Assembly: GCF_000220525.1 (NCBI RefSeq)
Contig: NZ_AFPK01000029.1
Coordinates: forward strand, 6 to 64,005
Direction of reading: 5' to 3'
Source: Ochrovirga pacifica
GTDB lineage: Bacteria; Bacteroidota; Bacteroidia; Flavobacteriales; Flavobacteriaceae
Length of the DNA stretch: 64,000 nt
Shown piece by piece: positions 1 to 64,000 of this stretch. Both the position numbers and the translations under genes were made by a program. Each line of letters opens with the position of its first letter. The first letter of the stretch is position 1. Below the pieces are notes generated by a model, which saw nothing but the letters and a program-made list of their open reading frames with translations, did not search any database and was not told the origin of the DNA.

Positions 1-29
1 TTGGTTTATATGGACATTGTTACGGATGT

Positions 30-2231
30 TTAATTTCTTATGTCTGGTGTAAATCGAACTTTATATTCTCTAGGTGGTGTTCCTCCCATTAAATGCTTTA
101 CAAAATAATCCCATCGCCTGCGCATTATGTAACTAGCATCTTTTCCATATCCATGCCTTGCGTTTGGAATTAAAAGAAAGTCAAAATCTTTATTGGCCTT
201 TATCAATGCATCTACCACCAAATAAGTATTGTAAGGTGGTACATTATCGTCCATCCCTCCATGGATTAACCATAATTTTCCTTTTAAATTCTTTGCATAT
301 TCCTGATTTGCTTGTACTTGGTAATTAGATACTCCATTGTTATCGTATGTTTCTAAACCAATATAACGTTCTCCCCAATCATCTTCGTAATTTCTATTGT
401 CATGATTTCCTGATTCAGAAATTGCTACCTTAAAAAAATCTGGATAATGAAACATAGCTGCTGTACTTGCATAACCACCGCCTGAATGGCCCCAAATTCC
501 TACTCGATCTAAATCCATAAACGGATATTGTTTCTGTAATTGCTGCAAACCGTATACCTGATCGGGCAGGGTATTCTCTCCCATATTTCCGTAGCATGCA
601 TCATGAAAAGATTTGGATCGTCCTGGGTTACAACTTCCTTCTAATTGTACTACAGCAAACCCTAATTCTGCCAACGCTTGGCAATCTCTCGTTCCTATTC
701 TAAAATCCCAAGAAGAAACGCTTCCTCCTTGCGGTCCTGGGTAAATGTAAACTACAACAGGTAATTTTGTATTGGTATTTTTAGAAAACTGGCTCGGCAA
801 AAATAACAAACCATACAAATCCCAATTTCCATTAGCCGATTTTACAGTAAAAGGATTAGGAGCCACCCAACCAGAAGCTTTTAATCTTGTAATATCTGTC
901 TTTTCTAGTATTGTAAGTAAACTTCCTTCTAGATTTTTTACTTGATGAACAGGAGGTTCTGTTACTTGAGAATATGAGTCTATAAAAAACTTTTTATTAG
1001 GAGAAAATCGAATGCTATGATTTCCATATTCTGGCGTTAACATTGTTAAATCACTTCCGTCAAAACGGACTTTATACAAGTAGGTATAGTAAGGATTGCC
1101 TTTTTGTTTATGATGGCTAGCTGTAAAATAAATAATTCTTTTAGTTTTATCTACTTTTAAGACTTGTTTTACAACAAACTTACCCGATGTAATTTGATTT
1201 TTTAATTTTCCTGTAGTCGCATCATGCAAGTACAAATGCCCCCAATCACTTTTTTGAGAGTACCAAATAAACTCTTTAGTAGCATCTAAATACTTCCAAT
1301 TTACGGCTCCTCTACCCGATTCGTATTGCGTTGGAACTACTTCTTTGTACAATTCTTTAACGTTTCCTGTTTTTGCATCAGCTATTCTTAAATAAGCTTT
1401 TTTATGATCTCTTGTTGTAGACACAAACACTAAAGATTTACTGTCTGTACTCCACTCTACGTCATCAAAACCTCCTTCGCAAGAAATATCATCACACAAA
1501 GTCCCCCTTCTTGCATCTGGAGCTAACTCTAGGAACACTACATCTGGTTGTTTTTTTAGATGAACAACAACTCTTTCAATTCTAATAATGTCTTTATCAC
1601 TGGGTAACGGATATTTCCACGCTTCTAATTCTGGAGCCCCAACTTGAGTTTTAACCAAATACATATCACTTACATGTCTCTGATCTTGTTTAAACGTAGC
1701 TATTTTTTTTGAATCTGGAGACCAACTAAGAATAGGACGATCTGTATGCTTCCACCCAGCATTGTCTGTAGCGTATCCATAATTTTTTATTCCGTCTGTA
1801 GTTAGTTGAGTTTCTTTTTGTGTTGCCAACTCTCTTATCCATAAGTTCCAATCTTTAACAAAAGCAACATACTTTTCATTGGGTGATAGAATTTCTGTAT
1901 AGCTATCTCCTTTACTTTTGGTGTCAATCTGTCCCTTTGTAACCAAATCTTGTTGGTTTTTAGTAACTAAAAACTGATTGGTTTCAGGATTGTACAATTT
2001 AAATTCTTTGTTAGATTTTGTTAAGTTTCTATACCAAATTCTACCATCAGGCAACCATTGTGGATAAATATCATTATCTAACAATTTACTGGTATTAGGG
2101 TACAACATACTCACAGCTCTGTCATAATCCTCAGATGTTATTTGTTTTTTTTCTTGTGCTTGTGTACAAAAAACAAGCATTAAAACACTTATAAAAATAC
2201 ATCTCGCTCTTTTATTAAAGGAGTTAGCCAT
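30..2231 (-). CDS. S9 family peptidase, dipeptidyl peptidase IV-like
   Basis: 733-residue exported serine peptidase predicted to remove N-terminal dipeptides from peptides in the periplasm. A signal peptide ends near residue 25 (CTQAQ). Residues about 50-500 look like the DPP-IV beta-propeller, and the C-terminal third is the alpha/beta-hydrolase domain. The nucleophile serine sits in GHSGGGY, the acid aspartate in HGGMDDN, and the histidine in NARHGYG, so the triad is complete. Family length is typically 700-750, so it looks full length. It follows pepE in the same direction after 115 bp, with its own TAnnTTTG box. Family is secure; the exact substrate is inferred. Confidence 0.9.
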   Translation of the reverse strand: MANSFNKRARCIFISVLMLVFCTQAQEKKQITSEDYDRAVSMLYPNTSKLLDNDIYPQWLPDGRIWYRNLTKSNKEFKLYNPETNQFLVTKNQQDLVTKGQIDTKSKGDSYTEILSPNEKYVAFVKDWNLWIRELATQKETQLTTDGIKNYGYATDNAGWKHTDRPILSWSPDSKKIATFKQDQRHVSDMYLVKTQVGAPELEAWKYPLPSDKDIIRIERVVVHLKKQPDVVFLELAPDARRGTLCDDISCEGGFDDVEWSTDSKSLVFVSTTRDHKKAYLRIADAKTGNVKELYKEVVPTQYESGRGAVNWKYLDATKEFIWYSQKSDWGHLYLHDATTGKLKNQITSGKFVVKQVLKVDKTKRIIYFTASHHKQKGNPYYTYLYKVRFDGSDLTMLTPEYGNHSIRFSPNKKFFIDSYSQVTEPPVHQVKNLEGSLLTILEKTDITRLKASGWVAPNPFTVKSANGNWDLYGLLFLPSQFSKNTNTKLPVVVYIYPGPQGGSVSSWDFRIGTRDCQALAELGFAVVQLEGSCNPGRSKSFHDACYGNMGENTLPDQVYGLQQLQKQYPFMDLDRVGIWGHSGGGYASTAAMFHYPDFFKVAISESGNHDNRNYEDDWGERYIGLETYDNNGVSNYQVQANQEYAKNLKGKLWLIHGGMDDNVPPYNTYLVVDALIKANKDFDFLLIPNARHGYGKDASYIMRRRWDYFVKHLMGGTPPREYKVRFTPDIRN

Positions 2232-2267
2232 TCTTTTATTTTATCTTTTTATTCTTTGTAATCTTAG

Positions 2268-2275
2268 CAAAACTA
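2268..2275 (-). promoter_or_regulatory. Putative -7 box of the DPP-IV-like gene
   Basis: The minus strand reads TAGTTTTG, a full match to the Bacteroidetes -7 consensus TAnnTTTG, about 37 bp upstream of the start codon. No convincing -33 TTG is seen at the usual spacing. Confidence 0.45.
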
Positions 2276-2318
2276 CGGTATTTATTAAGCATTTTTTTTG
2301 CTTTTTATCATTTCTAAA

Positions 2319-2337
2319 ACAATGATTAAACCATTGT
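2319..2337 (-). terminator. Weak hairpin downstream of pepE
   Basis: ACAATG, a 7-nt loop and CATTGT, followed on the minus strand by TTTT. The 6-bp stem is weak, so it may be only a partial terminator for pepE. Confidence 0.3.
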
Positions 2338-2346
2338 AAAGCACCA

Positions 2347-3033
2347 TTAAAAGGTTAGTATTTCTTTGTAGTTTCCTTTTTCAAACCAAACCGCAGGCAA
2401 TCCTCCTCTTAAAAAAATAGTATCTCCTTGTACGCGCAACCAACTCCCCTCTCTTAATCCTAAGACAGGAATGTTTTCTATTGCTTGAAACTCTTTAATT
2501 CTAGTAGCTCTGGTTTCTCCTTTATGCGTACTATTTTTGTCCGGAGCAATGTAATGTGCATTAAAGTTAAAAGGTACCCAGCCTAATGTTTTGTAACTAG
2601 GAGGTAAAACAATAGGCATATCGTTGGTTGTTTGCATGGTTAGGCCTGCTATGTTGGTTCCTGCACTAGTTCCTAAATAAGGAACACCGCTTTCTACTTT
2701 AAATGTTAAAATATCCCAAAGATCCTGTTCATACATTTTACTCACTAACAAAAAAGTATTCCCTCCTCCTATAAAAATTCCTTGTGCATTGGCTATTGCT
2801 TTTTTACGATCATCAAACTCGTGAATTCCTTTGACTTTAATTCGCAATGCATCAAATGCTTTTTGTACCTGAATAGTATAATTATCATAAGAAATCCCTC
2901 CTGGTTGAGCATAAGGGACAAATAAAACTTCGGTTACATTTTTGTATAGTTTTTCTAAGGTTGGTAATAAATATTCTAAATATCCTGTTCCGTATACAGA
3001 ACCTGAACTTGCTAATACTAAATTTTTCATCAT
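2347..3033 (-). CDS. pepE: Dipeptidase E (peptidase S51)
   Basis: 228-residue cytoplasmic serine peptidase of family S51, which hydrolyses dipeptides with N-terminal aspartate. The nucleophile is Ser123 in LGTSAGTN. Asp138 and His160 (FNAHY) fall where the family has the other triad residues, and the IGGGNTF motif near residue 88 is also typical. Length matches the E. coli enzyme (about 229). It has no signal peptide. It lies between the polysaccharide locus and the DPP-IV-like gene and probably serves peptide catabolism. Confidence 0.9.
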   Translation of the reverse strand: MMKNLVLASSGSVYGTGYLEYLLPTLEKLYKNVTEVLFVPYAQPGGISYDNYTIQVQKAFDALRIKVKGIHEFDDRKKAIANAQGIFIGGGNTFLLVSKMYEQDLWDILTFKVESGVPYLGTSAGTNIAGLTMQTTNDMPIVLPPSYKTLGWVPFNFNAHYIAPDKNSTHKGETRATRIKEFQAIENIPVLGLREGSWLRVQGDTIFLRGGLPAVWFEKGNYKEILTF

Positions 3034-3091
3034 GCTAAATTTCTATTTTTCAAGTTAAAAAATTGACTTGTTTTTTTCTAAATAATTGAAC

Positions 3092-3130
3092 AAAAAAAAC
3101 ACCTTTACCAAAGGCAAAAGTGTTTTTTTT
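3092..3130 (-). terminator. Terminator of the GH43/PhoD operon
   Basis: AAAAAAAACAC pairs with GTGTTTTTTTT around an inner CTTT/AAAG hairpin. On the minus strand it ends in an oligo-T tract just beyond the GH43-like stop codon. Confidence 0.7.
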
Positions 3131-3144
3131 ATCTATTCTTAAAT

Positions 3145-4512
3145 TTATTCAATCAACAATTCGTCTAACTCCCAAGTTCCGCTAGAAGCTTCTACAACTG
3201 GTTGTAATCCTACTTGCATAATGCGTTCTTTAATAGCTTTAAAAGCTGATAATTCTAACTCGTACGTTTTAAACTCTTGATCATTTGCACTTATTGGTAT
3301 TTCTAACCACTGCTGATCGGTCCACGATACAGGAGTTGTATCTGTCCAAAAGTTGCCTTTTTTATCTCGACTATAAATTGCAATTTTTAAAGTGGTGGCC
3401 GAAGTATTGTTTTTTAGTTTGATGCGAATTGTAGTACACAAATCTGAAGCTGTATACAACCAAGGAGCACTGGTTATTAAGGCGTTTTTTGCATGAATGT
3501 TTCCATAAATTTTTCCATTAGTAAATTGTACATCGGTACCTTTTAGGCCTTTCCACCCCATGGTACTGTTGATAAATTTAAAAGGTCTACCTGGGGCAGG
3601 ATACATACGGTCTGACTTAGGAATCAGAATACTTGCATCATCGTTAAAATATACAGGTTTTAGACTAGCCCCTCTGTAAAACGCACTAATATCGTGGTTT
3701 TCTTGCAACACGTACTTTTGTCCATGCCAATCAAAAAAACTAGTGTGTCCTCCACTTAAAAAAGCTCCTTTAAACTCATAAGGACCGTACAAGTTTTTGG
3801 CCATTGCATAGCGACTACCAAATACCAAATAATACCAATCATTTCTTTTAAACAAGGTAGGTTTGTCTTCAGACAAAAACTTTTTTCCATCTTTAAAAAT
3901 CTGTATCGCTTTGGGTTTGCTGCTTAACGATTTCATGTCTTTAGCCAAAGTAGCCATGTAATAGGTACCCGATCCAAAACAAATAGTATAAACGTTGTTT
4001 TCTATATAGATTTCAGGATCGTACGGATGCTCTGGCACAATGTCTTTGGGCAATAAAGGCTTGCCTAACAAGTCTTTGTAAGGACCTGTAATTTGATTAG
4101 CTACCATCACACCTGTATCAATATTTCGGTTAGAAAAAAACCAATAATACTTACCATCTCTTTCGGTAATATCACCTGCCCAACAATTAGGTTGATTGCC
4201 AATGTAGGTATCGCTAGGCAAAATATTACGATGAAAATTCCATGTTTTTAAATCGGTTGAAGACCAAATCTCCCATCGATCCATACGAAAAGATCCTTTG
4301 CCATCCCAAGATTCATCATGACCACAAATAGCAAACACCGTATCGTTCTGTACCCATACATGCGGATCTGCCATTCCATGTTCTGGAATAATTACATCTA
4401 CAGAAATGGCATCTGGGTTTGTGAATTGATTTTGCTCAATTGCTTCTTTAGAATTTTGTGCTACCATCCCAAAGGACAATAGAGAACTAATGACACTAAC
4501 TTTAAGGTTCAT
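3145..4512 (-). CDS. GH43-like five-bladed propeller glycosidase with C-terminal beta-sandwich
   Basis: 455-residue exported protein with a signal peptide (cleavage near Ala18-Gln19) and a GH43-type propeller over residues about 40-310. A C-terminal region of about 140 residues looks like a carbohydrate-binding beta-sandwich. Asp49 (MADPHVW) fits the general base and Asp165 (HPYDPEIY) the pKa modulator. At the general-acid position, where GH43 usually has E-G-P, this protein reads Glu215-Asp216-Lys-Pro, so the acid is uncertain. Family members remove arabinose, xylose or galactose side groups; the substrate here is unknown. It is last in an operon with PhoD-like, sulfatase and DUF5060 genes, 4 bp from its neighbour. 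Confidence 0.8.
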   Translation of the reverse strand: MNLKVSVISSLLSFGMVAQNSKEAIEQNQFTNPDAISVDVIIPEHGMADPHVWVQNDTVFAICGHDESWDGKGSFRMDRWEIWSSTDLKTWNFHRNILPSDTYIGNQPNCWAGDITERDGKYYWFFSNRNIDTGVMVANQITGPYKDLLGKPLLPKDIVPEHPYDPEIYIENNVYTICFGSGTYYMATLAKDMKSLSSKPKAIQIFKDGKKFLSEDKPTLFKRNDWYYLVFGSRYAMAKNLYGPYEFKGAFLSGGHTSFFDWHGQKYVLQENHDISAFYRGASLKPVYFNDDASILIPKSDRMYPAPGRPFKFINSTMGWKGLKGTDVQFTNGKIYGNIHAKNALITSAPWLYTASDLCTTIRIKLKNNTSATTLKIAIYSRDKKGNFWTDTTPVSWTDQQWLEIPISANDQEFKTYELELSAFKAIKERIMQVGLQPVVEASSGTWELDELLIE

Positions 4513-4516
4513 TTTT

Positions 4517-6196
4517 TTATTTTTTTTTTGATTTTAATCCTTTAACTATAAGTATCGCATCGGCTTGATTACGATAAGGTCTCCAATCCCAAAAACCATA
4601 TTTATGCTCAAAAATTACTGGTTTTTCTGATGTATAAACTCCTGTTTGCGTGTTAAACCATTGCCAGGTGGCTTGGCTATAGTCAAATTCTTTATCTAAC
4701 TGTCTTTTTACATCGGCATGATGTACCTCTTTGGGAACATACAACAAAACTTGCCCTTCTTTATAATTAGTTAAGTTGTAAGATCGGGTGTTATACCCCA
4801 TCACAGGTTCAAAATTTTCAAATTTGTAAGTCTTAAAAAAATCACTTAAGTATTTAAAGTAATCAAAATGAGGTTTCACAAAGCTATCGTCTTGTTCAAA
4901 AGGATTGTGAATTATAGCAGTCCAAGCAGTTCCTTGCCAATAATAGGTAGTGTAAGTTCCACCAAACAAACACAAGTAGTTACGTCTTAGACAAGCTTCT
5001 GCATTGGAATATCCTCCCGGAAACACTTCGTAAGGCGAGGCTTCGTAACCACCATGCTCTATGTTAAATATTGGTTTATTTGGAAATGCTTTGTAGGCTT
5101 TTTGCATATCGTCGTGAATTTGAAATCTCCAATTTTGAATTGAAATAAAATCGACTTCCTCTTGATGATTTTTACAAAAACCAAAATCATGTACAGACAA
5201 CAAGCGTTGATAACTGTCTAACTCCCTCGTTTTTTTTATGCAAGCTTCTAGATGAGCTATGATATTTATATTCTGCTCTCGTGCAATTTTATTGGCCGCT
5301 TCTTTAGATACATCCCAAATAATATTAGGAAAAGCCTGATATCTTTTAATTACATGTTCGTAATACATCTTGTCTGCTTCTGAACCTGCCTTGGGCCAAG
5401 CAACTCGCTTATTCCATACATAAATCATTAAATGAGATACCAGCTCACGATCGTGCATAGCAGAAATTACGCGATCAAAATGTTTAAAAAATTCTACATT
5501 CAGCGTGCTGTAATCTGGTTTTAAGTTAGATCCCTTAAAAGGAAAGATATCTTCTCTTGCTCCATAATTATGTTGTGGATTTTCCTGCAGACGTTCGTCG
5601 GTTACCCAATCTAAATCTAACCCATAGGCATACACGTTCATTACAACTTGATTGAAACCATTTTTTGCTATCAAGTCTAGCAAATGATTTGTTTTTTTTA
5701 ATTCTTTTTGAGCATAATCTAAAGCAAAAAGCCAATCGCACTCAAAAGCCAAATTAAAATAGGCACTCCCGTCTTGGTAATAAAAATGCCTTGGATCTTT
5801 TGGATTTGTAACAATACCTCCATGTCTGTTTGTTTTGGTATTCTTAACTACATCAATTGTACCTTTGTGACCACTTACTCCTTCTAGATCTCCCAAAATT
5901 TGATAGTGTTGTTGTCCAACATCCGAGCTAGAATAACGAAACACCCACTGCTTAGCCCCGTTATAAAACAAAGGGATTTTTTTGGTTTTCTTTTTGTGAG
6001 TTACCAAAGCAAAAATATCTTTTAAAAAAGGTTTGTCTACTACGTGTTTGGCCGTAAAAACAACATCGTTTACTTCCCATTGCTGCGTTGTAAAATTTGT
6101 TGTTTGTGTAGACTGTTTCCAGACCTTTATTTGAGTAAATCCCTGAGGTGCTAACAATAAAAAGAGTACTGTAAAAAATTTTATTAATAAGTTCAT
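4517..6196 (-). CDS. DUF5060 / GH-A-like putative glycoside hydrolase
   Basis: 559-residue exported protein. A signal peptide ends near residue 21, a DUF5060 beta-sandwich follows (about 25-115), then a region resembling DUF4038-type (beta/alpha)8 hydrolases (about 125-470), then a short C-terminal beta domain. Glu299 (WDVSKEA) and Glu380 (FNIEHGG) sit at strand ends, as expected for acid/base and nucleophile in clan GH-A; this assignment is inference. Related Bacteroidetes proteins are common in glycan loci and few have known substrates. It is cotranscribed with the sulfatase (20 bp away) and the GH43-like gene, so it probably cleaves a desulfated oligosaccharide. Confidence 0.7.
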   Translation of the reverse strand: MNLLIKFFTVLFLLLAPQGFTQIKVWKQSTQTTNFTTQQWEVNDVVFTAKHVVDKPFLKDIFALVTHKKKTKKIPLFYNGAKQWVFRYSSSDVGQQHYQILGDLEGVSGHKGTIDVVKNTKTNRHGGIVTNPKDPRHFYYQDGSAYFNLAFECDWLFALDYAQKELKKTNHLLDLIAKNGFNQVVMNVYAYGLDLDWVTDERLQENPQHNYGAREDIFPFKGSNLKPDYSTLNVEFFKHFDRVISAMHDRELVSHLMIYVWNKRVAWPKAGSEADKMYYEHVIKRYQAFPNIIWDVSKEAANKIAREQNINIIAHLEACIKKTRELDSYQRLLSVHDFGFCKNHQEEVDFISIQNWRFQIHDDMQKAYKAFPNKPIFNIEHGGYEASPYEVFPGGYSNAEACLRRNYLCLFGGTYTTYYWQGTAWTAIIHNPFEQDDSFVKPHFDYFKYLSDFFKTYKFENFEPVMGYNTRSYNLTNYKEGQVLLYVPKEVHHADVKRQLDKEFDYSQATWQWFNTQTGVYTSEKPVIFEHKYGFWDWRPYRNQADAILIVKGLKSKKK

Positions 6197-6216
6197 ATAG
6201 TATTTTGGGTTTGATA

Positions 6217-6657
6217 TTATAAAGATTTGATATAGGTATAATAAACGCCATACTGCTTATCTCCTTCTATAAAATCATTGGTCAGCAAAGTTTTTCCTGG
6301 CTCTAGATATACTTTAAAATCCACCGATTCATCGTTTGGTTCAATTGCTTTTTCAAACATTTGATTTGCAATACTAATGCGTACATGGGTGGGTTGAATT
6401 GTTTTGTATTCAAACATTTTTTTAGGGTTTTCAGAAGGTATGCCCTGTATTCTACCTGTACATTCTTTGGGCCAACGACGACAAGAAATCTGGTACCAGC
6501 CTGCTTTTTCTACTCTAATTGTGTGTTTGTTATTAGTGTTTTTCATTCCCGCTGCTACTTGTTCTGGTTTCCAAATTCCCCCATCTTCTCCTATTGCATG
6601 TTGTATGGTCAATTTTATTTCTTTTTGTTCTTGGCTTCCTATAGTATTATAAGGCAA
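6217..6657 (-). CDS. C-terminal fragment of the frameshifted S1 sulfatase
   Basis: This frame continues the sulfatase that begins at 7988. It encodes the C-terminal extension usual in this group of S1 sulfatases, including ISCRRWPKE and a YGVYYTYI end. The apparent start is a TTG inside the sulfatase, without a ribosome binding site, so an independent gene is unlikely. Read upstream, the frame runs back through NKKNKAYQELPY, which joins the N-terminal part at an A8 run (6674-6681). One extra A would give a single protein of about 590 residues. It is either a disrupted gene, a slippage-expressed gene or a sequencing error. Confidence 0.6.
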   Translation of the reverse strand: MPYNTIGSQEQKEIKLTIQHAIGEDGGIWKPEQVAAGMKNTNNKHTIRVEKAGWYQISCRRWPKECTGRIQGIPSENPKKMFEYKTIQPTHVRISIANQMFEKAIEPNDESVDFKVYLEPGKTLLTNDFIEGDKQYGVYYTYIKSL

Positions 6658-7988
6658 TTCTTGATAAGCCTTATTTTTTTTGTTTGGTAGATGAACTTCT
6701 GGTTTTGACTCAAAAGTTCCGCTACCAACTCAGGATGCATTTTGGCTACGTTTTTTCTTTGCTTGGGATCTGTTTTAACATTATACAACTGATGACCATC
6801 TATCAAACGCCAATCTCCTTTTAATATACAGGTTTGCGCAACATCTGCTGGAGGTCTCCAATCTTGATTGTGATGAATATAAGCTGTTTTGCGTTCCCAT
6901 TTTTTATTTTCTCCTGTTAAGGCAGACGAAAAGTCTTCTCCATCCAAAGGCATATTTTCAGGAATCTTTAAGTCACATAAATTAGCTAGAGTAGGAATCA
7001 AATCAACATGAGCTGCCAAAGCATTTACATCTCTTCCTCCTTCAATTTTTCCATTGGGCCAACGTATAAAAAACGGCACACGGTGTCCTCCTTCTAACTT
7101 GCTCCCTTTAATTCCCCTGTATCCTTTATTGTACCCCAGTTTTCCATCATGGGTATAACCATAACGGGTTCCGTTGTCACTCATGTAAATCAAAATGGTG
7201 TTTTCTAGCAAATATTTATCTCCTAAAAATTGATAAAACTTTCCAAAATTCTCATCAATGTTAGCAATCATTCCATACAAATTGGCTTTTGGAATTTGTT
7301 TGCCCTCTAAATGCTTGTATGGAGCTGCATATTTTTCGGCTACAATCAACGGATCGTGAGGTGCATTGGTGGGCAAGTACACAAAAAATGGTTTTTCTTT
7401 ATTTTGGTCAATAAATTTCATAGTCTCATCAAACCAAACGTCTGTACAATAGCCGTCAAATTGCTTTGGTTTATTATTAACATAATACACATCGTTAAAG
7501 TAACTATTTCCCCAATAGTCTGATAATTCTCCTACCCCTCCTGCTAAGTGATGAATGGCTGTTTCAAAACCACTGTCGGTTGGACGTGTTGGATAATTGT
7601 CTCCCAAATGCCATTTACCAAACATAGCGGTCTTATAGCCGTTTTGTTGAAAAACATCGGCCATGGTTTGTGCATCTCCACTAAGAGCATCTCTCCCCTT
7701 AAAGGTAGCCCAAGCACCATTGTTTATGGGATATTGTCCCGTCATAATTGCAGCTCTTGTCGGTGTGCAAAGTGGGGTAACGTGAAAGTCCGTCATACGC
7801 ACCGCTTTGGTGTAAAAAGCATCTATATTAGGTGTTTTTAACCAAGGATTTCCGTGACACCCTAAATCTCCAATTCCCTGATCGTCGGTTAAAATTAAAA
7901 TAACATTTGGTTGTTTGTTTTGTGCTGTATACGATAAACTTGTTAACAAACAACTCAGAAAGATCCATTGTAAATGATTAAACTTCAT
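6639..7988 (-). CDS. S1 family sulfatase, N-terminal and catalytic part (frameshifted)
   Basis: 449 residues in this frame. A signal peptide ends near Ala22. The sulfatase signature CTPTRAAIMTG starts at Cys74, the residue converted to formylglycine. Asp35-Asp36 (TDDQG) are metal ligands, and the later GKWHLG and DNGTRYG segments complete the active site. The last 12 or so residues (from IRLIKN) are out-of-frame sequence: the natural continuation is in the overlapping frame that ends at 6217. The catalytic domain is intact, but the C-terminal subdomain is separated by a one-base shift. It would remove sulfate esters from a glycan in the periplasm. The gene starts 11 bp after the PhoD-like stop codon. 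Confidence 0.85.
   Translation of the reverse strand: MKFNHLQWIFLSCLLTSLSYTAQNKQPNVILILTDDQGIGDLGCHGNPWLKTPNIDAFYTKAVRMTDFHVTPLCTPTRAAIMTGQYPINNGAWATFKGRDALSGDAQTMADVFQQNGYKTAMFGKWHLGDNYPTRPTDSGFETAIHHLAGGVGELSDYWGNSYFNDVYYVNNKPKQFDGYCTDVWFDETMKFIDQNKEKPFFVYLPTNAPHDPLIVAEKYAAPYKHLEGKQIPKANLYGMIANIDENFGKFYQFLGDKYLLENTILIYMSDNGTRYGYTHDGKLGYNKGYRGIKGSKLEGGHRVPFFIRWPNGKIEGGRDVNALAAHVDLIPTLANLCDLKIPENMPLDGEDFSSALTGENKKWERKTAYIHHNQDWRPPADVAQTCILKGDWRLIDGHQLYNVKTDPKQRKNVAKMHPELVAELLSQNQKFIYQTKKIRLIKNCLIIL
6674..6681 (-). other. A8 run at the sulfatase frameshift
   Basis: Eight T on the plus strand (A8 in the mRNA) sit exactly where the two sulfatase frames meet. With nine A, ACA-AAA-AAA-AAT-AAG-GCT reads through to the C-terminal part. 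Confidence 0.75.
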
Positions 7989-7999
7989 ACTAAACTGTT

Positions 8000-9829
8000 T
8001 TAAAACACTATGTTGATTTTTTTGTTGTTTTTGGTAGTTGCTTCCAAGTTATACAAACTGGTTTGATGAGCTCCCTCTCCAATTTCAACAGTGTAATGGC
8101 CTGGATGTAGTACTTTCGGTTGATACTGATTTCCTCGTATTCGCAAAGAAGAAATAACCTCTTTGGTATATTGGTTTTTCACCGTTACTACCTGATTTTC
8201 TTTTGCAATGCTAAGTATAGGTAGCTCATATCCTTGGGCAATTCTAAAGTTATCCGTTTGTTCAAAAGTTACAGGCCAACCATGATAAGGTTTTGCATCG
8301 GGAGCAAACATATCTACATTTCTCGGCCAACACTCATAAGTTATTTGTCTCTTATTTTTGTGAAAGCGGATGATACCGTATCCTGATGCTCTTCCATTTA
8401 ACAAATTTTCCTTTTCTGTGTTGTCTTTATGTGTGGGATTGGCAATGGCCAACACCGTCATTTTATTATGAAAAGCATCCAAATACTCACCTGTATAATC
8501 TGGCATTCCCTTAACATGGTTTTTTCCAGGAACATCGGGTTTCCACCAACGCATCCAAAAATTTGAAGCAGCAGGAACTGCAAAAGAATAGCCAGCATTG
8601 TTCCAATCTTCTATTCCATGGTGCAAAACAGAGCCCAAATGTTGATCTCCAGCAATCATACATGAAAAACTTTTTCTAATAACAGACAAAGCTTTGTTCC
8701 TACCTGCTTGGGGCCAGCCATTGGAATCTACACTATAACGTTGCTTTTTTGCCAAAGTGGGCGAATGGGTTGTAACATTGGCAAAAATGGTTTGGGATAA
8801 AACTGCTTTCATTTCTGCATCTTTCCAATCGGTAGTCCAAGCCTCTAAAAAATCCAGTTGTCGCTCTCCCAACAAAGTAGCTCCGGCTACATCCATAGCA
8901 TGTGTATCTGTATAACGTTGTTTGGACAAAACACTTTTAGGTCCCGATTTGAATTTTCGATCTTCTAGAATAGCAAAACTCATCCCTCCCCATTTGTAAT
9001 CGGTATAATAAACACCAATGCCTTGTGCAATAGGAGTAGGATCGTAAGGATCGGGCAAATGACTGGTTTGTGCTCTTTCTACTTCTTTAATATAATTTAC
9101 TGGCATATAATAGCCTCCATAATTTCCGTCTCTATTTTTGGTTGGAATTCCTCCGTTGCCCCAAAGATTTCCTTGCCCAACATCATGGTCATCTGGTATA
9201 ACTATGGTTGGGGTGTTTCTTATAATTTCTCCAAAAACTTCTCCGAATTTAAGCCAATATCCATAGTGATCGCTGTGATCGTAAGATTGATCACCTGAAA
9301 AAAACAACACATCAGGTTGTAATTTTTTTAAATTGTTGATGATATCATCCGCAGGTCCTTGTCCACCATGACGTTTGTAAATAGACCAACACGAAAAAGC
9401 AGCCATCAGTATCTCATCTTTATCCTTGGGATTTTTTCTTACAATACCTTTATAAAATTTGTTTTTTTTATACACCACACGGTATTCTTTTTCTTTTGTA
9501 TCGTCCCAATTTTCGATTCTAAAATGTGCTGTATATCCTGGATATTGTATGCGACTTTGCTGTACTGTTTCCCATTGTCCGTTATTTTTTATTTGTAGAG
9601 TTGCTTCAAAAGGATCGTAGCTTCTAACAGGATAAAATTGAGCGGTTAATTTTAATGTTTGCTCGTGTACGGTATACAGAGCAAAACAAATTTTGTTTTT
9701 TTCAAGCTCTTTATCAATCTCAGTTGGACTTTGTGCATGTCCTAAAGAGAAAAATATTAAACTTAAAATAAGTACATACATCATGCAAAAATTTACTTTG
9801 TAGCGGACAACTTTTTGTAAAAAATTCAT
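8000..9829 (-). CDS. PhoD-like metallophosphoesterase
   Basis: 609-residue exported protein, first gene of a leftward operon with the sulfatase, DUF5060 and GH43-like genes. A membrane-type signal ends near Ala32. An N-terminal beta domain (about 45-130) precedes a calcineurin-like fold with GDQSYDH (179-185), DDHD (213-216) and GDQHLGS (394-400), the metal-binding motifs of the alkaline phosphatase D group. Known PhoD enzymes cleave phosphomono- and diesters; the place of this one among glycan-degrading genes suggests a phosphate or similar ester on the polysaccharide, which is inference. Alternative starts exist at Met16 and Met17. Confidence 0.75.
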   Translation of the reverse strand: MNFLQKVVRYKVNFCMMYVLILSLIFFSLGHAQSPTEIDKELEKNKICFALYTVHEQTLKLTAQFYPVRSYDPFEATLQIKNNGQWETVQQSRIQYPGYTAHFRIENWDDTKEKEYRVVYKKNKFYKGIVRKNPKDKDEILMAAFSCWSIYKRHGGQGPADDIINNLKKLQPDVLFFSGDQSYDHSDHYGYWLKFGEVFGEIIRNTPTIVIPDDHDVGQGNLWGNGGIPTKNRDGNYGGYYMPVNYIKEVERAQTSHLPDPYDPTPIAQGIGVYYTDYKWGGMSFAILEDRKFKSGPKSVLSKQRYTDTHAMDVAGATLLGERQLDFLEAWTTDWKDAEMKAVLSQTIFANVTTHSPTLAKKQRYSVDSNGWPQAGRNKALSVIRKSFSCMIAGDQHLGSVLHHGIEDWNNAGYSFAVPAASNFWMRWWKPDVPGKNHVKGMPDYTGEYLDAFHNKMTVLAIANPTHKDNTEKENLLNGRASGYGIIRFHKNKRQITYECWPRNVDMFAPDAKPYHGWPVTFEQTDNFRIAQGYELPILSIAKENQVVTVKNQYTKEVISSLRIRGNQYQPKVLHPGHYTVEIGEGAHQTSLYNLEATTKNNKKINIVF

Positions 9830-9925
9830 ATTTACCTTTATTTTATATTACAATTAAGACTCTTATTTAATACTTTTCATTTAAAACGATTTTAAATTTA
9901 CAAGTTTGTTTTTACTAACGAACAT

Positions 9926-9964
9926 CGTCAAACCATTTGTGGCACAATTAATTGATTTTTGACG
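9926..9964. promoter_or_regulatory. Inverted TTTGACG pair upstream of the PhoD-like operon
   Basis: CGTCAAA (9926-9932) and TTTGACG (9958-9964) are exact inverted copies 25 bp apart in the 257-bp gap before the operon. The same heptamer family, TTTGAYG, recurs four times in the susC control region. Confidence 0.35.
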
Positions 9965-10033
9965 TCGTTTGGTGCTAAAACTTCAAAAAAATCAATTCCA
10001 TTGATCAACTAGATTTTAACTGAACCATACAAA

Positions 10034-10064
10034 AAACCTCTTTCACACTACATGAAAGAGGTTT
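10034..10064 (-). terminator. Terminator of the DUF1080 gene
   Basis: A perfect 12-bp stem (AAACCTCTTTCA / TGAAAGAGGTTT) with a 7-nt loop, followed on the minus strand by T residues, lies 22 bp beyond the DUF1080 stop codon. It separates this gene from the PhoD-like operon. Confidence 0.85.
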
Positions 10065-10086
10065 ATTTGTTTTTGATATTTTATAT

Positions 10087-10896
10087 CTATAATTCTTTAA
10101 TTGTTATGTTTTTATATTGAGCTACTCCTCCTTTTTTCCATCTTCCTCCTGGATGAATCTGCAAACCAATCATTCCTTTTCCTTGGGTTATTTTTTGTAC
10201 TTTTTTTTGATTCCATTTTTCGCCAGCTCCTTTCCATTCTCCATCTTTATACATTAACTGCCTTCCTTGATAGGTCGTTCCATCCAACTCCATAATTTTC
10301 ACTCCATTTATCCAAGTTGTTAGAATAGGTTGGTTGCCTACACAACGAATTTTTATATGGTTCCATGAATCTTGCTTCCACAATTTATTCCATTCTGCAG
10401 CTTTTACAGAGTGGTTTAACCTATCTCTTTGCTTACCATCATATATATCTTTAGCAATCACTTTACCGTTTTCTTTATACAGCCTAATAGGTCTAGATAT
10501 ATACCCCCCAGCTCCCTGAGAAAACAAATAACCTATACAACCCTCTTTTAAAAAATCATTTAAAATTTGTAAGCCTCGTCCTTTTTCATCGGTACGTAAG
10601 AAAATTCCTGAATCGCACCCCCAATCACTTTTAAAATCTAACTCCAATTCAAAATCGGCATACTCCTTATCGGACAAAATCAAAGCTCCTTTTTTGTTTT
10701 TCATTTGCTTACATGTAATTGCTTGTTCTTGTACATAAAAATTATCTTCTAAGGAAACATAGGTCTGTTCAGGAGAATTTTTCATTAAATGCCACCCCTC
10801 TAATGTTTTTCCATTAAAAATGTTTTTTTGGGCATAAGAAAAAGAACATATACACAGCAATAGTGCTAAAATTTGTTTTTTTAATGAATCAGTCAT
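10087..10896 (-). CDS. DUF1080 (3-keto-disaccharide hydrolase-like) protein
   Basis: 269-residue exported protein with a signal ending near Ala22. The rest is a single concanavalin-like DUF1080 domain with the typical FNGKTLEGWH opening, a FELELDFKSD...DSGIFLR core and a GMIGLQIHPGG end. Family members have been linked to hydrolysis of 3-keto-glycosides, working after a sugar 3-dehydrogenase; no such dehydrogenase is in the window, so the role here is open. It is a single transcription unit with its own terminator, transcribed away from the adenylate cyclase gene. Confidence 0.8.
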   Translation of the reverse strand: MTDSLKKQILALLLCICSFSYAQKNIFNGKTLEGWHLMKNSPEQTYVSLEDNFYVQEQAITCKQMKNKKGALILSDKEYADFELELDFKSDWGCDSGIFLRTDEKGRGLQILNDFLKEGCIGYLFSQGAGGYISRPIRLYKENGKVIAKDIYDGKQRDRLNHSVKAAEWNKLWKQDSWNHIKIRCVGNQPILTTWINGVKIMELDGTTYQGRQLMYKDGEWKGAGEKWNQKKVQKITQGKGMIGLQIHPGGRWKKGGVAQYKNITIKEL

Positions 10897-10989
10897 GGCC
10901 TGTATTTTTATTATTCGGATTGTTTTTAGTAGTTCTGGTAAGGCAAAATAATATTTTCCTATCGGATAACTTGCTTTTAGCTTCTTTTA

Positions 10990-11015
10990 TTCTAAATCTA
11001 ATTACTGATTTAGAA
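10990..11015. promoter_or_regulatory. Inverted repeat between DUF1080 and adenylate cyclase genes
   Basis: TTCTAAATC and GATTTAGAA form a perfect 9-bp inverted repeat with an 8-nt spacer, about midway between the two divergent start codons. It could be an operator; no T tract makes it a clear terminator. Confidence 0.3.
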
Positions 11016-11142
11016 CCATAAATTGGTTATTTAGTATTTTACATTTCATGCATAAGATTGTGTTCCTCTAAAACCACTCCCACCACTCTTTCTTTGTTTT
11101 GTAAACTTCACTATTTTTAAACTCAAAAAGTTGTTTGTTTTT

Positions 11143-12234
11143 ATGAAAATATCACCAAAAGCCAAAAGAAACCTTTCTAAAATTATTCCATTTTCGGTAA
11201 TATGGCTGTTGATGGGTTGGGTGATTATTATTACCGAAGTAGGACTAACACGTAACCAAAATCTAAACCCTGAAACCGATATTTCTTTTACCATACCGGT
11301 GCTTATTTTTGCGAACATAGCCAATATTATAGTTGGGTTTATTGTAGGAACTTTAGAAGTAGTTTATTTTGATAAATTATTCAACAACTACTCATTTCAC
11401 CTTAAGTTTCTTTTCAAATTTGTCATCTACTTTTCTTTATTTCTGTTTGTTATTATTTTCTTTTATCCTGTTGCTTTTTTATTAGAAACAGGAATTTCGA
11501 TTACTAAAATTTATGTGTGGCAAAAATTAGGACGATTTTTAACAAGCATCTCCTTTTTAACCACCCTGTTTCAGCTTTCTGTTTCGCTTAGCTTAAGCCT
11601 TATCTATTCTGCCATTAGTGAAAACCTTGGACATCATGTATTTTTAAACTTATTTACAGGCAAATACCATCAGCCTAAAGTTGAGAAAAGAATTTTTATG
11701 TTTTTAGACATGAAATCATCAACCTCCATTGCAGAAATATTAGGACATCTTACTTACTTTAATCTTTTACAAAAGTATTACGACTTTATGTCTGATGCTA
11801 TCATAAACTCTTACGGAGAGGTTTATCAGTACATAGGTGATGAAATTGTTATTTCTTGGCCTCTTGATAAAGGAATCGAAAACTCTAATTGCCTTCGTTG
11901 TTTTTTTAATATCAAAGACACGTTTGAAAAGCAAAATAAACAATTGAAAAAACAATTTGGTCTTAGGGTTGACTTTAAAGCTGCAATGCACGTTGGTGAA
12001 GTTGCTATAGGAAAAATAGGTGCTTTAAAAAAAGAAATTGTTTTTTCGGGAGATGTACTAAATACCACAGCAAGAATTCAAAGTCTTTGCTCTCCGTTTA
12101 ATTCCGATTTATTGATATCTTCCGAATTGTTTGATCTGCTTAACACAAATACTTATTGCATTAAAAGCAAAGGCAAAATATCTTTAAAAGGACGAAATAA
12201 AAAAGAAGAAATTCTAGAAATATCCCGTCGTTAA
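11143..12234 (+). CDS. Membrane-anchored class III adenylate/guanylate cyclase
   Basis: 363 residues from ATG 11143; a TTG four codons upstream is less likely. The N-terminal half has about four hydrophobic segments, the C-terminal half is a class III nucleotide cyclase domain. FLDMKSST provides the first metal-binding aspartate and YIGDEIVI the second; VFSGDVLNTTARIQ is the usual later motif. The product would be cAMP or cGMP made on the cytoplasmic face. It is the only rightward gene among the leftward polysaccharide genes before susC and ends 9 bp from the convergent esterase gene. No cyclic-nucleotide receptor is seen nearby, so its link to the locus is positional only. Confidence 0.82.
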   Translation: MKISPKAKRNLSKIIPFSVIWLLMGWVIIITEVGLTRNQNLNPETDISFTIPVLIFANIANIIVGFIVGTLEVVYFDKLFNNYSFHLKFLFKFVIYFSLFLFVIIFFYPVAFLLETGISITKIYVWQKLGRFLTSISFLTTLFQLSVSLSLSLIYSAISENLGHHVFLNLFTGKYHQPKVEKRIFMFLDMKSSTSIAEILGHLTYFNLLQKYYDFMSDAIINSYGEVYQYIGDEIVISWPLDKGIENSNCLRCFFNIKDTFEKQNKQLKKQFGLRVDFKAAMHVGEVAIGKIGALKKEIVFSGDVLNTTARIQSLCSPFNSDLLISSELFDLLNTNTYCIKSKGKISLKGRNKKEEILEISRR

Positions 12235-12243
12235 AATTTGTAT

Positions 12244-13665
12244 TTAAGGATGTCCAAACACCTGTTTATGAGAAGTATCAAAACACGATGCAGGCAAACT
12301 AGCGGTATTAAACAAACATCCATCTATATAGCTTTTCCACCCATAACGTACGCCTACAGGATTTTGAACCTCATCACTCCAAACCTGTAACACAGAACCT
12401 TTGTTGATTATTTTAGCTTGGGCAGAATGGTATTTTCCTTCAGCATCTAAAACCTCAAAATGATTCAATGGTTTTCCCATACTAGTTAAACCAAGAGGTG
12501 CATAATCAAAAGTGAGCAACGCTTTTCCATGCTCTACTTTCATAGATTGGTACACTGGTCCTGAATAATCTATCCCCTCTATTCCATAATCTTTTGCTAA
12601 AGCCCACAAAGCCAGACGATGTCCTACAGGCAATTTTTGTGGAGGATGAATTCGTGATTGGTATCCGATGTCATTGATAACTGCCATTCCGGTATTATTC
12701 AAAGTCATCATGGTTTGTAGCTGTGCTTCTTGTACGCCTACCCAGCCTTTGATATTTTTACCAAACGGAGCAATTTGTACAAAATAAAAAGGAAAATCAC
12801 CTTGTTGCCATTGGGTACGCCAACTTTTAATCATAGCAGGAAATAAACTTGCATATTGCTTAGGATTCCAACGATTTCCTTCTCCTTGATACCAAATAAC
12901 CCCTTTGATTGTATAGGGAATTAAAGGATGTACCATACCGTTATACAAAACACTAGCTCTTTTGGTTGTTAAATCTTTCTCAAAATCTTTTTGAAATTCT
13001 GGAAACTGCCTAATAACAGTCTCTTTGGGTGTCCAAGCTTGTGCAGGTGTTCCACCTACATTTGTAGAAATCAGCCCGATAGGCACTCCCAAAACCTGAT
13101 GCAATCTTTGCCCAAAAGCATATCCTACAGCACTAAATTCTGCTGTAGTTTTTGAGTTTGCTTCTTGCCATGTTCCTGTTATGGAATCTACTGGCAAAAA
13201 GCTAGGATTTCTTTTTACGGTTAGCAAGCGAATCTGAGTATTCTTACTATTTACAATCGTTTCCAAACTTCCCTCTATATGTTGTCCTGCCCCTCCTTTT
13301 AAAGGCATAGCCATGTTGGATTGACCAGAACAAATCCATACTTCGCCTAACAGGATGTTTTTTAGAATTCTGGTAGTCGTCCCATCTATTTTTACAAAAA
13401 AAGGACCTCCTGCATGACTTGTTTTTAAAGTAGTTTTCCAACAACCATTGGCTTGAGTTACCGTTATCGCCTCTGCCCCCCAACTACCAGATACTGTTAT
13501 TTTTGTATTAGGGGTGTCTGTTCCCCAAATACTTACACTTGTATTTCTTTGCAATACCATGTGATCTTGAAAAATACTTGCCAATTTAGTTTGTGCATTG
13601 GCAACAAATACAGACAGTAACAAGATTGATATAATGAATAATTTTTTCTTTTTAATAGGTTTCAT
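12244..13665 (-). CDS. Sialate O-acetylesterase-like SGNH esterase
   Basis: 473-residue exported protein with a signal ending near Ala24. An N-terminal beta domain precedes an SGNH-type hydrolase: nucleophile Ser116 in SGQSNM, a VIWYQGEGN block near residue 255 and an IHPPQK segment carrying the catalytic histidine. The family removes O-acetyl groups from sugars. With no sialic acid genes nearby, an acetylated polysaccharide is the likelier substrate. Its ATG overlaps the deacetylase stop codon (ATGA), so the two are probably translationally coupled. Confidence 0.85.
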   Translation of the reverse strand: MKPIKKKKLFIISILLLSVFVANAQTKLASIFQDHMVLQRNTSVSIWGTDTPNTKITVSGSWGAEAITVTQANGCWKTTLKTSHAGGPFFVKIDGTTTRILKNILLGEVWICSGQSNMAMPLKGGAGQHIEGSLETIVNSKNTQIRLLTVKRNPSFLPVDSITGTWQEANSKTTAEFSAVGYAFGQRLHQVLGVPIGLISTNVGGTPAQAWTPKETVIRQFPEFQKDFEKDLTTKRASVLYNGMVHPLIPYTIKGVIWYQGEGNRWNPKQYASLFPAMIKSWRTQWQQGDFPFYFVQIAPFGKNIKGWVGVQEAQLQTMMTLNNTGMAVINDIGYQSRIHPPQKLPVGHRLALWALAKDYGIEGIDYSGPVYQSMKVEHGKALLTFDYAPLGLTSMGKPLNHFEVLDAEGKYHSAQAKIINKGSVLQVWSDEVQNPVGVRYGWKSYIDGCLFNTASLPASCFDTSHKQVFGHP

Positions 13666-14480
13666 TTATTGATTGATTGTTTGTTTGTTTTTACAAATTT
13701 AGCCACCTCTACCATAGGAGCAACCCATATTTTATTTTTATTGATTGCTAAAAAATCTACTAACTTATCATGTTCAGCCATTTCTACATTTAAAGAACTT
13801 CCTCCACCTACACCATGAAACAGAAACACCAAAAGTTTATTTTTACTCATGGCTTGTTTTACCAACTCAATCATTTCTACTCCAGTGTGCCCTTTCATTC
13901 CATAAGCATTTATATTTTCAAGTTCTACCTCTTCTACATATTTCATTGCCCTTTTTACTCCTCTAGCTCCTACAAAATTATTTTTAACATAAGGATAAAA
14001 CAATGTATCGTTTACTTTTGTTTGTCCACAAGGAAACGCAAAAGTTCGTTCAGATTTACCATCTATTTGATGTAGTAAATTATTGGTAATTTTTATTTCA
14101 TCAACCACCTTTTGCAAACTGTAGTTATTTAAATCTTTCTCTGGTGGTAACTGTACTTTTCTTTTTTGAATATTGGCACAAGGATGCATTAACGTATGAT
14201 TTCCCAATTCATGTCCTTTTTTTGCAGCATCTTTCCAGTCGATTTTTCTATTTACAAAAGCTTCTGAACTACCAATAATATAAAAAGTTGCTTTTAAATT
14301 GTGTTTGTTTAAGCTTGGAATTACATTTTCTAAATGTTCCTTTAAAGAATCATCATAAGTCAACACAACTGCACATTGTTTCCCATTCCAAAAACTATTA
14401 CTTTGAGCAGTACAACTACTAAAAATATGTAGAATAGCTAAAAAGAGGAATCTCTTAAATGATTTTTTTAAACCATTCAT
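13662..14480 (-). CDS. NodB-type polysaccharide deacetylase (CE4-like), putative lipoprotein
   Basis: 272 residues from the ATG at 14480. Longer readings would overlap the upstream propeller gene and place a charged stretch before the signal, so this start is preferred. A hydrophobic signal ends in IFSSC, a plausible lipobox with Cys23. The NodB domain shows TYDD (41-44), with the base and metal aspartates, and HTLMH (95-99), with the two metal histidines. The segment FAFPCG and a C-terminal LVFLFHG are also usual. It would remove N- or O-acetyl groups at the cell surface. It starts 4 bp after the propeller gene and overlaps the esterase by 4 bp. Confidence 0.85.
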   Translation of the reverse strand: MNGLKKSFKRFLFLAILHIFSSCTAQSNSFWNGKQCAVVLTYDDSLKEHLENVIPSLNKHNLKATFYIIGSSEAFVNRKIDWKDAAKKGHELGNHTLMHPCANIQKRKVQLPPEKDLNNYSLQKVVDEIKITNNLLHQIDGKSERTFAFPCGQTKVNDTLFYPYVKNNFVGARGVKRAMKYVEEVELENINAYGMKGHTGVEMIELVKQAMSKNKLLVFLFHGVGGGSSLNVEMAEHDKLVDFLAINKNKIWVAPMVEVAKFVKTNKQSINK

Positions 14481-14484
14481 TTTC

Positions 14485-17049
14485 TTATTTTTCTGACCAA
14501 CCTTTTTTAGTTCCTTTTTTATAACCAATTGCCCATCCACTTCCTTTTTGTGAAACCCAAAAGACATCCGTTCTATAAGGATCCGGTTTCAAGTCAACAA
14601 TTCTATCTTGTTGTCCTAAACCTTTATTAATTTTATTCCAAGATTTTCCTCCATCAAAAGATACATATGCCCCTGGATTGAGCTTTTTTTGTTGTGTTTT
14701 AGTTTTAGGTGGTAAAGCTGCAACTACGGTAATGATATTAGCATCTACTGGAGAGACTTCGCATTGCCACACATAAGGCAAATCAAAAATTTGTTTCCAA
14801 GTAGTTCCATGATCTGTACTTTTCCAAACCCCAGCACCAGTATCTGTTGCGTTCTCGTTTCCACAAGAAATAAACAAATTCTTAGTATTTCTATCCATAA
14901 ACACATTGTTTACATTTTGTATTTCTGATGGAATGTTTAGCTTTTCCCATTTGTTTCCTTGGTTAGTTGTTTTGTACAAACCTCCCTTATCATCATTAAC
15001 CGCTGCATACAATGTATTTGGATTGGTTGTATCAAAAATCACCCTACGTACGCTTGCTTTTTCATGAAATCCATTGTTACACAGCTCCCATGTATAGCCT
15101 CCGTCTTGAGATCGATAAAATCCAAAATCTCCTTTGGTTAATTTTTTTGCATACGGACCTGCTACTTGCGTAATGGGTTTGCGTGTAGCACAAAAATACA
15201 TGTTATTAGGTTGTTCTGGGTCTATGATTAATGAATTTTGGAACACCAGTCGCATGTGTTGTGGTACATCGGCATCAAAGATAGTGGCTATATTTTTCCA
15301 AGTTTTTCCACCATCGATAGATTTACGAACCATTCCCCTATTCTCTTGTCTGTATGATAAAAAATAAATGATATCCGGGTTTTTAGGATGCACCGCAATG
15401 GTTCCTGGTGAATGAGATCCTCCATGATGGATTTGTCCATCAATTTGTTCTACTGCCACAGCCATCTTATCAGGATAATTGCCCAATGGTGCAGTTTGCC
15501 ACAGACCGTGCTCTCCACTACATAAAAAATACCTATCCTTTTTTCCTGTTTCTAATAATAAAGTTCTTCCGGGCAAGTTGCTTCCTCCTCTTCCTACCCA
15601 GTGGTTCGATCCAGGTTGTGTTTCATCATCATCGATTTGTTGCCAAGAAATACCACCATCTTTTGAGGATAGTACTTGTTGATCCAAACAAATATACACG
15701 GTACCATTAGCAGAAATTTCTAAAAATCGATTGCCCCAAACATCTTCTTTACGATCCATTTCTGGTTGCATGTGTGCAAAAGTAGCGTTTACATGTGTAG
15801 GATTGTTACGAGATTGCCAATAAGCAGTTCCTTTTTTTTGTTTCCAGTAGCCACCTTCTCTTGCTACAGCCATCCATGTTTTGCCTCCATCATCAGACTT
15901 CCATACGCCACCTGGCAAAAAGGATTTGTCATGCTTATTGTTATGCGAAAGGTAAATTTCATTTGGATTTTTTGGATTCACCTGAATTCTATGCCAAACA
16001 TCTAGTACCTTTTTGGGCAACTCTGGATGTAGCTTTTTAATTTGTGCCACTGGCTTTTGAAACCAAAAAGCCAATGATTTCCAATATTTCCCCTCTAGAC
16101 CTTTGCTATCTATTTTGCTCATATCTACGGCCAAGTTTCCTGTGCAATTTTGCCATGTTTTACCACCGTCGGTACTTTTATACACTCCTCCTTTAGTTAT
16201 TACAGAGGTTCCAGCAGCTTCAAAAGCAGTTTGTTCTACAGTAAACAATATATATTCTTTGGTTTTAGGATTGAAATAAGCATCCAAATCTCTAGGTCGA
16301 TTTACAGGTAGTCCTTTAGAACTCAACTTCCAAGTACTCCCTCTATTGTCGCTACGAAACATTCCTTTATTGGTTGCTACTACAAGCTGTTTACCATCAA
16401 GGGGATTGACAAAAATTCGCCCAACGTCTAAATCATTTTCTTGGGTGATTACAGATTTCTGCCAACTACGACCTCCATTTCTGCTGATGTAAATACCATT
16501 GTCTTTAGGCTTTTTTCCCGACTGACCGTTTTGATGTCTCCATGTTTTTTTTACATTCCAAAAATCTCCAGGACCAACATACCAGTTTTTATCATTGGAA
16601 GGATCTACTGCAATGTCTGCATAACGTCCTTTAAACTTGTAGATTTCTTCCCAACTTTTCCCCATATCATTGGTTTTATATAGGATACCACTCCCTGTTA
16701 TGGCCAATCCAAAATCAGGATTTTGATGAGAGAACATAAACTTTCTCACTCTAGCCAAATCCTTACCATCGCCATCTACATCTTTAATGGTATGCCAATT
16801 TTTTCCACCATCCCAAGTTCCGTAGGTATTGTACATATCTGGAGACATCATTATTACATTTTCCTGAGTTGGATGGCACCAAAATTCTTCACAATACCCA
16901 GACATCCCCGGTCCTACTTGTCTCCAAGTTACTAAATCTGTGGAATTTACGTTTTCAGTATTTAGTTTTTTAAAATATTTTTTATCTAATTGTGCATGGG
17001 AATTTATTCCACACAAAATAGCTACAATTAAGCATCCTATTTTATTCAT
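14485..17049 (-). CDS. BNR/sortilin-type double beta-propeller protein (paralogue 1)
   Basis: 854-residue exported protein with a signal ending near Ala19. Repeated Asp-box motifs (S-x-D-x-G-x-T-W types such as STDGGKTW, SKDGGISW, SQDGGYTW and SFDGGKSW) run along the whole chain, giving the pattern of two tandem propellers as in VPS10/sortilin and GH74-like proteins. It is clearly paralogous to the protein at 18909-21524, sharing EEFWCHPT, GDFWNVK, DLDVGRI and CSGEHGLWQT. It lacks the arginine triad layout of sialidases. Function is unknown; glycan binding, hydrolysis or lyase activity are all possible. It heads an operon with the deacetylase and esterase. Confidence 0.7.
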   Translation of the reverse strand: MNKIGCLIVAILCGINSHAQLDKKYFKKLNTENVNSTDLVTWRQVGPGMSGYCEEFWCHPTQENVIMMSPDMYNTYGTWDGGKNWHTIKDVDGDGKDLARVRKFMFSHQNPDFGLAITGSGILYKTNDMGKSWEEIYKFKGRYADIAVDPSNDKNWYVGPGDFWNVKKTWRHQNGQSGKKPKDNGIYISRNGGRSWQKSVITQENDLDVGRIFVNPLDGKQLVVATNKGMFRSDNRGSTWKLSSKGLPVNRPRDLDAYFNPKTKEYILFTVEQTAFEAAGTSVITKGGVYKSTDGGKTWQNCTGNLAVDMSKIDSKGLEGKYWKSLAFWFQKPVAQIKKLHPELPKKVLDVWHRIQVNPKNPNEIYLSHNNKHDKSFLPGGVWKSDDGGKTWMAVAREGGYWKQKKGTAYWQSRNNPTHVNATFAHMQPEMDRKEDVWGNRFLEISANGTVYICLDQQVLSSKDGGISWQQIDDDETQPGSNHWVGRGGSNLPGRTLLLETGKKDRYFLCSGEHGLWQTAPLGNYPDKMAVAVEQIDGQIHHGGSHSPGTIAVHPKNPDIIYFLSYRQENRGMVRKSIDGGKTWKNIATIFDADVPQHMRLVFQNSLIIDPEQPNNMYFCATRKPITQVAGPYAKKLTKGDFGFYRSQDGGYTWELCNNGFHEKASVRRVIFDTTNPNTLYAAVNDDKGGLYKTTNQGNKWEKLNIPSEIQNVNNVFMDRNTKNLFISCGNENATDTGAGVWKSTDHGTTWKQIFDLPYVWQCEVSPVDANIITVVAALPPKTKTQQKKLNPGAYVSFDGGKSWNKINKGLGQQDRIVDLKPDPYRTDVFWVSQKGSGWAIGYKKGTKKGWSEK

Positions 17050-17200
17050 TATATTTTTATTTAAGCTTTTATGATCTTTTATTAACTCCCTACAAAAATT
17101 CTAATTCCACCACATTTACAGATAGACATATGGTTTTATTTAAGCTATTTATTGTTAAAACTAAATTTACAATCGTACAACAATGACTTTTGTCTATAAA

Positions 17201-17230
17201 AAACTCTCTTTAAAATTTTAAAGAGAGTTT
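17201..17230 (-). terminator. Terminator after the sulfatase at 17280
   Basis: A perfect 30-bp palindrome (AAACTCTCTTTAAAA and its complement) is followed by a T tract on both strands. It lies 49 bp past the sulfatase stop codon. Confidence 0.8.
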
Positions 17231-17279
17231 TTTCTTGTTTATTTGCTTCTTTTAAATTGATTACATTTTGGTTCAGTTG

Positions 17280-18902
17280 TTATTTTATTTCTAAAGGAGC
17301 TACCTTTCCATACCCTCCTTTTGGAGCATCGTGTGCTGTAGCATGCAAATCATATTTTGGAATTATTTTTTTAAGTTCATCTCTTTGTTTTCTATGGGCT
17401 TCAGTTACTTTTGACCAATCACGGATTTCTGGAAAACTAATCAAATCATTGGGGGTCTTGCTTACATCGTACCACTTTCCGTTTCCTCCTTTTAAAACTA
17501 AATTTCCTCGAATAATAGTTTTATCCATATGATATCCGTAAATCCACTGTCTGTGTTCTTTTCTATCTGTTGTTAAAAATGGCAACAGACTCTCACCGTT
17601 AATTTCATAATCCGACGGAATCTTTACACCAGCAATATCGGCTATAGTAGGCAACACATCAGAAATATTAGCCAACACTTTTTGTTTTCCATGCTTGGTT
17701 ATGTTCAAAGTTGGTGCATAAATTATAAATGGAACATGTGTTCCTTTTTGCGACACGGGAGAAGACTTTCCATATCCACTAGTAGCATTGTCTGCACAAA
17801 AAATGAAAATGGTATTGTTTTCAATTCCTAATTCTTTAAACTTGTTTAGGTATTGCCAAACTTGGTAATCTAGATAATTTACATGGTGATGAATTCCTTG
17901 TTCTGTAATAGAATTGTGTGTATCATACACTCCGTTGTCTCCCGTAATGTTGGGTTCTTGTCTAATGTATTTTTTACCATCCCAATGAATTTTAGGTGTT
18001 CCTGGCCATTTGTTTTGAGAGTTAGGATAAAAGAAATCAAAAGCATCGTGTCCTAAGTGACTGGTATGATAAATAAAGAAAGGCTTATCTTCTTTGGCTT
18101 TTCTTTCCATAAAATCAAATGTAAATTTTAGCTCCACATCAGGACCATATGTATTCAAACCAAATTCTTTTTCTGATGTTTTGTTGTTGGGCCACCACTC
18201 CATTTTTTGCTTGCTATCTGGATGATTCATTAACTGTACGTGTGGTTTCCAGTACCATCCCGATTGAACATAGGATTTAAACGGCAACGGTTTTCCTGTA
18301 TCTGCATTGTATATTTTTTTATCTCCTTTCTTTTTTTCCAATCTAAAATCTGTTGTGTGAATTGCTTTATTGTAAGAGCCTTCTCCTGGTGTAAAACAAC
18401 CTTCATCAAAAGGAAATCCAGAAATATTCATCTGTGTTTTTCCTGCCCAAAAAGAAGCATACCCTCCTTTTTTTGCCACATGTGCAATGGTATGTGGAGA
18501 ACTCTCAAACAAATCCCATCCATTTTTCCCTTTCGGATTTTTTCCTTTGTCTTTATTATGCCACCATTTGTGTAAATGTGCATAACGTCCTGTCATCATC
18601 ATAGCACGACTAGGACCACAAATTGTAGCTGCAAAAGTGGTTTCAATAAAACAACCTTCTTTTGCCAATCGATCTAAATTTGGAGTAAAAGCACGATACG
18701 CTTTGTTTGACGAATTGATGTCTTTACCACCACTTTTAATGGGTTTTGACCAAACAGAAGAGCCATAAATAGGCAATTCTCTGGCACTGATATCATCTGC
18801 AAAAAGCAAGACAATATTCGGTTTTTTATCAGATTTATTTTGTGCACTGCTACTGCATATCGTCAGTAAAACAAGTACTAGTTTTGCTATCCTGTACATC
18901 AT
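17280..18902 (-). CDS. S1 family sulfatase
   Basis: 540-residue exported sulfatase with a signal ending near Ala20. The signature CGPSRAMMMTG begins at Cys95, the future formylglycine. Asp36-Asp37 (FADDIS) are metal ligands, and FIFCADNATSG supplies the later D-N pair of the metal site. It removes sulfate from glycans and needs a formylglycine-generating enzyme that is not encoded here. It starts 6 bp after the stop codon of propeller paralogue 2, so they are cotranscribed, and ends before a strong terminator. The S1 subfamily is not assigned. Confidence 0.92.
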   Translation of the reverse strand: MMYRIAKLVLVLLTICSSSAQNKSDKKPNIVLLFADDISARELPIYGSSVWSKPIKSGGKDINSSNKAYRAFTPNLDRLAKEGCFIETTFAATICGPSRAMMMTGRYAHLHKWWHNKDKGKNPKGKNGWDLFESSPHTIAHVAKKGGYASFWAGKTQMNISGFPFDEGCFTPGEGSYNKAIHTTDFRLEKKKGDKKIYNADTGKPLPFKSYVQSGWYWKPHVQLMNHPDSKQKMEWWPNNKTSEKEFGLNTYGPDVELKFTFDFMERKAKEDKPFFIYHTSHLGHDAFDFFYPNSQNKWPGTPKIHWDGKKYIRQEPNITGDNGVYDTHNSITEQGIHHHVNYLDYQVWQYLNKFKELGIENNTIFIFCADNATSGYGKSSPVSQKGTHVPFIIYAPTLNITKHGKQKVLANISDVLPTIADIAGVKIPSDYEINGESLLPFLTTDRKEHRQWIYGYHMDKTIIRGNLVLKGGNGKWYDVSKTPNDLISFPEIRDWSKVTEAHRKQRDELKKIIPKYDLHATAHDAPKGGYGKVAPLEIK

Positions 18903-18908
18903 ATTTTT

Positions 18909-21524
18909 TTAGTTTGCATTCCACCCTTTTTGATAACCGTTTAAATAAGTAACATACCAACCTGATCCCCAAGCAGCACTCCACAACACATTCTTGTTAT
19001 ATGGATCTGGTTTAACATCGACCATTTTATTAGGCTGCCCCAATCCTTTGTTTATTTTTTTCCATGATTTTGCTCCATCTTGAGAAAGATAAATTCCAGG
19101 ATTTTTAAACTGACCTTTTACACTTCCTGCTTGTCCCGCCACACTAATAACTATGATATTCTCATCCACTGGTGAACTCTCTACCTGCCATACAAACGGA
19201 GCTTTAAAAATTTGTTCCCAACTTTCTCCATTATTTTTACTTCTCCAAACACCCCCTTCATCGTAAGCCCCTGTTCTTCTGCCTGTTGCTATGTACATAT
19301 ACTCATTATTTCTATCTACAAACACATTGTTTACCGATTTTATTTCTGATGGAATTTTCATCTTTTCCCAAAATGTTCCCTTATTGGTTGTTTTGTACAA
19401 TCCTCCATTGTTATCATTTAAAGCTGCATAGATAATATTTGGATTTTTTGGATCCATTTCTAATCTTCTTACACTTGCTCCTTTATGAAAACCATGATTG
19501 CTTAATTCCCAAGTATATCCACCGTCAAAAGAACGATAGAAACCAAGTCCTCCTTTGGTTAATTTTGCAATACCATTCCCTACCTCTGCAATAGGTTTTC
19601 TAATGGTACAGAAATACATATTTTTGGGATTTACGGGATCTATCATTAAAGAATATTGTGGCACCAAACCTTTATACGATGGATTGTTAGCTTCCAAAAT
19701 TGTAGCTATATTTTCCCACGTTTCCCCCCCATCTGTAGACCTTCTTAACTTACCTCTATGCTCTTGTCTCCAAGCCAGTAGATAAATAGTATTAGGATCT
19801 TTTGGGTGTACCGCAACGGTAGAAGCCGAATGCAATGCATGGTATCCTTTTACATCCTTTACTTGTCCTTCTACTTGCTCTACAGCAACCGCTTGTTTGT
19901 CTGCCCAACCATCCAAATCGGTAGTTTGCCATAAGCCATGCTCTCCACTACACAGCAATCTTCTTTCTTTAATTCCAGTTTCGTGTAACATAAAACGACC
20001 TGGTAAATCACTATCTCCTCGTCCAATCCATTTTCCACTTCCTGGTGATGTTTCGTAATCATCTATTTGTTGCCAAGTTTTTCCTCCGTTATTAGAGCGA
20101 ATTGTTTGCTGATCAACTCCCATAAACACCTCTCCTTTGGCATTGATAGCCAACATACGATTCCCTGATCTGGCAGGTTGATTGTCCATATAATTTTGTA
20201 GATGAGCGAAAGCTATATTGGTTCCTACAGGGTTGTTTCTACTTTTCCAATACGCTTTGTCTTTTTCGCTTTTCCAATACATTCCCTGACGAGCACAAAC
20301 GGTCCATGTTTTACCTCCGTCTTCCGTTTTCATCGCATCACCTGCACCAAAAGATTTATCATGTTTTTTGTTAAACACCAAATAAATTTCATTTTTATTT
20401 ACAGGATTTACTGCCAAACGATTGAATACTGGCAAGGTAGTAGAAGGTAACTTTTTTAAGGTATTCTTTACTTGTTTTTTTGACATCCCTAACCAGTTTG
20501 CAACCGTATTGTAATAACGATCGTGTTCTGGCATAAAACTAATTTTGGTTAGATCTATATATAAATTTCCTGTAATATTTGTCCATGAATTTCCTCCATC
20601 AGTACTTTTAAATACCCCTCCTTGAGCACTGGTCGTTGATCCATTAGCTTTGTAAACTGTTTGCTCAACCAAATAGAGCACAAACTCACCTGTTTTTGGA
20701 TTGTAATAAGAACTTAAGTCTCTTGGTAAATTATTTGGTAAACCTTTGCCTCCTTCGTTCCAACTATCTCCACCATTTGTACTCACAAACAATCCATGAC
20801 TGGTTGCAATAATCATATGATCTGGATTCTTTGGGTTGATCACAATTCGCCCCACATCTAAATCATCAGAAATATTAGTAGCAATTTTCTTCCAAGATTT
20901 TCCGGCATTTTTAGTTTTTAAAATATATCCATAACTGGCTCTAGCCTGTTTTTTTCCGTGAGGATTTTTAGCACTTCTATGATTGCTTTTTACATTCCAA
21001 AAATCTCCTGCTCCTACAAACCATATTTGATCATCTTTAGGATGGATGGCAATCTGAGTATGTGCATTGGTATACTTACTACCTTTTCCTTCACGTGGAA
21101 TTTTATAAACTTCTTCCCAAGTACGCCCTTTATCGTGAGTGGTATAAACACCCCCTGCACGTTCTATAGCCACTCCAAAATCTGGATGTTGTGTAGAAAA
21201 ATCAATATCTAGTACACGTTCCATATCAGTCCCGTCTCCATCAGCATCTTTTAGAGAATGCCATGATTTTCCATTGTCCCATGTTCCGTAGCTTACGTGC
21301 ATATCTGGCCCCATAAACATAACATTGCTATCTGTAGGATGACACCAAAACTCCTCGTTATAACCTGCCATTCCAGGACCAAATTGTTTCCATTTTATAG
21401 ATGGATCTGAGATGACACGTTCACTTTGTATAGTTTTAAAAAACTTCCTATTTTTTTTGCTTAGTTGTGCATAGCAGGTAAATGAGCAAATAGACAACGC
21501 AATTGCAAGATATTTTAAATTCAT
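18909..21524 (-). CDS. BNR/sortilin-type double beta-propeller protein (paralogue 2)
   Basis: 871-residue exported protein with a signal ending near Ala19 (CYAQL). Multiple Asp-box repeats (STNGGDSW, STDGGNSW, TEDGGKTW, STDGGETW, SFDGGYTW and SQDGAKSW) indicate tandem propellers. It aligns over its full length with the product of 14485-17049 and is probably the result of duplication of a propeller gene within this locus. Conserved non-repeat blocks (EEFWCHPT, GDFWNVK, DDLDVGRI, CSGEHGLWQT) probably line a shared ligand site. It lies between two sulfatases in the same direction. No activity can be assigned with confidence. Confidence 0.7.
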   Translation of the reverse strand: MNLKYLAIALSICSFTCYAQLSKKNRKFFKTIQSERVISDPSIKWKQFGPGMAGYNEEFWCHPTDSNVMFMGPDMHVSYGTWDNGKSWHSLKDADGDGTDMERVLDIDFSTQHPDFGVAIERAGGVYTTHDKGRTWEEVYKIPREGKGSKYTNAHTQIAIHPKDDQIWFVGAGDFWNVKSNHRSAKNPHGKKQARASYGYILKTKNAGKSWKKIATNISDDLDVGRIVINPKNPDHMIIATSHGLFVSTNGGDSWNEGGKGLPNNLPRDLSSYYNPKTGEFVLYLVEQTVYKANGSTTSAQGGVFKSTDGGNSWTNITGNLYIDLTKISFMPEHDRYYNTVANWLGMSKKQVKNTLKKLPSTTLPVFNRLAVNPVNKNEIYLVFNKKHDKSFGAGDAMKTEDGGKTWTVCARQGMYWKSEKDKAYWKSRNNPVGTNIAFAHLQNYMDNQPARSGNRMLAINAKGEVFMGVDQQTIRSNNGGKTWQQIDDYETSPGSGKWIGRGDSDLPGRFMLHETGIKERRLLCSGEHGLWQTTDLDGWADKQAVAVEQVEGQVKDVKGYHALHSASTVAVHPKDPNTIYLLAWRQEHRGKLRRSTDGGETWENIATILEANNPSYKGLVPQYSLMIDPVNPKNMYFCTIRKPIAEVGNGIAKLTKGGLGFYRSFDGGYTWELSNHGFHKGASVRRLEMDPKNPNIIYAALNDNNGGLYKTTNKGTFWEKMKIPSEIKSVNNVFVDRNNEYMYIATGRRTGAYDEGGVWRSKNNGESWEQIFKAPFVWQVESSPVDENIIVISVAGQAGSVKGQFKNPGIYLSQDGAKSWKKINKGLGQPNKMVDVKPDPYNKNVLWSAAWGSGWYVTYLNGYQKGWNAN

Positions 21525-21603
21525 AGTTGAAAATTAAGGGTTAAAAATCCTGTTTTTTTATGCAATAAAAAGCAAGATTTGATTTTTTTTGCAATAGATA
21601 TGT

Positions 21604-23463
21604 TTAGTTGAATTGAAACTTACCATCATGAGCTCCTTTGGCAAAAGGTGGATTGTAATGTACATCAGTGCCAATAGCCTTTGTATTTTTACCAAAATTA
21701 TCACCTCCCCAATTGATTTCTGCTCGTCCATCACCAATTACGATGTCTAATAATTTCTTTTTGAGCTGAGTCACTACTTTTGAATATTTTGGATTGTTTG
21801 CTAAGTTGTTTAATTCATGGGGATCATTAATTGCATCATACAAAGACATGTCTAATTCTTCATCAGTAGCATTCATAGCCCAATTCATGTTTACACCTCT
21901 TTTAGAATTAGGTCTCGTCTTTAAAGACAAAGCATATTCTTTGGTTCTAATGTAAGCTCTGGGTCCTATGGCATGATGGCTTTCACCAATTACATAATCT
22001 CTGGCAGGGATGGAATTATGGGTTACTTTTTGCAAATCCACACCGTCTAGATATGTAAAGTTCTCATTAGATAAATCAACTCCGGCAGCAGCAAGTACCG
22101 TAGGAGCGATGTCTACAAACTCCGTAAAATCTTTCACCACTTTTCCAGCTGGAAACTTCTTTTTATCTGAAGAAACCACAATAATTGGATTGTGACTATC
22201 AATTTCCCAAGGAGTGTTTTTAGCAATAGCTCCATGATCGTTTAACTTCCATCCATGATCACCACACACATAAACTATTAACCAAGGTTGTTGTTTTTGC
22301 TCGCTGTATTTAATGAATTCTCTAGTAGCACGACCAATCAATTCATCTCCATAAGCACAAAAAGCATAGTAATCTCTAACCATATTTTGTTTTTGTTCTT
22401 CCGTAAAATCGTCCGAGAAACTCTTTTTGACACGTTTTTGAAAAGCTTTGGCCATTTTTTTGAATTCAAAATCCGTTAAAGTGGGAATTTTATAGTTTTT
22501 TTGATGAAAACGATCTCTGTAACTTTTAGGAGGCAGTACAGGCGTGTGTGGAAAATCATAACCTATATGAGCAAAAAGAGGTTTGTTAGTATCAATTCCT
22601 TCAAAAGAATTGCTCCCTAATTGAAAAGATTGGTTTTCGTTCTTTAAAAACCTAACAAAAGCTTCTGTATAGTTTCCATCACGAGTTTCTCCGACTGGTT
22701 TCGGACTTACACCTGCCAATACACCTTTGCTAAAAGGGGTCTCAAAATCTTTAATATTCTTGTTGTGCTTATACATTAACTGAAAGTTTTGGTATGCCTG
22801 TTTAGCCATACCTTTAAACTGTGGATTCTCTTTTTCTAATTTTTCTGATTTGTAATAAACTTTTCCATTAGCATCTTTAAAATACGTAACGTTTTTTAGA
22901 GGTGTTTTTAATTTAACCCCATCAATATCCGTAAGCTTAGAAACCTTACCCCATTCTGGCAACATGTCATTATCTAAAGTTTTTGCATCAATATCATTTT
23001 GATAGATTTGATAATTAAGAGGTTTTCCGTTTTTTAGGGTTCGAATACGTACTCCCAATTTCCCAACATGAAAAGTTTGATAACCCAATTTAGCCATCTC
23101 TTCAGGCAACAAAGGATAGGAATTGCTAGTATTGTTATTAAAATACTCGAACTGATAAATTCCGCTACGAAAAGGGTAACGTCCAGAGTGCATTGAAGCT
23201 CTAGAAGGAGCACAACCTTGTGCCTGGCAATACGTATTGATAAACGTGGTTCCTTCTACTGTCAACTTATCCACATTAGGAGATTCAACATACCCCAATT
23301 TACTTTCATTTTTTCCTGTTAAAATTTTATTAAAAGACTCTATAGAATCCCATCGTTGATCGTCTGTAAGCACCCATAAAACATTAGGTTGTTGTTGAGC
23401 AAGTAAGTTTGCACTACATAAAAGCACAAGTACTATTATTGTTTTTATAGTTTTAATTTTCAT
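21604..23463 (-). CDS. S1 family sulfatase (long form)
   Basis: 619-residue exported sulfatase with a signal ending near Ala22. TDDQRWDS (from about 33) provides the first metal ligands and CAPSRASMHSG, starting at Cys84, is the formylglycine signature. YVCGDHGW and HVGKLG are further active-site blocks. At over 600 residues it is longer than the sulfatase at 17280 and probably belongs to another S1 subfamily with a different regio-specificity. It is the first leftward gene after the 878-bp divergent region, 79 bp before propeller paralogue 2, so a sulfatase-propeller-sulfatase transcript is likely. Confidence 0.92.
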   Translation of the reverse strand: MKIKTIKTIIVLVLLCSANLLAQQQPNVLWVLTDDQRWDSIESFNKILTGKNESKLGYVESPNVDKLTVEGTTFINTYCQAQGCAPSRASMHSGRYPFRSGIYQFEYFNNNTSNSYPLLPEEMAKLGYQTFHVGKLGVRIRTLKNGKPLNYQIYQNDIDAKTLDNDMLPEWGKVSKLTDIDGVKLKTPLKNVTYFKDANGKVYYKSEKLEKENPQFKGMAKQAYQNFQLMYKHNKNIKDFETPFSKGVLAGVSPKPVGETRDGNYTEAFVRFLKNENQSFQLGSNSFEGIDTNKPLFAHIGYDFPHTPVLPPKSYRDRFHQKNYKIPTLTDFEFKKMAKAFQKRVKKSFSDDFTEEQKQNMVRDYYAFCAYGDELIGRATREFIKYSEQKQQPWLIVYVCGDHGWKLNDHGAIAKNTPWEIDSHNPIIVVSSDKKKFPAGKVVKDFTEFVDIAPTVLAAAGVDLSNENFTYLDGVDLQKVTHNSIPARDYVIGESHHAIGPRAYIRTKEYALSLKTRPNSKRGVNMNWAMNATDEELDMSLYDAINDPHELNNLANNPKYSKVVTQLKKKLLDIVIGDGRAEINWGGDNFGKNTKAIGTDVHYNPPFAKGAHDGKFQFN

Positions 23464-23506
23464 TTAAAATAAGTTTTTATAGAATGATTTGTAAGCAACA
23501 CCAATC

Positions 23507-23529
23507 TTTGATGGTTTACATTCATCAAA
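23507..23529. promoter_or_regulatory. Inverted repeat TTTGATG-N9-CATCAAA
   Basis: Exact 7-bp arms with a 9-bp spacer, 44-66 bp upstream of the sulfatase start. The geometry suits a dimeric regulator near the leftward promoter. Confidence 0.4.
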
Positions 23530-23919
23530 ACTCTAATTTTCAATAAAATAAAAAAGAAATCAATGGATTTATCACAGATTTAAATGAGTAAAAAAAACTA
23601 GACAAAGACTAGATATTTATTTTTTAAGACCTGAAAAAGCAATTATAGTATCTTTAAAAACCAAAACAAAATCTTGCAAATTTTCTTTTACAAATTCAAA
23701 AAGATTAATTTTTTTATGATAAAGCAAAACAAACAACTAATCAAAAACTCATCCCTTTAGTTTTGCAATCATGTTACAAAGTTTGATTTTGAATGTATAT
23801 AGTTTATTCTTATGTAAAGGATTTAAGACTCTATAAAAAACATTCAAAAATAACATACAGAAGGTAAAATAACTGTTTCTTAAAGAACCTTATATAAAAC
23901 AGAAAAAACACTGCTAAAA

Positions 23920-23934
23920 AACCAAAGTTTGGTT
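23920..23934. promoter_or_regulatory. Palindrome upstream of the susC -7 box
   Basis: AACCAAA-G-TTTGGTT is a perfect 7-bp inverted repeat 23 bp before the TACATTTG box, a possible operator. Confidence 0.35.
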
Positions 23935-23957
23935 CATTTTTTTTAATGTTAACACAA

Positions 23958-23965
23958 TACATTTG
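23958..23965 (+). promoter_or_regulatory. Putative -7 box for susC
   Basis: TACATTTG matches TAnnTTTG exactly. The nearest TTTG (23928-23931) is 26 bp upstream, longer than usual. It would give a 5' untranslated region of about 370 nt. Confidence 0.35.
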
Positions 23966-24013
23966 ACGTTTTACCTTAGTAATTTGTTACATTTCTATAA
24001 CAATACCATCAAA
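23962..24013. promoter_or_regulatory. Inverted TTTGAYG pair near the susC promoter
   Basis: TTTGACG (23962-23968) overlaps the -7 box; CATCAAA (24007-24013) is its inverted partner. Extended, TACATTTGACG and CATCAAATGTA match at 10 of 11 positions. Confidence 0.35.
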
Positions 24014-24341
24014 TGTAAAATGAAAGTTAAAAACAGCTCTAAAATCCAAAAAGTATATTTATAATCTAGTTTTATATCTTATAAACTACGATAAAGTAGA
24101 TTGATAATCTATAAAAAAGAAACTTTACTAAAAGAACAAAAAAACAGTTTTATAGAACAAATTCAAATCAAAAGTATATTAACAAAAACTTGATTTTTTT
24201 CAATAAAACCCAACAAAAACTAGCATTCAAAACTATAATTTTCATAAAATCAACATTTAATCCATCAAGTTAGTCATTTGTTTCACTCATAGTTTTATAA
24301 TCTTAAGAAATTCTTTAGCGAATTATAAACATACTTAAACT

Positions 24342-27300
24342 ATGAGATTTAAATTATTTAAAAACTTAAAAATGAGGGAGGTTTTAATCGTCCTCATTAC
24401 TGTTTTTAGCTTCAATTTAACACAGGCTCAGACTAAAAAAGTTACAGGTTCTGTAACCAATGAGAATGGAGAGCCGCTTATTGGAGTTAGTGTAAGTGCA
24501 AAAAGTACTGGAAAGTTAACAATTACTGACTTTGACGGAAATTTTGTACTTGAAATAAAAAAAGGAGATATCCTAGTAGCAGACTACCTAGGATATGCAA
24601 AAGAAGAGGTCTTAGTAAAAGATCAGGTGCGTTTTTCCATACAAATGACTCCAGATACCGATATTTTAGAAGAAGTAGTGGTTGTTGGTTATGGTAAACA
24701 AAAACAAAAAGAAGTTACCGGAGCCGTAGCCAATGTAAAAGCTGAGGTTTTAGAAAAAACTACAACTTCTGATGTTGGTTCTGCTTTGCAGGGTCAAATT
24801 TCTGGGGTAACTGTTACTTCTAGTTCTGGTGAACCTGGTTCTGAAGCAAACATTTTAATTCGTGGTTTCAGTTCTTTATTAGAAGGTCAAAACAAACCTT
24901 TATATGTTGTAGACGGTATTCCTTACGACAACGATCCTGGATTGAGTGTTAGCGAAATTGAAAGCATTGATGTATTAAAAGATGCTGCTTCAGCTTCTAT
25001 ATACGGAACTAGAGGTGCTGGTGGAGTTATCTTAATTACCACCAAACAAGGACAAGTAGGTGATATGCGTATCAACTTTAAAGCAGAATACGGATTGCAA
25101 AACATTACTAGTAACACTCCGTTATTAAGTGGTCCTGAGTTTTTGTACACACAAATTAAACTTGCTTCTGACAGAAATGGTAGTAACTACGAGCAGCAAT
25201 GGAATAGAAGTGCACAAAACCCACAAGATGCATTGAACAATACCAACTTAGAGGAAACCATTCTAAATGATATGGCTCCTATCGAAAACTACAACCTAAG
25301 TATTTCTGGTGGTAAAAAAGATTTGGTGTATAGTTTTAATACCAACTACTTTTTACAAGAAGGTATTTTAATGAACACTGACTTTAAAAGGTTAAACATC
25401 AGATCTAATGTAAAATATACTTCTGGTAAATTTAAATTAACTTCTGGTTTTACCTTTAGAAAAGATGATCGTTTTAGACCAGCTTGGCGTTTGTTAAACC
25501 AAATTTACGAGTACGATCCTAGTAGACCTGCCGTTAATTTATCTAATAACGACTTTGATATCGGTAGTGAAAATGACGATTTAGCCAATCTACAAAACGT
25601 AAACAATACTTTACGTACCATTAAGCAAACTTCTACTTCTGATCTTAACTTCACAGCCCTAAACGTTCAAATGGACTACGAGGTAAATAAAGACTTAACC
25701 ATTACAGCAAGAGGAGGAGGAAATTACACTAACAGTAGAGACGATGCTTACAAACCAGAAGTTACTGTAACAACTAGTTCCGGAGAAACTATTGTTCCTG
25801 TAGCTGCTTGGCAACGTTCTTCTATGAAAGTTTCTCACACACAAAGTTCTAAACTAACCTACGAAACTATTTTAAACTACAACAAAGACATTGGAAGACA
25901 TAAATTTGACTTTGTTTTTGCCAACTCTATCGAAAAATCTGAAAGAAAATCTTTTTTCGCTCAACAATCTTTGAATGGTTTTGGAGATAAAATCACCAAT
26001 ATCAATGCTTATAGAGGATTTCCTGAAGTTGGAACTAATGGAGACGACTTTACGAGAACCTTAATTGGGTACTTAGGTAGAATGCAATACAACTTTGCTG
26101 GTAAATATTTATTTAGTGCAAGTGTAAGAAGAGATGGTTCTTCTCAGTTTGAACCAGAAAATGCATGGGGGTGGTTCCCTTCTGTTTCTGCTGGATGGAA
26201 CTTGTCAGAAGAGTATTTCTGGAGCCCATTAAAACCAGTAATCAAAAGTTTTAAAATTAGAGCCAGTTTAGGTACAACGGGTAACGATCGTTTTAGTCCA
26301 TATCAAACCGCTGGATACACTCCTAACGGATTTAACGTTGTGTTTGGTGATTCTAACAGCGACAGTTACACAGAGGAGATTGCTTATGGAGCTGCTAGAG
26401 TAGCTCACTACAACAAAGATTTAAAATGGGAAACTTCCATAGAAAAAAACTTTGGGGTTGATATGAGTCTATTTAACAATCAATTAAGCTTTACAGCAGA
26501 TTATTATATTTCTGACAAAGAAGATTTACTATACCCTGTTTTAGTTCAACCTTCTTCTGGTATTGGAACTAGTTTTGGTAATAGATCTGTAATGATGAAC
26601 GTAGGTAACATGACTAACAAAGGTTTGGAATTTGCTTTGAAATTTAGAAGCAGAAAAGGGAAATTAAAATGGAACACCTCTGCTACTTTTTCTACCAACG
26701 ATAATGAAATTACGAAAACACACGAAAGCAACCCATTCCAATACTTAAATGGAGGTTATGTAGGTAGAAATAGTAATGATATTGTTACTGTGATTACAGA
26801 AGGTTACGAAGCTGGTGCATTCTTCTTACTAAAACAAGACGGAATTATCAACACACAAGAAGAATTGGATGAGTATATGACAGACAAAGTAGGCCCTAAC
26901 GGAGAGCCTATCAAAGGTGTTACCTCAATTGATGGTTTTGCTCCAAGATTAGGAGACTCTAAATTTAGAGATACCAACAATGATGGAATGATTAATGATG
27001 ATGACAAAGTATACTCAGGTAGTGGTACTCCTGACTTTGAAGCAGGATGGAACTTTAGTGCCAACTACAAGCAATTTGACTTTTCTATGCAATGGTATGG
27101 ATCTTTTGGTTCTGATATTATTAACGGTAACAGAGCTTACGCTTATCAATCAGGAAAACACAGAGATTTGTTCTACGGATGGTCAGAGTTAAACACACAA
27201 ACTAGCGTACCTCAATACAGAGGAACTAACAACGTAAACAACAACGCTACTTACTCTTACAGAAGTATTAGTGACTATTTCTTAGAAGACGGAAGCTTTG

Positions 27301-27530
27301 TTAGATTAAGAAATATTGCCTTAGGATACACCGTTCCTAAAAAAGCTACTCAGAAAATTGGAGTAAATAGATTGCGTTTTTACATCCAAGCTCAAAACGC
27401 TTTAACGCTTACCAAGTACACAGGATTTGATCCTGAAGTAGGTAATAACGGACTAAGTACTAGAGGTCTTGATGCAGGTACATACCCTATGTCGGCTCAG
27501 TATAAACTTGGTTTACAATTACAATTTTAA
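24342..27530 (+). CDS. SusC/RagA family TonB-dependent outer-membrane transporter
   Basis: 1062-residue outer-membrane transporter that imports oligosaccharides using TonB energy. A signal peptide ends near Ala29 (Met11 is an alternative start). A carboxypeptidase-regulatory-like domain follows (about 32-105, with NENGEPLIGVSV and DFDGNF), then the TonB box region EEVVVVGYG, the plug with YVVDGIPY and DVLKDAASASIYGTRGAGG, and a large C-terminal barrel ending in LQLQF with the terminal phenylalanine. Length is normal for the family. It is followed 18 bp later by susD, its lid partner. All other enzymes of the locus are read from the opposite strand across the control region. Confidence 0.95.
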   Translation: MRFKLFKNLKMREVLIVLITVFSFNLTQAQTKKVTGSVTNENGEPLIGVSVSAKSTGKLTITDFDGNFVLEIKKGDILVADYLGYAKEEVLVKDQVRFSIQMTPDTDILEEVVVVGYGKQKQKEVTGAVANVKAEVLEKTTTSDVGSALQGQISGVTVTSSSGEPGSEANILIRGFSSLLEGQNKPLYVVDGIPYDNDPGLSVSEIESIDVLKDAASASIYGTRGAGGVILITTKQGQVGDMRINFKAEYGLQNITSNTPLLSGPEFLYTQIKLASDRNGSNYEQQWNRSAQNPQDALNNTNLEETILNDMAPIENYNLSISGGKKDLVYSFNTNYFLQEGILMNTDFKRLNIRSNVKYTSGKFKLTSGFTFRKDDRFRPAWRLLNQIYEYDPSRPAVNLSNNDFDIGSENDDLANLQNVNNTLRTIKQTSTSDLNFTALNVQMDYEVNKDLTITARGGGNYTNSRDDAYKPEVTVTTSSGETIVPVAAWQRSSMKVSHTQSSKLTYETILNYNKDIGRHKFDFVFANSIEKSERKSFFAQQSLNGFGDKITNINAYRGFPEVGTNGDDFTRTLIGYLGRMQYNFAGKYLFSASVRRDGSSQFEPENAWGWFPSVSAGWNLSEEYFWSPLKPVIKSFKIRASLGTTGNDRFSPYQTAGYTPNGFNVVFGDSNSDSYTEEIAYGAARVAHYNKDLKWETSIEKNFGVDMSLFNNQLSFTADYYISDKEDLLYPVLVQPSSGIGTSFGNRSVMMNVGNMTNKGLEFALKFRSRKGKLKWNTSATFSTNDNEITKTHESNPFQYLNGGYVGRNSNDIVTVITEGYEAGAFFLLKQDGIINTQEELDEYMTDKVGPNGEPIKGVTSIDGFAPRLGDSKFRDTNNDGMINDDDKVYSGSGTPDFEAGWNFSANYKQFDFSMQWYGSFGSDIINGNRAYAYQSGKHRDLFYGWSELNTQTSVPQYRGTNNVNNNATYSYRSISDYFLEDGSFVRLRNIALGYTVPKKATQKIGVNRLRFYIQAQNALTLTKYTGFDPEVGNNGLSTRGLDAGTYPMSAQYKLGLQLQF

Positions 27531-27548
27531 TTTATAAAAGACAATACA

Positions 27549-29744
27549 ATGAAAAAAAATAAATTTTACATAGGATTACTGACAGTTGTTTCAGTATTTT
27601 CATTGGGTTCGTGTAGTGAAGATTTTTTAGATGTAGAAAATCCTAATCAGGTTGAAAGTTCTCTATATGTAGAAAATAATGACGATTTAGAAACTGTTTT
27701 AAACGCAGCCTACAGCTCTTATACCAAAAGTGATGGAATTGCAACACAAATGGAATACGAACGTAGTGATATGGTTTACCCAGGAGGAATTAGACCTTAC
27801 ACACCTGGTAACGAACCTTTTTACACCCAAACATTTAACAACTCTAACCGTAGTATTGCCGACAAATGGGCTGTATTATACGAGGGGGTTTTTAGAGCCA
27901 ACCAAGTCATGGCTGAGTACGACAAAATTAAAGGTACTTATGCAACAGAAATTGATTCTCTTAACGGAGCTTTAATGTACGCACAAGCAAGGGCTCTAAG
28001 AGGATATTTTTACTTTAATATCTCTAATAGTTTTAATGAAGGAGAAGTGCCTATTTTTGATGAACCTTCTGAAAACCCAGAAGATACAAGAAAAGACAAT
28101 GCTAGCAAACAAGAAGTATTGAACTTTTACAGAGCCGATTTGGCTTACGGAATGCAACACCTTCCTCTTACTTGGCGTTCTGGTCAAGTGTTAAACAGAG
28201 GAGGTGCAGTTACTGGAACCACCGGAAACCCCTCTGATATTGTTATTAATGGTACTGGGGAATTGGGTAGAATTAGTGCTGGTGCCTGCGAAGCTTTGTT
28301 AGGAAAAAGTTATTTGTATCAATATGACTTTAAAAACCCCGACATGAGTTTAATTACGCAAGCTAAAAAACACTTCGAAAGATTGTTACCTGATGTAGGA
28401 GAAGATGGTGGATACGGATATCAATTAACCGACCATGTAGGAGATAACTTTACTTCTCAAAACGAATACAATTCTGAATCTATTCTAGAAGTAAATTACT
28501 CTGTAGATTTAGCTCAAGACCGTTCAGGAGAAGAGGCTTTGCACAACGATTTGTCATTAAAATTAGGTGCTGGTCTTTACAACCCTGCCATGTCTCCAGC
28601 TTCTTGGTTGGTAATTCAATACAAAAGAGATTCTATCGACATAAAAAGATCGATGAATCAACTAGGTGCAAACCCAGATTACGACAATACCCTACCAGAA
28701 GACAAGTATAAAAACCCTAGTCTAGATTATAGAAAATATTCACACAGAATGTCTCACTCTATCGCTTACATAGATGATGACGACACTAAATTTTATGATG
28801 GTGATATAACTGAGTTAGTAACACACCCAAGAGCCTTAAAACAACAAGCAAACTGCTTTATGTGGAAAAAACTAACCAACTGGGACATTACCTCTAGCGA
28901 AACTGGTTTAACTACAGATGGTCGTTCGGGAGTAAACATGCGATTGATTCGTTTGGCAGACATCTACTTAATGTACGCTGAATGTTTGTTAGAAGAAGGA
29001 AACATTGCAGAAGCTCGTAGAAACATTAATAAAATTAGATATCGTTCTGGAGTTGTTCTTTTGGGGCCAAGTATAGGTTCGGAAGAGTTTAGCAATGCAA
29101 CCTTTACTACTGATAATGGTGCCATTGCCTTAGATATAAATGGAAATGGCGTTGAAGGAGGATTAGCTAAAGATGCCAACGGAAACTATACAGATATCTA
29201 CGAAGAAATTTCTTATGACAGTTATGAAGTATTAAGATACCATTTACGTCATGTAGAAAGACCTTTGGAATTGGCTATAGAAGGAAATGCACTAAGAACT
29301 ATAGACTTGAGAAGATGGGGAATTACCAAACAACGTTTTATTGAGATAGCCGATAGAGAATACGCTATTGGAGGATACATTGCTTTAAACCCAGCAGACC
29401 CAACTAAAACAGTCAATAGATGGAGCATTCAAATCTTTCCTTTATACGAACCAACCATCAATGCTAGCTTAGGAGGTTTCCAAGACATTTACCATGTATA
29501 TGATGAAAAATACGAAAGTCAAAGTCCAGCAGATCCTGCTACAGAAAACGACAACGTACTTAACCTAAATGCAACTACCGTAAAACTAGCTGGTGCAGCA
29601 GTAAGTAGAAAAGATGAAAATTTAGCTTCTAGACGTTTAACCGCAACCTACTTTAAAGATTGTGTAGAGGCTAGTCAAAATTACGATGAAAGTAAAGCGT
29701 ATTTACCAATTCCTATTACAGAATTAAACGCTAATTCTAAATAA
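27549..29744 (+). CDS. SusD/RagB family surface lipoprotein
   Basis: 731-residue lipoprotein that caps the SusC barrel and binds glycan. The lipobox SLGSC puts the lipidated cysteine near residue 23, followed by EDFLDVENPN, the usual SusD opening. TPR-like helices include WAVLYEGVFRANQVM and LADIYLMYAECLLEEGNIAEA, and LRTIDLRRWG near the C-terminus is typical. It is longer than many SusD proteins (about 500-650), with extra loops that may shape the binding site. It lies between susC and the glycan-binding lipoprotein in one operon. Confidence 0.94.
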   Translation: MKKNKFYIGLLTVVSVFSLGSCSEDFLDVENPNQVESSLYVENNDDLETVLNAAYSSYTKSDGIATQMEYERSDMVYPGGIRPYTPGNEPFYTQTFNNSNRSIADKWAVLYEGVFRANQVMAEYDKIKGTYATEIDSLNGALMYAQARALRGYFYFNISNSFNEGEVPIFDEPSENPEDTRKDNASKQEVLNFYRADLAYGMQHLPLTWRSGQVLNRGGAVTGTTGNPSDIVINGTGELGRISAGACEALLGKSYLYQYDFKNPDMSLITQAKKHFERLLPDVGEDGGYGYQLTDHVGDNFTSQNEYNSESILEVNYSVDLAQDRSGEEALHNDLSLKLGAGLYNPAMSPASWLVIQYKRDSIDIKRSMNQLGANPDYDNTLPEDKYKNPSLDYRKYSHRMSHSIAYIDDDDTKFYDGDITELVTHPRALKQQANCFMWKKLTNWDITSSETGLTTDGRSGVNMRLIRLADIYLMYAECLLEEGNIAEARRNINKIRYRSGVVLLGPSIGSEEFSNATFTTDNGAIALDINGNGVEGGLAKDANGNYTDIYEEISYDSYEVLRYHLRHVERPLELAIEGNALRTIDLRRWGITKQRFIEIADREYAIGGYIALNPADPTKTVNRWSIQIFPLYEPTINASLGGFQDIYHVYDEKYESQSPADPATENDNVLNLNATTVKLAGAAVSRKDENLASRRLTATYFKDCVEASQNYDESKAYLPIPITELNANSK

Positions 29745-29759
29745 TTTAAAAACGAAATC

Positions 29760-31511
29760 ATGAAAAAAATACATATTTTATTAAGTTTTATCTTCTTAGG
29801 GCTATTAGTTAGCTGCCAAGAAGATGAATATGAAGCTCCCAGCTCGCACTCGACTTTGGCGTGGAGAACTTCATTAATTTCAGATTCAGACGACCCACTG
29901 TTGGCCAACACCATTAAGGGGAATTATATTTCTTACTCCGACCATTCTGCTGGTGCTATAGAGCATTATTGGTACATTAATAAAGGAGATCGTTTTTTAA
30001 AAGCTCCACTACCAGAAAACAAGTTTAATGATGATTCTAGAGCAGCAATTGCTAGAGCTGCAAGGTCTGAAAACGATACGGTTTCTACAGACAAAGCTAT
30101 TGCTGTTGCATTTTACAACACACCTGTTAGTAGTGTAAGACTGTACAATGTTTACAAAGATTCTGTTAGTTTTGAGAGTGTAAATGGAGGAACCATTAGC
30201 TCTGAATACGATGAAGAATCTGGAAAATGGATTGTAGACAAAACTTTTCAAGTAAATGTATTTGATACTATTATTCCCGGATTAAGAATTCTAGACAATG
30301 GTGTAGAAATTACCAAATACAGTGAAGGTGATGAACAAACTAATGATTCTGGAGAAGAACAAATAATTACATTAGATGCAGGAAACGTAATTTCTTTTGA
30401 AGATATTTCTAATGTATTTGCTTCAAGACCTCATTACAGAAAATGGTTTTTAATTGATAACGTAACGGGAGATACCGTAAGAAAAATTGAAAACGAGACT
30501 TTTGGAAACGCTTATATACAACCTGTTACTCACGATATTATGTTTACCACCGTTGGAGAGTTTAAAACAGGAATAGAACTAAAAAGAATTGCTGATTCTG
30601 AAAAAAATATTTTTACAGGAGACAATGCAAACCTAATTCTTCCTGCCATTGTAAAAGTAGGACAAGGTACCAACTTAAGCTTGATTGGTAATTTGACAGA
30701 AACTATTGATGAAGAAATTGAATTGACCTTTAACGGAGATTTAGATGCTCCTACAGCAGACCTTAAAAATCACTTTACTGTAAACGTAAATGGCTCTCCT
30801 TTAGCAGTTGCTGAAACTCGTTTAAAAGATGGTTTTAAAAATGTATTGCAATTGATTATGTCAGACAAAATTTATCAAAATGATGTTGTAACTGTAGCCT
30901 ATGACGGTGCAGGAAACTTAACCTCACCTGCACACAGTACCGAGGCTGAAGTAATTGCCGAAACCACTGTAGAAATGTTTGATAAAGAATACATTCCTGA
31001 AAACGTAGCCAATATGGACTTATTTGGACCTTGGTGGAGAAATGCTGCTCATGTAGAATTATCTTCAGAACAATTTATAAGAGGAACTCAAAGTTTAAAA
31101 ATTGCAATAGAACCAGGAGAACCATCAGCCGAAGGTGGATATACATTTACTTCTAACAAACCTGAGTTACTAGCAGGTAGAACTTACACCGTTAAATATA
31201 AAATCTATATCGATACGCAAAACGGATTGCCTAAACCATCGGAAACACCTACAGGAGACGATCCATCATCTCTATTAGACTTCCAACTATTCTTGTTAAA
31301 TGACTGGGGATACTCTGCAACACAAGTAGTGCAAGGTACACCAGAAACCGATCTAGAAACTGACAAATGGATTACCATAGAAAGACAATATACTAGAGGA
31401 CCTAGAACCATAGAAAAACTTTGGTTTAGAGCAAGAGCTGTAAGTAAAAATAGTAAAGCTGTTATCTATGTAGATGATATTTCTATAAAAGAATACGATA
31501 TAAGACCTTAA
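29760..31511 (+). CDS. Surface glycan-binding lipoprotein (SGBP-like)
   Basis: 583-residue lipoprotein with lipobox LLVSC (Cys near residue 20) followed by acidic residues QEDE, an export signal to the surface in Bacteroidetes. The middle looks like Ig-type beta domains. The C-terminal 170 or so residues (from about FGPWWRNAA) resemble a CBM4/9-type jelly roll ending in VIYVDDISIKEY. By position behind susCD it is the third binding protein of the uptake complex, comparable to SusE/F or SGBP-B. Ligand unknown. It is followed by a good terminator. Confidence 0.75.
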   Translation: MKKIHILLSFIFLGLLVSCQEDEYEAPSSHSTLAWRTSLISDSDDPLLANTIKGNYISYSDHSAGAIEHYWYINKGDRFLKAPLPENKFNDDSRAAIARAARSENDTVSTDKAIAVAFYNTPVSSVRLYNVYKDSVSFESVNGGTISSEYDEESGKWIVDKTFQVNVFDTIIPGLRILDNGVEITKYSEGDEQTNDSGEEQIITLDAGNVISFEDISNVFASRPHYRKWFLIDNVTGDTVRKIENETFGNAYIQPVTHDIMFTTVGEFKTGIELKRIADSEKNIFTGDNANLILPAIVKVGQGTNLSLIGNLTETIDEEIELTFNGDLDAPTADLKNHFTVNVNGSPLAVAETRLKDGFKNVLQLIMSDKIYQNDVVTVAYDGAGNLTSPAHSTEAEVIAETTVEMFDKEYIPENVANMDLFGPWWRNAAHVELSSEQFIRGTQSLKIAIEPGEPSAEGGYTFTSNKPELLAGRTYTVKYKIYIDTQNGLPKPSETPTGDDPSSLLDFQLFLLNDWGYSATQVVQGTPETDLETDKWITIERQYTRGPRTIEKLWFRARAVSKNSKAVIYVDDISIKEYDIRP

Positions 31512-31546
31512 AAATCTTATGTTTAGTATATTTAGTTTACATTACG

Positions 31547-31573
31547 AACGCCTAGGTCCCCAACCTAGGCGTT
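31547..31573 (+). terminator. Terminator of the susC-susD-SGBP operon
   Basis: AACGCCTAGG and CCTAGGCGTT form a perfect 10-bp stem with a 7-nt loop, followed by TTTAATTT, 36 bp beyond the last stop codon. Confidence 0.85.
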
Positions 31574-31714
31574 TTAATTTATAAATTCTTTTAGTATAAG
31601 TATTTATAACTCTTTTATTATTGATTTTTTTTTAAAGAAGCATCTTAAATTTTTCTGTAAAACAAACAATCCCTAAACTAAAGAAAACTCATTCCAAGTA
31701 TAGTTGACATAAAA

Positions 31715-31746
31715 AAACAGAAGCAACACTAGCCACCTCTGTTTTA
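31715..31746 (-). terminator. Terminator of the beta-helix lipoprotein gene
   Basis: AAAACAGA pairs with TCTGTTTT around a 16-nt loop, with T residues following on the minus strand, 24 bp after the stop codon. Confidence 0.5.
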
Positions 31747-31769
31747 TATCCGCTTATTTGTAAATTATT

Positions 31770-33125
31770 TTATGGCGTTACTATTGTATTGGTATCATCA
31801 ATTACTATTTTACCATTAGCCAATGCATTGCTTAAATTAGCCCCATTATAACTTCCTGCATTATCAACAAAAATCACCTCAGCTCCCGTGTTCGATTTTT
31901 TTGCTTGAACAGAAATACCATTATTAGCATTAAAAACATTGTTGCCTTCAAACTTTAAGTATCCTTTTAAATAAGTTGCTATCACTGCTTGATCATCACT
32001 AGTTACCATAGTATTATTCTTTATCAAAACATTGCCAGAACCTTTTAATTTTTTTTCCTCTTCTGTAAAAGTCCTCCCTTGGCCGTGCCCTACTTTACCT
32101 GTAGCAAAAATTAAAATCCCATAGTTATTAGGGCTTTCGATAGAGTTATTTACAATCCTTATATTTTTACTTTCATCTTCTATGTGTATTGGTTGAGAAT
32201 AAGAAGCTGTTCCTCCTTTAAACATATTACCAAAAACGTAAACGTTACGGGTATTTGCAATTGCTAAGTTGAAACTCTTAGTTAAATAGAAATCATTGTT
32301 AGTCACGCGGATATTTGCATGTTTTACCAAATTCACCCCTAAACCATAAGTTGGATCTGTTTCTCCTAGCAATGCTCCATCAAAAGATATTTGATGACTA
32401 CCGTTATAGAACCTATTGTTATTTACAATAAAACCATCCAAAGTAGGACAATCTCGTGCCACCAAACCAAACCAATTATTAAAAAAACAATTTTCTATAA
32501 CAACATCTTTAAAGCTTCCTTCAAAAAATACACCTCTAGTTGTTTCTGTGGTAACTGCTTGCTTAAAGGCACAGTCCTTAATGCTTATATCTGTAAACAA
32601 CTCTAAACGATCAGCAATCTGTCCATTGTTATTGATGTCTCCTAAAAACATACATCTGTATGCTATACCATTGTTGATATAAAATTGAATATTATCAATA
32701 GAGATATGATCTGAATTCACTACAATCATAGAATTAAAAATATGATTTCTATTGTTATAAGTCCCTGTACGAGTTAATTTGTATTTTCCATTTCCCCTAG
32801 CCTCTCCTCTTAAATTTACATTACTCCCATCTAAAACAATTGCTTTATCTGCTGATGTAAAATTAACGTCTACATCTAACAATATTTCAGTACTTGCATT
32901 TGCTTGTGCAAGAGCATTTTTCAATTTTAAATAATTTGTGCTTCCAACTTGATTAGAAACTCTAATGGTTTGAGTAATTGCTGTTTTTTTAGAATCTCCT
33001 AAATCTAGAGATAAATTTTTGTCGTTTTTCAGCTCTTGATCCTCATCGACGATATTCTTACTACAAGAAATAGCAGATAATGTTAAAACTACCAATGCCA
33101 ATTTAAAAAAAGTTCTTTTTTTCAT
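31770..33125 (-). CDS. Parallel beta-helix lipoprotein
   Basis: 451 residues from ATG 33125, chosen because MKKRTFFKLALVV starts a clean lipoprotein signal; an upstream in-frame ATG at 33164 would add 13 charged residues. The lipobox ends in AISC. From about residue 80 the chain has repeated short beta strands with N-rich turns (IVVNSDHISIDNIQF, VVIENCFFNNW, NIRIVNNSIES), typical of right-handed parallel beta-helix proteins such as PL6 chondroitinase B/alginate lyases and PbH1-repeat proteins. I see no firm catalytic Lys/Arg pair. It converges on the SGBP gene and may belong to the locus as a lyase or binding protein. Confidence 0.7.
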   Translation of the reverse strand: MKKRTFFKLALVVLTLSAISCSKNIVDEDQELKNDKNLSLDLGDSKKTAITQTIRVSNQVGSTNYLKLKNALAQANASTEILLDVDVNFTSADKAIVLDGSNVNLRGEARGNGKYKLTRTGTYNNRNHIFNSMIVVNSDHISIDNIQFYINNGIAYRCMFLGDINNNGQIADRLELFTDISIKDCAFKQAVTTETTRGVFFEGSFKDVVIENCFFNNWFGLVARDCPTLDGFIVNNNRFYNGSHQISFDGALLGETDPTYGLGVNLVKHANIRVTNNDFYLTKSFNLAIANTRNVYVFGNMFKGGTASYSQPIHIEDESKNIRIVNNSIESPNNYGILIFATGKVGHGQGRTFTEEEKKLKGSGNVLIKNNTMVTSDDQAVIATYLKGYLKFEGNNVFNANNGISVQAKKSNTGAEVIFVDNAGSYNGANLSNALANGKIVIDDTNTIVTP

Positions 33126-33285
33126 TATTAAAAGTTTTTTGATTCTCTTCGAAAGTATCAACACTGTAAAAATGAAAGAAAAACATATGATTCCATATAA
33201 AACACAAATGATTATTTAGCAAACAAAACCCAAACAAAACAAGTTATTTACAACTTTACTATGCTTTTTAAAAACATAACACAAA

Positions 33286-33316
33286 AAAAACAGAATAAAT
33301 TTATTATTCTGTTTTT
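33286..33316 (-). terminator. Terminator of the oligopeptidase gene
   Basis: A 13-bp stem (AAAAACAGAATAA / TTATTCTGTTTTT) with a 5-nt loop is followed by oligo-T on the minus strand, 57 bp past the stop codon. Confidence 0.8.
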
Positions 33317-33373
33317 ATCTTTAATATTAAATATGACTTATCCCTCTAACATCCTAAGGGATCAAAAAATGAA

Positions 33374-35464
33374 CTAATTCACCATCCCTTCTAAGTCTAA
33401 AATAAAGGTGTATTCACGAGCAACCTCTTTTAAAGCATCAAATCTACCTGAAGCACCTCCATGTCCTGCTTCCATATTGGTATGCAAAAACAACTGATTG
33501 TTATCTGTTTTTAAATCTCTTAATTTAGCAACGTATTTAGCTGGTTCCCAATACTGCACTTGCGAATCGTGCAAACCAGTAGTCACCAACATATTGGGAT
33601 ATTCCTTTGCCTCTATATTATCGTAAGGTGAATAACTCTTTATATAGTTGTAATAAACTTTATCATTTGGGTTCCCCCATTCGTCATACTCTCCTGTTGT
33701 TAATGGTATGCTATCATCTAACATTGTAGTTAGCACATCTACAAAAGGAACTGCTGATATAATCCCATTAAACAGTTCAGGATTCATGTTGGCAATAGCC
33801 CCCATTAGCAAACCTCCTGCAGATCCTCCCATTGCATACAAGTGTTTTGCAGAAGTCATTTGATGGTTGATAAGATACTGAGCACAATCTATAAAATCTG
33901 TAAAAGTATTCTTTTTACGTAATAACTTCCCATCATCGTACCAAGCTCTTCCCAAATACTCTGATCCTCTGATATGAGCCAGCGCAAATACAAAACCACG
34001 ATCTAATAAACTCAATCGGGTAGTGCTAAAACTGTCATCTACAGTATGTCCGTAAGATCCATACGCATACATTAGGACTGGTGTTTCCTTGTTTATAATA
34101 GTATCTTTTCGGTGTACAATAGACAAGGCGACTTTTTTTCCATCTCTTGCAGTTACCCAAATTCTTTTGCTAGTATAGTTTTTTTTATCAAACTTACCCC
34201 CTAGCACTTCTTGTTCTTTTTTTACGATTTCTTCTTGGGTATTCATGTTAAAGTCTATCACAGAACTTGGAGTTGTCATAGAATTGTAACCGTAACGTAA
34301 CCATTCTGTATCGTACTCTGGATTGCTAAACACGTAACAAGAATATGTTTCTTCGCTAAAAGGCAAGTAATAATCCTGGGTTCTATCCCATCTAATTACT
34401 CTTATTTTACTCAATCCAGAAGCTCGTTCTTCCAACACTAAAAAATCTTTAAAAATAGAAACATCCTCTAGCAACACATCCTCTCTATGCTCAATTACAT
34501 CTTGCCAATGTTCTTTAGAGGTTGCGTTTTCAGAAGTTTTCATCAACTTAAAATTGGTGGCATTGTCCTTATTTGTTAGTATATAAAAAGAATCTCCATA
34601 ATGCATAATACTATACTCCAACTCTTTTTCTCGTTCTTGAAACAGGGTAAATGTACCCGTTGGGTTGTTGGCATCTAAAAACTGATACTCTGTTTGCAAG
34701 GTACTATAAGATCCTATGACCAAATATTTTTTTGATTTGGTAATACCCACATACACATTGTATGTTTCATCTTGTTCATGGTACACCAACACATCCTGAT
34801 AAGTAGGTGTTCCCAAGCTATGCCTATATACTTTATCGCTACGCAACGTTACATGGTCTTTTTTGTTGTAAAACAATGTTTTGTGGTCGTTTGCCCAAGT
34901 AGCAGACCCAGTGGTAAATTCTACCGTGTCTTTAAGAATTTCTCCTGTTTCTAGGTTTTTAAAGCGTAGCGTGTATTGTCTTCTTCCTACCTCGTCTGTT
35001 CCATACACCAATAACTGATTGTTTGCAGAAACAGACATTCCTCCTACATCAAAATACTCATGTCCTTCTGCCAAAACATTTACATCTAACAGTATTTCTT
35101 CTTCGGCTTCTAAAGTTTCTTTTTTTCTTGTGTAGATGGGGTATTGTTTTCCTACATCGTAACGAGTAATGTAATAGTAACCATTTTTAAAAAACGGTAC
35201 CGAACTATCGTCTTCTTTAATTCTGCTTTTCATTTCTTGAAATAAATCTTCTTGAAAAGCATTGGTGTGTTTGGTTTGTTCTTCGTAAAAGTTATTTTCT
35301 TGACTTAAATAACCAAAAACTTCTTGGGTTTTTTCCGAAGGAATCTCTGCATTTTTTTCAGCATCAGACAAACGCATCCAATAATAAGGGTCTATTCTTT
35401 GGTCATTGTGCTTGGTTAACGTTTTAGCAATCTTTTTTGCTACAGGAACTTGTATCACCTTCAT
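33374..35464 (-). CDS. ptrB: Oligopeptidase B (peptidase S9)
   Basis: 696 residues from ATG 35464. The in-frame extension upstream is short and hydrophobic without a cleavage site, so the internal start MKVIQVPVAKK is preferred. The N-terminal propeller begins with DPYYWMRL, and the C-terminal hydrolase domain has Ser in MGGSAGG, Asp in LHDSQVQYWEP and His in EAGHGGASGR. The enzyme cuts after basic residues in short peptides in the cytoplasm. It is a single gene ending at a strong terminator. Family assignment is firm; the split from prolyl oligopeptidase rests on overall resemblance. Confidence 0.88.
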   Translation of the reverse strand: MKVIQVPVAKKIAKTLTKHNDQRIDPYYWMRLSDAEKNAEIPSEKTQEVFGYLSQENNFYEEQTKHTNAFQEDLFQEMKSRIKEDDSSVPFFKNGYYYITRYDVGKQYPIYTRKKETLEAEEEILLDVNVLAEGHEYFDVGGMSVSANNQLLVYGTDEVGRRQYTLRFKNLETGEILKDTVEFTTGSATWANDHKTLFYNKKDHVTLRSDKVYRHSLGTPTYQDVLVYHEQDETYNVYVGITKSKKYLVIGSYSTLQTEYQFLDANNPTGTFTLFQEREKELEYSIMHYGDSFYILTNKDNATNFKLMKTSENATSKEHWQDVIEHREDVLLEDVSIFKDFLVLEERASGLSKIRVIRWDRTQDYYLPFSEETYSCYVFSNPEYDTEWLRYGYNSMTTPSSVIDFNMNTQEEIVKKEQEVLGGKFDKKNYTSKRIWVTARDGKKVALSIVHRKDTIINKETPVLMYAYGSYGHTVDDSFSTTRLSLLDRGFVFALAHIRGSEYLGRAWYDDGKLLRKKNTFTDFIDCAQYLINHQMTSAKHLYAMGGSAGGLLMGAIANMNPELFNGIISAVPFVDVLTTMLDDSIPLTTGEYDEWGNPNDKVYYNYIKSYSPYDNIEAKEYPNMLVTTGLHDSQVQYWEPAKYVAKLRDLKTDNNQLFLHTNMEAGHGGASGRFDALKEVAREYTFILDLEGMVN

Positions 35465-35913
35465 GTCTCTTTCTTTTATTAAATAAGTGTGTAAAAATAT
35501 AAAATCCACTTGGGATGAGCGTGCATAACATTAAAAATTAAACATTTACAAAGAATCTGTAAATCAACTAATTAACAAAGTATTTTTTTTCAGCACTTTT
35601 TTTTAAAATTAGTTTTGCAGTTCAAAAAAAAAATTATTTTTGTCACCATATAGAATTGCAAAAATGTTATTGTTTTTATGTTTCGCTTGTGTTTGTACGA
35701 AGATGATTAGCAGATACAACATGGCAGGATGTCGTAACGAAATAAAAAATGTGTCTTCAAGATTTTTCTTTTTTGTGTACCTCCTTTTCAAAACTATTTG
35801 TTTTGAAAACATTCGCTTGTTTAAGGTTATTAGAGTGTAGTAAGATTATGTTGTTAGAAAAATCAATCATAAAAACATATTTTATCACCCTTTAAAACCG
35901 ATTATAAATAAGA
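35465..35913. other. 449-bp gap with speA promoter and leader
   Basis: No convincing gene. It holds the promoter at 35614-35642 and about 260 nt of transcribed leader before speA. A 55-codon open frame (35663-35827 plus stop) begins right after the promoter; its cysteine- and phenylalanine-rich composition looks non-coding or leader-like. Confidence 0.5.
35614..35642 (+). promoter_or_regulatory. Promoter of the speA operon
   Basis: TTTG (35614-35617), 17 bp, then TATTTTTG (35635-35642): both Bacteroidetes elements at good spacing. The implied leader is about 265 nt. Confidence 0.6.
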
Positions 35914-37314
35914 ATGCGCAATAAGTATATCGATTTAATTAACCAAACTTTTGATTTTCCCCAAGAGGAATTTGACGTAAACGCACAAGGAGAATTGTCT
36001 TTTCATGGACTAGATCTTTCCGAATTGTTAGAAACACACGGAACTCCTTTAAAAATAACCTATTTGCCAAAAATTTCTGAAAATATTCAGAAGACAAAGG
36101 CTTGGTTTCAAAATGCTTTTGAAAAGTACAATTATCAAGGTCAGTATTTTTATTCTTACTGTACCAAAAGTTCTCACTTTAAGCACGTACTAGACGAAGC
36201 TTTGGAAAACAACATCCATATAGAAACCTCTTCTGCTTTTGATATTAACATTGTAAATGCCTTGCTAGAGAGCAAAAAAATAAACAAAGATACCTTTGTA
36301 ATTTGCAATGGGTTTAAAAGAGAACAATACATTAACAACATAAGTGACTTGATTAATAACAAGCACAAAAACTGTATTCCTATTATAGACAACTACGAGG
36401 AATTGTCTTTGCTAGAAGAACAAATAGACGAAGATTTTCAGGTAGGAATTAGAATTGCATCTGAAGAAGAACCTAAGTTTGAGTTTTATACCTCTCGTTT
36501 GGGAATTGGTTATAAAAACATTGTGCCTTTTTACAAAAGACAAATAGAGCATAACCCTAAGGTAAAGCTTAAAATGTTGCATTTTTTTATCAATACAGGA
36601 ATAAAAGACAATGCTTATTATTGGAACGAATTGCACAAGTGTCTTAAGGTATATACTTCTTTAAAAAAAATTTGCCCAGAACTTGACTCTCTGAACATTG
36701 GTGGAGGATTTCCTATTAAAACCTCTTTAGGATTTGAATACGATTACGAATACATGATAGACGAAATTGTATATCAAATACACACCGTATGTAATGATGC
36801 CAAGGTAGAAGTGCCCCATATTTTTACAGAATTCGGAAGTTTTACTGTAGGAGAAAGTGGTGCCAATTTTTACAAAGTATTATACCAAAAGCAACAAAAC
36901 GATCGCGAGTTGTGGAACATGATTGATTCTTCTTTTATTACCACACTACCAGATACATGGGCTATAAACAAACGTTTTATCTTACTACCTATCAACCGAT
37001 GGAACGATAATTACGAACGTGTTTTGCTAGGAGGTTTAACTTGTGATAGTGATGATTATTACAACTCCGAACAACACTCTAACGCTGTGTATTTGCCTGT
37101 ATATCATTCAGAAAAACCTTTATACATTGGTTTTTTTAATACAGGAGCATACCAAGAATCTATTGGAGGATTGGGAGGTTTGCAACACTGTTTAATTCCC
37201 CAACCCAAACAATTAATTATACAAAAAGATAAAGAAGGTAAACTAACAACAACCGTGTTTAGAGAAAAACAAACACATCAAGAATTTTTAAAAATATTAG
37301 GTTATGAAAACTAA
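35914..37314 (+). CDS. speA: Biosynthetic arginine decarboxylase (fold III, PLP)
   Basis: 466-residue PLP enzyme converting arginine to agmatine, the first step of polyamine synthesis. YSYCTKSSHF near residue 75 carries the PLP lysine, SLNIGGGFPIK is the glycine-rich phosphate-binding loop, FTEFGSFTVGESG is a conserved block and GGLTCDS contains the catalytic cysteine. It is shorter than the E. coli enzyme (about 630), as is common for this Bacteroidetes form. Its end overlaps the agmatinase-like gene by 11 bp, so the two are probably translationally coupled. Confidence 0.9.
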   Translation: MRNKYIDLINQTFDFPQEEFDVNAQGELSFHGLDLSELLETHGTPLKITYLPKISENIQKTKAWFQNAFEKYNYQGQYFYSYCTKSSHFKHVLDEALENNIHIETSSAFDINIVNALLESKKINKDTFVICNGFKREQYINNISDLINNKHKNCIPIIDNYEELSLLEEQIDEDFQVGIRIASEEEPKFEFYTSRLGIGYKNIVPFYKRQIEHNPKVKLKMLHFFINTGIKDNAYYWNELHKCLKVYTSLKKICPELDSLNIGGGFPIKTSLGFEYDYEYMIDEIVYQIHTVCNDAKVEVPHIFTEFGSFTVGESGANFYKVLYQKQQNDRELWNMIDSSFITTLPDTWAINKRFILLPINRWNDNYERVLLGGLTCDSDDYYNSEQHSNAVYLPVYHSEKPLYIGFFNTGAYQESIGGLGGLQHCLIPQPKQLIIQKDKEGKLTTTVFREKQTHQEFLKILGYEN

Positions 37315-38242
37315 TTATGCAGGAATCGCTAACGAGTATGCAAAAAAAGAAACTGCAAAAATTGTTCTAATCCCCGTTACTTATAATGGAACAACTACCT
37401 GGCAAACACAGGTAGACCAAGGTCCCGATGCTTTTTTAGAAGCATCGGAATACATGGAATTGTACGACATAGAAACGGATTCTGAAGCATATAAAAATGG
37501 TGTTTATATTTCAGAAAAAATTACAGAAAGTAGCAGTCCTCAAGCTGTAGTAGATCAGGTTTACGACCGTATTAAATCTTACTTAAACACCAACAAGTTT
37601 GTAACCGTTGTTGCAGGAGAACGCAGTACATCTATAGGTACTATTAAAGCTTTTAACGATCACTTTGAGAACTTAACCGTTCTTCAGTTCGATGCACATG
37701 CACACCTGAACAAATCGGTTAATGGAGAAAAAGTAAACAATGCCTGTGCAATGTATCACGCAAGTCAGGCTACCAATTTGGTACAGGTAGGAATTAGAAG
37801 TATGGCTCATATAGAAAAAACGGTTATTGATGATGACAAAGTTTTTTATGCCAACGATCTTGCCACAGACGACTATTGGATGGAGAATGCTTTAGAGATT
37901 ATGTCGGACAATGTGTTTATTTCTTTTGATTTAGACAGTTTAGACCCTTCTATTATGCCTTCTGTTGCCAACCCAGAACAAGGTGGTTTGTTTTGGTTTG
38001 AGACTTTAGAATTTTTATATAAAGTTTTTAACGAAAAGAACGTAGTTGGTTTCGATTTGGTTGGTTTGTGCCCCAACCCATACAACAAAGCACCTAATGC
38101 ATTAGCTGCAAGATTGTATTATAAAATGTTAAGTTATAAATTTGAAATGGAAGGTGAAGATGATGAATTAGGAATTAGTGAATCTGATTTTGCTTCTAAA
38201 GAAAATAAATTTGGGAAATTTCATGACGATTTGGATGCTTAA
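37304..38242 (+). CDS. Agmatinase-like ureohydrolase family protein with altered active site
   Basis: 312-residue arginase/agmatinase-fold protein, expected by position to turn agmatine into putrescine. However, three conserved motifs are changed. GGEHS is AGERS, so the metal histidine is Arg107. DAHxD is DAHAH, so the last metal aspartate is His134. The guanidinium-binding glutamate of the DIVELCP-type block is Gly254 (DLVGLCP). Asp130, His132, Asp209 and Asp211 remain (DLDSLDPS intact). It overlaps speA by 11 bp. It may be inactive, a regulator of SpeA, or an enzyme with another metal site. The acidic C-terminal tail (EMEGEDDELG) is extra. Confidence 0.8.
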   Translation: MKTNYAGIANEYAKKETAKIVLIPVTYNGTTTWQTQVDQGPDAFLEASEYMELYDIETDSEAYKNGVYISEKITESSSPQAVVDQVYDRIKSYLNTNKFVTVVAGERSTSIGTIKAFNDHFENLTVLQFDAHAHLNKSVNGEKVNNACAMYHASQATNLVQVGIRSMAHIEKTVIDDDKVFYANDLATDDYWMENALEIMSDNVFISFDLDSLDPSIMPSVANPEQGGLFWFETLEFLYKVFNEKNVVGFDLVGLCPNPYNKAPNALAARLYYKMLSYKFEMEGEDDELGISESDFASKENKFGKFHDDLDA

Positions 38243-38280
38243 TCCAACAATAGTTATGACTTAAAAAAATATCAAAGAGA

Positions 38281-38580
38281 ATGAAAAGAATTATAATTGA
38301 TCACACCAAGGTTACAGACGAAATTTTAAACATTATTATGGAGGAATACCCTGATGGTTACACCGATAGAGATGTTTTAAAATTTAAAAATCATAAGGGT
38401 GAAATGGTAGAAGCCTTAGAGATTAAACTAAACGACGATATCTATTTGGTAAAAGTAGGAACTAAGTTAGACAAAGCCATTGTAGAATTTAATGAAGATG
38501 ACGACAATGACGATAACGAACCTAGTGATGATATAGAGGTGGATGACGACAACCTATTGGACGAAGAAGACGAAAAATAA
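38281..38580 (+). CDS. Small acidic conserved hypothetical protein
   Basis: 99 residues with no signal or membrane segment. The first 70 residues are a compact alpha/beta stretch (IIIDHTKVTDEILNIIMEE...YLVKVGTKLDKAI). The last 30 are almost all Asp, Glu and Asn, a disordered acidic tail. I recognise no function. It is the third gene after speA, 38 bp downstream of the agmatinase-like gene, and ends 6 bp before a terminator stem, so it is probably cotranscribed. Confidence 0.7.
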   Translation: MKRIIIDHTKVTDEILNIIMEEYPDGYTDRDVLKFKNHKGEMVEALEIKLNDDIYLVKVGTKLDKAIVEFNEDDDNDDNEPSDDIEVDDDNLLDEEDEK

Positions 38581-38586
38581 TATAAC

Positions 38587-38613
38587 AAAACCTAGCTCAT
38601 TGAGCTAGGTTTT
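38587..38613 (+). terminator. Bidirectional terminator between speA operon and folE
   Basis: AAAACCTAGCTCA and TGAGCTAGGTTTT pair almost perfectly around one central base, followed by TGTTTTTT on the plus strand and T-rich sequence on the minus strand. It serves both converging units. Confidence 0.85.
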
Positions 38614-38647
38614 GTTTTTTATAATAATAAAAAGCAGTATTAGTGTA

Positions 38648-39334
38648 CTAAAACTTGGTTTCTAACTTAACGTAGTCTCTAAACTCCTTTTGTCTATTTA
38701 TGTCTTTAAAAGCCCCTCCAAACTCTGCGGTTACAGTAGAACTTTCAATGTCTTTTACTCCTCTAGAGTTTACACACAAATGCTTGGCATCAATAATACA
38801 AGCAACGTCATCTGTACCCAAAGCTTCTTGTAACGCTTTTACAATTTGTCTTGTTAAACGTTCTTGTACTTGAGGCCTTTTAGCGTAATAATCTACAATC
38901 CTATTCATCTTAGACAATCCAACTACAGTACCTTTAGAAATATAAGCAACATGAGCTCTACCAACTATAGGCAAAAAGTGATGCTCGCATGTAGAATAAA
39001 CAACAATGTTTTTTTCTACCAACATTTCTCCGTACTGGTAATTGTTTTGAAAAGTAGACAAATTAGGTTTTGTTTCTGGTAACAAACCTCCAAAAAGCTC
39101 TTTTACATATGCTTTGGCAACTCTTTTAGGAGTTCCTTTTAAGCTATCATCTTCCAAATCTAAACCTAACGTTTCCATTATCTCTTTAACGTTGTGCTGT
39201 ATTTTGGCTATTTTTTCGTCTACAGATAACTCAAATGCATCTTCGCGCATAGGTGTGCGAGTTACATCTCCTATATGGTTATCTCCTATTTCATCTATTT
39301 CGTCGTAGTTCATTATGTCAATTTCTTGGGACAT
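38648..39334 (-). CDS. folE: GTP cyclohydrolase I
   Basis: 228-residue cytoplasmic enzyme making dihydroneopterin triphosphate from GTP, the first step to folate and pterins. STCEHHFLPIVGRAHVAYI holds the zinc-binding Cys-His pair, and KHLCVNSRGV holds the second zinc cysteine. GLSKMNRIVDYYAKRPQVQERL is the usual core helix. Length is normal, with a short acidic N-terminal extension. It lies 28 bp downstream of hisS but has its own TAAATTTG box, so it may be transcribed separately. Confidence 0.95.
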   Translation of the reverse strand: MSQEIDIMNYDEIDEIGDNHIGDVTRTPMREDAFELSVDEKIAKIQHNVKEIMETLGLDLEDDSLKGTPKRVAKAYVKELFGGLLPETKPNLSTFQNNYQYGEMLVEKNIVVYSTCEHHFLPIVGRAHVAYISKGTVVGLSKMNRIVDYYAKRPQVQERLTRQIVKALQEALGTDDVACIIDAKHLCVNSRGVKDIESSTVTAEFGGAFKDINRQKEFRDYVKLETKF

Positions 39335-39354
39335 ATTTATAAAATTATAAGCTG

Positions 39355-39362
39355 CAAATTTA
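39355..39362 (-). promoter_or_regulatory. Putative -7 box of folE
   Basis: The minus strand reads TAAATTTG, a full TAnnTTTG match 20 bp before the folE ATG, next to the hisS stop codon. Confidence 0.45.
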
Positions 39363-40736
39363 CTAATTTATTATCACTTTAGATAATTCTTTCAACTCAC
39401 AAGACTGTTGTTCTCCTGATTCCATGTTCTTTAGGGTAAATATCCCTTGTTCCATTTCTTGTTCTCCTACCAATACCACAAACGGAATGGCTCGTTTGTT
39501 TGCATACATCATCTGTTTTTTCATCTTGGCAGCACTTGGGTACAATTCTGCTTTTATACCTGATGCTCTTAATTGTTTGATAGCTTTGGTCGCATACAAA
39601 GCTTCATCATTACCAAAATTGATAAATAAAACATCTGGCCTCGGCAAAGCTACTTTTTCAAACAAGTGAAGCTCTTCTAGTACCAAATAAATTCTATCCA
39701 ATCCAAAAGAAATTCCTACTCCACTCATATCTTTTAAACCAAAGATTCCCGTTAAATCATCGTAACGACCTCCACCTCCAATGGATCCCATTTTTACACC
39801 TTCTGGAGCAGCTACTTCAAAAATTGCTCCTGTGTAGTAGTTCAATCCTCTTGCCAAAGTTACATCCAAAGTAAGGTTGGCTGATTGCAATCCTAGCGTT
39901 TCTATGTTATCTATAATGAATCTTAATTCTTCTACTCCTTTGCTTCCTTCCTCAGAACTTGCTAGCATGTTGGCTAATTGAGTTAGTTTTTCTTGGTTGC
40001 TTCCTGTAAAACTAAACAAAGGTGCTACTTTTTCTATGGCCTCTTCAGAAATACCTTTGGTTATCATTTCCTTAGTAACCCCTTCTTTGCCTATTTTATC
40101 TAATTTATCTAAGGCTACAGTAAAATCAATCAATTTATCGCTAGCACCTATTATTTCTGCTATTCCTGATAAGATTTTACGATTGTTCATTTTTACAGTT
40201 ACTCCTTTTAGGCCTAATTTGGTAAAAACGGTATCGTACAATTGTACAAAATCTATTTCTTGCCATAAAGAATCGCTCCCTACAACGTCGGCATCGCATT
40301 GATAAAATTCTCTAAATCTTCCTTTTTGTGGTCGATCGGCTCTCCATACAGGCTGAATTTGATATCTCTTAAACGGAAATTCAATTTCATTTTGATGTTG
40401 TACCACATAACGAGCAAAAGGCACTGTTAAATCATAACGCAAGGCTTTTTCGGAAATAGAAGTCGTTAATTTTTGGCTGTCTTTTGCCTCTAATGCTTGT
40501 GCATTTGCTTTACTTAAATAATCTCCTGAATTTAGGATTTTAAATATCAAACGATCTCCTTCTTCTCCGTACTTTCCCATTAAGGTTTGTAGGTTTTCAA
40601 AAGAGGGAGTTTCTATAGGTTGAAATCCAAATGTTTGGAATACATTTTTTATGGTAGAGAATATATAATCTCTTTTTGCTACTTCTACAGGAGAAAAATC
40701 TCTTGTTCCCTTAGGAACACTCGGTTTTTGTGCCAT
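39363..40736 (-). CDS. hisS: Histidyl-tRNA synthetase
   Basis: 457-residue class II aminoacyl-tRNA synthetase that charges tRNA-His. Class motifs are visible: motif 2 in [22 protein letters not shown], the histidine loop [12 protein letters not shown], and motif 3 in [11 protein letters not shown]. The C-terminal anticodon-binding domain covers about 365-457. Length matches the family. The promoter box lies 27 bp upstream. No odd residues were noticed. Confidence 0.96.
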
Positions 40737-40762
40737 ATGCTTGCCCTATTTTTTTGGAAGCA

Positions 40763-40770
40763 CAAATATA
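40763..40770 (-). promoter_or_regulatory. Putative -7 box of hisS
   Basis: The minus strand reads TATATTTG, a full consensus match 26 bp before the start codon. Confidence 0.5.
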
Positions 40771-40994
40771 CGGAAAGTGTTTAAGTAATTGGCTATTTGC
40801 CGTTAAGCTATTTGCTTTTCCTAAATTCTAACCTTTTTCTTAAAAGATACTTTAGAATTCCTTAGAAAAACATCATCTGATACTAATTATTACACCTACT
40901 GTGTGCCTGTTGTTAGTGATATTAGACAAGTTAAAATTGTTTTTTGTAGAAAAATGTATTAGAGTTTATAAAAAATGTAACAAATCTGACAAAA

Positions 40995-41019
40995 AACGGC
41001 CACCCAATAGGCAGCCGTT
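40995..41019 (-). terminator. Terminator of nrdA
   Basis: AACGGC pairs with GCCGTT, extended by an inner GCC/GGT helix, and is followed by six T on the minus strand, 13 bp past the nrdA stop codon. Confidence 0.75.
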
Positions 41020-41031
41020 GATTTTGTTTTC

Positions 41032-43413
41032 TTAAGATCCACACATTTCACAATCGTCTGGATTTTCTTTAGATTGTAACATCATGGCTTTAAACTCTTC
41101 AGTACTCATTGGTTTGTCTTCTTGTTTTTTATCGTTAGACAAAGTAAATTTAATCGCATTTACAGCCGATTTAGTCCTTAAATAATACATTCCTGTTTTT
41201 AATCCTGATTTCCATGCATAAAAGTGCATTGAAGTCAACTTAGAATAGTTAGGACTTTCCATAAACAAGTTTAACGACTGAGATTGGTCTATAAAATATC
41301 CTCTTTGACGAGACATATCAATAATGTCTTTCATACTTAACTCCCAAACCGTTTTGTACAATTCTTTTAAGTCTGCTGGAATTCCCTCGATGTGTTGAAT
41401 AGAACCATTAGCTCTCATCAACTCCTCTTTTAGGTCGTTATTCCACAAGCCTAATTCTACCAAGTCTTCTAACAAGTGTTTGTTTACCACAATAAATTCT
41501 CCAGACAAAACTCTACGTGTATAAATATTAGAAGTGTAAGGTTCAAAAGCTTCGTTATTTCCTAATATTTGAGAAGTTGATGCGGTTGGCATTGGTGCCA
41601 CCAATAAAGAGTTACGCACTCCGTTTTTCTTAACTTGTTCTCTTAATGTTGCCCAATCCCAACGTCCACTTAATTCTTCATCTTTTACCCCCCATAAGTT
41701 GAACTGGAACTCTCCTTGAGACATTGGAGAGCCTTCAAAGGTTGAATACGCTCCTTTTTTGGATGCTATTTCCATAGAAGATTCAACCGCAGCAAAATAC
41801 AAAGTTTCAAAAATATCTTTGTTCAATGCTTTGGCTTCATCAGAAGTAAAAGGCAAACGTAACATGATAAAAGCATCGGCTAACCCTTGAATTCCTAATC
41901 CTACCGGACGATGTCTCATGTTTGAATTTTCTGCTTCTTTTACAGGGTAATAATTTCTATCGATAACCGTATCTAAGTTGCGAGTTACTTTTTTAACTAC
42001 TTTGTATAGCTTATCGTGATTAAAGTATTTTTCTCCTTTGTTATTGGTTTCTACAAACATAGGGATGGCAATAGAAGCCAAGTTACATACAGCTACTTCA
42101 TCCTTAGCAGTGTACTCCATAATCTCGGTACACAAGTTAGAAGAACGAATAACTCCTAAGTTTTTTTGGTTTGATTTACGGTTGGCTGCATCTTTATACA
42201 ACATGTATGGATTTCCAGTTTCTATTTGTGCTTCTAAAACTTTTTCCCACAACTCACGTGCTTTGATGGTTTTGCGACCTTTTCCTTGTGCTTCGTATTG
42301 GGTATATAAAGCCTCAAACTCTTCTCCATAAGTATCGTATAGTCCTGGACATTCGTTAGGACACATCAAAGTCCAATCTCCGTTTTCTTCTACGCGTTTC
42401 ATAAACAAGTCCGAAATCCATAATGCTAAAAATAAATCTCTAGCTCGTTTTTCTTCTGCTCCTGTGTTTTTTCTTAAGTCTAAGAAATCAAAAATATCAG
42501 CATGCCAAGGTTCTATATAAATAGCAAAAGATCCTTTACGTTTTCCTCCTCCTTGATCTACGTAACGAGCCGTATCGTTGTACACCTTAAGCATTGGAAT
42601 AATTCCGTTAGAGGTTCCGTTGGTTCCTCTTATGTACGATCCTGTTGCACGAATGTTGTGTATAGACAACCCAATTCCTCCTGCTGATTGAGAAATTTTT
42701 GCAGTTTGTTTTAACGTATCGTAAATTCCGTCAATACTATCATCTTGCATTTGTAATAAAAAACAAGAAGACATTTGTGGTTTTGGAGTTCCTGAGTTAA
42801 ACAATGTAGGCGTAGCATGTGTAAAGAATTTTTTACTCATTAAGTTGTACGTTTCTATAGCCTCTTCTATATCGTTTAAATGGATCCCTACCGCAACACG
42901 CATTAACATATGCTGTGGACGTTCTGCTATCTTTCCATTTATTTTTAGCAAGTACGAACGCTCTAATGTTTTAAAACCAAAAAAGTCGTAGTTAAAATCT
43001 CTATCATATACAATGGCAGAATCTAGCAAAGCAGCGTTGTCTTGAATCACCTTGTATACTTCATCAGACAACAAAGGAGATTCTAAACCTGTACGTGGAT
43101 TTACATACCCGTACAACTCACTCATTGTTTTAGAGAATGATTTTTTTGTGTTTTTATGTAAGTTAGATACTGAAATCCTTGCTGCTAATTTTGCGTAATC
43201 AGGATGTGCTGTAGTCATGGTTGCTGCAATTTCTGCAGCTAAATTGTCTAATTCTGATGTTGTTACACCATCGTACAACCCTTCAATAACCCTCATGGCA
43301 ACTTTTACAGGATCTACTATTGGATTCAATCCATAACAAATTTTTCTAATTCTAGCCGTGATTTTATCAAACATCACCGACTCTTTGTGTCCATCTCTTT
43401 TTATTACGTACAT
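41032..43413 (-). CDS. nrdA: Ribonucleoside-diphosphate reductase, alpha subunit (class Ia)
   Basis: 793-residue catalytic subunit that reduces ribonucleotides to deoxyribonucleotides. An ATP-cone domain opens the protein ([17 protein letters not shown]). SSCFLLQM has the first redox cysteine. [11 protein letters not shown] carries the active-site cysteine block, and the tail ends in CEMCGS, the C-terminal redox pair. The ATP cone suggests dATP feedback control. It lies 99 bp downstream of nrdB in the same direction with a hairpin between them; the beta-before-alpha order is the reverse of E. coli. Confidence 0.95.
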
Positions 43414-43453
43414 AAGCCTAAGGTTTTATTGTTTAAAAGGGTGTAGCATCCTA

Positions 43454-43476
43454 ACGACCTTGGTTTTCCAAGTCGT
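43454..43476 (-). other. Hairpin between nrdB and nrdA
   Basis: ACGACCTTGG, a TTTT loop and CCAAGTCGT, with one bulged base. No T tract follows on the minus strand, so an mRNA-stability or partial-attenuation element is likelier than a full terminator. Confidence 0.4.
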
Positions 43477-43512
43477 CACAAAAACTACAAGTTTGTTCTT
43501 TGTTGTTTTTAT

Positions 43513-44484
43513 TTAGAAATCAGCATCGAAACTAATTTCTCCTGTACCTCCAGATTTTACTCCTGCTTTTTGATAATCGGATACTCTTTTCTCGAAAAAG
43601 TTAGTTTTTCCTTCTAACGAAATCATATCCATAAAGTCAAATGGGTTGGTTGAATTGTATACTTTATCACAACCAAACTCTACCAACAATCTATCGGTTA
43701 CAAATTCTAGATATTGGGTCATTAATTTGGCATTCATTCCAATTAAGCTTACCGGTAAAGATTCTGTAATAAATACTTTTTCTATATCTAATGCATTGGT
43801 AATAATTTCGGTAATACGTTCTTTAGGTACTTTGTTTATAATATGGTTGTTGTGCAGATGTACAGCAAAATCACAATGCAATCCTTCGTCACGAGAAATC
43901 AACTCGTTAGAGAAAGTCAATCCTGGTAACAATCCACGTTTTTTCATCCAGAAAATAGCACAGAAACTTCCTGAGAAGAAAATTCCTTCTACAGCTGCAA
44001 ATGCAATTAATCGCTCTGCAAAAGATTCGGATTCTATCCATTTTAAAGCCCAATCTGCTTTTAATTTAATTGCAGGAAAGTGCTCTATCGCTTTGAATAA
44101 TTTATTTTTTTCTTCTTCGTTTTTAACATAGGTATCAATCAATAAAGAATATACTTCTGAGTGAATATTCTCCATCATAATTTGAAAACCGTAAAAGAAT
44201 TTAGCTTCAGCGTATTGTACCTCTGTCACAAAATTTTCTGCTAAGTTTTCGTTTACGATTCCATCAGAAGCAGCAAAAAACGCTAAAATATGTTTGATAA
44301 AGTAACGTTCGTCATCATTCAATTTATTTTCCCAATCGCTAATATCTTGGTGTAGGTCAATCTCTTCAGCTGTCCAAATACTTGCTTCTTGTTTTTTATA
44401 CCATTCCCAAATATCTTGATGTTTGATAGGAAATATAACAAATCTATTTGGATCCTCTTGTAAAATTGGTTCAACTTGAGACAT
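43513..44484 (-). CDS. nrdB: Ribonucleoside-diphosphate reductase, beta subunit
   Basis: 323-residue diiron subunit that supplies the radical for NrdA. Metal ligands are in [37 protein letters not shown] (Glu and His) and [13 protein letters not shown]. The tyrosine next to the second cluster (HSEVYSLLI) fits the radical tyrosine of class Ia proteins. Length is shorter than E. coli NrdB (376), as in many Bacteroidetes. It heads the nrdBA transcript; the 248-bp upstream gap contains a DnaA-box-like TTTTCCACA. Confidence 0.94.
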
Positions 44485-44564
44485 ATTTTAGTTCTATTTT
44501 TTTGTTAAAGGGATTTTTTGAGATAACAAAGATTGTAAAAATTTATGTTGAATGAAAGAACTAC

Positions 44565-44573
44565 TTTTCCACA
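44565..44573 (+). promoter_or_regulatory. DnaA-box-like 9-mer upstream of nrdB
   Basis: TTTTCCACA differs from the TTATCCACA DnaA box at one position and lies 81 bp upstream of nrdB. A single near match in AT-rich DNA is weak evidence. Confidence 0.2.
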
Positions 44574-44680
44574 AAAACTAAAAGTTCTCAACAATTACAA
44601 TTGCAAACAATTTTCATAACAAAAAACAAAATATTAATTATCAACTACTTATATTTATAACAATTCTAAACAAAAAACAA

Positions 44681-44705
44681 AAACACCCTTTACAAAAGGG
44701 TGTTT
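44681..44705 (-). terminator. Terminator of the DUF3109 gene
   Basis: A perfect 11-bp stem (AAACACCCTTT / AAAGGGTGTTT) with a 3-nt loop, followed by TTGTTTTTTG on the minus strand, 28 bp past the stop codon. Confidence 0.85.
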
Positions 44706-44732
44706 ACAAGTTCTACATGCTGTTTTACTTTT

Positions 44733-45323
44733 TTAAAAGTCTGTTTTTCCTTTTTGCTTTTTCCACTCTTCGGCAACTTTCTCTAATTCCATATACCAAT
44801 TTTCTCCAAACTTTAAAATCAGTGCATTTTTCAGAAATTTGTACACAGGAACTTGTAATTCTTTTCCTAAACTACAGGCATCATCACAAATATCCCAATG
44901 ATGGTAATTGACCGAAGAAAATTCTGAATAATCTTGAACTCTTACTGGATATAAGTGACAAGAAATTGGTTTTTTCCAATCAATCAACCCTTGATTATAT
45001 GCTTGTTCTATTCCACAAGAAGTAACTCCTTTCTCATCAAATGTTACAAAAGCACATTCTTTGTGATTAACCAAAGTTGTTTCGTGTTCTCCAAAAGGAG
45101 AAGTTGTATAAGTTCCTTGTTCTTCAATAGCTTGAATTCCTTCGGGTCTAAGCAAATGTTTTATTTTTGGATAAACTTCTTTCAACGTATCAATTTCTTC
45201 ATCCAACACGGGAGCTCCAGCATCTCCAGCTACACAACACTCTCCTTTACAAGCAGAAATATTACAAACAAATTCATTTTCTAATATTTCTTCTGATACT
45301 AATGTTTTACCTATTTGAAACAT
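44733..45323 (-). CDS. DUF3109 family protein
   Basis: 196-residue cytoplasmic protein with many cysteines: CNISACKGECC near residue 18, then CGIE, CHLYPVR and CDDACSLG. The pattern suggests a bound metal or iron-sulfur cluster. The whole length matches the DUF3109 family found in Bacteroidetes; its function is not known. It is a single gene flanked by terminators on both sides. Confidence 0.85.
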   Translation of the reverse strand: MFQIGKTLVSEEILENEFVCNISACKGECCVAGDAGAPVLDEEIDTLKEVYPKIKHLLRPEGIQAIEEQGTYTTSPFGEHETTLVNHKECAFVTFDEKGVTSCGIEQAYNQGLIDWKKPISCHLYPVRVQDYSEFSSVNYHHWDICDDACSLGKELQVPVYKFLKNALILKFGENWYMELEKVAEEWKKQKGKTDF

Positions 45324-45340
45324 ACTTTTTTTAGATAAAA

Positions 45341-45363
45341 AAAGAGCCCAAAAAAGGCTCTTT
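45341..45363 (-). terminator. Terminator of the DUF4271-hemD operon
   Basis: AAAGAGCC and GGCTCTTT with a 7-nt loop, then TTTTT on the minus strand, 23 bp past the hemD stop codon. Confidence 0.85.
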
Positions 45364-45385
45364 ATATATTTTACAATGGATAAAT

Positions 45386-46135
45386 TTATTTTTTATTTAC
45401 CTCTTTTATGTATTTTTCTAGAGCCATTGTCATAGAAGGTGTTTCTGGCGATGGTGCAGAAATATCTACTTTTAAACCGGCTTCGGTAGCAGCTTGTACA
45501 GTAGAGTTTCCGTAGGCTGCAATTCTTGTATTATTTTGTTCAAATTCAGGAAAGTTTTTAAACAATGATTGAATTCCTGAAGGACTAAAAAACACTAATA
45601 CGTCGTAAAAAACGTCTTTTAAATCTGACAAATCGCTAGTTACGGTTCGGTACAAATTAACTCTTGTCCACTCTAAGTTCAAAGTATCCAAAGAACTTGG
45701 GATTAAATCTTTTAACTTGTCTGAAGAAGGTAACAAAAACTTCTCTGTCTTGTGTTTTTTGATAACTTCACACAATTCTGGAAATGTTCTTTTACCTACA
45801 TAAATTTTACGTTTTCTGTACACCACATACTTTTGCAAATAGTAAGCAACGGCTTCTGACTGACAAAAATACTTTAGTTCGTTAGGAACTTTGTATCTCA
45901 TTTCTTCTGCAATCCTGAAGAAATGATCTACCGCATTTCTACTGGTAAGAATAATTGCTGAAAACTTACTCAAATCCACTTTTTGGTTACGTACTTCTCT
46001 TACCGTTAAACCTTCTACATGAATGAAAGACCTAAAGTCTACTTTCACTTTTTGTTTTTCTGATAAGATTGTAAATGGGGATTGTTGATCGCTTTTAGGC
46101 TCTGGTTGTGAAACTAATATTGTTTTTACTTTCAT
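45386..46135 (-). CDS. hemD: Uroporphyrinogen-III synthase
   Basis: 249-residue HemD-family protein that closes hydroxymethylbilane to uroporphyrinogen III in heme synthesis. The two-lobed HemD pattern is visible: IILTSRNAVDHFF in the first lobe, and VLVFFSPSGIQSLFKNF and RIAAYGNSTVQAATEAGLKVDI in the second. Sequence conservation in this family is low, so the call rests on these blocks. It lies 7 bp downstream of the DUF4271 gene and is followed by a terminator. Confidence 0.88.
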   Translation of the reverse strand: MKVKTILVSQPEPKSDQQSPFTILSEKQKVKVDFRSFIHVEGLTVREVRNQKVDLSKFSAIILTSRNAVDHFFRIAEEMRYKVPNELKYFCQSEAVAYYLQKYVVYRKRKIYVGKRTFPELCEVIKKHKTEKFLLPSSDKLKDLIPSSLDTLNLEWTRVNLYRTVTSDLSDLKDVFYDVLVFFSPSGIQSLFKNFPEFEQNNTRIAAYGNSTVQAATEAGLKVDISAPSPETPSMTMALEKYIKEVNKK

Positions 46136-46142
46136 CTTTTTC

Positions 46143-46796
46143 TTACACTAAATAATGTTTGTACAAGTATACAAACGGGACTAATTCTAGGGTGCAAAGA
46201 TACAAAATAATATAATACAATTTACTTGAGATTAAGTTTTTGTTATTTACCAATAAAAGAACAGCACGTAACACATAGAAAATCAACAAACAAGAACTTG
46301 TAGCTATAAAAGCTACTGGTAGGATTTGCAAGTGTAAATAAGCGAAACTCATAAAAAAGAGACTGATCAAAAGCAACGATGTAAAATAGCTAGATTCTAA
46401 CACAAATAATTGCTTGTATTTTGTTGTTTTTGATCTAAATTGATTGATAACCTCAGACAGCAAATATTTTACAAGTAAATACACAAAAGATACCAAAAGT
46501 GCTTTGCAATAGCAAGTAAAAAACTCATGATAAATTTGCTCTCTATCAAACAAAAAAAGCAACAACAATAGGTTTAACGTAGAGATGTTTACACCATACC
46601 ACAAAAAATTATACACAGTAATATGGGGTGTTGTATCAATGGGGTATCTGTAGAAATACTTGTTCGAAAAAAAAACCATTAGCAACAATTTTGTTCTTTT
46701 TAAGTCAATTTTACTCATCAAAAAAAGAAACAGCAACGGGATCATTAATACAAAACCTATTTTGTTGTAATACGTTACTTCTAAAACCTGTACCAC
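46143..46796 (-). CDS. DUF4271 integral membrane protein
   Basis: 217 residues with about five to six hydrophobic segments spread along the chain and few charged loops. It matches the DUF4271 family of Bacteroidetes inner-membrane proteins, commonly found next to hemD as here (7 bp apart). No catalytic motif is visible and the function is unknown. Confidence 0.82.
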   Translation of the reverse strand: MVQVLEVTYYNKIGFVLMIPLLFLFLMSKIDLKRTKLLLMVFFSNKYFYRYPIDTTPHITVYNFLWYGVNISTLNLLLLLFLFDREQIYHEFFTCYCKALLVSFVYLLVKYLLSEVINQFRSKTTKYKQLFVLESSYFTSLLLISLFFMSFAYLHLQILPVAFIATSSCLLIFYVLRAVLLLVNNKNLISSKLYYIILYLCTLELVPFVYLYKHYLV

Positions 46797-46856
46797 TCTT
46801 TATAACTTTTCTAAATTCGGAACAAAACTTGCTGTAAAAGTAGGAATAAAAAAACG

Positions 46857-46864
46857 TAAATTTG
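46857..46864 (+). promoter_or_regulatory. Putative -7 box of the glycosyltransferase-pyrC operon
   Basis: TAAATTTG matches the consensus 18 bp before ATG 46883. A TTG lies at 46829-46831, a long 25-bp spacing. Confidence 0.45.
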
Positions 46865-46882
46865 GCAAAATTAATTCCCAGT

Positions 46883-47602
46883 ATGAGTCGATCTTTGATT
46901 ATTGTTCCTACGTTAAATGAGGTTGAAAATGTAAATGCAATTGTAGAAGCTGTATTTGATATAGATTCTGATTATCATATTTTAATTGTAGACGATAATT
47001 CTACTGATGGAACAATAAAAACCGTAAAGCAACTGCAATTACAATATCCAAATCTTTTTTTAGAAGTTCGCACCCAAGATAGGGGTTTAGGAAAAGCTTA
47101 TATTCATGGCTTTCTTTGGGCTTTAGAACGTAACTACGATTATATTTTAGAAATGGATGCAGATTTCTCTCACAATCCAAAGGATTTACCTAGATTAATT
47201 AATACTTGTAAAAACGGAGCTGATGTTGCCGTAGGATCAAGATACATCAACAACAAAATCAATGTAATTAACTGGGATTTTACTCGTTTGATGCTTTCTT
47301 ATTTTGCTTCTAAATATGTAAAAATAGTTACCAAAATTCCTGTATACGACACTACAGCTGGTTTTATTTGTTATCGAAAAGAAGTACTAAAAACAATAGA
47401 TTTAAAACACATCCGCTTTACAGGATACGCTTTTCAGATAGAAATGAAATTCAAAGCTTGGCTTCATAAGTTTCAGATTAAAGAAGTATCTATTATTTTT
47501 ACAGACAGAGCCAAGGGAACTTCAAAAATGGACAGCTCAATTATACATGAAGCAATTTTTGGAGTTATTAAAATGAAATTAAAAGGACTGAAAACCAACT
47601 AA
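46883..47602 (+). CDS. Polyprenol monophosphomannose synthase-like glycosyltransferase (GT2)
   Basis: 239 residues from ATG 46883; a TTG seven codons upstream overlaps the promoter box and is rejected. The GT-A fold shows IIVPTLNEVENV, IVDDNSTDGT for nucleotide binding, and EMDADFSHNP, the DxD-type metal motif. The match is to dolichyl/polyprenyl-phosphate mannose synthases without a membrane domain. It would load a mannose onto a lipid carrier. It is first in an operon with pyrC (4 bp gap) and a DUF4296 lipoprotein. Confidence 0.85.
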   Translation: MSRSLIIVPTLNEVENVNAIVEAVFDIDSDYHILIVDDNSTDGTIKTVKQLQLQYPNLFLEVRTQDRGLGKAYIHGFLWALERNYDYILEMDADFSHNPKDLPRLINTCKNGADVAVGSRYINNKINVINWDFTRLMLSYFASKYVKIVTKIPVYDTTAGFICYRKEVLKTIDLKHIRFTGYAFQIEMKFKAWLHKFQIKEVSIIFTDRAKGTSKMDSSIIHEAIFGVIKMKLKGLKTN

Positions 47603-47606
47603 AACT

Positions 47607-48944
47607 ATGGGACATACTCTTATTAAAAATGCCAACATTGTTAACGAAGGCACCACCTTTACTGGTGATGTATTGATAGAAAACGACCTTATTAAAAGCA
47701 TTGCAAACCACATTGATGCTCCAGAAGGTTGTCTAACAATAGATGCTACAGGTAAATATTTGCTTCCTGGTGCTATTGATGATCAGGTACATTTTAGAGA
47801 ACCAGGATTAACACACAAAGCAAATATTGCTACCGAAAGTAAAGCTGCTGCTGCGGGTGGAATTACAACATTTATAGAAATGCCTAATACAATTCCCCAA
47901 GCTACAACTCAAGAATTGCTAGAAGAAAAATTTACCATAGCTGCCAAAGACTCTTATGTAAATTACTCTTTTATGTTTGGAGGCACCAATGACAACTTAG
48001 AAGAATTATTAAAAACAGACCCCAAAAAAGTGGCTGGAATTAAATTATTCTTAGGTTCATCAACAGGAAATATGCTGGTTGACAATCCTGAGGTTCTAGA
48101 AAAAATATTCGCATCAACCAACATGGTCATCTCTACGCATTGTGAAGATGAACAAACCATAAAAAACAATTTACAAGCTGCTTTGGACACTTACGGAGAA
48201 GCCATTCCTATTGACCAACACCCAATTATTAGAAGTGATAAAGCTTGTTACTTATCCTCATCAAAAGCTATTGAATTGGCTAAAAAAACAGGTGCCAGAC
48301 TACATGTTTTTCACTTGTCTACAGCAATGGAAATGGAATTGTTTAGAAACGACATTCCTCTTAAAGACAAAAAAATTACAGCCGAAGTATGTGTGCATCA
48401 CTTAAGCTTTGATAGCAGTATGTATGCCGATAAAAAAACATTTATCAAATGGAATCCTGCCGTAAAAACTAAAGATGATCAAAATGCATTATGGGAAGCT
48501 CTTTTAGATGACAGAATTGATGTGATTGCTACCGATCACGCTCCTCATACACTAGAAGAAAAACTAAACAGCTACACAAAAGCTCCTAGTGGTGGTCCGC
48601 TAGTACAGCACGCTTTGCCTGCTATGTTAAATTTTGTTGACGAAGGTAAAATAAGCATCGAAAAGGTGGTAGAAAAAATGTGTCACAATCCTGCTATTTT
48701 GTTCGAAATTGAAAAACGAGGATACATTAAAGAAAATTATTATGCTGACTTGGTACTTGTAGATCCTACTCAAAAATGGACAGTAAATAAAGACAATATT
48801 TTGTACAAATGTGGTTGGAGTCCTTTTGAAGGAACTGAATTTAGCAACACTATAACACATACTTTTGTAAATGGTAATTTAATTTACAACAATGGTACGT
48901 TTGATGATGTAACCAAAGGTAAACGCATTACATTTAATCGATAA
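47607..48944 (+). CDS. pyrC: Dihydroorotase
   Basis: 445-residue amidohydrolase that cyclises carbamoyl aspartate in pyrimidine synthesis. DDQVHFREPGLTHK is the metal-site start, with Gln in place of the first histidine, as far as I recall usual in Bacteroidetes class I forms. STHCEDE and HVFHLST hold the other histidines, and ATDHAPHT the catalytic aspartate. Length fits class I dihydroorotases. It is coupled closely to the glycosyltransferase and the DUF4296 gene. Confidence 0.92.
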   Translation: MGHTLIKNANIVNEGTTFTGDVLIENDLIKSIANHIDAPEGCLTIDATGKYLLPGAIDDQVHFREPGLTHKANIATESKAAAAGGITTFIEMPNTIPQATTQELLEEKFTIAAKDSYVNYSFMFGGTNDNLEELLKTDPKKVAGIKLFLGSSTGNMLVDNPEVLEKIFASTNMVISTHCEDEQTIKNNLQAALDTYGEAIPIDQHPIIRSDKACYLSSSKAIELAKKTGARLHVFHLSTAMEMELFRNDIPLKDKKITAEVCVHHLSFDSSMYADKKTFIKWNPAVKTKDDQNALWEALLDDRIDVIATDHAPHTLEEKLNSYTKAPSGGPLVQHALPAMLNFVDEGKISIEKVVEKMCHNPAILFEIEKRGYIKENYYADLVLVDPTQKWTVNKDNILYKCGWSPFEGTEFSNTITHTFVNGNLIYNNGTFDDVTKGKRITFNR

Positions 48945-48950
48945 CAATTA

Positions 48951-49379
48951 ATGAAACATACTTCCAACCTTTTAGCTTTGCTTTGCTTTGTAATGATGGC
49001 CTGTAACAGCAATACCATACTAAAAAAACCAAAGAATTTAATTCCTAAAGAAAAAATGGCAACCATTTTAGCCGACACATACATTGCAAAAACGGCTAGG
49101 AATTCTAAAAATCTAAATGGTGATAGAAGTATTAACTACTTGAGTTATATTTATCAAAATCACCAAACGGATTCTACTACTTTTCATAATAGTTTGGCTT
49201 ACTACAGTGCTAACGTAAGCGAACACGAAGAAATTCTAAAAAAAGTAGAAGCTAGGTTAAGTTTTCAGATTGACAGCATTAGAGATCTTATCAACAAAGA
49301 CACTTTACCTGCTTCTCCTAAAAGCAATCATTTTAATGAAACAGGTAGTGATTTTGAAAGACTTGAAACTCTTGAATAA
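48951..49379 (+). CDS. DUF4296 lipoprotein
   Basis: 142-residue putative lipoprotein with lipobox VMMAC (Cys18). A DUF4296 domain follows: IPKEKMATILADTYIAKTARN is its typical opening. The C-terminal 40 residues are polar. The family is confined to Bacteroidetes and has no known function. It starts 6 bp after pyrC and ends at a bidirectional terminator. Confidence 0.85.
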   Translation: MKHTSNLLALLCFVMMACNSNTILKKPKNLIPKEKMATILADTYIAKTARNSKNLNGDRSINYLSYIYQNHQTDSTTFHNSLAYYSANVSEHEEILKKVEARLSFQIDSIRDLINKDTLPASPKSNHFNETGSDFERLETLE

Positions 49380-49393
49380 AAAATTATAAAAAG

Positions 49394-49419
49394 CGACTTT
49401 GTTGCTAATTACAAAGTCG
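49394..49419 (+). terminator. Bidirectional terminator between DUF4296 and DUF423 genes
   Basis: CGACTTTGT and ACAAAGTCG with an 8-nt loop, then TTTTTTT on the plus strand. The distal arm lies within the last codons of the DUF423 gene, so the two convergent transcripts share it. Confidence 0.8.
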
Positions 49420-49792
49420 TTTTTTTCTGTTTTAATGCATAAATCCCCAATAAAATCCATCCTGTTAAAAGCAACAAGCCCCCTAAAGGTGTTACAAACC
49501 AAATAAACTTAGCAGGAACCATACCCAAAGTCAATAAATAGATAGAACCCGAAAATGCTACTATCCCCACAAACAAGATTGTAGCAATTCTTTTCTTTTG
49601 TGCCTCGCTTACAAAAGGAAGAGCTACAACCAAGAGCACTAAAAGTGTATGCAATAATTGATAACGAACCCCTGTGTTAAAACTTTGCAAAGCAGCAGTG
49701 TCTAAAATTTTTTTAAGTTCGTGAGCACCAAAAGCTCCCAAGCCCACAGACAATGCTCCGCTAAATGCAGCTATGATTACATATTTTTTCAT
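49409..49792 (-). CDS. DUF423 small membrane protein
   Basis: 127 residues with four hydrophobic segments. The opening (residues 9-25, with ALSVGLGAFGAHELKK) and the following VRYQLLHTLLVLLV are characteristic of DUF423 (YwdK-type) proteins, inner-membrane proteins of unknown role. It lies 3 bp downstream of trmN6 and is probably cotranscribed. Confidence 0.88.
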   Translation of the reverse strand: MKKYVIIAAFSGALSVGLGAFGAHELKKILDTAALQSFNTGVRYQLLHTLLVLLVVALPFVSEAQKKRIATILFVGIVAFSGSIYLLTLGMVPAKFIWFVTPLGGLLLLTGWILLGIYALKQKKTTL

Positions 49793-49795
49793 CTT

Positions 49796-50488
49796 TTACA
49801 TTTTTAAATAAAAGGCTTGAGTCAATTTAATATAAGCCTCTGTATATTGATGCCTTTCTTTTTCTATAACTAACTCGTTTTGCAAACACTCTTCTTCCGT
49901 TTTTGCAAAACACAAAAGACTTCTTTTAAGTGCAGATGTTTCTCTCCCCTTTACCCTTGTTATTTTTATAGGATACAAACCAACTTTCTTCGCTAAGTTT
50001 ACAAATTCTTGTTCTTCTTTAAACGGAATTACAAAAGTACAACAACCGTGATCCGACAACAAATGGACACTTTTTTGCAGTAGCAATTCAAAAGACAAAC
50101 AACTTACATGTCGTGCTAAGCTTCTTTTGTTTTCTGTTTTTACAGTATCTGTATAATATGGAGGATTAGAGACAATCAAATCAAAAGAATGTCCAAACAC
50201 TTGATTATCAAAAGAATTATGAATTAACTGCAATCTATTAGCCCATGGGGAATTGCTAAAATTCTGATGAGCCTCTTGACTTGCCTCTTTATCTATTTCT
50301 ATAGCAGTAATATGGGCTTTCGCAAATCTTTGAGCCAACATAAGAGCAATCAACCCTGTTCCTGTACCAACATCCAAAATTTTTTTAGCTTCTCTTATAG
50401 GGGTCCACGCACCAAGCAGTACACCATCTGTACCTACTTTCATCGCAGATTTTTCTTGTTGGATAGTAAATTGTTTAAAACGAAACAT
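49796..50488 (-). CDS. tRNA1(Val) adenine-37-N6 methyltransferase-like protein
   Basis: 230-residue SAM-dependent methyltransferase. LDVGTGTGLIALMLAQR is the SAM-binding motif I, and VSNPPYY is the N6-adenine methyltransferase catalytic motif. The N-terminal FKQFTIQQEKSAMKVGTDGVLLGAW is typical of TrmN6 (YfiC), which methylates A37 of tRNA-Val. The TAnnTTTG box is only 4 bp from the ATG, implying an almost leaderless mRNA. Confidence 0.88.
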   Translation of the reverse strand: MFRFKQFTIQQEKSAMKVGTDGVLLGAWTPIREAKKILDVGTGTGLIALMLAQRFAKAHITAIEIDKEASQEAHQNFSNSPWANRLQLIHNSFDNQVFGHSFDLIVSNPPYYTDTVKTENKRSLARHVSCLSFELLLQKSVHLLSDHGCCTFVIPFKEEQEFVNLAKKVGLYPIKITRVKGRETSALKRSLLCFAKTEEECLQNELVIEKERHQYTEAYIKLTQAFYLKM

Positions 50489-50492
50489 TGTG

Positions 50493-50500
50493 CAAAAGTA
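50493..50500 (-). promoter_or_regulatory. Putative -7 box of the trmN6-like gene, very close to ATG
   Basis: The minus strand reads TACTTTTG, then CACA, then ATG. Transcription starting the usual few bases downstream would give a leaderless or nearly leaderless mRNA. Confidence 0.45.
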
Positions 50501-50523
50501 AGAATGTTTCGGTATAAAATTGC

Positions 50524-51051
50524 TTAAGACAAGTACATATCTATCAACCCAGGAGGTGTTTCTAGAATTACCTTTTTCTCTTTTCGATCTATTTTTTTGA
50601 TAAAGTCATCGACCATAGGAATCAAAATCTCCACATCGTCTTTAAGAATTTCAAAAAGAGGTTGAGCAGTTGTATCATTTACTCCCTTTATTACACCAAA
50701 TGTTCCGTAGTTTATATCTTCTACAGTAAAATTGATGATTTCATGAAAGTAAAATTGATTTCCTTTTAACTTCGGTAAAAAAGCTAAAGGCAAGTAAATT
50801 CCAGAATTCATAATAGCATCTGCATCTTGTTCGGTATCTATAGTTTCAAAACGCACACGCAGTTGATTGCCTTTTTGCAACAAACTTTCGGTAATAAAAA
50901 AAGGAATCAAGTCTTTGCCGTGTTCAACAAAAACTGATTCCATATTTTCATAAAGTTCGGGCTCATCGGTATCTAGTTTGATAACCACTTGCCCTTTAAA
51001 GCTGTATTTTCTTACGATTTTGCCTAAATAAAAACAATCTTCTTTACGCAT
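50524..51051 (-). CDS. rimM: Ribosome maturation factor RimM
   Basis: 175-residue factor that binds uS19 and helps 16S rRNA processing. The N-terminal barrel starts DCFYLGKIVRKYSFKGQVVIK, and the C-terminal PRC-barrel includes ILIPMVDDFIKKIDRKEKKVILETPPGLID, the typical end. It follows rpsP by 18 bp, the common rpsP-rimM order. Confidence 0.94.
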   Translation of the reverse strand: MRKEDCFYLGKIVRKYSFKGQVVIKLDTDEPELYENMESVFVEHGKDLIPFFITESLLQKGNQLRVRFETIDTEQDADAIMNSGIYLPLAFLPKLKGNQFYFHEIINFTVEDINYGTFGVIKGVNDTTAQPLFEILKDDVEILIPMVDDFIKKIDRKEKKVILETPPGLIDMYLS

Positions 51052-51069
51052 ATAAATCGTAATTTTTAA

Positions 51070-51615
51070 TTACTCAGCAGCCTCCTCTTTTACTTCTTCT
51101 TCAGATGCATTTTCTGCATTAGTAGCTTCTTCCGCAGCTTTAGCCTCTGCTAACAATGCTTCTTCAGCTTCTTTTGCAGCAGCAATACGAGCTTCGTTAA
51201 CTGCTTTTTCTGCTTCTAATTGTTTTGCTTTTGCTGCAGCTTGTTCAGAACTTAATCCGTCTTTTTTAGCTTGAATAGCAGCTTCTTTTTCTGCTAACCA
51301 TGCTTGGAATTTTTCTTCTGCTTGCTCTTCTGTCAAAGCTCCTTTTTTAACCCCACCTTGTAAGTGTTTTTTTAACAAAACACCTTTAGTAGACAAGATT
51401 GTTTTTGCAGTATCTGTAGGTTGTGCACCGTTGTTTAACCATTCTACAGAAGCATCTACGTTTAGATCGATAATTGCTGGGTTATGGTTTGGATTGTAAG
51501 TTCCTAATTTTTCTAAGAATTTACCATCTCTTTTTGCACGTGAATCTGCAGCTACTACATAATAAAATGGTTTCCCTTTTTTACCGTGTCTTTGTAATCT
51601 AATTTTTACTGGCAT
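51070..51615 (-). CDS. rpsP: 30S ribosomal protein bS16 with long C-terminal tail
   Basis: 181 residues from ATG 51615 ([20 protein letters not shown]), the universal bS16 start; an upstream TTG would add 20 unrelated residues. The first 80 or so residues are the bS16 core. The remaining 100 are an Ala/Glu/Lys-rich helical tail ending in [10 protein letters not shown], as in other Bacteroidetes and unlike the 82-residue E. coli protein. Cotranscribed with rimM. A hairpin lies in its leader. Confidence 0.95.
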
Positions 51616-51628
51616 AATTATAAATTTT

Positions 51629-51645
51629 GTAGGTTCCCGACCTAC
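51629..51645 (-). promoter_or_regulatory. Hairpin in the rpsP leader
   Basis: GTAGGT and ACCTAC form a 6-bp stem with a 5-nt loop between the -7 box and the rpsP ATG. It could be a protein-binding or stability element; no T tract of terminator type follows directly. Confidence 0.35.
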
Positions 51646-51664
51646 GTTATCAATTTTGAGTTTG

Positions 51665-51672
51665 CAAATATA
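51665..51672 (-). promoter_or_regulatory. Putative -7 box of the rpsP-rimM operon
   Basis: The minus strand reads TATATTTG, a full consensus match 49 bp before the rpsP ATG. Confidence 0.5.
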
Positions 51673-51708
51673 CAATTATTCTCTTGTATTTTGCTATGTT
51701 CTAAAAAA

Positions 51709-53550
51709 TTATTTTTCTGTATTTAATTCTTTTTCTGACAAGGGCTTACCTACAAAAATCAATTTAAAATTTTTACCAATTTTTAAATTTTGATTCGCTG
51801 CAGCAATAACATGCATCTCACCATCCTCATCGGCAACAAACAAAGGTATTCTATCAGGATCTTGATTTAACTGTTTATTTTTTTGATCAAAATCTTCTTG
51901 AGAGTTTATTTTAATCTCGTTTATTTCGGGGTACTCTCGTATCAAATCACTAAAGCGAATAAAGTCATCATTAAGTGACAAAAAGTTATGTCCTTCATCT
52001 CGCTTACCTTCCCTTAGTTCTGATTCTGATACAAAACGGTAAGACGACGTAGCATCTACTCTTTTATGAAAACTCTGAATAGCATGCGTATTTACTTTTT
52101 TGCTTCCTGTTAAGGCCAAGATATAACCAATATCACTGTATTCAAAGTTATCTTCTACTTGATCTAAAAACACATCTACAACCTCTGCGTTCAATCCCAT
52201 TTTTTGAGCAAGTTCAACTTTATCTGCATTGTTATCTATTAGTAATACCGACCTGTTTTTATCTTCCAAATATTTTGCTATGATTCTGGCCACTTCAGAT
52301 GCTCCTACAATTAAGATTCCTTTAGAAGATCTCATGTGTACTCCTAATAATTTTGCCACAATTCTGGCTGTTGTAGCATTTAACAATACTGTACCTAGCA
52401 CAATTACAAAAACAAGGGGTGTAATGTATTCTGCTCCTTCTTTTCCTAAGGCCACCAATCTTAACCCAAACAAAGAAGCAATTCCTGCTGCTACAATTCC
52501 TCTAGGTCCTACCCAACTGATAAATATTTTTTCAGTAAACTTAAGACTAGACTTACTGGTGCTTAAAAAAACTCCTAATGGACGAATGATTAAAATAATA
52601 ATCCCAAACAAAGCTAAGGTTTGCCAATTGTTAATCAGATCAAAGTCTTGCACATTCATATTGGCAGAAAGCAAAATAAATAGAATGGATATTAGGAGCA
52701 CACTAAGCGACTCTTTAAAGTCTAAAATTTCTTTTAAGTGTGGCATGTCTATATTTCCTAAAACCATTCCCATAACTACTACAGATAACAAACCTGATTC
52801 GTGTGCAAACGAGTCTGACAAAACAAAGACACCTAAAACATAAGCTAACGTAAAAACATTTAGCAAATACATGGGCACCAATTTTTTCTTAAGTACCAAA
52901 TTAAAAGCATGGGCAAAAGTAAATCCAAAGGTAAAACCAAAAAGTACAATTTTACCAAACTCTAATAAAGCTGTTTGGGTATAATCGCTGGTGTTTTCAA
53001 TACTGATAAACTCAAAAACCAAAACGGCTACCAAAGCCCCTATGGGATCTATTAAAATACCTTCCCATTTTAACACTGCTGACACGTCTCTTTTTAGGCG
53101 GATATTTCTTAGAATTGGTGCAATTACCGTAGGTCCTGTAACTATAATTAAGGACGAGAATAAAAAAGAGATAGACCAACTGAGTTGAAATAAGTAATGT
53201 ACTGCAATTCCTGCTCCGAAAAAAGTAATTACCGTTCCTAAAGTAATTAGCTTTAAAATAGCTGGTGCTACGTTCAGTACTTCTTTTCTCTTTAAAGTCA
53301 ATCCTCCTTCAAATAGAATAATACTAATAGCCAAAGAAACAAAGTAAAACAAACTTTCTCCAGCAAACAGTCCGTGCGAACCATTCCACACAGGTTCAAT
53401 CCACTTGCTACCATCGTTGGTTAAAAAAGTAGAAACAGGCCCTACTGCAATTCCCACCAAAATTAATGGTAAAATGGCTGGAATTTTAAATTTCCATGCA
53501 ATCCACTGCGCTAAAATCCCTAAAATAATAATCCCTGCTAATTCGACCAT
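51709..53550 (-). CDS. Cation:proton antiporter (CPA type) with RCK domain
   Basis: 613-residue inner-membrane antiporter. About 12 hydrophobic segments fill residues 1-395; VTGPTVIAPILR and SWVGPRGIVAAGIASLFGLR are typical of NhaP-type transporters. A TrkA-N (RCK) nucleotide-binding domain follows with GILIVGASEVARIIAKYL near residue 405, then a soluble C-terminal part. It exchanges Na+ or K+ for protons under nucleotide control. The next gene upstream (rseP) is separated by a terminator. Confidence 0.9.
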   Translation of the reverse strand: MVELAGIIILGILAQWIAWKFKIPAILPLILVGIAVGPVSTFLTNDGSKWIEPVWNGSHGLFAGESLFYFVSLAISIILFEGGLTLKRKEVLNVAPAILKLITLGTVITFFGAGIAVHYLFQLSWSISFLFSSLIIVTGPTVIAPILRNIRLKRDVSAVLKWEGILIDPIGALVAVLVFEFISIENTSDYTQTALLEFGKIVLFGFTFGFTFAHAFNLVLKKKLVPMYLLNVFTLAYVLGVFVLSDSFAHESGLLSVVVMGMVLGNIDMPHLKEILDFKESLSVLLISILFILLSANMNVQDFDLINNWQTLALFGIIILIIRPLGVFLSTSKSSLKFTEKIFISWVGPRGIVAAGIASLFGLRLVALGKEGAEYITPLVFVIVLGTVLLNATTARIVAKLLGVHMRSSKGILIVGASEVARIIAKYLEDKNRSVLLIDNNADKVELAQKMGLNAEVVDVFLDQVEDNFEYSDIGYILALTGSKKVNTHAIQSFHKRVDATSSYRFVSESELREGKRDEGHNFLSLNDDFIRFSDLIREYPEINEIKINSQEDFDQKNKQLNQDPDRIPLFVADEDGEMHVIAAANQNLKIGKNFKLIFVGKPLSEKELNTEK

Positions 53551-53605
53551 ATTGCCTGTTTTAATAAAGTAGTAAAATATAAATTTTAATTGAAATAGCT
53601 AAAAA

Positions 53606-53641
53606 AAAGAGGTGTCTTAAATCTAATTAAAACACCTCTTT
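53606..53641 (-). terminator. Terminator of rseP
   Basis: AAAGAGGTGT and ACACCTCTTT, with an inner TTAA/TTAA helix, followed by oligo-T on the minus strand, 20 bp past the rseP stop codon. Confidence 0.85.
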
Positions 53642-53661
53642 CTTGATCTTTTGTTTTGGGT

Positions 53662-54990
53662 TTAAAACCAACTTGTTATCAATTTATACAAATCATTTCC
53701 ATTAGCAAAAGCCAATAAGGATAACAACAACACAAAACCTGTAATTTGTGCATATTCTAAAAATTTGTCTCCAGGTTTTCTTCCTGTAACCATTTCGTAC
53801 AAGGTAAATACTACATGTCCTCCGTCTAATGCTGGAATTGGAAGCAGGTTCATAAACCCTAACATAATTGATAAGAAAGCTGTGTTGGACCAAAATATTT
53901 TCCAGTCCCAAACAGGTCTAAATATTTTTGCTATAGAAATAAAACCTCCCATGCTAGTAGCTCCTTTTTTCGTAAACACATATTTAAACTGAGACATATA
54001 GTCTTTTAATGTCCAATAAGCGGCTGCAGTTCCTTTGGATATACTTTCTGAGATTCCGTACGTTTTTTCTTGTACTTTGTATATCTCTTCAGGGTTGTAA
54101 GCTGGGGAAACTCCAATTTTATTATCTTCAGGAGTAATACTTAAATCTACCAAACTACCATTTCTATTTACGGTTACTTTGATAGGTTGATTGTCTGCTT
54201 CTCTAATTTTTGAGGTAAAATCGGACCAATACGGAGTAGGCTCGTTATTTACAGTAACGATTTTGTCATGTTTTAACATTCCTGATTTTAATGCAGGAGT
54301 GTTTTCTAAAACCGAATCAATAACTGCAGGAAAAATAGGTGTAAATGGTTCTAAAATATTTTGTTTCCACATTTGTTTTCCAATATCTTCAGGTACATGT
54401 AACATTTCTTGGGTTCCGTCTGCGTGTAGTACTTCAATTGTTTTTACATCTCTTAAAAACAAGTACTTATTTATTTTGGTTACATTTTCTAGGGGCTTTC
54501 CGTCTACACTTAAAAAAGTATCTCCATCTCTAAAACCAAATTGCTTAAAGGTGTCTGCTACTGCGTATCCGTTTTTTACATCTTTAGGAGCCACTACCTC
54601 TTCTCCCCAAACACCAAAAATCATGATATAAATAAGCAAACCTAGAATAAAGTTTACAATTACTCCACCTAACATAATAATTAAACGTTGCCATGCAGGT
54701 TTAAATCTAAATTCCCAAGGTTGTGGTTCTTTCTTCATCTGCTCGGTATCCATACTCTCATCAATCATTCCTGCAATTTTTACGTAACCTCCCAAAGGAA
54801 TCCAACCTATACCATATACGGTTTCTCCTACTTTTTTCTTGAATAATGAAAACTTATAATCAAAAAACAAATAAAACTTTTCGACTTTTGTTTTAAATAA
54901 TTTTGCAGGAATAAAGTGTCCTAATTCGTGCAGTACAATCAGCAGCGAAAGACTTAATAAGAACTGTCCTGCTATAATTAAATTTCCCAT
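53662..54990 (-). CDS. rseP: Site-2 RIP metalloprotease RseP
   Basis: 442-residue intramembrane zinc protease. HELGHF near residue 21 is the metal site in the first membrane segment. A PDZ-like region covers about 130-300 (FGFRDGDTFLSVDGKPLENV, TPALKSGMLKHDKIVTVNNEP). NLLPIPALDGGH, with the third metal aspartate, is in the C-terminal membrane part. It cleaves membrane-bound anti-sigma factors and leftover signal peptides. Its own promoter box and terminator make it a single-gene unit, divergent from the SCO gene. Confidence 0.94.
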   Translation of the reverse strand: MGNLIIAGQFLLSLSLLIVLHELGHFIPAKLFKTKVEKFYLFFDYKFSLFKKKVGETVYGIGWIPLGGYVKIAGMIDESMDTEQMKKEPQPWEFRFKPAWQRLIIMLGGVIVNFILGLLIYIMIFGVWGEEVVAPKDVKNGYAVADTFKQFGFRDGDTFLSVDGKPLENVTKINKYLFLRDVKTIEVLHADGTQEMLHVPEDIGKQMWKQNILEPFTPIFPAVIDSVLENTPALKSGMLKHDKIVTVNNEPTPYWSDFTSKIREADNQPIKVTVNRNGSLVDLSITPEDNKIGVSPAYNPEEIYKVQEKTYGISESISKGTAAAYWTLKDYMSQFKYVFTKKGATSMGGFISIAKIFRPVWDWKIFWSNTAFLSIMLGFMNLLPIPALDGGHVVFTLYEMVTGRKPGDKFLEYAQITGFVLLLSLLAFANGNDLYKLITSWF

Positions 54991-55020
54991 GTATTTTTAG
55001 TAATTCTTTTTTTGGTCGAA

Positions 55021-55028
55021 CAAATGTA
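55021..55028 (-). promoter_or_regulatory. Putative -7 box of rseP
   Basis: The minus strand reads TACATTTG, a full match 30 bp before the start codon. Confidence 0.45.
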
Positions 55029-55056
55029 CAATTTTAATTATGTGTACTCGTTTGTT

Positions 55057-55090
55057 TTGGTAAAGTTTCTAAAAATGCTTTGTAACTTTG
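55057..55090 (+). promoter_or_regulatory. Promoter of the SCO gene
   Basis: TTG (55057-55059), 23 bp, TAACTTTG (55083-55090), then 16 bp to ATG 55107. Both elements fit the Flavobacterium consensus. Confidence 0.55.
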
Positions 55091-55106
55091 ACAAAATTTT
55101 AGTTTG

Positions 55107-55778
55107 ATGAAATCTCATTTCTTTTCCAAATCCAAATACACTTTTATTGCCATGGCAGCTTTGTCCGTGGTAATTATTTCTTATTTATATTATTTGAACT
55201 ATCAGGCAAAATCTTTGCCAATATATAACCCTGTAGATATCAACCCAAGGTTGGTAGACGAAAGTTTACTAAACAAATCTAAAAACCACACCATTGGTTC
55301 TTTTAAGTTAACCGATCAGGACGGAAAAACTATAACAGAGGCAGATTTTAAGGACAAAATTTACATTGCCGATTTTTTCTTTACCCGATGCGGAACAATT
55401 TGTCCTATAATGACTGACAACATGACTATTTTACAAGCTCACTTTAAAAATAACAATCACGTAAAATTCCTTTCACATTCTGTTACTCCCGTTATGGATA
55501 GTGTTCCTGTTCTAAAAAGTTATGCCCAAGCTCATGGAGCGATTTCGGGAAAATGGCATTTGACTACAGGACCCAAAAAAGAAATTTACAATTTGGCTAG
55601 AAAAAACTACTTTGCTGTGTTAGATGAAGGTGATGGAGGTGCACAGGATTTTATACACACCGAACAATTTGTTTTGGTAGATGCTAAAAAAAGAATTCGT
55701 GGTTTTTACGACGGCACCGATTCTGAAGAAATTAAAAAAGTGATAAAAGACATAGAACTTTTATTAGCAGAAAAATAA
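55107..55778 (+). CDS. SCO1/SenC family copper-binding protein
   Basis: 223 residues from ATG 55107. One N-terminal membrane anchor (about 12-30) precedes a thioredoxin-like domain in the periplasm. FTRCGTICPIM carries the CxxxC copper site, and DFIHTEQFVLVD the conserved histidine ligand. SCO proteins deliver copper to or reduce the CuA site of cytochrome oxidase. No oxidase genes are in the window. It is a single gene with its own promoter. Confidence 0.92.
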   Translation: MKSHFFSKSKYTFIAMAALSVVIISYLYYLNYQAKSLPIYNPVDINPRLVDESLLNKSKNHTIGSFKLTDQDGKTITEADFKDKIYIADFFFTRCGTICPIMTDNMTILQAHFKNNNHVKFLSHSVTPVMDSVPVLKSYAQAHGAISGKWHLTTGPKKEIYNLARKNYFAVLDEGDGGAQDFIHTEQFVLVDAKKRIRGFYDGTDSEEIKKVIKDIELLLAEK

Positions 55779-55782
55779 TTCA

Positions 55783-55810
55783 CCCTCTTGCCACTAAAGC
55801 AACAAGAGGG
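55783..55810 (+). terminator. Hairpin after the SCO gene
   Basis: CCCTCTTG and CAAGAGGG with a 12-nt loop, followed by only ATTT, 4 bp past the stop codon. A moderate terminator. Confidence 0.55.
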
Positions 55811-55885
55811 ATTTCTATGAAAAAGTTGAGATTAAAAATCTCGATGACAAATTACAACAAAAATCTATAAGCTACAACACTCATT

Positions 55886-56545
55886 TTATTTACCCTCCCA
55901 TTCTTTATAAAACTGATCTAAGAACAAGGTCATAAACTCATGTCTTTGTACAGCTATGGCTTTTCCAGTTGTTGTGTTCATTTTATCTTTTAGCAACAAT
56001 AGTTTTTCATAAAAGTGATTTAGCGTAGGTGACGTAGCGTTTTTGTATTCTTCTTTGGTCATGTTTAAATTAGGCTGAATTTCAGGATTGTAAAGCCCTC
56101 TATTTTTAAAACCTCCGTAATTAAAAGCCCTCGCAATTCCAATAGCTCCTATAGCATCTAACCGGTCTGCATCTTGAACAACATCTAATTCTACAGACTT
56201 AAAATTCTGTTTTTCTTTTCCTCCTTTAAAAGAAATATTTTTTATTATTTGCACTACATGGGTTATCACTGCTGCATCAAACTCTAATTTTTGTAAAAAT
56301 TCTTCAGCTACTTTAGGCCCAACAGTCTCGTCTCCGTTGTGAAATTTAGAATCTGCAATATCATGCAACAAAGCTCCCAAAGCCACTATTAACGGATCAC
56401 AAGTTTCTTCTTTGGCAATGGTCATACTGGTTTTGTATACGCGTTCTATATGAAACCAATCATGTCCTCCTTCTGCATTCTTTAATTGATCTTTTACAAA
56501 CTGAATGGTTTTTTCTATTTTTTGTTGATTACTTTCTAAAATCAT
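55886..56545 (-). CDS. HD domain phosphohydrolase
   Basis: 219-residue cytoplasmic metal-dependent phosphohydrolase. The HD pattern is complete: HDWFHIERV (first His near residue 28), LLHDIADSKFH (His-Asp pair) and QDADRLDAIGAIGIAR (last Asp). It resembles the small YpgQ-like group that acts on nucleotides; the substrate is not known. It overlaps the cyclo-ligase gene by 17 bp and is probably cotranscribed and translationally coupled. Confidence 0.88.
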   Translation of the reverse strand: MILESNQQKIEKTIQFVKDQLKNAEGGHDWFHIERVYKTSMTIAKEETCDPLIVALGALLHDIADSKFHNGDETVGPKVAEEFLQKLEFDAAVITHVVQIIKNISFKGGKEKQNFKSVELDVVQDADRLDAIGAIGIARAFNYGGFKNRGLYNPEIQPNLNMTKEEYKNATSPTLNHFYEKLLLLKDKMNTTTGKAIAVQRHEFMTLFLDQFYKEWEGK

Positions 56546-57098
56546 AAATTGTATTTGGGGTTACACTTATATCTAAGGGAACATCATACGCAGAAACATC
56601 TAAAATTTCTTGATGAGCTTCAAAAAATGAGAGACCAATTTTTAGTGTAGTCGTAGCACATTGACTTAAAAATCGATCGTAGAAACCTTTTCCGTAGCCT
56701 ACCCTATTTCCTTTTGTATCGAAGGCTAACAATGGTACAAACACAACCTCTATTTGATTTTCCGGAACTTTAAGTCCGTTTGTAGGCTCTGGTATGCCAT
56801 AGGAATTTACTTGCAGTTTGGTGTTTTCTGTTAATAAATAATGAGACAGCATTCCTGCATCAAAATTGGTTTTAGACACAACTACTTCTTTACTTCTAGC
56901 AAATAAAATATGCAAAATCTGCTCTGTATCAATCTCTTTCTGATGAGCGATACTTAAAAACAAGTGATAATATACACAGTCCCATATATCTAGTTTTAAC
57001 AGTTGATTTGCAATTTGCATACTTTTATCAACCACTTGTTCTGAAGTTAAGCTGACTCTTTGGTTTTTATAAAAATTTCTCAGTTCTTTTTTGGTCAT
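56529..57098 (-). CDS. 5-formyltetrahydrofolate cyclo-ligase
   Basis: 189 residues from ATG 57098; an upstream in-frame start would overlap the promoter box. The family motif GNRVGYGKGFYDRFL lies near residue 130, and KELRNFYKNQRVSL is a typical start. It converts 5-formyl-THF to methenyl-THF using ATP, recycling folate. It is first in a two-gene unit with the HD protein and divergent from the epimerase gene, 63 bp away. Confidence 0.92.
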   Translation of the reverse strand: MTKKELRNFYKNQRVSLTSEQVVDKSMQIANQLLKLDIWDCVYYHLFLSIAHQKEIDTEQILHILFARSKEVVVSKTNFDAGMLSHYLLTENTKLQVNSYGIPEPTNGLKVPENQIEVVFVPLLAFDTKGNRVGYGKGFYDRFLSQCATTTLKIGLSFFEAHQEILDVSAYDVPLDISVTPNTIYDFRK

Positions 57099-57116
57099 TC
57101 TAAATAGTTTGAAAGA

Positions 57117-57124
57117 CAAAATTA
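57117..57124 (-). promoter_or_regulatory. Putative -7 box of the cyclo-ligase gene
   Basis: The minus strand reads TAATTTTG, a full consensus match 18 bp before the ATG. Confidence 0.45.
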
Positions 57125-57161
57125 ACAATTAATATTGGCTAAAAATCATTAATTTCACAGC

Positions 57162-58175
57162 ATGATTTTAGTTACTGGAGGAACTGGTTTGGTAGGAGCC
57201 CATTTGTTGTATCATTTGTGTAAAAAGCACAAAAACATTATTGCTATTTACAGAAGTAAAGCTTCTCAGAAAAACACACATCATGTATTTCAGCTATACG
57301 GAGACACTAAGAATTATAAGCATATTGTTTGGAAAAAAGCAGACATTATCGATATCCCCTCATTAACACCAGTTTTTAAAGACGTTACCAAAGTATATCA
57401 TGCTGCTGCCATGGTTTCTTTTCATCCAAAAGATGCTGGTGCTATGAGAAAAGTAAACATAGAAGGAACTGCCAATGTTGTTAACCTATGCTTAGAATTT
57501 AACATCTCTAAACTTTGCTTTGTGAGTTCTATTGCAACTTTATCTAAAAAACCAGGAGTTCAATGGATGGATGAAACGTCTGACTGGAATCCGGAAGAAG
57601 ATCATAGTGATTACAGCATTAGCAAATACGGAGCAGAAATGGAGGTTTGGAGAGGGGCTCAGGAAGGATTGCCTGTTGCTATTGTAAACCCTGGGGTTAT
57701 TTTTGGCTTTGGTATGTGGCATGCAAACACGAGCAATTTGTTTGTAAAAATTAGCAAAGGGTTTCCTTTTTACACCAAAGGAGTTACTGGGGTTGTTGCT
57801 GTAGAGGATGTCGTAAAAGCGATGGAATTGCTTATGGAAAGTTCGCTAAAAAACATTCGTTTTGTGTTGGTAAATCAGAATTTAAGTTTTCTGCAGCTTT
57901 TTACTTTAATTGCTAATAGTTTACAAGCAACACCGCCAAAATTACACGCAAAAAAATGGTTAACGGAACTTCTTTGGAGAATTAATGAAGTAGTTTCTCT
58001 CTTAACTTTTAGAACCTATTATAGTGCTTTGAACAAGTATAGCACACGATCTTCTCATCAAAAATCGTTTTACAACGGAACACTTATCAAAAAAAGTGTA
58101 GCTTTTAACTACACTCCTTTTGAACATTCTATAAAAACAATTGCTAGTAAACTACTTAAGTCTAACAATTCTTAA
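57162..58175 (+). CDS. NAD-dependent epimerase/dehydratase (extended SDR)
   Basis: 337-residue Rossmann-fold protein. ILVTGGTGLVGAHLL at the N-terminus binds NAD(P). HAAAMVSFHP, SSIATLSK and YSISKYGAE give the catalytic Ser-Tyr-Lys set of extended short-chain dehydrogenases. It resembles dihydroflavonol reductase-like and sterol-dehydrogenase-like proteins, so a nucleotide-sugar substrate is not certain. Its last 24 bp overlap the convergent LysM gene. Confidence 0.85.
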   Translation: MILVTGGTGLVGAHLLYHLCKKHKNIIAIYRSKASQKNTHHVFQLYGDTKNYKHIVWKKADIIDIPSLTPVFKDVTKVYHAAAMVSFHPKDAGAMRKVNIEGTANVVNLCLEFNISKLCFVSSIATLSKKPGVQWMDETSDWNPEEDHSDYSISKYGAEMEVWRGAQEGLPVAIVNPGVIFGFGMWHANTSNLFVKISKGFPFYTKGVTGVVAVEDVVKAMELLMESSLKNIRFVLVNQNLSFLQLFTLIANSLQATPPKLHAKKWLTELLWRINEVVSLLTFRTYYSALNKYSTRSSHQKSFYNGTLIKKSVAFNYTPFEHSIKTIASKLLKSNNS

Positions 58176-60359
58176 TCCATTTTCTTTTGTGTTTTCTACC
58201 GTATTGATGAATACCGTTTGGTTTCCGTTAATTGGAAATCCATTTTTATGATAATAAAACGCTTGCTTGTATCGGTGTGAAGCTCCAGAAACATCATGTT
58301 GTTTTCTTAGCAATACGCGAATTACGGCATCGTAAGTAACAGAAAAACCTCTGACTGCAAATTCACTTGGCAAGGCATTGTTCTTTTTTAAATATTGATT
58401 CTCAAAAGTTGATGCTAACAAAGGCTCGTACTCAACTTCATCCGTGGCGTAGGTATATTGTTGTTTAGCCAAATCTACATAAGAAAGTTTGTTTACAAAA
58501 TTTAGTTTTTCAAACGATAAAATTCTAAAATCTACATTCAACTCTTCATCTTTGGCCAGTCCACTTACATTACTAAACACGTCATTGGTTATTACATTGT
58601 TGTTTTCGGCAATTAAAATCCAGTTGGTCTTATTAGGCTTCACTCTTGTAGAAAAATCATCGGGAGTAAAATATCCTCTAGAGGATAGGGTTAACAAAGT
58701 TATGTCCTCCTGCAAGTTCATCCCTAAACTGTCTTTTTTAATCAAAGCTTTTTGATACGATTTTAAAGTATTTATATGTTCTTGTTTTCCTACAATAATT
58801 AAATGTTCGTCTTTTCTGTGATCTTTGATAAAAGACAACATCTGATCTTTTAGCAAATCTTTACTTGCAGCAGTTTTTATCAAATTAAAATTAGTAAACC
58901 CAGATTGTTTACTAGAATACACAGGATAATAAACAGGCGTGCTAGGAAAGTTAGTGGCCACAAACATAGCATTGCCACTGTACAGCGGTCCTACAATTAC
59001 ATTGGGATTTAACGCTTTTAAAGAATCTATTTTTGAATGAATTGCATTTACTGATTTTTCTGTATCAATTACATCCACCTTCAATTTTACACCTTGCTTT
59101 CTTAAAGAATCGATGGCCAACTCTGCTCCCATATAAAAATCTGACACAATATTTGGCAAGCTATTAGGACTAGAAAATAAATCATTTTCCTTTAAAGTAT
59201 CATTTTGTTTTAATTGAAAAGGCAACATTAGCATTAAAGACAAAGATCGATTGGTTACTATAGAATCTTTTAGTTTTTGATGTTCGTCGAATAGATAAAA
59301 TTCTTTATCAAAGCCTAATAACAAATCTCCTCCATAAAAAAGAATAGAATCTAAATTTGGATTGATAGAACTTAACGAATCCATTGAAACCCGATAATCT
59401 TGTAAAATATTGTAAATACTATCTTGTTTGGGTCTGTAAAAATATTTAACAGGCTTTGCTTTGTACATAGGAGCAATGCTGCTTTGCATATACACAGAGG
59501 ACACTTTGTGATAAGGCAAATCCAAAGCAGTACCTACTACTAGACTATCTAAAACTATCGAATCGTTTGCTCTTAACAATTCTGAAATAGCAACTCCATG
59601 TTGCTTGGCAATGCTGTATAGTGTTTCTCCTTTGGTTACTATGTGCTTTTCACCACTTATTTTTATTTTTTTCCGAACCTTGGTTTGTGTTTTTAATTGA
59701 GTTTCGGTTACAAAGACTTCTCTTACTGGTATTATTAAAGTTGTTCCTATTTTTAACCCTTCAATTTCTATAGTAGGATTATTATTTTTAATCGCATCTA
59801 TAGAAACACTGTACATTTTGGAAATTCCATACAAGGTTTCTTTAGGTTGTACTAAGTGTTGCTTTTTTACAACAACTCTTTTTACTTCTGGCTGATGTAC
59901 TTCTTGTTTTTTGGGAACTTTTAGAACTTGTCCTATTTTTAAACCATCTTTGGCCAACACGGGGTTTAGCTGAATTAAATTTGACATAGATATTCCATAT
60001 TGTTTGGACAAACTATACAGTGTTTCTTTAGGCTTTACCTCATGCAAACCATATGTTTTTTCTCTAGGCAGTTCTGATAATCGATTTTCTTTATCTTCCC
60101 TAAAATCTATGGGTTGTAAATCTCTACTATTTAGTGTAGGTGTTAGCTTAAAAGGTATTTTTAGAATGGTATTTTTTTTAGGTTTTTCTTTTACATCAGG
60201 ATTGGCTTTTAACAATGCTTTGTAATTTACCTTAAACTTTTCTGCTATTTCTTTTAGCGTTTCTCCCTTTTGTGTTTTGTAATCTTTTGTTTTTTGAGCA
60301 ACTAAAGAAGTTGTTATAATCGCAAAAAATAAAAAGAATAAAAGTTTAGATTCCTTCAT
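58152..60359 (-). CDS. LysM-repeat protein with periplasmic-binding-like domain
   Basis: 735-residue exported protein with a signal ending near Ala21. Four LysM repeats (starting near residues 26, 107, 168 and 238; e.g. KGETLYSIAKQHGVAISELL) bind peptidoglycan. From about residue 370 a type I periplasmic-binding fold follows (MLPFQLKQND, VNAIHSKIDSLKALNPNVIVGPLYSG), as in LivJ or LpoA. By analogy it may sense or scaffold cell-wall synthesis; this is inference. It lies between guaA and the epimerase gene. Confidence 0.85.
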   Translation of the reverse strand: MKESKLLFFLFFAIITTSLVAQKTKDYKTQKGETLKEIAEKFKVNYKALLKANPDVKEKPKKNTILKIPFKLTPTLNSRDLQPIDFREDKENRLSELPREKTYGLHEVKPKETLYSLSKQYGISMSNLIQLNPVLAKDGLKIGQVLKVPKKQEVHQPEVKRVVVKKQHLVQPKETLYGISKMYSVSIDAIKNNNPTIEIEGLKIGTTLIIPVREVFVTETQLKTQTKVRKKIKISGEKHIVTKGETLYSIAKQHGVAISELLRANDSIVLDSLVVGTALDLPYHKVSSVYMQSSIAPMYKAKPVKYFYRPKQDSIYNILQDYRVSMDSLSSINPNLDSILFYGGDLLLGFDKEFYLFDEHQKLKDSIVTNRSLSLMLMLPFQLKQNDTLKENDLFSSPNSLPNIVSDFYMGAELAIDSLRKQGVKLKVDVIDTEKSVNAIHSKIDSLKALNPNVIVGPLYSGNAMFVATNFPSTPVYYPVYSSKQSGFTNFNLIKTAASKDLLKDQMLSFIKDHRKDEHLIIVGKQEHINTLKSYQKALIKKDSLGMNLQEDITLLTLSSRGYFTPDDFSTRVKPNKTNWILIAENNNVITNDVFSNVSGLAKDEELNVDFRILSFEKLNFVNKLSYVDLAKQQYTYATDEVEYEPLLASTFENQYLKKNNALPSEFAVRGFSVTYDAVIRVLLRKQHDVSGASHRYKQAFYYHKNGFPINGNQTVFINTVENTKENGLRIVRLK

Positions 60360-60464
60360 AATTTAAACAAGTTTTCAATTGGCAATATTACATATATTAT
60401 ACCAAATAACAGTATTAGAACGATTGAAACTGATAGGTATTATACAATCAGTAGCTAAAAAAAA

Positions 60465-60488
60465 CACCAACCGAAATTTCGATTGGTG
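60465..60488 (-). terminator. Terminator of guaA
   Basis: CACCAACCGAAA pairs with TTTCGATTGGTG with one mismatch, then eight T on the minus strand, 12 bp past the guaA stop codon. Confidence 0.88.
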
Positions 60489-60500
60489 CTGTTCATTTTT

Positions 60501-62033
60501 TTATTCCCACTCAATTGTTGCTGGTGGTTTAGAGCTAATATCATACACTACTCTATTAACCCCTTTTACACTATTGATAATTTTATTAGAAATTTCTTGC
60601 AAAAAAGGATAAGGTAAATCCACCCAATCGGCTGTCATTCCATCGGTAGACTCTACCGCTCTTAAGGCTACAGCTTTTTCGTAGGTACGCTCATCTCCCA
60701 TTACTCCTACAGATTGTACTGGCAACAGAATAGCTCCTGCTTGCCAAACAGAATTGTACAAACCATGATCTTTTAATCCTTGAATAAAAATATGATCTAC
60801 CTCCTGTAACATGGCAACTTTTTCGGCAGTAATATCTCCTAAAATACGAATTGCCAATCCTGGACCTGGGAAAGGATGACGTCCTAACAACTCAGGGTCA
60901 ATTCCCATAGACTTTCCTGCTCTACGAACTTCATCTTTAAAAATCATACGCAATGGCTCTACAATTTTTAATTTCATAAAATCTGGTAATCCTCCTACAT
61001 TATGGTGTGATTTAATCGTAGCCGACGGTCCTCCATCTGCAGAAACAGATTCGATAACATCAGGATATATAGTACCTTGTGCCAACCACCTTACATCTGT
61101 TATTTGATTTGCTTCGTCATCAAAAACATCAATAAATACTTTTCCAATTGCTTTACGTTTTGCTTCTGGATCTGACAAACCAGCCAATTCTTTTAAGAAT
61201 CTTTCTGATGCATCTACTCCTTTTACGTTTAAGCCCATTCCCTCGTATTGTTTCAATACTCCTTCGAACTCATTTTTACGTAACAATCCGTTGTTTACAA
61301 AAATACAGTATAAGTTATCTCCAATAGCTTTGTTTAACAATACTGCTGCTACGGTAGAATCTACTCCGCCCGACAATCCTAAAACGACTTTGTCGTTTCC
61401 TACTTTGTCTTTGATTTCTTGAACCGTAGTTTCTACAAAGTTATTTGGTGTCCATTCTTGAGCAACTCCTGCTATTTTTACTAAAAAGTTTTCTAACAAT
61501 TTAGTTCCATCGGTAGAGTGATATACTTCTGGGTGAAACTGGATTGCATAAGTATCTTCGCCTTTTATATGGTATGCTGCATTCTTTACATCAGGAGTAC
61601 TTGCAATACACTCGTAGTTTTCTGGTAGATTTAAAATGGTATCAGAATGGCTCATCCACACCTGACTTCCTTCTTTAATTTCATCAAATAATGGATTGGT
61701 ATGATCTAAGAATGATAAGTTAGCTCTACCGTATTCACGTGTGTTTGAAGCTCCTACTTCACCTCCAAAAAAGTGAGCTAAATATTGTGCTCCGTAACAA
61801 ATTCCTAATAATGGTTTTTTACCTTTTACTTCAGATAAATCGATTTTAGGAGCATTTTTCCCTCTTACTGAGTGTGGAGATCCTGATAAAATAACTGCTT
61901 TGTAATCAGCAAAATTGTATTTTTCGCTGTTGTAGGGGTGAATTTCACAATAAATGTTTAATTCTCTCACTCGACGAGCTATCAGCTGCGTAACTTGAGA
62001 TCCGAAATCTAGAATAAGTACTTTTTGTTGCAT
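60501..62033 (-). CDS. guaA: GMP synthase (glutamine-hydrolysing)
   Basis: 510 residues from ATG 62033. The class I amidotransferase domain has the nucleophile cysteine in GICYGAQ and histidine-glutamate in FHPEVYHS. The ATP-pyrophosphatase domain starts with [14 protein letters not shown]. The C-terminal dimerisation domain ends IEWE, as usual. It aminates XMP to GMP. A TAnnTTTG box ends 3 bp before the ATG, so the mRNA is probably leaderless. Confidence 0.96.
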
Positions 62034-62036
62034 GCA

Positions 62037-62044
62037 CAAAAGTA
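62037..62044 (-). promoter_or_regulatory. Putative -7 box of guaA, adjacent to ATG
   Basis: The minus strand reads TACTTTTG, TGC, ATG. The transcription start would fall on or next to the start codon. Confidence 0.45.
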
Positions 62045-62283
62045 AACTTTTATTTACGGACTTAAAAGCCTAATTTCTGCAAATAAATCATAAAAAAAAG
62101 CTCTAAAAACAAAGCATGTAACACACTAAATAACAACGCATTACAACACTACCTGTTTCGTTTTTAAAAAACGTCAATTTCTTTTTTTCCTTATTACACA
62201 AATCTTAACATCCCTATTATTGCCTGTTAACTACCGAATTACTATCTTTTGATTCGTTTTACAGACTTTCTATAAGAATTGTT

Positions 62284-64000
62284 ATGAAATCAATTTTATT
62301 AACCTTTTTTGTTTGTATTGTTACTTGCACAACACTTTTTTCTCAAGAGGATCATCCTTACGACAAATTTGAGCTGCTAAACGACTCTTTAACTTCAAGT
62401 TCTATAAAACAAACGCTTTTATACTATAATCAACAAAAATTCAACAAACCTTTTGGGCACAAAATATACCACCACATCCCTAAAGGCAAAACTTTTTGGA
62501 TGCATTTTTCTTTACCTAAAACCGAAGAAAACTACTATTTTACTATTGGAAATTCTTACTTACCACACGGAAAAGTATACAGCTATAGCAATGGTACACT
62601 AGATAGTTTAGAAACATTGCATTACATTACCAACAGAGGTTACAAACAGGTTTTTTACCGACAACCTACTTGGTTGTTAAAAGCTAAAAATCATAAAACA
62701 GAGTATTTTGTAGAAATAAAGGATGTAGAATCTAAAACTAGATTGGCACCGCAACTGAACACTACAAATGACTTTTTAAAATTGGTAGAAATTGAATATT
62801 TCTTAACCGGAGGCACGCTTACCTATGTATGTTTACTGATTTTAATTATTTTGATTTTGTTTCTGGTAGAAAAAAAATATTCTCTTTTATGGTACGGTTC
62901 TTTGGTGTTTTTTATGGCAATGGCTATGTTGGCCAACAAAGGTATTGGACCACAATACTTTTGGGGAGAGTCTGAATTTTTAATCACATCTACCAAAAGC
63001 TTTTCGCATACGATGATGGCTTTGAGTTCGTGTTTTTTTTATGCCAATTTTTACCCTTTTCCGAAACGTCTTTTTTACTTAAAAAAAATCTTAACCATTT
63101 TTGGATATATTTCTGCGGGCTTAGGGGCTGTGTATATTTACAAAATGTTTTATGGAGGTTTGTACGACTGGTACATTGTAGTATGGGCTGTGCTAAAGCC
63201 AATGGTGTTTATAGTTGGCATCATCCATATTATTCTTATTTTTCATAAAGTGATTCCATTTTATTTGGGATTTGGTTTTTTAAACTCTATTATTGGAATT
63301 TTTATTTTTGTATACAACAACCCCACCTATCAAGATTCTATTTTAAAAAACTTTTTCTTTTCAGAACTATTTAATTTGGGCTTAATTTTAGAAATGACTC
63401 TAATGTTAGTTTACATTATATCCTCTAATGCCAATGCTAAAAATTTAGCTTCTAAATTAGAAAACGAAAACAACACGCTAAAAAGATCATTCAATCAAAA
63501 CTTAAATGAACAAACCAACAACTTGGTAAACGATGTTCACGATACTTTTGGAAGTTATATAGAAGCATTGAACTTACAAATTAAAAACAATAGCGATCAT
63601 CAATTGCTACAAACAACTATTAAAGCTTTTAGAAACGATTATAAAATATTACTTAATAACAATTTTTTGCCCAATATAGATACTCATAATTTTTATGAAG
63701 CTTTGTCTGAATATTGTAAAAAAATCAATCAAATTACAACGGTACATGTTATGCTAGGGTTTTCTAACCCCAACAACACATCTATTCCTAAGCCATTAAC
63801 ACTAGAAGTTTACAAAATTGTTTGCGAGCTAACCACTAATGTTATCAAACACGCCAAAGCAAACACAGCAACTATAAAGGTTTATATTGATGAAAACACT
63901 ATTGTGTTAAACGTAAAAGATGATGGAATTGGTATGAAAAAAGAACAACAAAAAGGATTTGGTATTAACTCCGTTAAAAAGAGAGTCCAGTTTTTACAAG
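62284..64000 (+). CDS. 7TM sensor histidine kinase (partial, runs off window)
   Basis: The open frame from ATG 62284 continues without a stop to the window end (572 codons). A signal peptide ends near Ser20. A periplasmic beta-rich region (about 25-170) resembles the 7TMR-DISM sensor. Seven or so hydrophobic segments fill about 175-390. A short coiled coil leads to NDVHDTFGS with the putative phospho-acceptor His419. The ATPase domain shows ELTTNVIKHAKA (N box) and DDGIGMKKEQQKGFG (G box). It resembles NarX/LytS-type kinases whose partner is usually a LuxR-type regulator. The C-terminal end lies outside the window. Confidence 0.85.
   Translation, partial: MKSILLTFFVCIVTCTTLFSQEDHPYDKFELLNDSLTSSSIKQTLLYYNQQKFNKPFGHKIYHHIPKGKTFWMHFSLPKTEENYYFTIGNSYLPHGKVYSYSNGTLDSLETLHYITNRGYKQVFYRQPTWLLKAKNHKTEYFVEIKDVESKTRLAPQLNTTNDFLKLVEIEYFLTGGTLTYVCLLILIILILFLVEKKYSLLWYGSLVFFMAMAMLANKGIGPQYFWGESEFLITSTKSFSHTMMALSSCFFYANFYPFPKRLFYLKKILTIFGYISAGLGAVYIYKMFYGGLYDWYIVVWAVLKPMVFIVGIIHIILIFHKVIPFYLGFGFLNSIIGIFIFVYNNPTYQDSILKNFFFSELFNLGLILEMTLMLVYIISSNANAKNLASKLENENNTLKRSFNQNLNEQTNNLVNDVHDTFGSYIEALNLQIKNNSDHQLLQTTIKAFRNDYKILLNNNFLPNIDTHNFYEALSEYCKKINQITTVHVMLGFSNPNNTSIPKPLTLEVYKIVCELTTNVIKHAKANTATIKVYIDENTIVLNVKDDGIGMKKEQQKGFGINSVKKRVQFLQ

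Follow-up and report, generated by a model that had tools for sequence, protein, structure and literature searches.

What keeps an agmatinase gene in a genome once its product has lost residues of the active site, and can such a product still act as an agmatinase? The question is raised by an open reading frame (ORF) in the 64,000-nucleotide stretch of the Ochrovirga pacifica genome that we analysed (hereafter, the window). The ORF (37304-38242, + strand; 312 aa) occupies the speB position immediately downstream of the gene for a speA-type arginine decarboxylase with a PF02784 domain (35914-37314, + strand; 466 aa). Its start codon at 37304 lies inside speA, the stop codon of which ends at 37314, giving an overlap of 11 bases. 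The window SpeA is 87-88% identical to the SpeA of four Wenyingzhuangia species. Directly after speB is a 99-aa ORF without a Pfam match (38281-38580, + strand), which in relatives follows either speB or the gene for a homospermidine synthase-like protein (DHS, a deoxyhypusine-synthase homologue; PF01916). In the relatives inspected, this small ORF also ends the operon, whether or not DHS or SpeB is present.

Family membership and active site of the window SpeB

The 37304-38242 ORF is an orthologue of the speA-linked flavobacterial agmatinase SpeB. Its match to PF00491 (158.9 bits, against a cut-off of 22) places the protein in the ureohydrolase (arginase) superfamily, and its best solved relative by sequence is 3PZL, an agmatine ureohydrolase (E 5.1e-20). 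A weak AlphaFold model (mean pLDDT 58, pTM 0.69, 9 sequences), used for fold confirmation only, is consistent with this assignment, with the agmatinases 1WOG, 3PZL and 7LOL among its best fold matches. The score with the agmatinase equivalog model TIGR01230 (169.2 bits) falls just under the cut-off of 174.3, which is passed by the intact SpeB of L004 (227.6) and by the W. gilva type (212.1).

The active site of the protein is catalytically degenerate. Reading residues 107, 130, 132, 134, 146, 209, 211 and 254 in order as a signature, an alignment with 203 intact orthologues gave HDHDHDDE for the intact SpeBs and RDHHNDDG for the window. We assigned Escherichia coli numbering by motif order, using the motifs given in the available text of PMC8125230. 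Four of the six ligands of the binuclear Mn center are retained rather than the full agmatinase set. They comprise all four Mn-B ligands: Asp130 and His132 (codons within 37691-37699, + strand, with Ala131 between; E. coli Asp149 and His151) and Asp209 and Asp211 (37928-37936, + strand, with Leu210 between; Asp230 and Asp232). Both remaining Mn-A ligands are replaced, the His (E. coli His126) by Arg107 (37622-37624, + strand) and the Asp (Asp153) by His134 (37703-37705, + strand), the latter at a position altered in all 12 representatives of dead SpeBs. The pair of catalytic and substrate residues expected of an agmatinase (His163 and Glu274) is missing as well. Asn146 (37739-37741, + strand) takes the place of the catalytic proton-shuttle His163 of the NHACA motif, and Gly254 (38063-38065, + strand) that of the guanidinium-binding Glu274; these positions are altered in 11 and 7 of the 12 dead representatives, respectively. 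A sequence-only reading of the window had placed this gene at the same coordinates, with the same strand, length and overlap with speA. It had also named Arg107, His134 and Gly254 and stated that the remaining ligands were kept, all of which the alignment bears out. Its list of substitutions was incomplete, however, as it missed the fourth loss (Asn146), Ala104 at the first Gly of GGEHS, and pocket-region changes that include Asn28 for Asp, Ala168 for Asp and Asn223 for Thr.

Mutants of the E. coli agmatinase indicate how costly such losses can be. Residual activities of about 5% (D153N), 3-5% (H163F) and 1-2% (E274A) are given in the available text of PMC8125230, for replacements that differ from those of the window SpeB at the same three sites. 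The same source assigns His126 to the more weakly held Mn and takes one Mn per site as the minimum for activity of the E. coli enzyme. It also describes, for an agmatinase of Deinococcus radiodurans without known kinetics, an Asn at the His163 position, so that Asn146 alone would not prove the protein dead. Yet with four catalytic sites lost, and E. coli mutants at three of them retaining 1-5% of activity, it is very unlikely, judging from the combined losses, that the window SpeB would have any meaningful agmatinase activity. Sequencing error and chance are ruled out as causes, as the ORF is intact and the losses are common to relatives. Each of the nearest relatives (the Wenyingzhuangia group, 65-73% identical) lacks one or more of the eight catalytic positions.

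The relatives also suggest an order of loss. The W. gilva type (HDHGHDDE) has lost only Asp134 of the eight positions, and G430, the closest relative found (73% identical and aguA-positive), reads HDHNNDDE. The signatures of W. heitensis (HDHRNSDG), W. aestuarii (HDQRSSDG) and the window (RDHHNDDG) are further degraded. All dead members of the clade lack Asp134 but carry different residues in its place, so that this position was probably the first to be lost.

Agmatine deiminase genes and the distribution of dead SpeBs

We did not identify a second agmatinase in the window genome (77 contigs, 99.99% complete), which rules out compensation for the dead SpeB by another agmatinase. The only two PF00491 matches are the window SpeB and a HutG-like ORF, whose match is far below the HutG cut-off (75.8 against 229 bits) and lacks the motif residues by eye. 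This ORF (385 aa; L002 1342-2499, about 54800-55960 of contig C38) lies after an ORF that we named, also by eye, as topoisomerase-like; it may encode another ureohydrolase pseudoenzyme.

The other gene that the sequence-only reading had suggested looking for, an agmatine deiminase gene (aguA), is present. Its single match in the window genome (contig C10; PF04371, E 4.4e-117) scores 210.1 bits with TIGR03380, below the strict equivalog cut-off. Adjoining it is an aguB-like gene for an N-carbamoylputrescine amidase-like protein (TIGR03381, 296.7 bits, likewise below the strict equivalog cut-off). Beside aguA are also a carboxynorspermidine synthase-like gene (NF043000, 415.4 bits, below the cut-off) and a carboxynorspermidine decarboxylase gene (TIGR01047, 518.8 bits, above the cut-off), all four on one strand. 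Both genes of the agmatine deiminase pathway are therefore represented, and the earlier suggestion that putrescine would have to come from another route holds at the gene level. The same kinds of genes, those of contig C10 together with speA, make up the spermidine route of Bacteroides thetaiotaomicron (SpeA-AIH-NCPAH-CASDH-CASDC), as outlined in the available text of PMC10135574. Unlike that route, the window genome also keeps the old speB ORF.

The DHS gene that usually precedes the 99-aa ORF is absent from the window genome, which also rules out DHS as the partner of the dead SpeB there. The PF01916 model matched in 19 of the 29 genomes searched; the 10 negatives were the window genome, six entries for five Wenyingzhuangia genomes (one of them in duplicate) and three genomes that also lack a SpeB match. 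Given the lack of a second agmatinase and of DHS, and the position of aguA and the aguB-like gene beside carboxyspermidine-route genes, agmatine is probably rerouted in this organism. The gene content makes it highly likely that AguA and AguB would have replaced the SpeB reaction.

To place the window in its family, which named relatives indicate to be the Flavobacteriaceae, we used a sample of 397 genomes, 290 of which had a SpeB match of any strength. SpeB was read from 215 of them and aligned for 214, the exception being G084, whose ORF is split over two frames. The approximately 75 matched genomes left unread comprise weak, non-orthologous matches and some orthologues (e.g., G274 and G278). 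We called aguA canonical at a PF04371 E-value below 1e-80, a cut of our own. Matches of any strength came from 118 genomes, of which 53 pass it. Wenyingzhuangia marina was counted once (L059 duplicates L033), and L064, a Crocinitomix MAG, was left out of the counts. Dead SpeBs occurred in 12 of 34 aguA-positive genomes and in none of the 180 aguA-negative genomes read, in all of which the eight catalytic positions were unchanged (Fisher p 3.9e-11, uncorrected for descent, the aguA-negative rows being the best matches listed plus 45 chosen for weaker scores rather than a random draw). Outside the sample, dead SpeBs were also aguA-positive in W. gilva, W. aestuarii, W. heitensis, Lutibacter maritimus and a Lutibacter MAG; L. 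flavus has an intact SpeB and no aguA match. Among the 17 dead ORFs examined, none was broken or carried a stop. ORFs resembling aguB at their start adjoin aguA in all 17 dead-lineage stretches inspected, scored with the model in the window genome only. The SpeB orthologue of G084 (L174), a genome without canonical aguA, could be a true pseudogene or an assembly error.

The dead state arose more than once. On a SpeA tree of 85 rows it needs six changes, at least three of them forced by well-supported branches. The tree was built quickly, its support values are limited to SH-aLRT, and one of its branches is very long. A tree-corrected test of independent pairs, which is underpowered, gave six pairs with one to two agreeing and none opposing (p 0.5-1). 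SpeB is intact in 22 of the 34 aguA-positive genomes with an orthologue, and 19 of the 53 genomes with canonical aguA have no orthologue (18 without a match and G018 with a weak match only), indicating that it is dispensable in many lineages. Intact and dead states occur within one genus (G063 and G284, respectively), as do dead and missing SpeBs in another (g135; G138 [L123] and G333 [L273]). In G333, speA is followed by DHS, with no SpeB between them or elsewhere, a natural experiment on the loss of SpeB. An exception to the association with aguA is G431 (L299 and L300), a single incomplete MAG (85% complete) from the Wenyingzhuangia group, in which no aguA was found. Its speA-speB-DHS operon is intact, and elsewhere it has a second, far-decayed SpeB-like ORF (signature PDKRNNEG, 284 aa) with no adjacent speA. 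The decayed ORF lies beside a small ORF that in Wenyingzhuangia is upstream of speA. Replacement is possible, as is contamination.

Selection on dead SpeBs and its explanation

Dead SpeBs appear to evolve under constraint. We estimated dN/dS by NG86 (YN00 gave no value for 12 of 24 speB pairs), with dS near or past saturation in several pairs. In the five dead-lineage pairs that share most of their losses, the ratio was 0.060 (W. aestuarii-heitensis), 0.080 (Lutibacter), 0.060 (g130), 0.043 (g153) and 0.041 (g154). Values were 0.034-0.041 in single-loss Wenyingzhuangia pairs and 0.079 in a cross-genus dead pair (g135-g91); twelve intact SpeB pairs spanned 0.014-0.109. For speA, dN/dS was 0.014-0.033 in the four of five dead-lineage pairs where NG86 was computable. 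Neutral simulations run to the dS of four dead lineages (0.8-1.3) accumulated at least seven stops in 200 of 200 runs each and reduced protein identity to less than 0.30, against the 0.82-0.90 observed. Constraint is also apparent in the alignment. The 203 intact SpeBs have 118 invariant columns, 97 of which are conserved in the window SpeB and 55 of which are never altered in the 12 dead representatives. The most frequently altered include D134, T223, H146, T207, D168, D209, D211 and E254, with metal, catalytic and guanidinium-binding residues among them. Loss of catalytic residues and purifying selection (dN/dS 0.04-0.08) are thus combined in five dead lineages, as expected of a retained pseudoenzyme. 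For the window itself, the comparison with G430 gave 0.06 at a dS of 2.9, and no sister with unsaturated dS was found; purifying selection on the window SpeB is inferred from the sister pairs of the five other dead lineages. We consider it likely from these sequence comparisons that the dead SpeB would be retained by selection for a non-catalytic role, as a pseudoenzyme rather than junk.

The explanation that we favor, with somewhat better than even confidence, is that this SpeB orthologue lost catalysis after its route had been replaced and was kept as a protein for a non-catalytic job. As judged from the operon of relatives, the ancestor would have made homospermidine by means of SpeA, SpeB and DHS encoded in one operon. 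The lineage would then have gained aguA and aguB, converting agmatine to putrescine by different chemistry, and lost DHS. With its reaction taken over, the active site of SpeB would have been released from constraint, in this clade probably at Asp134 first and then at His146, Glu254 and His107, and the rest of the protein would have stayed under the purifying selection seen in the sister pairs of five dead lineages. When a protein remains under selection although its catalytic residues are gone, a role in binding or scaffolding is suggested. Our best guess is that SpeB serves arginine-to-polyamine metabolism as an oligomeric subunit with such a role. SpeA is the likeliest single partner, although we name it only tentatively, as an identification that is more apt to be wrong than right.

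A narrower form of this explanation, overlapping with it, makes the dead SpeB a control subunit that regulates the stability or activity of SpeA by binding to it. The speA-speB overlap in the window and the presence of speA just upstream of all 17 dead SpeBs are consistent with such a role. A precedent exists in a Fusobacterium ornithine decarboxylase fused to an arginase/agmatinase domain without two Mn-binding Asp, yet the isolated decarboxylase domain had similar activity (PMC8503589, available text). Further, 14 of the 19 aguA-positive genomes without a SpeB orthologue have SpeA (only 50% identical in G393), and the decayed copy of G431 has no speA beside it. We found no clear contact surface lost from SpeA in the absence of SpeB, in a comparison of 13 of the 14 SpeAs; a single column, Leu97, was altered in 4 of the 13, and there was no cluster. 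A role confined to the control of SpeA is for these reasons possible but rather unlikely.

Less probable still is that the dead SpeB is a relic on its way out, its catalysis dispensable after the arrival of aguA and aguB and its ORF only looking kept through slow decay or coupling to speA. Among aguA-positive genomes, SpeB may be intact, dead or deleted, and its state can differ between members of one genus, which would fit such a course, as would the still more decayed copy of G431. So would the raised speB dN/dS between sublineages, a sign of relaxation around the losses: 0.191 for W. aestuarii-gilva (speA, 0.048) and 0.137 for the window and W. gilva (speA, 0.042). The ratio of SpeB to SpeA distance is also higher in dead lineages (1.41-2.13; window, 1.51; W. 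gilva type, 1.41) than in intact ones (median 1.31, quartiles 1.17-1.43), indicating an acceleration that is evident in some lineages but small in the window clade. However, the low dN/dS within five dead lineages persists after most of the losses, and simulated neutral decay leaves far less identity than four of them retain. Coupling, in turn, guards the reading frame and not the amino acids, which rules it out as the sole reason for retention. The weakest alternative, a changed enzyme acting as a mononuclear or different-metal hydrolase on another substrate, with the Mn-B ligands and His134 as a new ligand, draws on the retention of all four Mn-B ligands in the window, G430 and the W. gilva type and on the one-Mn-per-site minimum of the E. 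coli enzyme (PMC8125230, available text). It is nevertheless quite improbable, given that the window SpeB has neither the guanidinium-binding Glu nor the catalytic His and has lost pocket residues, and that the bridging Asp and the two late Asp are missing from parallel lineages (HGHNNNND, HGHNKNNE), leaving no common metal chemistry.

The interpretation offered by the sequence-only reading stands in part. Its pseudoenzyme is well supported by the loss of four catalytic sites, the parallel losses and the purifying selection in dead sister pairs, and its alternative route to putrescine is encoded in the genome. The new metal or substrate that it also proposed is unsupported as an explanation for dead SpeBs in general, given the missing bridging and late Asp ligands of several parallel lineages; for the window SpeB taken alone, which keeps all four Mn-B ligands, it has some, if low, probability. 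We hold firmly to a retained pseudoenzyme and loosely to the identity of its partner. More broadly, the gain of the deiminase route could repeatedly, across the Flavobacteriaceae, have made a conserved pseudoenzyme of the operon agmatinase. SpeB would in that case always have scaffolded the arginine decarboxylase step besides catalyzing its own reaction, and replacement of the pathway would have exposed this older, separable non-catalytic role, a generalization to which we give a little less than an even chance. An enzyme gene displaced by an unrelated pathway would be expected to disappear, yet in several lineages only the catalytic site has been lost and the protein is retained. The closely related intact, dead and deleted states make a hidden non-catalytic function of agmatinases directly testable. 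They also bear on annotation. The SpeB of W. gilva (L058 6001-6930), in which a metal-ligand Asp is changed to Gly, still scores above the agmatinase cut-off of NCBIfam (212.1 against 174.3) and would be called an agmatinase automatically. Homology-based pathway calls in marine Flavobacteriaceae can therefore be wrong.

Comparison with known ureohydrolases

Ureohydrolase pseudoenzymes are already known; recurrent, pathway-linked catalytic loss with retention of the protein is apparently unreported, as we found no such report among the titles and beginnings of abstracts listed. To our knowledge, no link to a replacing pathway has been described for the arginase-like protein of Trypanosoma brucei. 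This protein has an arginase fold without the binuclear Mn cluster (as cited in the available text of PMC8503589 and PMC11271267) and, unlike the window SpeB, is a eukaryotic arginase homologue.

The window SpeB shares with the agmatinase SpeB (TIGR01230; E. coli 7LOL, Thermoplasma 3PZL, D. radiodurans 1WOG) the fold, a near full-length alignment, the place after speA and four of six metal ligands. It differs in the loss of both Mn-A ligands (His and Asp), the proton-shuttle His and the guanidinium-binding Glu, and in scoring just under the equivalog cut-off. MetCb, the metal-free subunit of metformin hydrolase (PMC11271267, available text), is likewise a ureohydrolase pseudoenzyme that has lost metal ligands and is kept as a protein binder, a role proposed for the window SpeB as well. 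The partner of MetCb is an active paralogue encoded in the same cluster; the window genome has no active agmatinase paralogue, which rules out a pair of the MetCa/MetCb kind. The decarboxylase-arginase fusion of Fusobacterium resembles the window in tying a probably dead arginase/agmatinase unit to a decarboxylase of a polyamine route (PMC8503589, available text). There the unit is fused to an ornithine decarboxylase of the AAT fold, whereas in the window it is a separate ORF beside a PF02784 SpeA.
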